Shown here: one piece after another, positions 1-43,847 of the stretch | How the letters are laid out: each line of letters starts with the position of its first letter | Position numbering within the stretch: the first letter of the stretch is position 1 | DNA from: a virus | DNA length: 43,847 nucleotides | Strand: one strand, 5' to 3' | IMG/VR virus record: IMGVR_UViG_3300034066_001555 | Coordinates: 1 to 43,847 of that record | The notes under the pieces: generated by a model | Databases searched by the model: none | The model's input: only the letters and a program-made list of their open reading frames with translations | What the model was told of the DNA's origin: nothing | Made by a program: the position numbers and the translations under genes

Positions 1-1281
1 GCTGTTCTCACCAACGGCACGAACCATTTGGAGAGGAACATAAGGACAATAGAAGAGTCCAGCGTCATAAGGTGAAGAACCCTTATAACCAACAACGTAA
101 TACTGGTTACCAGGAGTTCCGTTAGAGGAAGTCAGGTTAGCAGCATAAGGATCGATATAAACACGATACTTACCTTGCAGAACACCAGCAAAGGTGTTGC
201 CGGTATCATCAACGTTAAGGTTAGCGTTGAGTGCTGGGGTGTAATCAAGAACACCAGCCATTGTCAGAGCGGAAGCAACGTCTGCGGAGCAAACGATAAT
301 GTTGCCCTTTCCACGACGAGTTCTCTGAGCGATAGCATTAGCATCACGCTCAATCTGGAATAGAAGACCCTTGAACTTCTCAACAGACCAACGACCATTG
401 GAGTCGATGTCTAGGTCAAAGATACCAGGAGTTGCAACGTTCTGAACAGCACCTTGCTCAGCAACCTTGTAGATGGTTCTGATAACTTCGCGGTTGATTT
501 CAGCAAGAATCTCAGTTGAGAGAATGTTTGCTAATTCCGCTTCAGCGTTCAGACCGTGGATTGCCTTAAGGTCTTGAGCAAGCTCAAGTGAGTACTCAGC
601 CTTCAGGGCGCGTGACTTTGCAGTAACAGTGACTTTCTCAATTGAGAATGCCATCTGGTTGAAGTGATCACCATTTACACCATCGCCAAGTGCTTCTGCA
701 TCTGCAGTTAACATACCGGTACCGGTATTATATGCAGTCTGGTCTCCTGCTCCACCAACTGGGTTCAGAACTGATGGATTAGAACCTGATTGCGAAGTAG
801 TACCAATACCAGCAGCAGTGCTACCAAAACCAACATTATCAAATGCTGAGTTTTGTCCGGAGAATGCGCTGTTTGCTTCATTGTAGAATGCTTCAGTTCC
901 ACTTTGGTTAGCGTAACGTGAGCGCATTGCAAAAATAAGTCCAGTAGGACCGCTCATTGGCTGAACGCCTGCAATGTCATAGGCGATCAGATTAGGCATT
1001 GAACGTCTGATTAAAGAAATCAGTACGGGGTCGAAACCTGCGGTAGGTCCAGCAACAGATGCTGATCCAGTGAATCCACCATTACCTACTGCATTAGTTG
1101 GAGCTTCCATAAGGTTGGAAAGATTTCCAACTTGGAATGCGCTTTCCTCTCTGAGGAATCTTTCTTGGTTTTCTAGCAGAACAGCGGTTACCGATCTACG
1201 ATGCGAATCTTTGATTTGATCAAGACCCTCATAGTTGAGAAGAGGTGCCCACTTTTCCTGCAGATGCTCTGATTGAAACAT
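1..1281 (-). CDS. 23: Major capsid protein gp23 (partial, C-terminus cut by window edge)
   Basis: This is the T4-type major capsid protein, the hexamer subunit of the head shell. It reads open from ATG at 1281 to base 1, 427 codons without a stop, so only the last few dozen residues should be missing. The start MFQSEHLQEKW and the motif GPTGLIFAMRSRY (about residues 111-123) are characteristic of the gp23 family. Residues 1 to about 59 form the charged N-terminal part that T4 gp21 removes during maturation. The sequence N-L-M-E/A-P at residues 56-61 fits the (I/L)-x-E cleavage rule, so I infer cleavage after Glu59 (T4 cleaves after Glu65). A purine-rich AAAGG lies upstream of the ATG. The gene follows scaffold gp22 by 56 bases, with no clear late-promoter octamer in the gap, so read-through from the gp22 promoter is likely. 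Confidence 0.96.
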   Translation of the reverse strand, partial: MFQSEHLQEKWAPLLNYEGLDQIKDSHRRSVTAVLLENQERFLREESAFQVGNLSNLMEAPTNAVGNGGFTGSASVAGPTAGFDPVLISLIRRSMPNLIAYDIAGVQPMSGPTGLIFAMRSRYANQSGTEAFYNEANSAFSGQNSAFDNVGFGSTAAGIGTTSQSGSNPSVLNPVGGAGDQTAYNTGTGMLTADAEALGDGVNGDHFNQMAFSIEKVTVTAKSRALKAEYSLELAQDLKAIHGLNAEAELANILSTEILAEINREVIRTIYKVAEQGAVQNVATPGIFDLDIDSNGRWSVEKFKGLLFQIERDANAIAQRTRRGKGNIIVCSADVASALTMAGVLDYTPALNANLNVDDTGNTFAGVLQGKYRVYIDPYAANLTSSNGTPGNQYYVVGYKGSSPYDAGLFYCPYVPLQMVRAVGENS

Positions 1282-1337
1282 TTGCTTTTACCTTTTACTT
1301 AGTGTTTTGTTTTTTGTTTGAATTATATTAAATTCAA

Positions 1338-2510
1338 TTATTTGCCGAATGCTGAAAGAGTCTTCAAGTAAGCAGCCATTGAATCCGAATAAGTTTCGGG
1401 AGTGGCATCTAGACCCTCAGACAAAGTTTCAGTTCTTGCAGATGGAGAAACTACTCTTGAAGGAAAATATGATTCCTTTAAAGTCTCCAGTTTTTCACGA
1501 TATTCTTCTTCACTTTCAAACTCAACACTTTCGGCAAGTGAAGCGAGCTTGTCTTTCTGAGTGTCTGCAAGACCATCAGAGACCTGTTCAAAAATTCCAT
1601 CGGCAACCGACTCTGCGAGACGCTTGTTTAGGGAAACATTTTTATCAATTTGCTCGTTGAGTTTTGTCTCCATTTCATCAAGTTTTTCTACCATGCTCTC
1701 AAGCACATCATATTTATCTTCAGGGATTGAAACATAATGATCTTCAAAAAGACCCTTCATTCCTTGGAGGAATGATTCGGTCATTTCGGTCTTAAGACCT
1801 TGTTCGATAATTAGTGCATTTTCTTGAATCCATTCATCAGCAACATATTCAAGATATGCATCTACACGCTCAGAAAGAATAGATTTAATTTCTTCTACTT
1901 CTTCAGCAAGAGCAATAGAATACTGCTCCTCAAGGGATTCTTTAATATCATATACTTTAGAACGAAGAGCAGCTTCAAAAATAGTGCGTGCTTTTTCTTG
2001 GAACTCTTCGGAAAGTTCTTCACCTTCTAGAAGAGCATTAACATCTTCTTCAATATCAAAGTTTTCTTTGACTTCCTCTTCATCCTCATCTTCTTCATCT
2101 TCTTCATCTTCGTCTTCTTCACCTTTCTTTTCTTTTTTCTTAGGTGATTCTTCTTCAGATTCTTCAATTACTTCTTCATCTTCAAGATATTCATCTTCGT
2201 CAATTAGATCTTCATCATCAAGATCTTCTTCTTCTTTAACTGATTTCATTGCTTCAGCGGATTTAGCGCCCTTATTCACAACATCTTTAACTTGCTTAAG
2301 AGTTGCTCCAGGCGTTTTTAATTTTGCCGAATCATCATCAGTCTTATAGTTCTCGGGAGTAGGTCCCCCAAGATCTTCCCATCCACCAGTTTGTCCTGGG
2401 GTAGAACCTGATAAATGTGGCATAGCATCCGCTGCTTTGGCATTTGCATTAACAGCGGTTTTGGATTGCTTAGTGCCTACTTCCATTTCTTGTAAATCTC
2501 CACGAGACAT
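1338..2510 (-). CDS. 22: Prohead core scaffolding protein gp22
   Basis: This is the internal scaffold around which the gp23 shell assembles; in T4 it is later degraded by gp21. The assignment rests on position between gp21 and gp23 and on composition: 390 residues, highly charged, with a long Glu/Asp tract around residues 95-150 and heptad-like helical sequence through about residues 150-350. The acidic tract comes from near-perfect GAA/GAT trinucleotide runs (plus strand about 2080-2240). The C-terminus (LDATPETYSDSMAAYLKTL) is less charged and may contact the shell. An SD-like GGAGAG precedes the ATG, and an exact TATAAATA lies 39 bases upstream of the start. T4 gp22 is about 270 residues, so this one is larger, mostly through its N-terminal acidic half. 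Confidence 0.88.
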   Translation of the reverse strand: MSRGDLQEMEVGTKQSKTAVNANAKAADAMPHLSGSTPGQTGGWEDLGGPTPENYKTDDDSAKLKTPGATLKQVKDVVNKGAKSAEAMKSVKEEEDLDDEDLIDEDEYLEDEEVIEESEEESPKKKEKKGEEDEDEEDEEDEDEEEVKENFDIEEDVNALLEGEELSEEFQEKARTIFEAALRSKVYDIKESLEEQYSIALAEEVEEIKSILSERVDAYLEYVADEWIQENALIIEQGLKTEMTESFLQGMKGLFEDHYVSIPEDKYDVLESMVEKLDEMETKLNEQIDKNVSLNKRLAESVADGIFEQVSDGLADTQKDKLASLAESVEFESEEEYREKLETLKESYFPSRVVSPSARTETLSEGLDATPETYSDSMAAYLKTLSAFGK

Positions 2511-2548
2511 TTGAACTCTCCGTTTAACCTTACGTTATAAACTATATT

Positions 2549-2556
2549 TATTTATA
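2549..2556 (-). promoter_or_regulatory. T4-type late promoter octamer TATAAATA before gp22
   Basis: An exact TATAAATA on the minus strand lies between the gp21 stop and the gp22 start, about 39 bases before the ATG. It matches the T4 late promoter -10 recognised by the gp55 sigma factor. It probably serves gp22 and gp23. Confidence 0.7.
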
Positions 2557-2566
2557 CTTTAATAAA

Positions 2567-3214
2567 TTACAGGGAGTTTAAAAACTCATTGAACAGAGAT
2601 AACTTATAATCTTCTAATAATTTTTGATCTACCAAGTTGTTAATTTTATTTTTTGTATTTTCAATTAACCAGTTATTTCTTGATGCATCATAAATCCATT
2701 CAACACCTTCCATAATTCCTTGAACAAATGCATCTGGTGCAGAAGGATCTGCAACAATATCAGCAGCAGTTGCTAACATAAAATCTTCACCAACTTCTTT
2801 ATATCCATTATTATTTTCTCTTAGAGAACCAATACCACGAGAAGAAACGCCAAGACATACACCAGAATTTAAAAGAGATTCTGCAATCTTTCCCATAGGA
2901 GTAGAAAGAATTTGTGCCTTTCCTATGAAGTTTTTACCTTCGCAAGTTAGAGAAGTTATTTTATGAGAAACTCTATCTAAATTTACGGTTGGACCATCTG
3001 GATGTCCAAGTTCTCCAAGAGCTCTTCCTTTTTGAACATAGTTTTCATTATAACGCTTCACTTCTCTTTCCATAATTTGAAATGGATAAAGTCTTCCATT
3101 GCGATTTACGCACTCACTTTGCAAAAATACTCCCTGAATATAAAGAGTCTTTTTACCATTTACAGTTTCAGTAAGAACTTGTACTGATTCTATTTCTTCT
3201 GTGATGAGTTTCAT
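2567..3214 (-). CDS. 21: Prohead core protein and maturation protease gp21
   Basis: This serine protease is built into the prohead core and cleaves scaffold, internal and shell proteins before DNA packaging. It has 215 residues, close to T4 gp21. Family motifs visible are GELGHPDGP (candidate catalytic His71), GVSSRG (candidate catalytic Ser124 or Ser125) and ADIVADPSAPDA (residues 151-162), a conserved Asp-containing block. The early segment with NRNGRLYP (about residues 37-44) is also typical of phage prohead proteases. The start overlaps the stop of the preceding gene as TAATG, indicating translational coupling. It lies directly upstream of the scaffold gene, as in T4. Confidence 0.94.
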   Translation of the reverse strand: MKLITEEIESVQVLTETVNGKKTLYIQGVFLQSECVNRNGRLYPFQIMEREVKRYNENYVQKGRALGELGHPDGPTVNLDRVSHKITSLTCEGKNFIGKAQILSTPMGKIAESLLNSGVCLGVSSRGIGSLRENNNGYKEVGEDFMLATAADIVADPSAPDAFVQGIMEGVEWIYDASRNNWLIENTKNKINNLVDQKLLEDYKLSLFNEFLNSL

Positions 3215-3765
3215 TATGCTTGTCCTGTGATTTGTACTTGTTGGAAATAAATTGTTCCTGAACCGACCCCATAAGCGGAAATCTTATTAGAAATAATCAC
3301 TGAGGCATCTGCTGAGGAGAATGCAGTTACAATTCCACTTGAATTGTAATTCACAGTCATTCTGGTTTGATAATATCCATTAACACCTGCAGAAGTATCA
3401 ACTGATAAAACTTGCTGATTTGTAAAGTTGTAATATGACTGCCCTGATGCAGTTAGAGTTACATAATCACCAACTCCAAATGGAACTTGAGTTCCCTCTG
3501 GAACAGTAACAATAGTTGTTGTTCCTGTTGTTATTCCAACAACTCTATTTGATGCTTTAGTTAAACCTAAAGTTACAGTATCGCCTGCAGGAACATAGTA
3601 ATCAGTATTCGTTGCAGTAGGATTAACTCCAATTGCAACGTGGGCAGCACCACCAACTGCAACTACTCTCAAAACACTAGATTGCACTGAAAAGGCAGAT
3701 GAAGTTGTTGCAGCACCTGCAGTAAATGTAAATGAGGAACCTGCCCCAACTGGTCTATGAGCCAT
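3214..3765 (-). CDS. Hypothetical virion-type protein, 183 aa
   Basis: I do not recognise a named family. The 183-residue protein is rich in Thr, Val, Gly and Ser with alternating hydrophobic pattern, as expected for an all-beta structural protein. It has no signal peptide and no Cys. The segment AAHVAIGVNPTATNTDYYVPAG (written in two parts: AAHVAIGVNPTA then TNTDYYVPAG, about residues 40-61) resembles the beta-sandwich rims of phage decoration or tail proteins. It sits between a virion-type protein and protease gp21, inside the head cluster, and has its own late-promoter octamer 25 bases upstream of the ATG. Its stop overlaps the gp21 start. A head decoration or head-vertex role is possible but is only inferred from context. 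Confidence 0.75.
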   Translation of the reverse strand: MAHRPVGAGSSFTFTAGAATTSSAFSVQSSVLRVVAVGGAAHVAIGVNPTATNTDYYVPAGDTVTLGLTKASNRVVGITTGTTTIVTVPEGTQVPFGVGDYVTLTASGQSYYNFTNQQVLSVDTSAGVNGYYQTRMTVNYNSSGIVTAFSSADASVIISNKISAYGVGSGTIYFQQVQITGQA

Positions 3766-3789
3766 TATTTTAAATACAACACTTTTAGT

Positions 3790-3797
3790 TATTTATA
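3790..3797 (-). promoter_or_regulatory. T4-type late promoter octamer TATAAATA before the 183-aa gene
   Basis: An exact TATAAATA on the minus strand lies in the short gap before the 183-residue gene, 25 bases from its ATG. It would drive that gene and the overlapping protease gene gp21. Confidence 0.7.
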
Positions 3798-3806
3798 AAT
3801 TGCAAA

Positions 3807-5120
3807 TTACCTACTAATTTCTTCCCAGTCCAGGGAAGCAAAAACATCAGCACCAGCAGTATTAGATGAACATACAAGTGTTAATTCATAAGGAGTTCCA
3901 GTCAGTCCATTTCTTTCTAACTGAAACTTAAATAGTGCTTCTTTCAGAATATCTACTGATGCAGAAGATTGATTATTTGATGAGAAGAACCCAGATGCTA
4001 GAATTCTTCCACCACTTACAGATCCTCCATCAATCTTATATTCCACAGCACTATCAATACCAGCATCTACCCAAGTTCCGCCAGTAGTAGTTGCTGATGC
4101 TCTCATCTGCCAATTATATTGTGGTCCATTTCCAGTCCCCATTATTGATAGTGCAGTCAGAATTACAATCGCATCTAATCTATTTGGAGAAGATTTGAGG
4201 CGAATAGAAAGAACAGGGTAATAAGTGCCTGCAGGAGTTGGTAAATCTACTGGTGCTGTAATTGGTGTTTGAACCGCTTGTTGTAATCCACGAAGTTCAT
4301 AACCACCTTCGGAAATCACAGAAGAACAAACTTGCTTGAGTGTGCTAGAACTAGTTGTAATTCCGGTATTAGCAATCTCATATCTCAAAGGAAGTGATGC
4401 TGTTGTAATATAAGTTGATTGAATTAGATTTGCGTGATGGAATGAATGTGCGTGAATGAACTTCCCATCAATCACAAATCCCATTCTGACTGTACCAAGA
4501 CCTAACCACTCAATATCCATCCAAAGAATTTGTGCTTTGGTAATATCTAATGTAATACCAGAAACTCCAGTTCCATCTAATTTATCAATATTCCAATCAG
4601 ATTGTGCAACTGAAGTTGAAGTTCCAGTAGATAAACTTCTTTCTACAAAATAAGGTGTTGTATCATTAATTTCAAAATACATTCCATTATCAGCACCAAA
4701 ATAACCGACCCTCTGTCTTAAGTTTGTTTTTGGTGTAGCAGGAACAAAGGTATTTAAAACAAGTAAAGATTTTCCTGGTTGGTATGAGAATGTTTTTGTA
4801 GTTTCTCTAATAACTGAATCGCCACTTGTAGTTCCAATACCAATATTTACTAATCCTTGAGTAGTTGCAAATCCAACAGTAGAACCAGTTCCTACGATTA
4901 AACTCTCCCAAAGATTATTGTCCCTATATCTGTGGGAACTATCAAATAGAGTAAGTGGATTTGATACTCTTGTTCTACCAAAAGCATCTGGATTTACACT
5001 TACGGGAAATCTATTGATATTATCAACAATTTTTCCGTCTCTAGTTGCAATATTATTGACTTCAAATAATGATCTTTCCTGATTTAAATAATCCTGAGTA
5101 GTTATATTCCATTGGGCCAT
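3807..5120 (-). CDS. Hypothetical virion structural protein, 437 aa
   Basis: This looks like a structural protein of the kind that recurs in T4-like marine phages; I cannot assign a biochemical role. It is 437 residues with no membrane segment. The start MAQWNITTQDYLNQERSLFE leads into a region with VSVNPDAFGRTRVSNP (about residues 40-55). The middle holds beta-rich sequence (FGADNGMYFEIND, VRMGFVIDGKFIHAHSFHHA) suggestive of a jelly-roll or lectin-like fold. The C-terminus ends VFASLDWEEISR. The gene begins just after the tandem stops TGA-TAA of the 106-residue gene, so it is in the same operon as gp67. The head-gene context suggests a capsid or fibre component. Function is unproven. Confidence 0.8.
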   Translation of the reverse strand: MAQWNITTQDYLNQERSLFEVNNIATRDGKIVDNINRFPVSVNPDAFGRTRVSNPLTLFDSSHRYRDNNLWESLIVGTGSTVGFATTQGLVNIGIGTTSGDSVIRETTKTFSYQPGKSLLVLNTFVPATPKTNLRQRVGYFGADNGMYFEINDTTPYFVERSLSTGTSTSVAQSDWNIDKLDGTGVSGITLDITKAQILWMDIEWLGLGTVRMGFVIDGKFIHAHSFHHANLIQSTYITTASLPLRYEIANTGITTSSSTLKQVCSSVISEGGYELRGLQQAVQTPITAPVDLPTPAGTYYPVLSIRLKSSPNRLDAIVILTALSIMGTGNGPQYNWQMRASATTTGGTWVDAGIDSAVEYKIDGGSVSGGRILASGFFSSNNQSSASVDILKEALFKFQLERNGLTGTPYELTLVCSSNTAGADVFASLDWEEISR

Positions 5121-5123
5121 TTA

Positions 5124-5444
5124 TCAATCAATCCATTCTAACTTTGATGGGTGATATCTTTGTGCGTTTTTGATGTTTAAATTTTTTTCTGCAACTGGAT
5201 AAATCTGATGAACAACTGCTCCGGGATAATCGGATTGCAATTGCTCACCAAGGTCTCTTGTAGATGGAATTCCAGTTTTTGTGACTAGTTCAAGTCTATA
5301 AAAGTTTCCATTCCACATTACATCAGCAATATATTCTTCACCAACTTGTTGTACTTGAGGTTCAGAATTATTAATATAAAGATTGCCGTTAAAATCTCCA
5401 GCAATACTTATACTTTCTGAAAGAAATTGTTTGAATGATTTCAT
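5124..5444 (-). CDS. Putative internal head protein with capsid-targeting-like N-terminus, 106 aa
   Basis: The first ten residues, MKSFKQFLSE, closely resemble the capsid-targeting peptide of T4 internal proteins (MKTYQEFIAE, from memory), which directs proteins into the prohead core and is cut by gp21 after the Glu. Cleavage after Glu10 is therefore predicted. The rest (about residues 38-87) is one small domain with W-N-G-x-F-Y-R-L, P-S-T-R and D-Y-P-G-A-V-V. The same arrangement occurs at residues 485-550 of the 676-residue protein encoded at 12161-14191. The start overlaps the gp67 stop as ATGA, and the 437-residue gene follows after 3 bases, so this is part of a core-protein operon. The internal-protein role is inference from the N-terminus plus location. 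Confidence 0.82.
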   Translation of the reverse strand: MKSFKQFLSESISIAGDFNGNLYINNSEPQVQQVGEEYIADVMWNGNFYRLELVTKTGIPSTRDLGEQLQSDYPGAVVHQIYPVAEKNLNIKNAQRYHPSKLEWID

Positions 5445-5608
5445 TCTTCCCCTGTTTCTTCATTATCTCCATTAAACATTGAATTTGCTATAATTGGGCG
5501 AAATTCGTCAATTTTTTCTGCTGATTTTGTAAAAAGAAGTTCTTTAATTTTGTCGCTGATTTGTGAAGGTGATTCATCTGCAACAATCATATCAAGAAGG
5601 TCATCCAT
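5441..5608 (-). CDS. 67: Prohead core protein gp67-like, 55 aa
   Basis: This small gene encodes 55 residues, starting MDDLLDMIVADESPSQISDK and ending GDNEETGEE. It lies directly downstream of portal gp20, the place of gene 67 in T4 and its marine relatives. T4 gp67 is a small acidic-tailed prohead core component needed for correct head shape. The helical N-terminal half, the central EFRPIIANSMF block and the acidic tail match that pattern. An exact late-promoter octamer lies 24 bases upstream of the ATG. The TGA stop overlaps the next ATG (ATGA), which indicates coupling with the putative internal head protein. The assignment is mainly positional and compositional. Confidence 0.78.
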   Translation of the reverse strand: MDDLLDMIVADESPSQISDKIKELLFTKSAEKIDEFRPIIANSMFNGDNEETGEE

Positions 5609-5631
5609 TTTAATACCTAAGTAATTTTCTC

Positions 5632-5639
5632 TATTTATA
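5632..5639 (-). promoter_or_regulatory. T4-type late promoter octamer TATAAATA overlapping the gp20 stop
   Basis: An exact TATAAATA on the minus strand contains the TAA stop codon of gp20 and lies 24 bases before the gp67 ATG. It probably drives gp67, the 106-residue and the 437-residue genes. Confidence 0.72.
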
Positions 5640-7308
5640 TCTCTCCACCCTTAGGCATTTCTACTGGCTTTGCATTTATTTCGGTAGAAGAAGCATTGAG
5701 TTCTGGTTCCATAACGGGTTGTCCCAAATCCATTTGTGATGTTTGGTCTAAAGGCATACCAGTATTTGGATCTATTGGTTGATTTGGATCTGGAATTATT
5801 CCATCTTCAATTTCTTTCTTCATAATTTTATCTTGTTCTACAATTTCTTCATCAGTTTGACGCAAGATTTTTCTTCTTAAGTAATCTTGAGAAAAATATC
5901 TACCTACATATGGTTCTGCAACTTGAACCATATTCAGTCTTTCATTAAGAAGTTCCGCATCTTTAAGTTCTGCAAAATGATTATCATATAGAAAATCATA
6001 TTGAATATGCTCTTCCATAATATCCCAATCTTCTGGGGTAATAATATTCTTAAGAATCAATTGAGTTCTAAGCATATCGTGGAACATATATGAAAATCTC
6101 TTTCTCAAACGAGAAACAAATTTACTGAATTTAACTTCATCTCTAAGAATTTCTGAAGAACGTCCAAGATTGAATCCTCCTTCTCCATCCATTCTTGATG
6201 GTGGAACATTTAAAGAACGATATAGTTTTTTCTTAAAGTATTCTATATCAGTTATTTCTCCAAGATTCTGCCCACCGGGCAAGGTAGAAATTTCAGTTCC
6301 TCTACCACCTTCTCTTCTTGGAAGCCAAAAGTCTTCCAACATAGACATAAATTTTTTATCATCACGAATTTCTCCTGTATTTGCATCATATACAAGTTTA
6401 TTACGGTATCTCATCATAACATCACGAAGATACTGTTCTGCCTTAACCTTTGGTAGATTACCTACATCGATATAGAAAATTCTACGCTCCGGAGCACGAG
6501 ATAAACGATAAATTACTAATGAGTCTTCAATCATTCTCAATTGATTAAGAGACTTAATTGCTTTATGTAAATAGGAAAGAGTTGATCCTTTGTTTCTATC
6601 TACAAGACCAGAAGTGCAATAAGTAATTGAATCTTTAGACATTTTAATCCCTTGAGATCCTCCCATAGAAGAAGGATTTCCTGTAGGATATGTTGATTTT
6701 GGACTATAGACAAAATATTCCTCTATTTGAGGAAACTCAAAATCCATAGGATTATCGCTATTAATATTAGATACTCTATACTTATCTTTTTCGCTTTTTT
6801 TCTGCTGCCTTACATACCTCATTTTCATTGGGTCTATGTAACGCAGTTCTTGAATCCCATCGTGTGGATTTTTTAAATCAATAACTTTGTGGTAATAAAG
6901 TCTTCCATCAATATACCAATTTCTATAAATTTCGTGAGACTTTTTATCAAAATCTAATAGTGAAAGAATATATTTAAATTCTTGCCTAATTTTCTTTTTA
7001 ATACCATCACTAGCATTTAGATTTGAAAGTTCAATTTCTATTGGGGTATCATTCGTATCTGATACAATTGCCTCATTTACAATATCTTCAATTGCACTAT
7101 CACACTCTGGATGAAGTGCCATTTCACGATATCTTTTTATTAAATCAAATTCTGTTCTATATACTCCTTCAATATCTACATAAGAACCAAAAAAACCACT
7201 ACTCAAGTAGTGGTCAGTCCCATCCTCATTATTTTCGGGGACAGGACTAACTACACCTTGAGATAATGGTTCGTTATCTTCAATAGAAAATCCAAACAAT
7301 CTTGCCAT
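5635..7308 (-). CDS. 20: Portal vertex protein gp20
   Basis: This is the dodecameric portal at the unique head vertex, through which DNA is packaged and to which the neck attaches. It has 557 residues, slightly longer than T4 gp20 (524). Recognisable blocks are the N-terminal RTEFDLIKRYREMALHPE with CDSAIEDIVNEAI (about residues 51-82), the wing segment with WYIDGRLYYHKVID, the YIDPMKMRYVR block, and the stem/crown region RIFYIDVGNLPK with FWLPRREGGRGTEISTLPGG. The acidic, Pro/Gln-rich C-terminus (about 500-557) is low-complexity. It follows gp19 by about 30 bases and is served by a GATAAATA late-type octamer. It lies in the order gp17-gp18-gp19-gp20, as in T4. Confidence 0.97.
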   Translation of the reverse strand: MARLFGFSIEDNEPLSQGVVSPVPENNEDGTDHYLSSGFFGSYVDIEGVYRTEFDLIKRYREMALHPECDSAIEDIVNEAIVSDTNDTPIEIELSNLNASDGIKKKIRQEFKYILSLLDFDKKSHEIYRNWYIDGRLYYHKVIDLKNPHDGIQELRYIDPMKMRYVRQQKKSEKDKYRVSNINSDNPMDFEFPQIEEYFVYSPKSTYPTGNPSSMGGSQGIKMSKDSITYCTSGLVDRNKGSTLSYLHKAIKSLNQLRMIEDSLVIYRLSRAPERRIFYIDVGNLPKVKAEQYLRDVMMRYRNKLVYDANTGEIRDDKKFMSMLEDFWLPRREGGRGTEISTLPGGQNLGEITDIEYFKKKLYRSLNVPPSRMDGEGGFNLGRSSEILRDEVKFSKFVSRLRKRFSYMFHDMLRTQLILKNIITPEDWDIMEEHIQYDFLYDNHFAELKDAELLNERLNMVQVAEPYVGRYFSQDYLRRKILRQTDEEIVEQDKIMKKEIEDGIIPDPNQPIDPNTGMPLDQTSQMDLGQPVMEPELNASSTEINAKPVEMPKGGEI

Positions 7309-7333
7309 AATTTATTTTTTTATGCCTTTGGTC

Positions 7334-7341
7334 TATTTATC
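7334..7341 (-). promoter_or_regulatory. Late-type promoter octamer GATAAATA before gp20
   Basis: GATAAATA on the minus strand overlaps the TGA stop of gp19 and sits about 26 bases before the gp20 ATG. It differs from the T4 late consensus only in the first base. Confidence 0.5.
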
Positions 7342-7924
7342 AGACTTTAGATGCTGTAGCTGAACTTATAATCTCGTAAGATTGAACTTGGAACTCTACA
7401 GTAAATTCTTCAATAGTATCTCCACTATCATAAGATAAATCAATTGGAGATACGCTGGTTGGGAAAATATCAATAAATTGATATGCTGCTAAAATAGAAC
7501 TATCTGAACCTGAATTGGTAGTGCTATTCAGGGTAGAACCTCTTCCAAGTTGATAAACAGTTGCATTGCTCATATAAGCACTAGGGTTTGTGGCACCCAA
7601 ATTATTATCAAGTTTTGCAATTAGTTCTGTCCAAGATTCAAAGGCTCTTCTCAATTTGAAATCTTCATCATTAATAATAGTTACAGTCCAAGCATCAATT
7701 GTTCTATCTCCAGCAACTTTAAATGATCTTCCTCTGAATGGAACATCTATACTTGCAACATTTGAACCGGGTAAAGCAGCTGCTTTACATAGATACTTAA
7801 ATTTATCTGCGTCCCAACTAATTCCTGTTGGAAAAGTTGTTAATTCAACTTCGAATAAATTTGGACGAGCACCGCCACCAGTTAGAGCACTTTTGAAATC
7901 AGAGATTGTTTTAAGTCTTGCCAC
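7340..7924 (-). CDS. 19: Tail tube protein gp19
   Basis: This is the inner tube subunit of the contractile tail; hexamer rings stack inside the gp18 sheath. It has 194 residues (T4: 163). Family sequence is seen at the N-terminus (MARLKTISDFKSALTGGGARPNLFEVEL), here given as MARLKTISDFKSALTGG then GARPNLFEVEL. Further family blocks are LPGSNVASIDVPFRGR and WTVTIINDEDFKLRRAFESW, the latter typical of the T4 tube fold. The start codon is GTG at 7924, not ATG. A strong AAGGAGGTA Shine-Dalgarno sits eight bases upstream, and no ATG fits better. It is cotranscribed with gp18, which ends 38 bases upstream. Confidence 0.96.
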   Translation of the reverse strand: MARLKTISDFKSALTGGGARPNLFEVELTTFPTGISWDADKFKYLCKAAALPGSNVASIDVPFRGRSFKVAGDRTIDAWTVTIINDEDFKLRRAFESWTELIAKLDNNLGATNPSAYMSNATVYQLGRGSTLNSTTNSGSDSSILAAYQFIDIFPTSVSPIDLSYDSGDTIEEFTVEFQVQSYEIISSATASKV

Positions 7925-7930
7925 GATTGT

Positions 7931-7939
7931 TACCTCCTT
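7931..7939 (-). promoter_or_regulatory. Strong Shine-Dalgarno AAGGAGGTA fixing a GTG start for gp19
   Basis: This near-perfect anti-16S match is the strongest ribosome-binding site I noticed in the window. It compensates for the GTG initiation codon at 7922-7924 and fits the very high copy number needed for the tube protein. Confidence 0.85.
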
Positions 7940-7962
7940 GAGTTATTTGTTGAATAATAATA

Positions 7963-10182
7963 TCAAACAGTACCTGCAACCTCTTCAAAACTTACTCCAG
8001 TACGAGTTGCAACAAAAGTAAGAGTTACATAATTAATAGATTTTGCTGGTTTTAAGAAAATATCCGCTCTAAATTCATTGTTATCAATAACATCTGGTGT
8101 ATTATTTGTGGTATCACAAACAACGAAGAATCCATACAAACCTCTCTTTGCTTGAACATCACGGAGATAAGGTTCAACAATATTCTTAAAGTTTGCTCTG
8201 GTTAGTTCGTCGTTCAGTTCAAACAGTTGTGCTTGAGCAGCTCTTTGAAGTGCTTGCTCAATAGTGAGGAACAAGCGGCGAACATTGATTCTATCGAATG
8301 CCGAAGCATATCCGAGAGCAGTCTTATCACCAAAGAGAAGAGTTCCAATTCCAGGTTGAGTTACGATAGCATTAATTCTTTGTGGATAGAGTTGATCTCT
8401 TTGTGCCTTACTTGGATTATAAGCAAGTTTGATAGCATTGTTAATAATTCCTCTTTGCTGTCCAGCAGGAGAGAACCAAGGATATGCAACAATGTTAGTG
8501 CGACACATTAGACCTGCAACATCAGCGTTACAAGGAATATATACGAACTTATTATTAAATCTATCATAAGTGTACTTATATCCACTATCAAATACCGCAT
8601 AAGATGAAGATGGTAAAGAACTATTGACTCCACTAAAGAACTTAATAAGATTTGTTGTCTGAGTTGTTGTATTAGTTTGTCCAACTAAATCAGATCTATG
8701 TGGTCCAATCACAGCAATACAGTCTTTTCTTTGTTCTGCAAGTGAGATTAAATAACCTGCCTTTGCTTGAGATTCTGATACAGAATCCAATCCAGGACCC
8801 ATAATCAGATAATCAACTTGAACTTCATCTTTGTTGGAGAACTTATCGTAAGATGTGATCAAATCTGCAAGAGTTGGTTTCATCCCGCCAGCAGAGGAAT
8901 AATCAACACCACCGGTTAAGGTATATGTTTTGTTTCCAATTGCACTAAATGTTATATCTTGTGCAGATGATCCCCAAAGACCATTTGCAGTAGAAACTGG
9001 GGTGAATGAAGCAGAAGCAACACCAGAATACGTTGTAAATCCAGTTGCTCTTGGTGCTGTTCCCCAGTAAGAATCCGCTGCACTTGAAGGATTTCCACCA
9101 GCATAAACTTGAGATGAGAAATCTGCAAGATATTGCTCATACCAAATCTTTTGCGGGGAATTGACCGCTGAAACTGAATCTAGTGCTTTGGATAGACCAA
9201 CGTGCTTCTCAAGAAGAGTTCCTTGATTGCCAGTAATAGATCCGAGATCATCAACAACTACAACGTGAATTGCATCATTCTTACCGTTTCTCTCAAGAAC
9301 ATATTGGTTTGAAACTGGTTTTGGTGCAATAGACTTCCAATAAATTGTAGTATTTGTTAAACCTAAAGTTTGGTTATTGTACCAATCGGATACCGATGTT
9401 GCGCTAGCTGTAGTTCCTGTATTAATACCGGAATTATTTACAAAGGTAAGAGTTGAAGATGCTACATATGAAGCAAATTCCGAACTTTCTGCATAACTAA
9501 TTTGAGTCTCAGTTCCTGCGGAAGAAACTCTTGATACAATTTTTACGTCAATGCTACTTGCACTATTAGTTGCATCTGTTGTAATACCAGTAATAATACC
9601 TTTTAAGTATCCATTAAAAGTTGAAGTTGTTCCTGCGCCAGGAATAGAAACTCCATTAATCGCAGCAGTAACACCAAAACCAATTTGTGCTCCAAGAGCA
9701 CCAACATTGGTTGTTGTAATACCAATAGTTTGATCTGCTAAATCATCAATAACACAGACTTTAAGACCATTTGCCCAAGAACCTGGATTCTTTGCAGCAA
9801 ATGTAAAGTTATTTCCGTCCGAATGATTATTAATATAATCATCGTAATTGTCAATATCTAAAGATGTTGTTGATGCAGCACCAACACCGGCATTTGCGTT
9901 GTTGAGGGTTGCTCCACCAGTTCTAACAACTTTAAGAACACCGCCATAAGAGAGATAAGAAGATGCACTCATCCAATACTCATATTGCGCATCAGTCGAA
10001 ATTGGTTTTCCGAAAGTATTGATTAAATCTTGCTCAGTTGTAATATCAATTGGATAATTAACAGGACCAATTGGAAAGGGACCTGCAATTGCTCCAATAT
10101 TATCTAAAACATTATCAGCTCTTCCTACAGTTAAGTCAACCTCTCTGACGAGTACGCCTGGAGATAATTGAGGAGTCGCCAT
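7963..10182 (-). CDS. 18: Contractile tail sheath protein gp18
   Basis: This forms the contractile sheath around the gp19 tube. It has 739 residues, longer than T4 gp18 (659). The N-terminus PQLSPGVLVREVDLT and the following GAIAGPFPIGPVNYPIDIT are the sheath signature. The C-terminal third carries the conserved core: RTNIVAYPWFSPAGQQRG, INAIVTQPGIGTLLFGDKT and INVRRLFLTIEQALQ, with the final strand VTLTFVATRTGVSFEEV used for linking neighbours. Extra length lies in the variable middle (about residues 170-420), rich in Thr, Ser and Gly, probably surface-exposed. A candidate AATAAATA octamer lies 36 bases upstream, and GGAG precedes the ATG. Confidence 0.97.
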   Translation of the reverse strand: MATPQLSPGVLVREVDLTVGRADNVLDNIGAIAGPFPIGPVNYPIDITTEQDLINTFGKPISTDAQYEYWMSASSYLSYGGVLKVVRTGGATLNNANAGVGAASTTSLDIDNYDDYINNHSDGNNFTFAAKNPGSWANGLKVCVIDDLADQTIGITTTNVGALGAQIGFGVTAAINGVSIPGAGTTSTFNGYLKGIITGITTDATNSASSIDVKIVSRVSSAGTETQISYAESSEFASYVASSTLTFVNNSGINTGTTASATSVSDWYNNQTLGLTNTTIYWKSIAPKPVSNQYVLERNGKNDAIHVVVVDDLGSITGNQGTLLEKHVGLSKALDSVSAVNSPQKIWYEQYLADFSSQVYAGGNPSSAADSYWGTAPRATGFTTYSGVASASFTPVSTANGLWGSSAQDITFSAIGNKTYTLTGGVDYSSAGGMKPTLADLITSYDKFSNKDEVQVDYLIMGPGLDSVSESQAKAGYLISLAEQRKDCIAVIGPHRSDLVGQTNTTTQTTNLIKFFSGVNSSLPSSSYAVFDSGYKYTYDRFNNKFVYIPCNADVAGLMCRTNIVAYPWFSPAGQQRGIINNAIKLAYNPSKAQRDQLYPQRINAIVTQPGIGTLLFGDKTALGYASAFDRINVRRLFLTIEQALQRAAQAQLFELNDELTRANFKNIVEPYLRDVQAKRGLYGFFVVCDTTNNTPDVIDNNEFRADIFLKPAKSINYVTLTFVATRTGVSFEEVAGTV

Positions 10183-10217
10183 TTTTTTCTCCGTAAAATC
10201 TCAGTTTATCTAAAAAA

Positions 10218-10225
10218 TATTTATT
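10218..10225 (-). promoter_or_regulatory. Possible late promoter octamer AATAAATA before gp18
   Basis: AATAAATA on the minus strand lies in the 82-base gap upstream of gp18, about 36 bases before its ATG. In such AT-rich sequence this one-mismatch match is only suggestive, but a gap in front of a highly expressed tail gene supports it. Confidence 0.4.
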
Positions 10226-10264
10226 AAAAAAATACTTTACGCAGGGGAAACTTGACGTGAATAT

Positions 10265-10495
10265 TTACCAATCTGGATATTCCCACTTACCTATAACGTT
10301 TAATACTATTTTATTTGAAACTATTCTTTTTATTGTGCAATTTTTGCATTCATATGAATATGATGAAGCAACTGGACCTCTATCTTTTCTTGTTCTATAA
10401 AATCCATCTATCAAATTTTTTATCTCCCCACATACTCTACACTTTCTATCTGTGAGGAGTAAATGTCCAAATTTTATCTGAGTGTTTATGTCCAT
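10265..10495 (-). CDS. Small zinc-ribbon-like protein, 76 aa
   Basis: The protein has two Cys pairs, C-R-V-C near residue 20 and C-K-N-C near residue 51, separated by DGFYRTRKDRGPVASSYSYE. This resembles the zinc-binding N-terminal motif found in small phage proteins and in front of some HNH endonucleases, but no His-Asn-His core is present. The start was placed at ATG 10495 (MDINTQIKFGHLL), which overlaps the gp17 TGA stop as TGATG. A GTG five codons upstream would extend it into gp17 and is less likely. It is probably translationally coupled to the large terminase. A nucleic-acid-binding accessory role is plausible but unproven. Confidence 0.72.
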   Translation of the reverse strand: MDINTQIKFGHLLLTDRKCRVCGEIKNLIDGFYRTRKDRGPVASSYSYECKNCTIKRIVSNKIVLNVIGKWEYPDW

Positions 10496-12144
10496 CACAT
10501 ATATTCCCACATATATGACCTATCTCCATATTCGTCAACAAACCATCTATCTCCATCATTATCTACAAAACTACTACTATCTAATCCATCAGATACAAAA
10601 CCAAATGGTGCCATATCTTGTTCTATTTGATTTTTTTGCTCCTCATATAAACGCTTTCTTACATCTTGATCGGTAAGTTCTTTGAAATAATCTTGAGCTA
10701 CTAACCAAGCATATATTACTAAGCACATTGCAAGGTCATCATTACATCCCTCTTCTGCTTCAAATGAATTATGTTTTTGGATAAATGTGGTGAGTTCTGC
10801 AATAATCTCATAATCATTTAAAAATAACTTATTCTCTTCAATCATTGTTTTGAGATTAAGACATCCTACTTTTTTCACTGTCTTTGACATCTTGACCCCA
10901 AGTTGAGTTTTCTTTCCAGAAAATCCTTGACCTACAATTTGACCTGCTCTTCCCCTCATTGAGCACATCAGTAAATTTTTATATTCTAAATCATATTGAA
11001 GAATGCTTGCTACTTGATCTCCAACATCATTAACTTCACATAACACATATGCATCATTGTAACTTTTTCCAACTTCATCAATAATACTTGGAAAAAGCAT
11101 TGGTTTTATTTCATTATTTCTATACTTTGCAACTACTTTGTGTGGAAATTCAGTTATATCAACAACAGTAAATGCAGAGTAATCATTTCCTACTCCTCTT
11201 GCAACATCTACTGTAATAAGATAATCATGGTTATCTTCAGGATCCACATAAACATCCAATCCCGCACTGCGCGTCTTGGGATGATCATAAACAAGGGATC
11301 TTAATTTTGATGGAGCAATTAAAGTATCAACAGATCCTAAAAATTCACATTCAAACTCAACTTTAAATTGTTGTTCAGAAGTGTTTGATATAGTTTGCTT
11401 TTTCCATTCCTCATCTCTTCCCGGAACTTCACTCCAATGAACGTCTGTAAATATATACTCATTCTTACCTTTTTCTGCATCGTGCCACATTCGGTAGAAA
11501 TGGTTCATACCATGTGGAGTTGATACTATAATTACTTTTGTATTTTTACCCGAAGTAATCGTAGGATAAACTGAAGCAAAGAATGAATCTGCAATATGAT
11601 TTGGGACGAACGCAAATTCATCCAAAAATAAAATGTTGAATGACATACCACGAACTGCAGAAGCAGAAGTAGAAGCAGCCAAGATTTTACTTCCATTTTC
11701 AAGTTCCAAAGAACCCTTGTTCCAAGAGATAATTCCTTGTTGCATCCACTTTGGTAAATTTTCATATGCTGTCTGCAATCTATCTAACAGTTCTCTAGCG
11801 GTCGCTGCTTTGTTTGCTAGTATGCCTATATTTACATTATCATTGAATACTGCATAGTGTAAGAGAAAAGATACTACTGTAGTTGATTTTCCCGTCTGAC
11901 GAGGCATCTTACAGATATTAAATCTGTTCGCATGAAATTTATTTACAAGTTTTTCTTGAAATGGATACATTTTAAATGGTTGCAATCCATGATCAAGAGT
12001 TACAATTTTTACATAATTTTTTGCAAAATAAACAGGATCACTCATGCATTTAGAAATTTCAAGAATTTGCTCTTCAGTAAATTCGTGAGTGGTATTCGCT
12101 TTTTTTAATAACGGATTGCCAAGATAAACATCATTATTTGTCAT
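10495..12144 (-). CDS. 17: Terminase large subunit gp17 (packaging ATPase-nuclease)
   Basis: This is the motor that pumps DNA into the prohead through the portal and cuts concatemers. It has 549 residues (T4: 610). The ATPase domain shows Walker A PRQTGKS at residues 81-87, Walker B ILFLDEF at 171-177 with catalytic Glu176, and the coupling motif STP at 208-210. The nuclease domain has the RNase H-like acidic triad: Asp313 in TVDVARG, Glu370 in LCEVND and Asp470 in CNDDLA, equivalent to T4 Asp401, Glu458 and Asp542. It begins 16 bases after the 676-residue gene with an SD-like AGGAG. Unlike T4, it is separated from gp16 by that inserted gene. Confidence 0.98.
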   Translation of the reverse strand: MTNNDVYLGNPLLKKANTTHEFTEEQILEISKCMSDPVYFAKNYVKIVTLDHGLQPFKMYPFQEKLVNKFHANRFNICKMPRQTGKSTTVVSFLLHYAVFNDNVNIGILANKAATARELLDRLQTAYENLPKWMQQGIISWNKGSLELENGSKILAASTSASAVRGMSFNILFLDEFAFVPNHIADSFFASVYPTITSGKNTKVIIVSTPHGMNHFYRMWHDAEKGKNEYIFTDVHWSEVPGRDEEWKKQTISNTSEQQFKVEFECEFLGSVDTLIAPSKLRSLVYDHPKTRSAGLDVYVDPEDNHDYLITVDVARGVGNDYSAFTVVDITEFPHKVVAKYRNNEIKPMLFPSIIDEVGKSYNDAYVLCEVNDVGDQVASILQYDLEYKNLLMCSMRGRAGQIVGQGFSGKKTQLGVKMSKTVKKVGCLNLKTMIEENKLFLNDYEIIAELTTFIQKHNSFEAEEGCNDDLAMCLVIYAWLVAQDYFKELTDQDVRKRLYEEQKNQIEQDMAPFGFVSDGLDSSSFVDNDGDRWFVDEYGDRSYMWEYM

Positions 12145-12160
12145 AACGAACTCCTAAAAA

Positions 12161-14191
12161 TTAATTACAATTCCAACGTCTAAGTGCTTTATTAATTCTA
12201 CTATCTGGATCTCTTGCTGTTTTTGTTGAAGTAAGTTTAGACTTCATTCCGGACATACGACGGCAAAATGATTTACGACGATCCGATCTCTTACCTGTAG
12301 GATTTTTTTCAGTTACTGCAGTTTGAAGTTTTGAACCTGGATTTTCTCTACGATATGCCTTTACTGCAGCAGAACTCAAACCATCAGTTCTATCTTGACG
12401 ATTTACTTTTTGCCAGTCTTCATCAACCTCAACTTCTTCTCCCATCATTCCCATTGGTTTTACATAATTTCTACTAGGACCAGGTTTTGCTGCACTTCCG
12501 CCTTGAGGTCCAAATGCCTGGATTAAAGGATGTCCTGGTTGAATTTCAGAGACAGAATGATAAACAACTATTGATCCGGGATAAACCTTTTGAATTTCAT
12601 TATTAATTTCTTTACGTGTTGGGAGTTTCACCTGAGGGAAAAACATTTTAAGAGAATAATATTTTCCTCTCCAATTTAAAGTGACTCCAATTATATTCCC
12701 TGTTTGTGCTTGAAGTCTTGTTGCTTCACTTACTTGCGATTTAAATCCTTTAATTGGTCCTGGTTTTATTATGTCAATTACTTCGGCAAAAGTATTTCCA
12801 TCGGCATCCTCGATTGTTACATCTTCCTTCATTCTTTCCGCTGCTTTGCGCTTAGCAAATTGCATATAAGACTCGCCTGGTCTTAATTTATTATCAGATT
12901 TTGAAGTAGAAGTAGATTTAGATGCAACACTATCTTCACGGGCCCGTTGATTTGCTCCAGGTCCACCTAGTTTGCGATCTTGATTTGGGTCTGGATGCCA
13001 AAAATCCGCACGTTCATGAACAACTTCTTCCTTATATCCTTTCCGACAAGGATCTTCTTCTTGAAGTTCGCCTAGAATTTTATCGACTAAAGTTTCTTCT
13101 TTATTGATTTTTGGAAGTTTTGCTCCTGTTGGTCTTGGTTGCTGACCTTTAGCAAAAACTCTTTTACCTTTTTCTTTCATCGGCAAAATGGGACCACGCT
13201 CAACATTTTCGGTTGTCATTTCTCCGCTTACAATGTAGTCCGCTGCAGTATCAATATAATCTGCTGCTTTAGTGATTTTTGATTGAACCCATGCTTCTAG
13301 ATCTCCTTCACCTTTACCAACTTTTGCTTTAAGTCTTTTTACCGCATCTTCAATGGTTTTGAGTTCTGACCTTGCCATTGAATATTCTTCATCTTTAATT
13401 GAGATTTTATCCCAAACTTTTTCTCCGTAAGAACATTCAGATCTTGTTTCTCTTTTATCACATAAAGGACAGTATCTTTCTTCTTCGTGCATAGTTTCCT
13501 CAGATTTAGTTCCCCAGTTTGCAGCACCAACTTTACGGCATTTTACAAGTGCTCCGGACGCATATGCACTCGGCCAAACATCATATCTAGACTTTACTTT
13601 ATTATAGCACGCATCTTTTTTTCCAGACTTCTTTTTTTCTTGTAAATCCATTTCTTCAGTTCTTACGTTAGTTGGTTTTGATGCGTTCTTTTTTTCTGGT
13701 TGATTTGGATCGTTTCTATTCTTTCTTCTAAATGCTTTTTCTTCCTCTTCTGGAGAAAGATTTGCTGCCATTTTAGAACTTCCACATTTTGGTGTAGAAG
13801 TTTGACCTGGCTGGCGAGCACAAGGAGCACCAGCAAATGGACCTCCTAGTTGAACCCATCCTTTCACCTTTCTTCCTGTTTTTGGATCTGTTCCACTAGA
13901 TTTTTTAAACCAATCACGGAGACTTTCATCTCCCGATTTAGTTTCTTCTTTTACATCCTTAAATTTTTTATGATTCTTTTTAGCGGATGCTTCCATTTTT
14001 TTCAAACGAGTATAATAATCTGGAATCTCATCAAGATGTTGAAGAGCAATATCTCGTGCTAATTTATGATCTTTAGTGTGTTCATGCTCAATAGGTTCTC
14101 CCATATCAAGTTGCTTTTGTATAAAGGAAACATCAAGACGATGTTTTTTTGCAATTTGCTCAACTGTTTTATGAGATTTCAACTTAGGCAT
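12161..14191 (-). CDS. Multidomain Cys- and Lys-rich protein between terminase genes, 676 aa
   Basis: Domains in order: (1) residues 1-75, helical, with IEHEHTKDHKLARDIALQHL, resembling the DUF5661 family; (2) about 85-230, basic, with GGPFAGAPCARQPGQTSTPK and KDACYNKVKSRYDVWPSAYA, a Cys-containing cassette I recall from marine T4-like phages; (3) a C-P-L-C pair at 241-244 with a further Cys at 253; (4) a helical block at 262-325; (5) 485-550, the same fold as the 106-residue putative internal head protein (N-W-R-G-K-Y-Y-S-L, P-T-R, V-Y-P-G-S); (6) 600-676, basic, with KAYRRENPGSKLQT and RRKSFCRRMSGM. There is no membrane segment. A packaged, DNA-associated or head-core role is inferred from basic charge, the shared domain and location; no function is established to my knowledge. 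The long gene is intact. Confidence 0.82.
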   Translation of the reverse strand: MPKLKSHKTVEQIAKKHRLDVSFIQKQLDMGEPIEHEHTKDHKLARDIALQHLDEIPDYYTRLKKMEASAKKNHKKFKDVKEETKSGDESLRDWFKKSSGTDPKTGRKVKGWVQLGGPFAGAPCARQPGQTSTPKCGSSKMAANLSPEEEEKAFRRKNRNDPNQPEKKNASKPTNVRTEEMDLQEKKKSGKKDACYNKVKSRYDVWPSAYASGALVKCRKVGAANWGTKSEETMHEEERYCPLCDKRETRSECSYGEKVWDKISIKDEEYSMARSELKTIEDAVKRLKAKVGKGEGDLEAWVQSKITKAADYIDTAADYIVSGEMTTENVERGPILPMKEKGKRVFAKGQQPRPTGAKLPKINKEETLVDKILGELQEEDPCRKGYKEEVVHERADFWHPDPNQDRKLGGPGANQRAREDSVASKSTSTSKSDNKLRPGESYMQFAKRKAAERMKEDVTIEDADGNTFAEVIDIIKPGPIKGFKSQVSEATRLQAQTGNIIGVTLNWRGKYYSLKMFFPQVKLPTRKEINNEIQKVYPGSIVVYHSVSEIQPGHPLIQAFGPQGGSAAKPGPSRNYVKPMGMMGEEVEVDEDWQKVNRQDRTDGLSSAAVKAYRRENPGSKLQTAVTEKNPTGKRSDRRKSFCRRMSGMKSKLTSTKTARDPDSRINKALRRWNCN

Positions 14192-14215
14192 TGAACTATA
14201 TTAAGTACCTTTTTA

Positions 14216-14223
14216 TATTTATT
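14216..14223 (-). promoter_or_regulatory. Possible late promoter octamer AATAAATA before the 676-aa gene
   Basis: AATAAATA on the minus strand overlaps the gp16 stop codon and lies about 25 bases before the ATG of the 676-residue gene, the same geometry as the exact TATAAATA sites in this window. Confidence 0.45.
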
Positions 14224-14650
14224 ATTCTATACTTTCTTGGGATTGTTGCTTTAAAAATTTTGCTAGTTCTGAGGTAGATCCAACAAACAATGCATTATTG
14301 ACTGTTGTTGGTCCTTTTATTTTATTTTCTTCTACGTCTTTTAATTTTTTTTGAAGTTCCATTAATTTATCCGTGGCATCTGCAACACTTTTAATAAGTT
14401 GTCCAGCAACTTCATATGCTCTAGGCATTTCACTTTCCTGGGCCAATTCAAGAATACCATTAATAGCTTCTTGTCCCTTTTCTATTAGTGAATATAAATT
14501 TCCCCTAGTATATTCATAATCTTTTTTAATATCATCTGAAATACTAGAAGTAGGTGTCTCTATATTTTCTATATTAGTATCTATTTTTTTAGATATAATT
14601 TCAGCACTTGTGTTAAAAGTCTGATTTAGGTTATCAAATTTTTTTGTCAT
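14222..14650 (-). CDS. 16: Terminase small subunit gp16
   Basis: This is the regulator of the packaging motor, which in T4 forms rings and stimulates gp17 ATPase activity. It has 142 residues (T4: 164). The assignment rests on position between gp15 and gp17 and on composition: a polar N-terminus, then a predominantly helical, coiled-coil-like centre (YEYTRGNLYSLIEKGQEAIN to ATDKLMELQKKLKDVEENK, about residues 45-110). The central DYEYTRGNLY block is characteristic of T4-like gp16. The C-terminal tail has FVGSTSELAKFLKQ, likely the gp17-interacting end. It starts 12 bases after gp15. Confidence 0.9.
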   Translation of the reverse strand: MTKKFDNLNQTFNTSAEIISKKIDTNIENIETPTSSISDDIKKDYEYTRGNLYSLIEKGQEAINGILELAQESEMPRAYEVAGQLIKSVADATDKLMELQKKLKDVEENKIKGPTTVNNALFVGSTSELAKFLKQQSQESIE

Positions 14651-14662
14651 TTTCTATAAAAG

Positions 14663-15664
14663 TTATAAATTTGAACCACTAAAACCAAAATCATCACCAT
14701 CTTCTATTAACATATTGTCAGAAGTTGTTATAGACTTTACTTCTGCGCCGATTAAATGAGAAGTAATTTGTGTTCCATCTCTACCTCTTTCTACTGTAAT
14801 AGCATTTCCGGAAACAAGTTTTACGTATACTTCTTCTCCCTCAATATCGAGATATGTATTGGAAACTATAGATGACGAATCGCTAACATAAATTAGTATA
14901 TCTTCTGTACTTGCATCTTTGGTTAATGTTGTTAAAACATTTCCCGTATAATTTCTGATTGCTCTTGGTTGAGCAGAATAAACAATTTCTCTTGCTGGAG
15001 AATTTGTGGTATCTCCAGCAACATAACCAATTGTAGTTTTTTTGATAATATCTTTTGTTGCAGAAGAAACTGGACCAAAAAGATAAGTTTTTGCAGTAAA
15101 TCTTAATGTATATAATAATACTCTTCTCGATAAAAAGTTTCCTTCATAATCATCTTGCATCGCAATGCTTTCTAAGATTATAGGAATATCTCTTTTTTCA
15201 TTAATTTCATTAATTAGTTCTACCGTCATAGTATATGCGGGTTGAAAATATGGTAAAATTTGCTCTATGATTTGTAGTGCATCGTCATTGAGCTTAGACA
15301 TAATACTAAGCTCAAATTGCATATTATAAGGAACTGGTAGATATGCTTTTTTTGTCTCAGCACCATTTGAAGAAGACTTCAAAGTAAATGTTTGAGTTGT
15401 TGTTGCCTTTCTTGATGGATCATAGGTCAATCCAGTAAATTCAAAAGACATTCTTGGGAGTGTAATTTGTACCGGTTTATTCAAATCTGGTGATTGTTCT
15501 AATCTAGCAAGAAATTTTTGAGTTGGTCCATACGCAAGAGGAACCTTAATTACACTTTTTACATTTTTATTACTATCAGTATGTTTAATACTTATATCAT
15601 TAAATAGAGAACCAAATGCAACCACTGTGCTTCTTAAAACTTCGTGATAAAAATATTCAAACAT
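14663..15664 (-). CDS. 15: Tail sheath stabiliser / completion protein gp15, with extra C-terminal module
   Basis: gp15 caps the top of the tail sheath and tube and joins tail to neck. The first 200 residues match the family: MFEYFYHEVLRSTVVAFGSL, the ITLPRMSFEFTGLTYDPSRK block (about 68-86), and RVLLYTLRFTAKTYLFGPV (181-199). The protein is 333 residues against 272 in T4. The extra is a module at about 240-315 with YLDIEGEEVYVK and ERGRDGTQITSHLIGAEV. The same VxR...GTxxSHxxGA signature occurs twice in the 3615-residue baseplate protein. A weak ATTAAATA (15686-15693) precedes the ATG by about 22 bases. The gene sits in the standard gp13-gp14-gp15 order. Confidence 0.95.
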   Translation of the reverse strand: MFEYFYHEVLRSTVVAFGSLFNDISIKHTDSNKNVKSVIKVPLAYGPTQKFLARLEQSPDLNKPVQITLPRMSFEFTGLTYDPSRKATTTQTFTLKSSSNGAETKKAYLPVPYNMQFELSIMSKLNDDALQIIEQILPYFQPAYTMTVELINEINEKRDIPIILESIAMQDDYEGNFLSRRVLLYTLRFTAKTYLFGPVSSATKDIIKKTTIGYVAGDTTNSPAREIVYSAQPRAIRNYTGNVLTTLTKDASTEDILIYVSDSSSIVSNTYLDIEGEEVYVKLVSGNAITVERGRDGTQITSHLIGAEVKSITTSDNMLIEDGDDFGFSGSNL

Positions 15665-15710
15665 ACTTTTACGTTCCTTTAATATTATTTAATCATTGAT
15701 TATTTTCTAT

Positions 15711-17117
15711 TTAGGGCATTCCAAAAGGATTTCTTTCAGTAAAATCTATTATTGTATCTGCTTCTTCTTCAATTTCATCATTATTAGTAAAACCACTCTT
15801 GATAGAAGAAGTTTCTACTTTTCTTAAATGGTGAGATGCACTAGATGCAGAACCTACTATGGTTTCTCCTGGTATAAATTGTCCATTTACATTGGAAACT
15901 TCTAATATATTTGTTACTGTATTCCAAGACCTAACTCTAGCAGTTACTCCACTTTGATTTCCGGTTACAACTTCATTAAATACAAAACTTCCACTTGAAG
16001 TGAGTGGAGGATTACCAATAGACATCATTGGTGCTTGGGTGTATCCAAGACCTGCGTTTGTAATTCTTATTGAAGTTATTGAACCTGCAGCAGAAACTAC
16101 TGCAGTTGCTGCTGCAGAAATTGTTGATTGTCCGACAAATGTTATTACTGGAGGATTTACATAACCAGAACCAGAATTAGTAACAGTTATAATTCCAACT
16201 ATACCATCACCCAATATTGCCTTTGCAGTTGCTCCACTACCTCCTCCTCCAATGAATCTAACACCAGGAGTTATAGTATATCCATAACCGGGATTTACAA
16301 TTTCAACACTTTGAACTGATTGTGCTGATGGATTAGTGTTATCATTACATACCACTATTCCGCTTATCATTTTGGCAATTGCTGAAGCGGTTTGTCCATT
16401 TAATGGTGCTGAAGAAATTCCTACAGTTGGAGTATTTGTATATCCTCCTCCTCTATTTGTTATTGTTATTAATCTAATACCACCATTTACAACTCCTGTA
16501 ACTGCGGATGCAGTTATGCCAATCCCTATCATCTGAAGTTTTTGTATTGCACCAATTGGAGTAGTATCCTCCCCAATACTACCACTAATATTATCATCAA
16601 TTTCTCCTATACCAGTATCAATCAATTCATCTTCATAACGGAATAATTCACATTTTAATTGATATGTATAAAGTCCTTGAAGTTGATAAAATGGTTTCTC
16701 GTGCTCTACATATTTTATTTCAAAAATTCTGTCCCCAAGTGGAAAATATATTAAATCACCTTCTTTTGGTCTTGTGGATAATTTAATATTTGGTATATTT
16801 TCTATCAATGGTGAAATGTAAGTTTTAAATCTTTCTCTAGAAATTATCAAATTAATTTCATTTAGTGCTTGTATTCCAAATTTAGATAATATAGTTGTAT
16901 TATCGCCATATCCTTCAAAATTATCCAAATAAGCTTCTATTGGATATGCATTTGAGAATTCAGACTCAATAACTTCTCTAATTACTTTTTTTTCGGTGAT
17001 GTACTTTCGTGGAAGATAATAAACTTCAATACCATACATTCTCAATTGTTCATTGATCAAGTCCTGTATAAGACCTTGTTCTGATTTTGATCCCTGGAGA
17101 AAAAATGGATTTAACAT
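15711..17117 (-). CDS. 14: Neck protein gp14 with inserted GxGY repeats
   Basis: gp14 is part of the neck ring that closes the filled head and accepts the tail. Residues 1-165 match the family: MLNPFFLQGSKSEQGLIQDL, YYLPRKYITEKKVI, and RPKEGDLIYFPLGDRIFEIK with YQLKCELFRYEDE. The C-terminal EEADTIIDFTERNPFG (451-466) is also family-like. Between them lies an insertion absent from T4 gp14 (256 residues; this one is 468). It holds four GxGY units at about residues 223, 277, 316 and 356, each of the form I-x-I-T-N-x-G-x-G-Y-x-x-x-P, followed by an F/NGQFIPGETIVGSASSA module (about 380-430). The insertion is predicted to be repetitive beta structure on the neck exterior. It follows gp13 by 3 bases. 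Confidence 0.95.
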   Translation of the reverse strand: MLNPFFLQGSKSEQGLIQDLINEQLRMYGIEVYYLPRKYITEKKVIREVIESEFSNAYPIEAYLDNFEGYGDNTTILSKFGIQALNEINLIISRERFKTYISPLIENIPNIKLSTRPKEGDLIYFPLGDRIFEIKYVEHEKPFYQLQGLYTYQLKCELFRYEDELIDTGIGEIDDNISGSIGEDTTPIGAIQKLQMIGIGITASAVTGVVNGGIRLITITNRGGGYTNTPTVGISSAPLNGQTASAIAKMISGIVVCNDNTNPSAQSVQSVEIVNPGYGYTITPGVRFIGGGGSGATAKAILGDGIVGIITVTNSGSGYVNPPVITFVGQSTISAAATAVVSAAGSITSIRITNAGLGYTQAPMMSIGNPPLTSSGSFVFNEVVTGNQSGVTARVRSWNTVTNILEVSNVNGQFIPGETIVGSASSASHHLRKVETSSIKSGFTNNDEIEEEADTIIDFTERNPFGMP

Positions 17118-17120
17118 AAA

Positions 17121-17969
17121 TTAACCAATCATGTCTAATGGTGGAAGTTCATAAGTGTTTGACATTTTTTCCATCAAAATATCAATTTCTTTTTGGGCAT
17201 CATCATACATTTGTCTTCCATTTAACTCTACTCCTCCTGGAAGTTTAACTCCAGTAAATTTCATCATATTTTGTCCCCATTGTCTTTTAATAAGAGAAGT
17301 TAAATATGGTTTTATAAATGAATCATTCCAAACTCTAGAATAATCGTTTGGGTCTAAAGTTGAATAGCAATCTATAATAAAATAATGATTTTCTGTTACT
17401 GATCCCCAATCAATATCCAAATACAATCTATCTTGTCTTTTGTTGAATCTTATTTGTTTTTGTGTATTTAATAAGAAATCTAAATCTTCCAAATAAGTTT
17501 TTACCATTGCATAACTTAAAAGTTCAGTAGTTCCCCAATAATAAACATCATTTAAAAATAATTGATATTTTACACTAAACATATTATGAGTTATTGTATT
17601 AGATCCATCAAAAGTAAAAATTTTATTTACTCCTATAACATTAGGGGGAACTTGTAAATAATTGCTATTTTCTTCATAAGAAAAAGTAGTAGCAGTTCCT
17701 ACTATACTAGTTGTTACGCTAGTTGTCGCAATACCTACAGAGTTTTGATTTAATCCTCTTGCCCGTCCTCTAGCGATGTCTTGTGCTGTTACTTTATACT
17801 TATAGAATGTGGGATAAACCCCATCAAAATGACGTTCTTGAAAAAATTGTATAGCATCATCTACCAAATCCTCAATTTGTTCATCTGCAACATTTATTTC
17901 CAAAACTGGAGCACCAAGTTTTCTTTTGCAATAATCTATTAATTCTTGTCTGGTAGATGGTTGTGCCAT
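17121..17969 (-). CDS. 13: Neck protein gp13
   Basis: gp13 and gp14 together form the head-to-tail connector added after packaging. It has 282 residues (T4: 309). Family features are the N-terminal RQELIDYCKRKLGAPVLEIN with DEQIEDLVDDAIQFFQERHF, the segment YLQVPPNVIGVNKIF, the NTQKQIRFNKRQDRLYLDID block with WGSVTENHYFIIDCY, and the C-terminal KPYLTSLIKRQWGQNMMKF. A CATAAATA octamer overlapping the preceding stop lies about 20-27 bases upstream, and GAGGTAAT sits close to the ATG. Unlike gp14 it carries no repeat insertion. Confidence 0.97.
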   Translation of the reverse strand: MAQPSTRQELIDYCKRKLGAPVLEINVADEQIEDLVDDAIQFFQERHFDGVYPTFYKYKVTAQDIARGRARGLNQNSVGIATTSVTTSIVGTATTFSYEENSNYLQVPPNVIGVNKIFTFDGSNTITHNMFSVKYQLFLNDVYYWGTTELLSYAMVKTYLEDLDFLLNTQKQIRFNKRQDRLYLDIDWGSVTENHYFIIDCYSTLDPNDYSRVWNDSFIKPYLTSLIKRQWGQNMMKFTGVKLPGGVELNGRQMYDDAQKEIDILMEKMSNTYELPPLDMIG

Positions 17970-17988
17970 TTTTATTACCTCTTAAAAA

Positions 17989-17996
17989 TATTTATG
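17989..17996 (-). promoter_or_regulatory. Late-type promoter octamer CATAAATA before gp13
   Basis: CATAAATA on the minus strand overlaps the TAA stop of the 60-residue gene and lies about 20 bases before the gp13 ATG. It would serve the gp13-gp14 pair. Confidence 0.5.
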
Positions 17997-18174
17997 TAAA
18001 ATTAATAAATGAAAGATTTGATATAACTTCTTGCTGTTTCAAATATAACTTGTAATAACATTTAGCAATATCTTTTAGTTTATCAACATTATCAATAGAA
18101 TCTATTTCTGAGCAATATTTAAAATACTCAAAACTTTTACTCAAATTATCCAACTTAATTTCGTCAGGATTCAT
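17992..18174 (-). CDS. Hypothetical small protein, 60 aa
   Basis: No function is recognised. The protein is helical and polar, starting MNPDEIKLDNLSKSFEYFKY, with a middle block IDSIDNVDKLKDIAKCYYKL and a C-terminal LKQQEVISNLSF. The pattern resembles small genes I recall next to neck genes in T4-like cyanophages. It overlaps the end of the 74-residue gene by 11 bases, and AGGAGTTTAATAA precedes its ATG, so translation is probably coupled. It may be a chaperone or minor virion component, but nothing in the sequence proves that. Confidence 0.72.
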   Translation of the reverse strand: MNPDEIKLDNLSKSFEYFKYCSEIDSIDNVDKLKDIAKCYYKLYLKQQEVISNLSFINFT

Positions 18175-18388
18175 TTATTAAACTCCTCAATAAAAATTTT
18201 ATCTCATTAATATCATTTTTAATATTATTTAAATCATTTTCAAATTCCTTCATTTTTTTATTTTCATTATCCTTATCCATTTTCATAGACAAGTATCTTT
18301 GATATTCGTTTATGTTTGTGTTGATAATAGAATTTGTGGTAATATCTCTTACCAAATCACTATTATCCTTTACTTTAATATATTTCAT
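18164..18388 (-). CDS. Hypothetical small coiled-coil protein, 74 aa
   Basis: The N-terminus MKYIKVKDNSDLVRDITTNS followed by IINTNINEYQ is a compact segment. The C-terminal half (about residues 38-74) is a charged heptad-like helix ending INEIKFLLRSLINES. No named family is recognised, although similar short proteins accompany gp13 in marine T4-like phages as far as I recall. It starts 3 bases after the stop of the 2571-residue baseplate gene and overlaps the 60-residue gene, so it belongs to that operon. A coiled-coil assembly factor is one possibility. Confidence 0.75.
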   Translation of the reverse strand: MKYIKVKDNSDLVRDITTNSIINTNINEYQRYLSMKMDKDNENKKMKEFENDLNNIKNDINEIKFLLRSLINES

Positions 18389-18391
18389 AAT

Positions 18392-21300
18392 TTAGGCTAG
18401 GGCAAGAACTCTTAGATTTTTAATTCTAGGAACATGAACTTGATTGGTAGATGTTCCTATTAATTTTATTCTAAAATAACGGAATGAAGGTAGATTATTT
18501 GCTGTAAATGTATGTTCTCTAAAATCAACATCATTAAATCCAAGCACTGTTGATGGTGCAATATAGTCATCAGGAAGTCCGTCACTATTTTCAAAATTTA
18601 TAACTTCTTTATATTTGTTCAAATTCAAATATCCTGGGAAAGGTATGAATATTGGAGAAAAATTCGGATTATCACTAATTGCATAAAAAGCACGAACATT
18701 TGAATCTGATGTTAAGTGTGCATCTAATATAATTTTTATTGAGGATGATGAAGTCTCCAGTTGAACCTCTTTAGAAATATATTTAAATGAAGTTGGGTCA
18801 TCAATTGCACTATTTGCTCTACTATCGGAAGAGTAATCGGTTATAATATTATTAACTCTATTTGTGACTAGGGTGATAGATGATGCCCTAGCATCGATCG
18901 TAGGACTCAGTAAAATATTATTTGATGATAGATCAATTCTTAAATTAAAAGATTTCTCATTAAGTAAGTTCTCAACTTCATTTATATCAGAACAAATAAG
19001 TCTTGGTGAATTTAAATTGTTGTTTTCATATATTGAGATAGGTTCAAAACCTACATCTAAGAATGGGGATTCATTTCCACTTATACTTGTTCCCTGTATT
19101 GTCTTAATAGATCCACTTATTGATGTTCCATTTACTGTAGTATTTGGAATAATTGGTTCAATTAATTCAAATTGTATATTATTAGATGCCGAAATATCTG
19201 AACCCCCAGCAGATTTAGTTTCATTGATATAGAGTTTTGGTAAAGATGTTTCTACAGATCTATCAATTCCATCCGAAGACATATCAAGTTTAATGTGATA
19301 TGAATCTAATGTTATTGGTTCATTGATAATTGAGGTATCCACTGTGGATAATTCATGTTGCTTATTAATTCTTCTTAATGATACTCCTCCCAATTCATAC
19401 TTATATACGGGTGTTCCAATATCATAATCCTTTTCGGGTGCTGTCACTATTCCATTAATTTGTCCATTGGAAACTGATTCGTAAGGTATTATTTCATTTC
19501 CAATTAAAAGATACCCAGGATTTGTTGAAGCAACGCCAACATTTTCAAAAGTTTGGAACACACTAGAACTGTCTACATATATCGAATCACCTGAAGATAT
19601 AGAACTAGCAGTAATTTTTTGTGATAATTTTGTTGGTGCAATATCACTCTCAACTCCAGAGATAATTAAATGATTCTGCGATGAATGCATTCCATGATTT
19701 TTTTGGTTGACCTTTATATGCAATCCATCTGAAACAGTAATCAAATTACTAACTGCTATATTTAAGTTTACAGTTGAACCAACATTATTTTTATACTGCA
19801 ATGACGGTGATCCGGAAACACTGAAATCACCTTGAACATTATCAAGTATTATTTCATTTATTGTTGATATACTAGAAATAGAAACTCTTGCTCCATATCC
19901 CACATTTAGAGATCCTATGGAGGAAATTCCTAGAACATCTCCGATTTTATAACCAACTCCTCCATTTACAATTGTTGCTATACCAACTTCACCATTAACT
20001 ATTGTTACATTAGCAGTTGCATTTCTTCCATCTCCAGAAATAGATTCTAAATTGACATTATTGAAAATAAATGATCCAGATGATGGAGTGTATCCTATTC
20101 CAGGATTAATTAAGGTTAATTGCCCAAAAGCAGATCCAGCACTGCCAACATAATTTCCAGTTCCTTTTGAATTTGACTGTAAAACAGTGTTTCCTATTAC
20201 CAATCCAGAATTACTGGACAAGGAGGATGCTAAACCAACTCTAACCTTTCTAGAATTGAGTATAACTGAATCTGGAGATAATTTTTTAGAATACTTTAGA
20301 GTTTGGTTTGTAAGTTTTGGATTATAGAAATTAACAAATCCAGATCTAACAAAATTTGCACACCAGAGTTGATACTTCAAATCTTCCCATTGGCTAGGTT
20401 CCCACGTAGTTCCATTTTGTGATTTGAAAAGTGATCCAAAATCTTCTTGATTTGATACAAAAGAATTTGTAATTAAATCATTTTCATTAACTCTTGAAAT
20501 AAATACCGAATAATCTGGTGATTGTGACAATAGGCAAACGGCATAGTCTTTGTTTCCTTCCAAATAAATTGGACGTTTGAATACAAATTCTGTACCTAAA
20601 GATCCATCACTTGAAATGGTTATTTCTGATGGTAATTTGGAAACTTGAGAACCATCTAAAATATAATCTGATGGGTTTGGTCCCCCAGACACTGTTCCAT
20701 TTGTTATAGGTCTTATTTCCAGATCTACAGTAAGACCATCAGTTGAAGGAACTGAATTGAAGTAAATAACACATTTGGTTAAAAATACTCCTTTTGCTCC
20801 AACTGAGAATGATTGTGCTAGTGGATCTCGCGCACAAATTTTTGCGCCTTCTTGTCTAATTGCTCTTACTAATTGATTACCGGATTGTTCTGTTAAATTT
20901 CCACCAGCTGTCCTTTGAATATCAATTCCAAGTTGTCTTGCTGTTTCAGATAGATTTCTAGGTAGTCCTACACTAGCCGCTGCATCACCTAACCTTTCTC
21001 TAGCAGCCTGAGCATAAACAGGGCCGTCATAATTAATCTGGACGGTTGGTGCAGGTGCAGCAGGTGTTGGTGGGGGTGGTGCAGGTGCAGCAGGTGCAGC
21101 AGGTGCAGGTGCAGGTGTTGGGGGAGGCGAATAACTATAAGTTGGTGGTGGAGGTGGTGGTGGAGTGTTATCTACCCTAGTATTAGATACCGTTTCTTGA
21201 GTTACATCAGTGCCCAATATTCTTTCTTGGGACGATCCAGTTTCTAATATTTCCTGCGATGCTATTTTATAAGATCTTGTTGAAATTGTAGTTGGTTGAA

Positions 21301-24300
21301 CTGTTTCGACAAAACCACTGGCAGTAAAGTTTTCCTGAGCATCTGTAGATACTCTGTCAGTTAATTTAAATGTTTTTGTTCCTGTTGAAAATTTATTTAA
21401 AGAATTATTTGCAGGATATATAAAGAAACTTCCAAGAACATTAGAACTATAATCTACTTTCAATCTTGTTCGAAGAACTCTTGCCTTTGCTTTTGAAGTA
21501 ACTCCTTCCAGAATCATATCAGGTAAAATAATACCTCCATATCCAAGAGTCCCGACATCAGACAAGATGTAAGTGTCTATGTTCAAAATGCCTGAGGTTT
21601 CACTGTAGTCATTTGAAATTTCTTCCCCAGTATAAGGGTTAAATTTGAAATATGTTTTAAAATCATTTTGATTTATAACTCTATGAGGTCCAGATTTATG
21701 TCTTGGGTGACATACTCGAACTGTTGCACGGTGCTCCAAAGAACTTCCATTATTAAAACTAGCGATAACATCTTCACCAATAGTAAATTTACCAGTACCC
21801 GAAATCATTTGAATCTCAAGTAATTTTGGAAAACAACTATTTGTTACATCAATTCCATCAAAATATGCTGTTAATTCAGTTCCAGGAAGAAGACCTTTTC
21901 CTTCAAATTGAATATTTCTAGACCTTATAAACTGAGAATTATCTCTTTTAACTACTCTTTCCCCAACAGAAATTGAATTTCCCGTAGTTGGTTCTAGTGT
22001 TATTTTAGTTCCTGTTCTAGAAGTAGAACCAGATTCATAGGTAGTAATTGTTGTTTGGTTATAGATTCTAGTATTTGTTACGTAACCGTTTCTAGTAACA
22101 TCACTTAGATTGTATTTTGTATCTTCAGTTGTTCTATCTGCAACTCCTGACCAAGTAGTTTTCCAATCATTATATGTAATTAATTCCCCAGATTGATTGA
22201 GATTATATGCCTTTTTATATAAATCTATATCACCAACATCAACAATAAAATTTTCTGCCTCCAATTTTTTGGGGGTATCAAACCAAGTATCTGTTGATGG
22301 AGTAAGTTCAATAAAACCTTTCCAATAGTTTAAAATAAATGGAGTTACACTTTCCGTTCTAGTAGCTATGTTTTGACTTTTCCAAAGTGCGTCAGTATAA
22401 CGCAAAGTAATTATACCATCATTAATAACTACATTGTCCCCTTCTATATAATTGTCATCATCTACGATATTTAATTTGTCATTATAAGGAAGTAGACTAA
22501 TGTTTTGAACATCTACATTAGGTCTCAATTCTTGTGATTCTGGGTGGATGCAATTATTCTTTCCTAAAGAGAGATCTTGTATAGGGGCATTTTGATCAGA
22601 AAAATTATCTACAAAAAACCCAGATTTAAATTTGTTTAATCCATTAGAATCTTGGATTAAAAGATTTGAAGTTTTTGTTTCTAATAGAGAAAGACTTGTA
22701 TAATATTCAAGATTTCTTATTCTATCTTCGAGAACTTTAATATCTCGCATTCTATATCTCTTATGTTCTGTGAGTTTTATGAATGCGTCTGATGTATTAT
22801 AAAGGTAAGGTGGTAAATTAATAGTAGATATTTCTAGGGAATCATCTACTGGAACTGGTTTTTCTGGAGATTCTGAAGGAACTCCTGTTTTTATTTGTAA
22901 TGAACCAGTTTTATTTAAATATATGGTATCAATTCTTCCAAGATAAAAAGAATAATTAAGTACTATAGATTCATCAGATGCTAAAGAATTTTTGGCAGAA
23001 TTTCCCGATAAAGTAAAAGATCTTCCATAAAACTCTAGAGGAGATCTTGTATCAACTGATGTAGTATATGGAGAAACTCTTGGTCTAATGTCAATTATAT
23101 CAGTCAACCTGTTACCATCAACCGATCCAATTTCTTTTGAATAGTCACATTCTAAATAAGAATTTCTGGTAGTTATATCGCCTTCATCTGAAGAATCATA
23201 ATAGACATTTGAAAAATATATTTTTAATTGTCTAGTGGGAGAATTGAAATTTGACTTTCTTATTATTGTAGAATAGTCATAGAAAGTAGATTTTTGACCT
23301 GAACTAAACGAGTAGTGTGTAGTAACATCACTACTCTCAAAGTCTGAAGATGCTAGAATACATTTAATGCCAGATTCTTCAAATAATAAAGTTTCTCCTA
23401 TTTTAAACGAAACATTATTTTTTGGAGTATATCTAATCTCTGAATCTGATTTTCTTTCAACTAGGATGGCAACAGATCCACTAGATTCTCCTGTAATCTT
23501 TTCTCCCAGTATTAAATCGGAAGTCTTTCCACTCTGACTTCCTATAGAAGAAAGTAGAAGAGATGGTGCATTAGCACTGGAAGTCCCTTTCGATTCATAT
23601 ATTCCATGAATTTCGATTACATCTGGATAATTTAATGATATTAAGTTATCTTCAACTCTAGTGCCATATGGATAATTTCCATATGTTAATCCATTATCTA
23701 GAGTATCTTGCCCTGAACCAGACCCCTCTAATATTGATTTATCGACTATAATATAATTTACTCTATTTTTCTTTTTAATTTTTTCTTTTGGTTTACTTTT
23801 TCTTATCGTAGAAACTAAAGTTGCATTAGAATCATTCGTTAAATTACTAATTGTCAAAGTATTTCCAACAATAGAAAATTTATCGCTAGTTAATACTTGT
23901 GTAGTTCCATTTGAATTTGTTAATAAATACCTTTCCTCATCAAACGGTAAGAAAGTTTCATTTTGATCAGATAAAGAAACTATTAGTCTGTTTGAAGATA
24001 TTACTTGATTATCAAAAGTTTTTCTAATTGTTAATGTAGAATTTGTCAAATCTACATTTGAAATATTACTTTTTGGTAACTTAGAATATAGAGTATTATC
24101 TTGAGATGATACTAATGATGTTGTTAAAATTTCTAAATCATTTACTGTTATATTCTGTGTAGGAATAGATCCCTTAATAAAGTTTGTTACTGTAGAAACT
24201 CCAGATGCTACTACCGTCAGTCCATTAATTTCATCAACTTTTGCATAATATGGTAGAGATGTATCTAGAGGATTTGTATATTTTATTATTTCTCCGACCT

Positions 24301-26107
24301 TTACATTTTTTCCTGGGAAAATTGGATTTGTACTGGTAATATTAATATTAGAACCATTTACTACAATACTAGATATTCCAACATTAAATTTGGTCGTTTG
24401 AATAATGTCTGCGGAGAAAGTTCTTGCAGTCCCCACGATTCCATATACCGACCTAACATCAGATATTCCATATGATGTAACAGTTCTACAAACTCTAGTT
24501 ATTGATTCATTACCATCAAAAACTAGAGATTCAAATGGTAAAAATTCACCAGTTGTTTGATAAAGAATAATGTTAGAACTATTAGATACCGACTCTTTTA
24601 AGAATCCAGTGGCTCCACTATTTTCTCCATTAACAAAAGTTGGAGTAGTTAGAGTTATTGGTTCATTCAAAGTTATCTCTGTTGTTGTTTGAATGTCATA
24701 TAAAGATATATTCCATTCATTTAAATCTGGGTTAGAACTATCATAAGATCCAGATTCTAATGTAAAATCATATACTCTTGCAACTCCTATTTCTTTTCCT
24801 GTGGATGCCACCCCAACATTACCGACCCTAGAATCTCTAAGACTAAGAATATAATCACTTCCTGCGCCAATTTTGGGGGCACCATAAACTCTATTGAGTC
24901 TGAATGTAGGTCCAGTATTATATGTAATAGGTTGACCCTCTAATGTTTTTATTGTTCTTGGTTTAGGTACATCAATAAGAGAACTGTTTATGACCTCAAT
25001 TTCATAACCTCTAATATATGCTTTTCCTGGAGAAATTTGATATAAAGCAATATCGTCAGAAGGAACAGACCCACCATCGGTTAAATCGGTTAAATTAAAT
25101 ACTCCACCATTTCCCAATTTGTCATTCAGAGACTCTTTTAGAACAACATCAAATGGAGTCACATAATAGTCTCCTGATTCATCATAGGTTCTTCTTGCAA
25201 ATTCATCAGCTAAAATATTATATTGAGTATACTTATCTGAAGAATAGCTAATGACACCAGTTCTTACCCTTGCTAATTCTATAAAATTAGTATCATCAAA
25301 ATCATTTAAATCCTTTTTAAACAAAGAAACTGTTATTTTTATCCTATCAGCACCAGGGGAAGAATAATTACTAAATCCTTGAGAATTATCATTTAAATTT
25401 TCATCTAAATCTGATGTTATAATCTGCTCATTAACAAAAAACCCAATTCTATAACTTGGAGCAAAAGAATATTGATCTAGTATTAATGTTTCTTTACTTA
25501 CTCTTACAAAAGACCCTCTAATAAAATATACGCCGTCATTAACTGAAAATGCAGATCCCCTTGAAGTGCAATTTCTGGAAATAGTAACAGCAAATGGTTC
25601 TCCTACAGGTATATTTGAAGTTCCAAGCAACTGTGATATAACAATGTTATTTGATGACAGTTGTTCCCCATCAGCAAATTTGGTTTGAGAAGAACTATTT
25701 AAACTAGATGTTAAATAATTGATATATAATGTTAAATTGCCTCTTTCTGAATTTTGAGGCAGTAAAACTTGATTTACAACTGCAGTTACTCCTGAGGATG
25801 CGCCAGTTATTGTAGATCCTATTAATTGATCTGCGTAAGAAGATACTGGGATACCTAAATACGCATTTTCAAGTTCTACACAATCATAAAAATTATTATA
25901 AAAAGTGTTTCCTGGTATTACTTTTGCACCTTCTTTGAAGAAGTGTTGCCCAAATTTTGTAATTTGATTTTGTAAAATAGATTGAAGTGTTGTTAATTCT
26001 CTTGCCTGTACTGGATAACCAGGCTTAAACAAAACTTTATAATAGTCATTATTTGCATCAAAATCATCAAAATATGGGGATACATTTAAATTTGTTTGCT
26101 GTGACAT
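18392..26107 (-). CDS. Giant baseplate-region structural protein, 2571 aa (DUF4815-like)
   Basis: This occupies the T4 gp9-gp12/fibritin interval, so it is probably a baseplate-periphery or fibre-attachment protein; a specific T4 equivalent cannot be named. The N-terminus (SPYFDDFDANNDYYKVLFKP, PVQARELTTLQSILQNQITK) matches the phage family I know as DUF4815. An FxxGE/SGxxA module lies near residues 865-915. A Pro/Ala linker sits at about 1645-1690. It precedes a second conserved part (about 1750-1900) beginning CARDPLAQSFSVG, continuing GLTVDLEIRPITNG and GSLFKSQNGTTWEPSQWEDL. GxGY repeats occur near 1996 and 2042, a GNEIIPYESV module near 2200, and a conserved C-terminal FRYFRIKLIGTS with VPRIKNLRVLALA. 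No frameshift is seen. It is 7 bases downstream of gp8. Confidence 0.9.
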   Translation of the reverse strand: MSQQTNLNVSPYFDDFDANNDYYKVLFKPGYPVQARELTTLQSILQNQITKFGQHFFKEGAKVIPGNTFYNNFYDCVELENAYLGIPVSSYADQLIGSTITGASSGVTAVVNQVLLPQNSERGNLTLYINYLTSSLNSSSQTKFADGEQLSSNNIVISQLLGTSNIPVGEPFAVTISRNCTSRGSAFSVNDGVYFIRGSFVRVSKETLILDQYSFAPSYRIGFFVNEQIITSDLDENLNDNSQGFSNYSSPGADRIKITVSLFKKDLNDFDDTNFIELARVRTGVISYSSDKYTQYNILADEFARRTYDESGDYYVTPFDVVLKESLNDKLGNGGVFNLTDLTDGGSVPSDDIALYQISPGKAYIRGYEIEVINSSLIDVPKPRTIKTLEGQPITYNTGPTFRLNRVYGAPKIGAGSDYILSLRDSRVGNVGVASTGKEIGVARVYDFTLESGSYDSSNPDLNEWNISLYDIQTTTEITLNEPITLTTPTFVNGENSGATGFLKESVSNSSNIILYQTTGEFLPFESLVFDGNESITRVCRTVTSYGISDVRSVYGIVGTARTFSADIIQTTKFNVGISSIVVNGSNINITSTNPIFPGKNVKVGEIIKYTNPLDTSLPYYAKVDEINGLTVVASGVSTVTNFIKGSIPTQNITVNDLEILTTSLVSSQDNTLYSKLPKSNISNVDLTNSTLTIRKTFDNQVISSNRLIVSLSDQNETFLPFDEERYLLTNSNGTTQVLTSDKFSIVGNTLTISNLTNDSNATLVSTIRKSKPKEKIKKKNRVNYIIVDKSILEGSGSGQDTLDNGLTYGNYPYGTRVEDNLISLNYPDVIEIHGIYESKGTSSANAPSLLLSSIGSQSGKTSDLILGEKITGESSGSVAILVERKSDSEIRYTPKNNVSFKIGETLLFEESGIKCILASSDFESSDVTTHYSFSSGQKSTFYDYSTIIRKSNFNSPTRQLKIYFSNVYYDSSDEGDITTRNSYLECDYSKEIGSVDGNRLTDIIDIRPRVSPYTTSVDTRSPLEFYGRSFTLSGNSAKNSLASDESIVLNYSFYLGRIDTIYLNKTGSLQIKTGVPSESPEKPVPVDDSLEISTINLPPYLYNTSDAFIKLTEHKRYRMRDIKVLEDRIRNLEYYTSLSLLETKTSNLLIQDSNGLNKFKSGFFVDNFSDQNAPIQDLSLGKNNCIHPESQELRPNVDVQNISLLPYNDKLNIVDDDNYIEGDNVVINDGIITLRYTDALWKSQNIATRTESVTPFILNYWKGFIELTPSTDTWFDTPKKLEAENFIVDVGDIDLYKKAYNLNQSGELITYNDWKTTWSGVADRTTEDTKYNLSDVTRNGYVTNTRIYNQTTITTYESGSTSRTGTKITLEPTTGNSISVGERVVKRDNSQFIRSRNIQFEGKGLLPGTELTAYFDGIDVTNSCFPKLLEIQMISGTGKFTIGEDVIASFNNGSSLEHRATVRVCHPRHKSGPHRVINQNDFKTYFKFNPYTGEEISNDYSETSGILNIDTYILSDVGTLGYGGIILPDMILEGVTSKAKARVLRTRLKVDYSSNVLGSFFIYPANNSLNKFSTGTKTFKLTDRVSTDAQENFTASGFVETVQPTTISTRSYKIASQEILETGSSQERILGTDVTQETVSNTRVDNTPPPPPPPTYSYSPPPTPAPAPAAPAAPAPPPPTPAAPAPTVQINYDGPVYAQAARERLGDAAASVGLPRNLSETARQLGIDIQRTAGGNLTEQSGNQLVRAIRQEGAKICARDPLAQSFSVGAKGVFLTKCVIYFNSVPSTDGLTVDLEIRPITNGTVSGGPNPSDYILDGSQVSKLPSEITISSDGSLGTEFVFKRPIYLEGNKDYAVCLLSQSPDYSVFISRVNENDLITNSFVSNQEDFGSLFKSQNGTTWEPSQWEDLKYQLWCANFVRSGFVNFYNPKLTNQTLKYSKKLSPDSVILNSRKVRVGLASSLSSNSGLVIGNTVLQSNSKGTGNYVGSAGSAFGQLTLINPGIGYTPSSGSFIFNNVNLESISGDGRNATANVTIVNGEVGIATIVNGGVGYKIGDVLGISSIGSLNVGYGARVSISSISTINEIILDNVQGDFSVSGSPSLQYKNNVGSTVNLNIAVSNLITVSDGLHIKVNQKNHGMHSSQNHLIISGVESDIAPTKLSQKITASSISSGDSIYVDSSSVFQTFENVGVASTNPGYLLIGNEIIPYESVSNGQINGIVTAPEKDYDIGTPVYKYELGGVSLRRINKQHELSTVDTSIINEPITLDSYHIKLDMSSDGIDRSVETSLPKLYINETKSAGGSDISASNNIQFELIEPIIPNTTVNGTSISGSIKTIQGTSISGNESPFLDVGFEPISIYENNNLNSPRLICSDINEVENLLNEKSFNLRIDLSSNNILLSPTIDARASSITLVTNRVNNIITDYSSDSRANSAIDDPTSFKYISKEVQLETSSSSIKIILDAHLTSDSNVRAFYAISDNPNFSPIFIPFPGYLNLNKYKEVINFENSDGLPDDYIAPSTVLGFNDVDFREHTFTANNLPSFRYFRIKLIGTSTNQVHVPRIKNLRVLALA
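21044..21166 (-). repeat. Pro/Ala low-complexity linker in the 2571-aa protein
   Basis: Short tandem runs of GGT and GCAGGT on the plus strand encode a Pro-rich linker: seven consecutive prolines, then Tyr/Ser/Pro, then Pro-Ala alternation. It separates the two conserved halves of the protein at about residues 1647-1688 and is likely an extended hinge. Its G/C-rich repeats stand out from the AT-rich surroundings. Confidence 0.9.
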
Positions 26108-26113
26108 AATTCG

Positions 26114-27667
26114 TTAAAACTGCAAAATGACTTTGATATCTTCTTTTTGGTTTGATGACCTAGTAATAGATGGTCTATTATCTACATAAATTATATTTCC
26201 AGAATATTTTTGAACTTCTGGTTGGGAAACACCACTAACAAAATTTTGTCCTAGGTAGTATTTTTTATTATTTATTGTTGTTTCTATGCCAGTAAATCCG
26301 GAGTCAATAGTTAAAGTTCCTCCAGAATTTCCGGAAATTACTAAACTTCCTCCAGTCAATATTGAACTAGTAAATTCGTTCAAATTGAAACCATAACTGG
26401 GATTTGTCTGTTGGGATCCATCAGTAGTTGCAAATCCAACAATAGATCTATCTTGCCAATATTTTAAAACTCCTGTGTTTTGATCATAACTAATAACTTT
26501 TCCTGCAGCAGTAATGCCAGTTCCTATAGTTTGAGTTATTAAAGAGTCTGGGGTGAAAACTGCTGAATTATATGAGGAACCAGTTAATTTTAGTGCATAT
26601 AAAGCACTAGCTTTATCTGAAGATAAAATAGAACCATTGGATACTTTGGGATTATTAATTATACCAACCCTTGATATCTGGTTTCCTACGATAAAATCTG
26701 GGTTCTGAACATCATTTTCTAACCTAGAGTATATTAATGCATTAAATGCTCCCAGTTCTCTGTAAATATCAGCACCATGTCCGCCTTTAGGTGAGATGAT
26801 AACATCAAAAATTGGTCTAGTATCAAAGGTGGTTATTCCACCTGCAACTAAATCTACACTACCAAAAGTATATCCTGATCCTTGGTTTGTTATTATTATC
26901 GATTCTACTTTTTGCTCAGAATTGGTTATGATGGTGCATTCGGCACCAGTACCATCACCTTTTATAGGAACATTCCTATAAATTTGATTTCCTGCACCTA
27001 CTGATACTCCTCTATTTTTTATGATTACGGTCTTTATTGACCCATCTATGGCATTGTTTCTAACAGGAGTATTTTCCAAACTGGTTTCCCAATCTGAAGG
27101 AACTGGTATATAATCGGTAGATTCAAATTTTACAATATCAGAAGGTTTTATTGTATATAAGTATTTCCAAATATACCCATCGTTACTTGATCCTGCAGGT
27201 CTTGGTTCTAAATCTATAAATTTTGGTTCATCTAATGATGGTTTTCCATTTTCATTTTCTGGATTAGTTCCGTTCTCTAAGCAAATATAAACTCGATAAT
27301 CACTATTTAAAACATAAAAAAATGAAGTATATAATGTAGAAGAATCTGATACTTTGGGTCTATTTGAAATGCTATAGTCATTTCTATAATAGTCATAAAC
27401 CCTTCCTGAAGACCAAGTTATTTTTGGTATTACTAACCTAACATCATCACTATTAATTTTCTTGAGAGACATCATAGTTTCCCAACAAATATTTTCATCA
27501 TTAAAACTATCCTTATGTGAAGGAGGATCGGCATCCCAATTAGATAGAACACTAGATGGATTCGGCAACCCAACAAAGGTATAATATGAATTTTGTGTAG
27601 ATGAAACCGAACTCAAGAAATTTTTAGCATTTAATATTCTAAATTGATCAGTTATAATTGCTGACAT
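26114..27667 (-). CDS. 8: Baseplate wedge protein gp8
   Basis: This corresponds to the T4 wedge subunit gp8. The clearest evidence is the C-terminus: Y-V-D-N-R-P-S-I near residue 500 and Q-K-E-D-I-K-V-I-L-Q-F at the end align with T4 gp8 MENRPPI and TEEINILFTF. Also matching are ITDQFRILNAKNFL at the start, ICWETMMSLKKI, VRLVIPKITWSSGRVYDYY, and DGYIWKYLYTIKPSD followed by TDYIPVP (T4: DGYVWEYLFEIPP, NEYIVVP). It is 517 residues against 334 in T4. The surplus (about 215-400) contains a GSGYTFGSVDL repeat and a TGITAAGKVISYDQNTG module like those in gp14 and the giant proteins. It lies between the two giant genes. Confidence 0.9.
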   Translation of the reverse strand: MSAIITDQFRILNAKNFLSSVSSTQNSYYTFVGLPNPSSVLSNWDADPPSHKDSFNDENICWETMMSLKKINSDDVRLVIPKITWSSGRVYDYYRNDYSISNRPKVSDSSTLYTSFFYVLNSDYRVYICLENGTNPENENGKPSLDEPKFIDLEPRPAGSSNDGYIWKYLYTIKPSDIVKFESTDYIPVPSDWETSLENTPVRNNAIDGSIKTVIIKNRGVSVGAGNQIYRNVPIKGDGTGAECTIITNSEQKVESIIITNQGSGYTFGSVDLVAGGITTFDTRPIFDVIISPKGGHGADIYRELGAFNALIYSRLENDVQNPDFIVGNQISRVGIINNPKVSNGSILSSDKASALYALKLTGSSYNSAVFTPDSLITQTIGTGITAAGKVISYDQNTGVLKYWQDRSIVGFATTDGSQQTNPSYGFNLNEFTSSILTGGSLVISGNSGGTLTIDSGFTGIETTINNKKYYLGQNFVSGVSQPEVQKYSGNIIYVDNRPSITRSSNQKEDIKVILQF

Positions 27668-27681
27668 TTTTTATATCGTTT

Positions 27682-27693
27682 TATTTATTTATT
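27682..27693 (-). promoter_or_regulatory. Possible late promoter before gp8 (two overlapping AATAAATA)
   Basis: Two overlapping AATAAATA octamers on the minus strand, at 27682-27689 and 27686-27693, lie in the 24-base gap before gp8, the second overlapping the upstream TAA stop. Spacing to the gp8 ATG is about 15-26 bases. Confidence 0.4.
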
Positions 27694-30600
27694 ATAAAAC
27701 ATAACCAAAATATCTTAATGGTTCAGATCTTATAACAACTCCACCTGTAGTTAAACCAGTAATTCCATTATTCCTATATGCATTGTATGTATTTGTTGAT
27801 GTTGTTTTTGCTAGGGTTATTTTTCCCCAACTATACTCACCATAAAAATTACTAAATCCCAATCCAGTCAAATTATTATAAGAAGATACACTGGATACAA
27901 CTTTTACTACTGTCGATTGACCACCAGTTGGAACACTAGAAGATGCTATAGATACTGATCTTACGACATAGACATTATCCAATCCAGATGTTCCTATACC
28001 AACTATTCCATTGGATGCATCTAACGAAGTTACTCCATTTCCGACTTTAGAATTATAAACGACAAAGTAATCTCCAGGTTGAATTCCACTTATAGTAGTT
28101 GCAGTTCCTGATATAGAACTATCTCTTAAATAAGAATTATTTGGTATAAACAGATCAAAAACTAGACCGGTACTGGCAACTCCAACTATTGAGGTCGTTG
28201 CAATACCAGTAATAATTCCATGATCTCCAAAATAACCAGTTACTTCGCAGGTTTCTTTTTTGATTGATGGAGGTTCGATTAAAACTTCAGGTGGACTTGA
28301 TTGAGAATAACCAGTTCCTCCAGAAATTACTGCAATATTTGATATTTTTCCTCCATTTATGGATGAAGATGCAGTTGCCCTAAAAGTTGTTCCCAATCCC
28401 ACTGGAGATTCTAAAATAATTGATGGCGAAGACGTATAACCGCTACCAGAACCTATAATATTAATGGATGTAACTGTTCCTGCAGAAGATACTGTAGAAG
28501 ATGCAGTTGCAAATTGTACTATGTCTTGAGATAATAAGGTTACTTCATTTTGGAAATTTAAATCTCCAGAAGAAGACTCCTTGGGTGAATTGAAAAATGG
28601 TCTTATATTATCAACATAAAGAACTGTAGTATTTACCCCAACTGTGTTTATTATATAAGAACTTGGATATATTGAGGGTTCATAAATCTTTCTACTCTTA
28701 GATACAATTGAAGAGTCTATTAATTTATCTTCAGTTTGTTTTCTTACGAATGTTGGACGATATAATGATTGATCTTGAGAGATTCCGGACCCAAAGTATA
28801 ATTCTGTTTCTGCAGAGTTTATATACAATGATGTTATAGTTCTTTTATCTTGATTTAAACTCTGTGGTTGTTGAGAAAAAATATCATATGAGAGTTGTAG
28901 TTCGTCTCCCAGTTTAATACTTTCTACAATATCAACTGTCTCGGTATCATAATTAATATTTCCCATATAAAATAGTATTTTACACTTATCTCCAGAAACT
29001 ACATTATCTGAAGATTTTCCTTTTGGAGCTTCATTAAATATTATCCTATCACCTCTTGTGAAATTATAAGATTCTCCAGGAATTTGTAAAACATCATTTA
29101 TAAACACTAGTAAATTATTCTGAAGATTTATTTTAGAACCTTTTTCTGATACTAGAGAAAACCTTTGATTATTGATCGTCAATGGAAATCTTCTTGTAAT
29201 TCCATTAAAAAGACCACTTATATCATCAAATACTTTAAGTGCCCCAATAAACCACCCGGAGAATTTATCAGATTTAACTTCTTCTATGATAATATTGAAA
29301 TTATTTAACTGCTTTGTTGTATCTGTAGGAATTCCTACTGAACCTCCAATAGGAATTGTTAAAATATCACCCTTTTTATAATTATATCCAAAATTCTTAA
29401 ATTCAAAGTTTATTACACTAGACCCATTTCCGACAATAATATCAACTTTTGCTCCAGTTCCCACTCCAGAAGATGAAGATGAATATATGAGAGGTATGTT
29501 TGAGTATGGAAGTGGATCATCAATTACTAAAATTGGGGGATTTAATGATGAATAACCGATTCCTGGATTAGTTATGGATACTCCAACAACATTTCCTTGA
29601 CTTATAGATGCAATTCCAATGTAAGTTGTCTTATTATTGGAGGTTATAACACCAACTCTAACTGGATTTTGTACCCCTGATCTATAACCAGAACCACTAT
29701 TTCCAATGGAAACCGAAGAAATTGTTCCTGATATTGAAACAACAACAGTTCCTCCTGCGGAAACTAATGATTGATAACCAAAACCACTACTAGATCCAAC
29801 AGATACTATGGTCCCAGTTATTGGTAAACTTGTAGTATTAATATCAGTTTGATTTGGAATATTATTAGAACCTACAAAAAATACTGTCGTTACTCCAGAA
29901 CTTTCTGCCAAATAATAATTATTCAATAAAGATATTTCATTTGTATTTGGTGATGGAATTTGAGGAATATTATTAACTAACAAAATTATATTGTCTGTAG
30001 ATATTCCTGATACATTAGTTTCATTATTCTTGAGAATAAATCCACTAGAAATTCCTGTAAAGGAATCTGATACATCGTCAAAAATGTAGTTATTGCTATA
30101 TGTACTCTTATTCTGGTCCGGATACCCAGATTTTATAAAACATCTTCCATGAAACTTGGATTTTTGCAATATTGAGGAATCTAAAGGATCTGATAATGTT
30201 AATGGAGGAGAGGCAAAATTAATATTATTTTCAACTATATTATATTCACCTATAACTTTAGAAACTGTTGCCCCCTGAGAATGTGATTCTGATTGTGTTC
30301 CGAATAAAGATCTATTTACGTCAATTAAATTTGTGGATCCAATACCAACAGAATTAATTTTCATAATCTCATTATCAATTTTTATGAAGTCTCCGTTAAA
30401 GAATGATGAAATTCCAGTAACATAAACTAAATTCGTTGATATTGAGACTGTACTAGATAATGAAGTCTTGGTTTTAGTTAATGAAATTGGAGACTGAATA
30501 ATTCCGTCTATTGAAATTACTACTCTAGAATTTTGATCAAAGCAGGAAAAATAATGAGTTGTACCTACACCAACATTAACTAAATCTAAAGTTACTGGAC

Positions 30601-33600
30601 TTGAACTTAATGCATCTTCAGCACTTTTTGAAAGTTTTATCTTATTATCGCTTATTTTTACGACATATACGTCATTGGGTAATTTATTGGTTGTTCCTAT
30701 CCCAACCCCAAAATTGGTAGTAACAATTCCAATAGAATTGTTACTTGAACTTGTTCCATTTGAATATGATATTTTTTCTCCAGTAACAAAGAAGTGATTT
30801 TCAATTTCTATCGTATTTGCTTCAATGTCTACAACAGATGTATTAGATGCATTAAAAATTCTCTTAAATATTGGATAATTATTGCTACTTAAAGAGAAAT
30901 CTTTTTTAGATACCTCATCACTGCTATCAAATTGAGAACTTATATCATCGATAGGTAAAACCAAATTTCCGGAGGATAGTATATAATCCTGCACCGTTTT
31001 ATTCTTAAATATGATTTCGTCAGAAACTAATGCTGAATCTAACTGGAAACTAGTTTCTGATGAAAGATCAAAGTAATAATTATTAAAATCAGACTTACTG
31101 AAAATATCTAATGTTATTGAGAGGTCTGACTGTTTTGTGGTGGATATGCCAACAAATTGACTAGATTCTAATTGATAATCAGAAAAAACTTTAAATCCTT
31201 TAGGATGATTTAGTGTTAAGACGGAATCTTTCCACGTATCATAATCAATTTTTGATTTTATTGAATATGCGAAATTTTGATAATAGAAACTATCTTGAAG
31301 TTTTTGTAACTTATCATTTAAAAATCCACTATTTTGATTCCATCCTTTGTTTACTTTTGTTTTTGAAGAAAGATTGGTTATAGATTTTGTTTCATAAATT
31401 TTTAAAATTTTTGATTTTGAACCTGTAGATTCTCCCTGAATAATTTCTCCAATTTCAAATTTTCTAGTTGGATTTGAGATAGTTATAAACCCAGAATATT
31501 CGTCCCAATTTGATATATATCCTTCAGACTCTTTAGAGAATTCTGTCTTGATTCTTTCTCCTATCAAATATTGTCCAACCTTTAATGATATATTGAATGA
31601 TGGGAAATATTTTTCTGGAATTACTCTTCCAAGGAGACTTGAAGGGTCAAAATCGCCAGGATCTTCATCAGAATTTAAATAATCATTTAAACTATATGTT
31701 ATTGTTCCTTGACTTAGCCCTGGATCATCTGTTGTATTTAATACAGAGAATAGTGTATAACTATAATTTTCAGAATTATACCCTATATCTTCATTATTTA
31801 ATACCTTCACATTTTCAATTATTACATTATCACCTTCTACAAATGGAAAATCTCCGTTGTATGTAAATGTAACAGTAACTATTTTAGTAATAGAATTAAA
31901 TACTACATTGATTATTCTAAATCCATTATTATTATTCGTTGGAATTATTTTTGGTGTCAGTCCACTTAAATTTGAAGTATTTTTCAGTATTTTTACATTA
32001 GTATCACTTAAAGAAAACTCTAAATCTAAGTCTGTTATTGGTTCTTTAGTTTTTTCATCAACTACTATTAATTTTGGTGGAGTAATATAATTTATTCCAA
32101 ACGAAGAAACTGTTATCTTATCTATTGAATATAAAGATTCTAATTTTAAAACCAATATTGGATAATTACTAGGCAATAATGTGTAATCGGAAGAGAAATC
32201 AAATCCTATATTATTGATTTTAGTACTTTTTATTATTCCAATAGATTCACTAAAGCAATCCAATAAAGCATCTTTTCCAATATTGGAGTTTATTTTTGTT
32301 ATTTTTGGTAGAGATAAGTAATTTCTACCTGGACTTGTTATTTTTATTTCAGAAATTGGACCAAATGCATCTTCGGAACTTGTATTATAAATTAAGGATG
32401 AAATTGTTGACGAATAAGAAACAACTTCGGGAGTATTTGGTAAAATATATTCAAATGTTGAAGTAGAATTACCCCCAACAAAAATCGGGTAATCTCCGGA
32501 ATATTCACTTTTTAATATTGATAATGTATTATTTGAAGATACTAATACATTATCAATTATAAGTTCTTCCTTTACTTTTGGATAAGAAATCCCATCACTA
32601 AAGGTAGGAACTAGTCTATAATATAATTTTTCAGGAAAGTCTTCTTTTACACTTAAGGTAATCTTTGCATCACTACTAATACCAACAGATCCTTGTTGAT
32701 TTATGATTAACTCTTCTTGGGAATTGACTATATCAAAACTATTTTTAAAATATGGATCAGTATAGAGTTCAAATTTAAATGCAGAATATGAGTTATTATT
32801 TGAAGTATATGATAAGGTAGAGTCTGACAAGTCAAATATAACTTCAGATTCTTTATATAGTCTTATTTCTGGATTAATTAATGAAATAGATCCATTAGAT
32901 TGAGAAGTTATTTCTAATGTTTTAGGATTTGTTGAGATTGAATTGTAATAGGAATCTGATAATTTTATAGTATCTTTATCCACTGAAAAAACATAATAAA
33001 TTTCATTATCTTTTAAAGTTTGTGTGGAGAGATCAGTATTGTATATTATTTTTTGTCCTGTTACAAAATTGTGATTACTAATTGAAATAGTTCCATTTAT
33101 TGTATTGATTCCTGAAGATACAAAACTTTTTGGGTTTACAATTAATCTTCTTTTTTTGTCATTGTATTTTATAATTATAGTATTTGAATTTTTAGGATTA
33201 ACATTTATTGAAACCAAATCCCCCGTTTTTAACCCATGAGTACTTCCAGTGGATACTGTAATTGTATTTTTTGATACTTGTCCATATATCTTATCATAAT
33301 TTGTTTTAAAGCTATGATAAGTTGCTGTTCCTATTCCCAAAAGATATAAAGTTGTTGAATTTTTAGTTTGGCTAGTAATACCGGCAAAACCTCCAGTACT
33401 ACCAATGCCCACCTTTACAGTTGCAATTCCTATGAGATCTTCCGAAATCTTTGCTACAAAAACTTTAGAATAATTTGACAACGAAACACTAGAGATTCCA
33501 TTTATTGATACTTGTATAGAAGAACCTCCATTGGGGGAATAAATTAATTCGTCTCCAGTATTTAATTTATGATTTGGTAAATAAATTGTTTTAGAGGGAA

Positions 33601-36600
33601 TAATAATGGATGTTATTCCACTTCCTGGATTTGAAAAACTTAAAGTATATCCAATACCAACTCCCAGTCCCAATGATTCTTTGGGGTCAAAATAAAATTC
33701 TGTATTTGATTTGTATGCAAACTTGGGGGAATATGTATTTTCAAAGATTATTCTTCTTGAATATTCTTGAACTAAATCGAATTCCGAATGAGCAGAACCC
33801 ACAGTTCCATACACTGATCTTAAAACTCTAATTCTAGAAGATAGACTATCGGTATTTAATACTTTAACTTTTTCTGATCCTATACCCAAAATATCATTTG
33901 GAGTAAAAATATCAACATTACCATATATTGAAAAATATGTTACTATTCCAGTTGAAGAAACATTACCGACATTTTCCTTCAATAATACAGAATTATTAGA
34001 GACATTGATCTGCTGTAAACTATCAAAAGTGTACGTAGAAGTACTTAATCCAGATATTGATACTATTTCTTCATTTTTGAATTCATGAGGATTCTCACAA
34101 ATTCCAACAAATGAATTGTATTTAAAATCTGGATAAAATTCGACATTACTAACACTAGTCGTAGATGCACTTACTTGTTGTATTTCTTTACCAACAACTT
34201 TAGAAACTTTTGCTATAGCACCATAACCAGATGTTCCGGTATTATCAAATGTGATATTGTCTCCAACTTTATAATCTTCTCCTGGATTTAATATTTGTAT
34301 ATTTTCAATATATCCTGGAGAAACTGACTTAACTTCAAAAGATTCTATTTTGTAATCTTCCGTATTTAAATAATTATAACTTATATTTTCATCAGTTAAT
34401 CCGTATGAATTAGTATTTCTTAAACATTTCAATTCATTCAAGTTAATTTTTTCTTGATTTGAAGATGAAACAAAATTAAATCCATTTGGTTTTGACCTAT
34501 AAAAATTTCCTATAAAATATGGGAATATTGGTTTTTTATACCCATTAAAACTAATAGATGGTGTTAAATCTATTGTAGAAAAATAAGCATACACGCCAGA
34601 AGGAAACTCTGGAGTTACACAAAATCTTCCATTGTATTCGTCTAGATAAGTATCATTATTTTTATTTTTATATTCATAATCTTCTATAAAAAATCCTAAT
34701 GAGAAATTAGGTCTATTTAATACTTGTGAAGTTTTTAATGAATAACCCGAATTTAACTGAACTATACCGCCGCTTCCATCTCTATTTGCATATCCATATG
34801 GTCCATATATTGGATTCCCATCATATGCCCATCCTATTAATGGAGAATGTGAGGTGTTAAGAGTATCTAAATTATCATTTAATATTTCTTTTAATTTTCT
34901 TGGATAATATAAATGTCCATATTGTAATTGATCTTGATTTGAAATTGAGTTAAATAAAACCCCATCATCCAATTGATCAAAAGATTCTAAAAATCTTTCT
35001 ACTAAATTAATAGTCCAAGTTTGAATATTTGGATATAAACTTACACCACTTCCATTAGAATTTACTATTAGTTGGGTTCTGTTTTGACTATATCCAATCC
35101 CACTTTCAATGACTTTAACTGAAGTTATACTACCATTAACTGTAATTGGATTTAGTACTGCACCAATTCCATCTCCAATTATTGAAATCGTTGGAGTAGA
35201 ATTATAATTTTGTCCCGAAGAAATAATAGATACATCTACTATTCTTCCATCACTTACGACCGGACTTAATATAGCACCAGAACCAGAATCTAAAGAAATC
35301 TCTGGAATTCTATTAAAATTTAAAATATCAGAAGACCCATAATTAGTACCTTTATTATTCAAGTAAATAGAAGATACTCTTCCAGTAAATTTTGGATTAA
35401 CTTTACACTTAAAGATATCTTTGGTTATTGTTCCCCCTACTCCTACATCACCAATAACTTCTACTTTTATCTCTGGGTAGTTAAAAATATGAGTACCAAC
35501 ACCAACAGAATTGAATTTAATATATTGTGCTGATTTATAGTAAAAATCTTTTTCGGTAATCCCAACACCTATTTGGGAAAGAGTGAATCTATTATCACTT
35601 AACTTAGTGACAAAGTACTCTTCATTATTTGATAGTCCAGAAATTTCAGTGCCTTCAACTGAATATTTTAATATTTCTCCGGATTGATAACCATGATTTT
35701 CGATAGAAACCAAACCGTATCCATAATGAGTACTAATTCCCAATGATGTAGTAGTTCTTTTTTTATTTTGATATCCACTTCCAGGATCAACAATACTAAT
35801 AGATCCTACTGTAATTTTTTTATTGAATGCTAATATTTTATGTTCTCCTACCCCAGTAGAAGTAAATGATATTGCGATTCCAGAGTTAAAATCATCAATA
35901 TTGTAGTGAAGTTGAATTTCTGTTGGAGACTTTACAGAAACATAATATGAAGAATTTGTAGATATTCCTCCAATAGAAGTATATCCATTTGTCTTATAGA
36001 TTACTTTTTCGCCATTTCTGAACTTATGGTAAGTAGAAAACCCTATTTTTGAAGAAATAGAATTCCCTGTAGTTACGTTATTCTGAGCATCAAATAAAAT
36101 TTCATGATCTACTAGTTTAATATTTGCTAATGCCTTTGCTCCTGTTCCATTTCCTCCGGTTATATTAATTAATGGAGTTTCTATATAATCAAAACCAGGA
36201 TCAATAACTTCAATATCAGACAATTCTCCTTCTACTGAACAATACCCAGATGCTCCACTACCCAAAGAATCTGATATATTTAATGTTGGGGGGTTTATTA
36301 AATCATAACCACTTCCCGAAGATAATACTTCTATTGACTTTATTTCACCATAATATATTTTATCTGTGGATTTGTAGTTAAGTATTTCTGTTCCATTTAT
36401 TAGTACTCCAATTGGTCCAGATAAAGATTCGTAGATATTACTATCATTGGTTATTGTGGGAATTACTCTAAGTAATTTTTGAGGTGATAGTTCTTTAGAA
36501 TTGAAATTATAAAATTCTATTTTGCAACCATCTGCATCATCGAATGTTGAGGTTTCATTTAAATTTAACTCTACAAATTCTGATTTATAAATTGATGATC

Positions 36601-38539
36601 TACTCTTACATAATTTAATTTCCGTATCATTAATTTTTTTTATAAAATAAACACCTTCTCCAAGTAAATTTGGTGCTTTTTCATTATCTGCGGGAGTAAA
36701 ATATACTATATCCCCACTTTCGAAATAATGTCCGCCACTTACACTAATCGTACTAATTCCAATGAAATTTCCAGTAACAGAAAAATCGTTTATGGTTAAT
36801 GGTTGATCTTCATATCTTGGTAATGAATTTGTTGCAACTATTAATTGACTATCCTTTTCATAAACATTCTGAACATCTGATGAAATTTTTAATAGATTTG
36901 GATATTTTGTCGAATTTACATTTACCTTTGATATCTTTCTTCTTATTGAATATAAGAGATCTTGAGATAAATCGATACCTTTAATTGAAAAAGATTTCTT
37001 ATTAAAAACTTGGTCTACTTTTATATTTGATCCACTTATAGATTCAATCTCTATAAAATCACCTTTTTTTAAAATATTATTTGATTTTGTTGTTATAGTA
37101 TATTTTCTCTCTTCTGCACTTGTCAATTCTACAGAACAATTGTGATAAGTTGGAGAAATATTTAATAACCAGTTATTAAATTTAAAGTTATCATCCTCAT
37201 TAAATCCCAAAGATTTTACAGTTATCTTTGTATTTGGAACATGGTAGAAATTATCAGAGTCTTCATCAAATTCAACTTGATTTAATGCTGAATTAATTTT
37301 AATTTTTATTATACTATCTTCATTTTCTGAGTTGGTTGATATTCCATAAGCAAATGTGTTAATTGATACTATGGATCCATCTGAAATAGAATTAATATTT
37401 CCACCATCTACGCTAAAACATCCATAAAATTGATTTACTGACTTTGATGTATATGAAACTATACCAGAAGTTCCATCTGTATAGTTTACACTTAAATGAC
37501 CATTTTCAGGAAATCCTAATGTAGATTCTACAGTAATTACATCAGATAATTCTGTATGGTTATCAATTACTTTAGTTTTTGGATGAATTTTAAATTCCCC
37601 ATAAACAGAACCATCTACACTAATGTCTCGTGAATATCCTGCATCTAAACTTAATTTATAATATTTTGTTCCAGATTTTGTGATGAGGGTTTCTACATTT
37701 GTTACTGGAGCATAAGACTTTGTGTAATTGCCATACAAATACTCATCCTGATATAATGTAGAATTCACTAAATCTAATGGATTTCCCTCTATTGATTCAA
37801 CTAAGAAGTCAAATGTTACATTATACTGAGCATCTGATGGTTTAAATAGATAATCTTTTGGACGTATAATTTTTATACTCTCACCATAGAGACATTTGAA
37901 TAGTATATTAAAGGATTCGTCAGTTCCTTTGGTGGAATAAAAATCCCTTGCTTGTTTAACGAAAAGTTTTTCGTTAACAGAATTATATAACTCTTTTGAT
38001 TCAAATCCCGGCAAGAGTTGATACTTAGTTTTTCTTAAAAATTCTTTTAAGAATAATACACTTAAATTTATTATTTTTGAACCAGATTCATGCTCATTTG
38101 ATTGTGAAGTTTTAAATAATAATTGATCTGATGCTCCATCAGATTCATAAGAAACCACTCCACTAAATCCTCTTACACACCCAACAAAAGAATCTCCAGA
38201 AATTTCTCTATAAGTAATAATTTCGTCATCAATTTGCAATAGTCCGTATGATTTTGGAAATCCGTGAGTTCCTGTGGGACTTTTTTCTAAATCAATGGTG
38301 ATTATGTCGTCAGAAAATGATATACTATCCTTTAATACTACATCAGTTACAGTTTCTGCCGAATTATCTAACTTAATATACCTATCAATGTTTTGAATCA
38401 AATCTACTGGAGATCCTTGATATTCATTGGAAATATAATATTGATTTAGAAATTCAGAGAATAATGGAAACTCCTCTCTTACATATTCTGGGAGTTGATT
38501 TTCTACGATATTATTAAATTTAATTCTGGTTTCTGACAT
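27692..38539 (-). CDS. Giant virion protein in the gp7 position, 3615 aa, with YHYH-like domain
   Basis: One uninterrupted frame fills the gp7 slot between gp6 and gp8 (T4 gp7 is 1032 residues). The first 300 residues (RIKFNNIVENQLPEYVREEF, LFVKQARDFYSTKGTDESF, KCLYGESIKIIRPKDYL) look like a globular assembly domain, probably the wedge-binding part. The rest is modular. GxGY units occur near residues 743, 775, 915, 1060, 1105, 1145, 1415, 2070, 2145, 2950, 2990 and 3360-3410. H-x-F-x-T-G-E/YYV units occur near 605, 840, 950, 1660, 1825 and 2585. GTxxSH modules occur near 1550-1585 and 2720-2755. A YHYH-like domain with GWAYDGNPIYGPYGY and NGRFCVTPEFPSGVYAYF lies at about 1228-1330. The C-terminus ends VIRSEPLRYFGYVL. 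A baseplate wedge role is inferred from position; an adhesin function of the modules is speculative. Confidence 0.88.
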   Translation of the reverse strand: MSETRIKFNNIVENQLPEYVREEFPLFSEFLNQYYISNEYQGSPVDLIQNIDRYIKLDNSAETVTDVVLKDSISFSDDIITIDLEKSPTGTHGFPKSYGLLQIDDEIITYREISGDSFVGCVRGFSGVVSYESDGASDQLLFKTSQSNEHESGSKIINLSVLFLKEFLRKTKYQLLPGFESKELYNSVNEKLFVKQARDFYSTKGTDESFNILFKCLYGESIKIIRPKDYLFKPSDAQYNVTFDFLVESIEGNPLDLVNSTLYQDEYLYGNYTKSYAPVTNVETLITKSGTKYYKLSLDAGYSRDISVDGSVYGEFKIHPKTKVIDNHTELSDVITVESTLGFPENGHLSVNYTDGTSGIVSYTSKSVNQFYGCFSVDGGNINSISDGSIVSINTFAYGISTNSENEDSIIKIKINSALNQVEFDEDSDNFYHVPNTKITVKSLGFNEDDNFKFNNWLLNISPTYHNCSVELTSAEERKYTITTKSNNILKKGDFIEIESISGSNIKVDQVFNKKSFSIKGIDLSQDLLYSIRRKISKVNVNSTKYPNLLKISSDVQNVYEKDSQLIVATNSLPRYEDQPLTINDFSVTGNFIGISTISVSGGHYFESGDIVYFTPADNEKAPNLLGEGVYFIKKINDTEIKLCKSRSSIYKSEFVELNLNETSTFDDADGCKIEFYNFNSKELSPQKLLRVIPTITNDSNIYESLSGPIGVLINGTEILNYKSTDKIYYGEIKSIEVLSSGSGYDLINPPTLNISDSLGSGASGYCSVEGELSDIEVIDPGFDYIETPLINITGGNGTGAKALANIKLVDHEILFDAQNNVTTGNSISSKIGFSTYHKFRNGEKVIYKTNGYTSIGGISTNSSYYVSVKSPTEIQLHYNIDDFNSGIAISFTSTGVGEHKILAFNKKITVGSISIVDPGSGYQNKKRTTTSLGISTHYGYGLVSIENHGYQSGEILKYSVEGTEISGLSNNEEYFVTKLSDNRFTLSQIGVGITEKDFYYKSAQYIKFNSVGVGTHIFNYPEIKVEVIGDVGVGGTITKDIFKCKVNPKFTGRVSSIYLNNKGTNYGSSDILNFNRIPEISLDSGSGAILSPVVSDGRIVDVSIISSGQNYNSTPTISIIGDGIGAVLNPITVNGSITSVKVIESGIGYSQNRTQLIVNSNGSGVSLYPNIQTWTINLVERFLESFDQLDDGVLFNSISNQDQLQYGHLYYPRKLKEILNDNLDTLNTSHSPLIGWAYDGNPIYGPYGYANRDGSGGIVQLNSGYSLKTSQVLNRPNFSLGFFIEDYEYKNKNNDTYLDEYNGRFCVTPEFPSGVYAYFSTIDLTPSISFNGYKKPIFPYFIGNFYRSKPNGFNFVSSSNQEKINLNELKCLRNTNSYGLTDENISYNYLNTEDYKIESFEVKSVSPGYIENIQILNPGEDYKVGDNITFDNTGTSGYGAIAKVSKVVGKEIQQVSASTTSVSNVEFYPDFKYNSFVGICENPHEFKNEEIVSISGLSTSTYTFDSLQQINVSNNSVLLKENVGNVSSTGIVTYFSIYGNVDIFTPNDILGIGSEKVKVLNTDSLSSRIRVLRSVYGTVGSAHSEFDLVQEYSRRIIFENTYSPKFAYKSNTEFYFDPKESLGLGVGIGYTLSFSNPGSGITSIIIPSKTIYLPNHKLNTGDELIYSPNGGSSIQVSINGISSVSLSNYSKVFVAKISEDLIGIATVKVGIGSTGGFAGITSQTKNSTTLYLLGIGTATYHSFKTNYDKIYGQVSKNTITVSTGSTHGLKTGDLVSINVNPKNSNTIIIKYNDKKRRLIVNPKSFVSSGINTINGTISISNHNFVTGQKIIYNTDLSTQTLKDNEIYYVFSVDKDTIKLSDSYYNSISTNPKTLEITSQSNGSISLINPEIRLYKESEVIFDLSDSTLSYTSNNNSYSAFKFELYTDPYFKNSFDIVNSQEELIINQQGSVGISSDAKITLSVKEDFPEKLYYRLVPTFSDGISYPKVKEELIIDNVLVSSNNTLSILKSEYSGDYPIFVGGNSTSTFEYILPNTPEVVSYSSTISSLIYNTSSEDAFGPISEIKITSPGRNYLSLPKITKINSNIGKDALLDCFSESIGIIKSTKINNIGFDFSSDYTLLPSNYPILVLKLESLYSIDKITVSSFGINYITPPKLIVVDEKTKEPITDLDLEFSLSDTNVKILKNTSNLSGLTPKIIPTNNNNGFRIINVVFNSITKIVTVTFTYNGDFPFVEGDNVIIENVKVLNNEDIGYNSENYSYTLFSVLNTTDDPGLSQGTITYSLNDYLNSDEDPGDFDPSSLLGRVIPEKYFPSFNISLKVGQYLIGERIKTEFSKESEGYISNWDEYSGFITISNPTRKFEIGEIIQGESTGSKSKILKIYETKSITNLSSKTKVNKGWNQNSGFLNDKLQKLQDSFYYQNFAYSIKSKIDYDTWKDSVLTLNHPKGFKVFSDYQLESSQFVGISTTKQSDLSITLDIFSKSDFNNYYFDLSSETSFQLDSALVSDEIIFKNKTVQDYILSSGNLVLPIDDISSQFDSSDEVSKKDFSLSSNNYPIFKRIFNASNTSVVDIEANTIEIENHFFVTGEKISYSNGTSSSNNSIGIVTTNFGVGIGTTNKLPNDVYVVKISDNKIKLSKSAEDALSSSPVTLDLVNVGVGTTHYFSCFDQNSRVVISIDGIIQSPISLTKTKTSLSSTVSISTNLVYVTGISSFFNGDFIKIDNEIMKINSVGIGSTNLIDVNRSLFGTQSESHSQGATVSKVIGEYNIVENNINFASPPLTLSDPLDSSILQKSKFHGRCFIKSGYPDQNKSTYSNNYIFDDVSDSFTGISSGFILKNNETNVSGISTDNIILLVNNIPQIPSPNTNEISLLNNYYLAESSGVTTVFFVGSNNIPNQTDINTTSLPITGTIVSVGSSSGFGYQSLVSAGGTVVVSISGTISSVSIGNSGSGYRSGVQNPVRVGVITSNNKTTYIGIASISQGNVVGVSITNPGIGYSSLNPPILVIDDPLPYSNIPLIYSSSSSGVGTGAKVDIIVGNGSSVINFEFKNFGYNYKKGDILTIPIGGSVGIPTDTTKQLNNFNIIIEEVKSDKFSGWFIGALKVFDDISGLFNGITRRFPLTINNQRFSLVSEKGSKINLQNNLLVFINDVLQIPGESYNFTRGDRIIFNEAPKGKSSDNVVSGDKCKILFYMGNINYDTETVDIVESIKLGDELQLSYDIFSQQPQSLNQDKRTITSLYINSAETELYFGSGISQDQSLYRPTFVRKQTEDKLIDSSIVSKSRKIYEPSIYPSSYIINTVGVNTTVLYVDNIRPFFNSPKESSSGDLNFQNEVTLLSQDIVQFATASSTVSSAGTVTSINIIGSGSGYTSSPSIILESPVGLGTTFRATASSSINGGKISNIAVISGGTGYSQSSPPEVLIEPPSIKKETCEVTGYFGDHGIITGIATTSIVGVASTGLVFDLFIPNNSYLRDSSISGTATTISGIQPGDYFVVYNSKVGNGVTSLDASNGIVGIGTSGLDNVYVVRSVSIASSSVPTGGQSTVVKVVSSVSSYNNLTGLGFSNFYGEYSWGKITLAKTTSTNTYNAYRNNGITGLTTGGVVIRSEPLRYFGYVL

Positions 38540-38545
38540 ATTCTT

Positions 38546-40456
38546 TTAGGATCTTACTAAGTTTCCATTAGTGTAACTTGAGGACACAATATAATTTGAT
38601 GCGGAAGGATCTGCTCCTGAGGAAATCTCATCAACAACCATTTCAAATAAACTGCTATTAATATCTAGTTGTAAATATAAATCCTGTAATCCAATTACAT
38701 CGTTTGATTTTGGGGTGGTTGATATTTGAATTGTGGGTTGTCCATTTATTATTTTTTCTGTTGAAATTATATTTAATGGATTTAAATTAATAATTCCTTT
38801 TTTATAATCTACAGTTCCCGCATTTCTTATTACAATATTAAAATCAGTTGAATTTTTATTTGGCAAACTAAAGAAAAATATAATTCCAGTCTCTCTATCA
38901 GTGTTTGGTATATCCGATAAGTAAAGATCTTGCTGTATTCCAGACATTCTAAATGAAGATGATTTAATGTTAAATCCATTCAAGTCTGAAATATGAAATT
39001 GATTACCAAATCCAATAGAATAAGTTGCAAAGGAATTTAATACAACTCTTAAATCTCTACGTATTGAAATTTTTGTAATGTTTGAAGTAACTGCAGCATG
39101 ACTATCATCTACAACTTTCAAAAATTTACTGTATTTAAATCTTGCTCCATATTTATTTAATTCTGTAGACTTTGCATATTTATTTACATTATAGTTGATA
39201 CTTGTTAACACCTGATCCGGACCAGATGATAAATTTGGATTATAATAAATTTTAGAATCAGTTTCTATATACAGATATTTTAAATCTAGAATTTCGGGAA
39301 CTATTCCCGCCACTGCATATTGCTTTAGTTTTGTTTTTATATTTTCTTTAATTAAATTTGGTAAAAATTCACCAGTTCTGGGTTTAATGCTGATAAAGAC
39401 CTTTCCATACTGAGGTGGAATCAATTCTTCCCCACCAAAAACAGAAATAGATTCTGTTTCTGGATATATTACATTCTTGACTAAAGATTCATAATCATTT
39501 GATGTTACTGCTCTGTTCTGTGAAGCATATATTCTTCCGGAGTATTTTTTAACAGATTCGATTGATTCAATATCTTCTCCCCCAGATGAAATTAAACCAG
39601 TTGTTAATAAAGAAATTCCTGAAGTAATATTTTCGTTATTGGAAGATTTTAATAACCCAGAAAAAGAAAATTGAGAGATTCCATTTCCAGATTCGCCATT
39701 GGACACAATATATGAAACCTCTATCTCATCATTATTCTGCAAAGATTCTCCAAAAATACCATCTCCAAAAATTATTTCATATCTTTCATCATCTACTTCT
39801 TGTATAAAAAATACTTTAGAGTTTTTATCTATTTCTAAAATATTTTTATGAAGGATATAGTTTGATTTAACTCCAGATCTCTCTACAGATACTGAAAGTA
39901 ACTCAGTATCAATACCGGGGTTTGGTAAAATAAATCTCTGATTTAAGTTATTCGTATTATATGTAAATTTATTGGTGACTAAAGAACCTTCATAGATTTT
40001 TATATCATCAAAAGATGCTACTCCATTTAGAACTGGTTTTGTAATGTTCTCTAATATGGAAAATACAAATGATTGATTTGAAAAACTTTTTGAACTGGTG
40101 GATATTATTCCCTTATTAAGAGTCACAAAAGAACTCTGTAAATCTGAATTTGAAAAATCTACAAAAAAACTTACGGTCGCTCTTGCAGATTTTCTAGATC
40201 TAGGTATATACCCTATATTTCTAGCAAGAGAAATAACATTTTCCCTTAATGTAGCACTATCAATAAAAACCTCATTTGCGACCATATTCGCATTATATGA
40301 GGTGATATAGGTATTATATGCTAATACGTCTAAAATTGTGGAAAGATTAGAACCTTCAAAATTATAATCAGTAAAATTTGAGTTTGACCTCAAATAATCT
40401 TTTATTGTTGTTTTGATTTGATCAAAATCTAAATTTGAAAAATTTGTTAATGTCAT
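38546..40456 (-). CDS. 6: Baseplate wedge protein gp6
   Basis: gp6 forms the continuous ring that holds the wedges together and controls the baseplate switch. It has 636 residues (T4: 660). Family blocks are the N-terminal DFDQIKTTIKDYLRSNSNF and LSTILDVLAYNTYITSYNAN with MVANEVFIDSATLRENVISL, and the segment FGDGIFGESLQNNDEIEVSY. The J-like core is SGRIYASQNRAVTSNDYESL with PPQYGKVFISIKPRTGEFL. The ATG directly follows the gp25 stop (TAA-ATG, no gap), and the giant gene follows after 6 bases, so gp25, gp6 and the giant are one operon. Confidence 0.97.
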   Translation of the reverse strand: MTLTNFSNLDFDQIKTTIKDYLRSNSNFTDYNFEGSNLSTILDVLAYNTYITSYNANMVANEVFIDSATLRENVISLARNIGYIPRSRKSARATVSFFVDFSNSDLQSSFVTLNKGIISTSSKSFSNQSFVFSILENITKPVLNGVASFDDIKIYEGSLVTNKFTYNTNNLNQRFILPNPGIDTELLSVSVERSGVKSNYILHKNILEIDKNSKVFFIQEVDDERYEIIFGDGIFGESLQNNDEIEVSYIVSNGESGNGISQFSFSGLLKSSNNENITSGISLLTTGLISSGGEDIESIESVKKYSGRIYASQNRAVTSNDYESLVKNVIYPETESISVFGGEELIPPQYGKVFISIKPRTGEFLPNLIKENIKTKLKQYAVAGIVPEILDLKYLYIETDSKIYYNPNLSSGPDQVLTSINYNVNKYAKSTELNKYGARFKYSKFLKVVDDSHAAVTSNITKISIRRDLRVVLNSFATYSIGFGNQFHISDLNGFNIKSSSFRMSGIQQDLYLSDIPNTDRETGIIFFFSLPNKNSTDFNIVIRNAGTVDYKKGIINLNPLNIISTEKIINGQPTIQISTTPKSNDVIGLQDLYLQLDINSSLFEMVVDEISSGADPSASNYIVSSSYTNGNLVRS

Positions 40457-40858
40457 TTATCTAGAAGGAAGTAATACAAATTCTAACTGTTGGGGTTGTA
40501 CATCTGCACCAATAATTCTATAGATTATTGTGACATTAAATGAATTATTGTCATACTCTGGAACAACACTAACATCAATTAATTCAACTCTTGGTTCATA
40601 ATTTTCAATAGAATTTTCTATTTCATCCTTAATTGTGGTAGATGTAAGATCATCAAGGTTTTCAAATAGTGATTTTTTTACTTGAGAACCAAAAGAAGGA
40701 TTAAAAAATTTTTCTCCTGGTTGAGTAAGTACAATATTTCTCATAGAACGAGCAATCGCAGTTTCATTTTTAATTCCAATAAGATCATTATTCAGAGGAT
40801 TAGTCTGAAATGACATACTTATATCTTTAAAACCACTACTTACTCGTTCTAAAGGCAT
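40457..40858 (-). CDS. 25: Baseplate wedge protein gp25 (lysozyme-like fold family)
   Basis: gp25 sits at the inner baseplate and templates sheath assembly. It has 133 residues, matching the family length (T4: 132). Typical features are GIKNETAIARSMRNIVLTQP, GEKFFNPSFGSQV, and the conserved Glu-Pro-Arg in ENYEPRVELIDVSV. The C-terminal half holds the expected beta strands with NSFNVTIIYRIIGADVQPQ. A GATAAATA octamer lies about 22 bases before the ATG. It heads the baseplate operon. Confidence 0.97.
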   Translation of the reverse strand: MPLERVSSGFKDISMSFQTNPLNNDLIGIKNETAIARSMRNIVLTQPGEKFFNPSFGSQVKKSLFENLDDLTSTTIKDEIENSIENYEPRVELIDVSVVPEYDNNSFNVTIIYRIIGADVQPQQLEFVLLPSR

Positions 40859-40879
40859 ATTAAATTTAAAATTTAATAT

Positions 40880-40887
40880 TATTTATC
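40880..40887 (-). promoter_or_regulatory. Late-type promoter octamer GATAAATA before gp25
   Basis: GATAAATA on the minus strand overlaps the TGA stop of the 84-residue gene and lies about 22 bases before the gp25 ATG. It probably drives gp25, gp6 and the 3615-residue gene. Confidence 0.52.
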
Positions 40888-41140
40888 ATAGATTTTTTGA
40901 TTCGTAAATGGGTTCCGTGCCATATTCCCAATCATCATAATCATTATCATTTCTAATTTTTGAATGAATGTCGTTTTGATGATAAAAATCGTGTTTTTTC
41001 GGTGTCAAATCATCATTTGCAATCTCACGAAGCATTTTTTGAGGTGCAATTTTAGATTCCCAACCATATTCAGATGACAAATACCGAGTTCCCCATTGAG
41101 AGTTCATAAAATTTTGATCTTTATCGACTTGTTTAGTCAT
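40886..41140 (-). CDS. Hypothetical polar protein, 84 aa
   Basis: No family is recognised. The protein is strongly polar, with many Asp, Asn, Lys and Tyr and no membrane segment. It begins MTKQVDKDQNFMNSQWGTRY, continues SSEYGWESKIAPQKMLREIA and ends in an acidic aromatic tail (DYDDWEYGTEPIYESKNL). An SD-like AGGAG lies seven bases before the ATG. The short (57-base) gap upstream contains a 5-bp GC-rich inverted repeat of doubtful meaning. It lies just before gp25, so it may be coregulated with baseplate genes, but its role is unknown. Confidence 0.75.
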   Translation of the reverse strand: MTKQVDKDQNFMNSQWGTRYLSSEYGWESKIAPQKMLREIANDDLTPKKHDFYHQNDIHSKIRNDNDYDDWEYGTEPIYESKNL

Positions 41141-41197
41141 TTTTTGCTCCTGATACTTTAGATCAGAACTTTTTACGGGGTTTCTATCCCGTTATGT

Positions 41198-41800
41198 TCA
41201 AAAATCGATATAAAAACCTTTTCTAAGATAATCTTGGTCCTCTATAAAAGTTAAATTTTCTATTTTCTTAACGTTTTCTTCTTTCCAAACTGGAATTGCA
41301 ATTGAATTTCCATATCTAAAATCAGGATTTCTCCTGAAATGAACTTCAATTAGTTTATTATCTATGAATTCACAGTTTATCCAGTCATAGTTTCCTTTAA
41401 TTTTGTTTAAAACAACAGGAAACTCTATATTTTTTTCTATCTTATACCATTTATTCCACTTGTAAAGAGGATCTTCTGTATTTTTTTCACCAACAACTAC
41501 TAATGAAGATTTTTTCTGATAGAAATCCACACTTAAATGTGTTCCATTGAAGATTTCACACCAAAATTCTGCCGGATGTAGATGATCCGTTTCTTTTTCC
41601 AACCATTCTATACGAGAAAAACGTCCCATACCAAGTAAATTAATACTAGGTCGGACTATATAATACCCAGAAAAAGGAACAGGCACCCCTGCAGGTCCGC
41701 AGAGATGCCCTAGAATATGATTTAAAAAGAGTTTGTTATATACCCAAAGATCTTCATTATGAATATGTTTCCATTCTTCGTAACAATCTAGTGGATACAT
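41198..41800 (-). CDS. Hypothetical protein, 200 aa
   Basis: Function is not known to me. The 200-residue protein begins MYPLDCYEEWKHIHNEDLWV and has conserved-looking blocks: LGHLCGPAGVPVPFSGYYIV with RPSINLLGMGRFSR, HPAEFWCEIFNGTHLSVDFY, and YDWINCEFIDNKLIEVHFRR with NPDFRYGNSIAIPVW. The last two, ending in E-V-H-F-R-R-N-P, are faintly reminiscent of ATP-grasp-like ligases, but no nucleotide-binding signature is convincing. Proteins with this look occur in T4-like cyanophages near the glycosyltransferase gene, from memory. It is probably cytosolic. It follows the 44-residue basic protein by 15 bases. Confidence 0.8.
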   Translation of the reverse strand: MYPLDCYEEWKHIHNEDLWVYNKLFLNHILGHLCGPAGVPVPFSGYYIVRPSINLLGMGRFSRIEWLEKETDHLHPAEFWCEIFNGTHLSVDFYQKKSSLVVVGEKNTEDPLYKWNKWYKIEKNIEFPVVLNKIKGNYDWINCEFIDNKLIEVHFRRNPDFRYGNSIAIPVWKEENVKKIENLTFIEDQDYLRKGFYIDF

Positions 41801-41815
41801 AGTCTTTTTAACTAT

Positions 41816-41950
41816 TTAACCTTTACCCTGACCCCTATATTTTTTCTTACGTCCATTACGAGAAGTTGCACTGAGTAATGTGCGAGCAGAACGACCTTGA
41901 CGTGTTTTCTTAGGTGCTCCGGATTCAAATTCCTTTTTATTCATTGCCAT
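41816..41950 (-). CDS. Small basic protein, 44 aa
   Basis: The 44-residue product begins MAMNKKEFESGAPKKTRQGR and continues SARTLLSATSRNGRKKKYRG, ending QGKG. It is very rich in Lys and Arg and lacks hydrophobic residues, so it is likely disordered and nucleic-acid- or ribosome-binding. Near-identical short basic proteins are frequent in T4-like cyanophage genomes as I recall, which supports it as a real gene despite its size. Its ATG follows the TAA of the 50-residue gene after one base, and GGAGGAAAT near that stop provides a Shine-Dalgarno. Function is unknown. Confidence 0.8.
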   Translation of the reverse strand: MAMNKKEFESGAPKKTRQGRSARTLLSATSRNGRKKKYRGQGKG

Positions 41951-41951
41951 T

Positions 41952-42104
41952 TTAGATTTCCTCCAATTCTATAAGTTCTGGATCAATTAGTTCTCCCGAG
42001 AAAAAAGATTCTGAGAAGTCCTGTAGAATCTCACTACATTCTTCTGCAGTGAGATTTGTATAAATTTTACGCCCTTTGTAAAGGACATTGTAAAGTTTAT
42101 TCAT
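41952..42104 (-). CDS. Hypothetical small protein, 50 aa
   Basis: The 50-residue product starts MNKLYNVLYKGRKIYTNLTA and ends in an acidic tail LIDPELIELEEI. Its start overlaps the stop of the glycosyltransferase gene as TAATG. The layout (short Y-x-V-x-Y-K-G strand pair, then T-A-E-E-C helix, then acidic tail) resembles the 65-residue protein encoded at 42920-43117, suggesting the two are related. The composition fits a small soluble alpha/beta protein. Function is unknown. Confidence 0.8.
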   Translation of the reverse strand: MNKLYNVLYKGRKIYTNLTAEECSEILQDFSESFFSGELIDPELIELEEI

Positions 42105-42871
42105 TAGATAATACGAGTTTTCTCATGACCAACTCTAATACGAGGATCGCACCAGATTTTGTATCCCTTATCAATAGCATCAAGACAGAAAGAAACATCT
42201 TCTCCACACATATCTTGAACTGCGCCTGACTCAAAGACTTGCATCTTTGGAGCAAACCAAGGATACTCAAGATTCTCAAAAACTCCTTTCTTAATCAATA
42301 CCCAACCAAAACCAGTGTAATCAACTGTAAATGGCTTCTTACGCTTTGTGATAGACTCTACAGTTTCGTGATTCATGACTCCACCATTCTTGCGGAAATC
42401 ATCTTCTTCCAACCAGTGTGCGACAGAAGTTGTGTGACCATCTTCAGTTGCATACCAACCAGCAACTACTTCACGATTTTCTCCTTCTTCATTCAAAGCA
42501 AGATCACAGAGTTGCCAGAATTTGTTAGAATCAAAGACAATATCCGAGTCAATCCAAAGTTGATAATCATATTCAAGTTTTCCGTCCCAAGGAATTTGTT
42601 TTGGTCCCCTTAGAACATTTGCTCCAAGACATTTGCATCGCGCAAAATTAACCATTGACGAATAATCTTGGGAGATCTGAATGCTCATTCCATTCTGTAC
42701 AATATCAAAACAAAGTTGTACAAATGCTTTCAAAAAGATAAAAGAACATCCTCGACCGGGCAAACAAAAAACAATCGATTTTCCTCGCATCCTTTCTTTA
42801 ATAGCATCATAATCCCACTCTTGAGATGTGGGTTTTGGTGCTGTCGCTTTAACAGTAAATCCTTTTGCCAT
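42104..42871 (-). CDS. Putative GT-A-fold glycosyltransferase, 255 aa
   Basis: This probably transfers a sugar from a nucleotide sugar to an unknown acceptor (virion protein, DNA or host surface). Evidence: an N-terminal strand KSIVFCLPGRGCS (31-43), the FARCKCLGANVL segment (76-87), a D-x-D type metal-binding motif W-I-D-S-D-I-V-F with Asp108 and Asp110, a GFGWVLIKKGVF acceptor-side segment, GEDVSFCLDAIDKGY as in family 2-like enzymes, and a late His in VGHEKT (His249). It is 255 residues, a single catalytic domain, with no signal peptide or membrane anchor. It heads a small operon behind a sigma70-like promoter; the 50-residue gene overlaps its stop. The fold call is good; the substrate is unknown. 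Confidence 0.8.
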   Translation of the reverse strand: MAKGFTVKATAPKPTSQEWDYDAIKERMRGKSIVFCLPGRGCSFIFLKAFVQLCFDIVQNGMSIQISQDYSSMVNFARCKCLGANVLRGPKQIPWDGKLEYDYQLWIDSDIVFDSNKFWQLCDLALNEEGENREVVAGWYATEDGHTTSVAHWLEEDDFRKNGGVMNHETVESITKRKKPFTVDYTGFGWVLIKKGVFENLEYPWFAPKMQVFESGAVQDMCGEDVSFCLDAIDKGYKIWCDPRIRVGHEKTRII

Positions 42872-42893
42872 AAAAAATAAAACCTTCAGTTCA

Positions 42894-42923
42894 ATTTTAA
42901 CAGTCTATATATGCAGTTGTCAA
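42894..42923 (-). promoter_or_regulatory. Sigma70-like promoter before the glycosyltransferase gene
   Basis: On the minus strand a perfect -35 TTGACA (42918-42923) and a -10-like TAAAAT (42894-42899) are separated by 18 bases and end about 23 bases before the ATG of the glycosyltransferase gene. The -35 overlaps the stop of the 65-residue gene. This contrasts with the NATAAATA late-type sites elsewhere and suggests early or host-sigma expression of this operon. Confidence 0.5.
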
Positions 42924-43117
42924 TGTGAAGAGTTTAAACTCATTTCTTTCTGAAAAATCAATTCCTCATAGGATAAGTCTTCTATAACATAGTCAGTTTT
43001 CATAATTCCTACCATATTATTAATGGTGCTCCAAGTTGTTTCGAATTCATCCTCTTTGATAGAATGAAATAAACACTTATCTTTTGCGTAGATGTGATAT
43101 ATTTTTTCTGTTTGCAT
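42920..43117 (-). CDS. Hypothetical small protein, 65 aa
   Basis: The product begins MQTEKIYHIYAKDKCLFHSI and continues with a helix KEDEFETTWSTINNMVGIM and an acidic segment YVIEDLSYEELIFQKEM. Similar short proteins with the H-I-Y-A-K-D-K-C-L motif are common in T4-like cyanophages, from memory. It resembles the 50-residue protein encoded at 41952-42104 in layout. The leader is a run of A and T tracts with no obvious Shine-Dalgarno, and the palindrome at 43144-43162 lies just upstream. Function is unknown. Confidence 0.78.
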   Translation of the reverse strand: MQTEKIYHIYAKDKCLFHSIKEDEFETTWSTINNMVGIMKTDYVIEDLSYEELIFQKEMSLNSSH

Positions 43118-43143
43118 AAAAAATTTTTTACGAAATTTTTTTA

Positions 43144-43162
43144 TGGTAAAATTATTTTACCA
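43144..43162. repeat. 19-base perfect palindrome at the end of the 47-aa gene
   Basis: TGGTAAAAT, one central base, then ATTTTACCA form a perfect inverted repeat that includes the last codons and stop of the 47-residue gene. Neither strand has a U-tract immediately after the repeat in the sense direction, so a standard terminator is doubtful. An operator or RNA-stabilising hairpin is possible. Confidence 0.6.
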
Positions 43163-43295
43163 GTGCATTATATATCAGACTAATCAAAATACCAAGAGAT
43201 GTTAATGAAATTCTACTCATTTGCTTTGGATATCTGATTATCCATCCTGCAAGTATCACTCTCCAAAAATTCCAATATGGCGCTGATTTTTTCAT
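43152..43295 (-). CDS. Small membrane protein, 47 aa
   Basis: The product begins MKKSAPYWNFWRVILAGWII, with a Trp-rich amphipathic segment and then RYPKQMSRISLTSL, and ends in a hydrophobic helix GILISLIYNALVK that is long enough, with its flanks, to insert in a membrane. I chose ATG 43295 because it overlaps the TGA of the upstream 45-residue gene as ATGA and is preceded by the purine-rich AAAGAAAGAAGAG. The same frame extends upstream to a TTG at 43406, but that part would duplicate the coding space of the 45-residue gene. It may be an inner-membrane effector; nothing identifies the target. Confidence 0.62.
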   Translation of the reverse strand: MKKSAPYWNFWRVILAGWIIRYPKQMSRISLTSLGILISLIYNALVK

Positions 43296-43429
43296 CTCTT
43301 CTTTCTTTTTGAGGATGCTCTTTTTTGAGCAGGAGTTCTGAAGATACCAGTTGCGCAATTTTTCTTTTTCTTGTGCTTGCCTCCGAAGATTCCCCATCCG
43401 TGGCAATTTGCTTTTCTTTTTGGAGACAT
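43292..43429 (-). CDS. Small basic Cys/His-containing protein, 45 aa
   Basis: The product reads MSPKRKANCHGWGIFGGKHK then KKKNCATGIFRTPAQKRASS and KRKKR. Sixteen of 45 residues are Lys or Arg. Cys9, His10, His19 and Cys25 could form a small metal site around the Gly-rich centre, and both ends are basic. The reading is supported by an ATG start and an ATGA overlap with the 47-residue gene downstream. There is no clear Shine-Dalgarno; the leader is A/T tracts. A nucleic-acid-binding peptide is a reasonable guess. The alternative is that the competing frame (TTG at 43406) is the translated one. Confidence 0.5.
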   Translation of the reverse strand: MSPKRKANCHGWGIFGGKHKKKKNCATGIFRTPAQKRASSKRKKR

Positions 43430-43512
43430 TTTTTTATGGAAAATTTTTTTTTTATGAGAGTGATAGATAGCTCGAAAAAGACATACAGTGTAGGTTAGGG
43501 TAGTGGGGCGTT

Positions 43513-43541
43513 TTTATATACGGGGCAACGCCCGATATAAA
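43513..43541. repeat. GC-capped hairpin
   Basis: TTTATAT, a one-base bulge, CGGG, a six-base loop GCAACG, CCCG and ATATAAA form an 11-bp stem. The upstream GGGCG at 43506-43510 could instead pair with CGCCC at 43529-43533, so two alternative structures compete. No U-tract follows on either strand. Confidence 0.6.
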
Positions 43542-43576
43542 CAATAACAAATAACATAAAATAACTGGTATAACGA

Positions 43577-43622
43577 ATAAACAACTGATAACGAATAAGT
43601 ATTAGTTATTCGTGTTGTTTAT
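43577..43622. repeat. Two-tier inverted repeat
   Basis: The outer arms ATAAACAAC (43577-43585) and GTTGTTTAT (43614-43622) are perfectly complementary. The inner arms ACGAATAA (43591-43598) and TTATTCGT (43606-43613) are also perfect, with a seven-base loop and a five-base one-sided bulge. Together they can form a 17-bp stem. Confidence 0.65.
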
Positions 43623-43664
43623 ACTAACTGCCCCCAAATTACTGTGTTATTAGAATAAAACAAC

Positions 43665-43718
43665 GCAGTTCTTATTACTTAAGCACGACAAAAACACTAC
43701 TTATATAATAAGAACTGC
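43665..43718. repeat. 13-bp perfect inverted repeat
   Basis: GCAGTTCTTATTA (43665-43677) and TAATAAGAACTGC (43706-43718) are exact reverse complements separated by 28 bases. The arms contain the GCAGTT element that recurs through the region. Confidence 0.7.
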
Positions 43719-43720
43719 CT

Positions 43721-43775
43721 ATTCTTTATACGAACTGCCGCCAATTAACGACGAATAGTAATAAGTATAAAGAAT
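43721..43775. repeat. 11-bp perfect inverted repeat
   Basis: ATTCTTTATAC (43721-43731) and GTATAAAGAAT (43765-43775) are exact reverse complements separated by 33 bases. The left arm adjoins a GGCAGTT copy and begins two bases after the previous inverted repeat. Confidence 0.65.
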
Positions 43776-43847
43776 TAAGTTGTCCAGAAAGATAAAAACA
43801 ATCAGACAAAGTAATAATAATAAACGAAACATCTATCAGACGATGTT

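Follow-up and report, generated by a model that had tools for sequence, protein, structure and literature searches.

A probable late-gene control region with a conserved single-copy box and a hairpin array in a marine T4-like cyanophage

What is the role of a gene-free block, dense in inverted repeats, that lies ahead of the structural genes of a phage? The window analysed here (43,847 nt, the whole of IMG/VR record IMGVR_UViG_3300034066_001555) is a fragment of a marine T4-like cyanophage of the Kyanoviridae, and the block in question (43430-43847) adjoins a 45-aa ORF on its upstream side and extends to the end of the contig. The description of this block as gene-free in an earlier, sequence-only reading is borne out, as the first minus-strand ORF begins only at 43429. 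A coding reading was rejected, neither strand holding an ORF of useful size. No tRNA or tmRNA was found in the block, and Rfam covariance models gave no match to it at the gathering threshold. The intergenic block measures about 470 nt in a near-identical relative; the window ends within the putative control region, and the 5' part of this region was taken from relatives.

Downstream of the block, the operon opens on the minus strand with an ORF for a basic protein of 45 aa (MSPKRKANC..., 43292-43429), for which we looked for a family match and found none; it differs from relatives L086 and L087 largely by synonymous-looking changes. The start of the second ORF (47 aa, MKKSAPYWNFW..., 43152-43295, minus strand) overlaps the stop of the first, and its PYWNFW-like motif recurs in the relative L029. 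Further along the same strand are a 65-aa protein (42920-43117; PHROG 2626) and a glycosyltransferase-like protein of 255 aa (42104-42871; PHROG 1574), the gene for which occurs in 103 phage records, cyanophage nearly throughout. The latter lies upstream of the minus-strand baseplate wedge genes gp25 (40457-40858; Pfam PF04965) and gp6 (38546-40456; Pfam PF21379 and PF21387), and a very long structural gene comes next on this strand. The late structural gene block consists of gp25 and gp6, then the remaining baseplate, tail and head genes. Within this long structural gene we also observe a 20-nt inverted repeat with 90% complementarity (32512-32562).

The most conserved part of the block is a 16-nt box, ACTACCCTAACCTACA (43489-43504, minus strand), which the sequence-only reading left unnamed. 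A search of the block against annotated phages shows about 46 nt conserved in cyanophages, and a core of about 31 nt is present in 282 cyanophage records, at essentially one place in each. Eight out of eleven complete cyanophage genomes carry the box once (Bellamy, ACG-2014d, P-SSM2, P-SSM4, S-SM2, S-CAM22, Syn9 and S-SSM7); it is absent from the complete genomes of S-PM2, S-RSM4 and P-HM1, and its function is thus not universal. The profile score at the element is 30 in Syn9, 58 in ACG-2014d and 70 in S-SM2, while the next best place scores -6.8 or lower, and a position weight matrix detects no second copy in these three genomes. Wherever a box locus has 5 kb or more of sequence downstream (59 loci), gp25/gp6 follow on the same strand. 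Because our alignment of 140 copies was fetched by the exact box pattern, conservation of the box letters is partly built into it. A set of 64 regions anchored on the glycosyltransferase-like gene is independent of that pattern and corrects for the bias: a strong box stands upstream of this gene in 53 of them, and variants such as TGGGTCCTATGTAACCTACA are found in most others. The element is also present on L236 and L237, contigs labelled as Chlamydiae and Euryarchaeota assemblies, which are probably misbinned cyanophage DNA. A literature search for the box letters returned unrelated papers only, and the box appears not to have been described before.

The surroundings of the box are rigidly spaced. 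Just upstream lies an A/T tract, ATATAAAAAC (43511-43520, minus strand), and the AAAA at -14 to -11, at a fixed distance from the box, is 96-100% A in 140 relatives. The alignment of these 140 copies is ungapped over the whole stretch that takes in the AAAA at -14, the box, G14, G25 and an ATAT at +34 to +37. Further observed between +12 and +27 past the box are distinct sequence classes (GAGGTGACAAATCG, AAGGTTCCCAAACG, AAGTGTTACGGAAGCG, ACGAACCAAAATCG and CTGTATGTCTTTTTCG) that are common to otherwise diverged phages. A common coding frame after the box was considered and rejected, since the 10-aa MSFSSYLSLS is found in one downstream class only and a GTG frame in another. A small hairpin around the TATAAAA beside the box was likewise discarded, its complementarity not exceeding that of permutations.

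About 30 nt downstream of the box, many relatives carry a motif resembling the late promoter. Of 118 relatives, 20 have TAAATA precisely at +31, with no other offset exceeding 4, and 21 have TATATA at +33. The match in the window is weak, the corresponding position (43462-43469, minus strand) holding the degenerate TATCTATC. The strand-biased late motif of Syn9 is NTAAATA; its form CTAAATA is found 23 times on the coding strand against twice on the opposite one, in keeping with the known cyanophage late promoter (PMC2984593). Another candidate late promoter, TATAAAAA upstream of the box, lacks such strand bias in Syn9 (8 versus 6) and was rejected.

Upstream of the box, 46% of the 117 relatives in a non-redundant set have a sense-strand sigma-70 promoter scoring at least 10.5, usually at a distance of 70-90 nt; the control rates are 2.6% for the reverse strand and 1.2% for shuffles. 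The best such score in the window is 8. Here and in the rest of the window's clade, the place of the sigma-70 promoter upstream of the box is occupied by an AT-rich array in which GGCAGTT units and hairpins are combined; only two out of 31 distinct array-bearing relatives retain a promoter scoring at least 10.5, so that the array apparently replaces it. GGCAGTT is present in 41 of 119 relatives, where 1.8 would be expected, and GGCAGT and GACAGT are each present in about half (about 5% expected). In many relatives with both elements, GGCAGTT or GACAGT lies no more than about 25 nt after the sigma-70 -10 element. This is specific to the locus rather than a general feature of sigma-70 promoters, as GGCAGTT is found at only one of 44 promoter hits in Syn9. 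Separately, the -35 hexamer (TTGACA) often forms part of the loop in a GC-rich hairpin such as GGGGGGCACGGTAGTTGACACTTTGCCCCC (seen in L024, L017, L006, L032 and L197); this hairpin is perhaps a terminator and promoter in one.

We judge it probable, at roughly 60%, that the block serves the late structural genes of this Kyanoviridae phage as transcription control region and 5' leader. This reading draws on sequence comparison, in which the A-tract, the box and the downstream AT-rich late-promoter-like site keep a fixed spacing in well over 100 relatives and, as a unit, precede gp25/gp6 on the same strand. The folding potential kept by array copies also speaks for it. The earlier suggestion of an origin or regulator-binding array survives in its regulatory half, as its position ahead of the baseplate operon in all testable relatives supports a regulatory non-coding region; the other half finds no origin signal in GC skew. 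A review describes genes of S-PM2 and Syn9 that are preceded by an early and a late promoter jointly, and T4-like cyanophages lack MotA and AsiA (PMC2984593). In early transcription, host RNA polymerase would start at the sigma-70 promoter, and in late transcription the gp55-modified polymerase would start downstream. A phage or host factor may recognise the box, either on the DNA or in the RNA as it is being made, and this recognition would time or favour transcription of the long late block. Several points count against such a composite promoter and control region: the late motif is poor in the window, array-bearing relatives seldom have a good sigma-70 promoter (the 2 of 31 noted above), one site per genome is unusual for a transcription factor, and the box is missing from three of the complete genomes.

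The array itself contains the four inverted repeats claimed by the sequence-only reading, all present at the places given and all described here on the minus strand. Nearest the box, hairpin D (43513-43541) has an 11-bp stem with one bulge, TTTATAT(A)CGGG/CCCGATATAAA, whose arms may also be given as TTTATATCGGG/CCCG(T)ATATAAA. Hairpin C (43577-43622) is two-tiered, with an outer stem of 9 bp (43577-43585/43614-43622) and an inner stem of 8 bp (43591-43598/43606-43613), the arms ACGAATAA/TTATTCGT of the latter enclosing the loop CTAATAC. Hairpin B (43665-43718) combines a perfect 13-bp repeat (43665-43677/43706-43718) with 4 inner bp; the repeat sits in a pair of 19-nt arms that are 89% complementary, and the hairpin contains GGCAGTT. 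Hairpin A (43721-43775) has perfect 11-bp arms, ATTCTTTATAC/GTATAAAGAAT (43721-43731/43765-43775). We also recover the three GGCAGTT units on the minus strand (43626-43632, 43713-43719 and 43733-43739) and the one inverted GCAGTT (at 43665). GGCAGTT is absent elsewhere in the 43.8 kb, and its count of three is at chance level for the window (mean 2.3); the clustering of all three within 114 bases is not what chance would give. The copies are unevenly spaced, at 20 and 87 nt. A pattern search finds the central hairpin on 45 contigs. In a control region, the array of the window's clade would most likely serve as a structured leader or factor-binding array, evolving through duplication and inversion of short repeats.

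Changes among close relatives bear on a possible but less likely alternative, in which replication slippage and template switching in an AT-rich spacer free of constraint gave rise to the hairpin array, the box excepted, as a by-product. The 7-nt loop of hairpin C (43591-43613) is inverted between near-identical phages, reading CTAATAC in some and GTATTAG in others (compared across L002, L086, L089, L093, L241 and L258). On a tree of the flanks, most branches of which are weakly supported, this amounts to about four changes, and a supported clade contains at least one nested reversal. If the arms pair in DNA and copying crosses the loop, inversions of this kind are to be expected. By eye, the array upstream of the box shows tandem copies of about 83 nt and about 47 nt (L254, L264 and L245), and those in L254 and L245 also favour slippage. 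Against an unconstrained spacer, the ACGAATAA/TTATTCGT arms of hairpin C are invariant while the loops vary, in a wider set that was fetched with this arm motif itself, and GGCAGT is conserved in relatives that lack the array.

A more doubtful proposal concerns the box: it may be a master site of the whole Kyanoviridae family, either a replication origin or an operon-wide antitermination site, read by a putative conserved phage protein, with the array as a lineage-specific replacement of the adjoining promoter. An origin would account for the single copy of the box per genome. GGCAGTT iterons, or a leader RNA priming an R-loop, would act there together with an initiator on the box, as at T4 oriE, or at oriF with its promoter and unwinding element. 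The direct repeats, the AT-rich stretch and the early promoter of relatives fit such an origin; T4 oriE contains iterons of 12 nt together with an early promoter (PMC3016281), and a single theta origin has been predicted for Syn9 (PMC2984593). The expected signature of replication start is nevertheless missing from the GC skew of three genomes: in Syn9, ACG-2014d and S-SM2, neither GC nor TA skew switches at the box, four-fold sites included, and the extremes of cumulative skew lie away from it. Moreover, repeat number varies, many relatives have a single unit, and the role of the T4 iterons is itself unproven (PMC3016281). We thus regard an origin as unlikely.

We consider equally unlikely the second form of this proposal, in which the box, as part of a polarity-suppressing or antitermination leader, is read in the strand transcribed early, or in RNA, and converts the RNA polymerase that transcribes the long late block. 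A leader site of the ops type would also explain the single copy. The box is indeed short, conserved and single-copy, and it lies in the leader ahead of a very long run of genes on one strand, with hairpins nearby and, in many relatives, a sigma-70 promoter about 80 nt upstream. However, a site of this kind needs no rigid spacing to a downstream late-type promoter, and the late genes possess late promoters of their own.

Whether the array acts through RNA structure can be addressed by folding. Against dinucleotide shuffles, the 418-nt block has a fold z-score of -5.15 on the minus strand and -5.66 on the plus strand, and 0 of 100 shuffles fold as well. The earlier claim that nothing else in the window resembles it stands only in part: among 104 tiles of 418 nt (mean z -1.24) the block ranks second (-4.9), and tile 40504-40921 is stronger (-5.2). 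That tile, as extreme as the block, covers gp25 and its upstream end, and includes perfect 11-bp arms, ATATTAAATTT/AAATTTAATAT, at 40857-40879. Across an alignment of ten relatives, pairing is kept in 95.6% of paired cells, yet most pairs never vary, and the eight inner pairs of hairpin C are invariant in all ten. The compensatory changes proposed as support for the stems do not emerge convincingly, since only two pairs have changed on both sides and 119 of 500 shuffles reach as many. Stems are unchanged in close relatives and are broken without compensation in L129, L131 and L207. Seventeen diverged arrays nonetheless fold strongly (mean z -4.1, versus -2.2 for other relatives), and GGCAGTT is flanked by arms whose complementarity exceeds that of permuted arms (z 4.9); for related sequences such as these, neither E-values nor permutation tests are wholly independent. 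Retained pairing potential is thus favoured over conservation of individual stems, and the multi-stem RNA of the sequence-only reading is weakly supported, fold potential being kept in diverged arrays and the stems lacking convincing covariation. That the array yields a stand-alone structured small RNA is very unlikely, as the strong folding (z about -5), its retention in the 17 diverged arrays and the complementary arms around GGCAGTT are set against unconvincing compensatory changes, stems that break in three relatives, equal folding of both strands as in palindromic DNA, and the lack of an Rfam match.

Under the preferred reading as a late-gene control region, the box would offer a specific site to mutate in T4-like cyanophages, in which the timing of early, middle and late transcription is unsettled, and a bait for its putative factor. 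It is also a usable marker with which to locate the late gene block when cyanophage contigs are fragmentary.

Among known systems, the cyanophage RNAs PhotoRC-II, wcaG, manA and CfrI are likewise non-coding and lie upstream of or antisense to genes; the block differs in having no Rfam match and in its different genes. The T4 oriE region is similar in adjoining baseplate genes and in its direct repeats and early promoter, the last found here in relatives, whereas the repeats at our locus are unevenly spaced and variable in number, and the box shows no compositional shift. In ops/RfaH and the put RNA of HK022, a very long operon carries one short conserved site in its leader, and in leaders of the ops/RfaH type a NusG-like factor modifies the polymerase at the site. 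The box is alike as a single short leader site, but its sequence is unrelated and it is tied to a downstream late-type promoter. A further parallel comes from S-PM2, Syn9 and RB49, where early (sigma-70) and late (NATAAATA) promoters occur jointly and, as in many relatives of this phage, a sigma-70-type element lies upstream and a late-type motif downstream. The window's clade departs from this layout in lacking the sigma-70 part, and the locus as a whole departs from it in placing a rigidly spaced, single-copy 16-nt box between the two.
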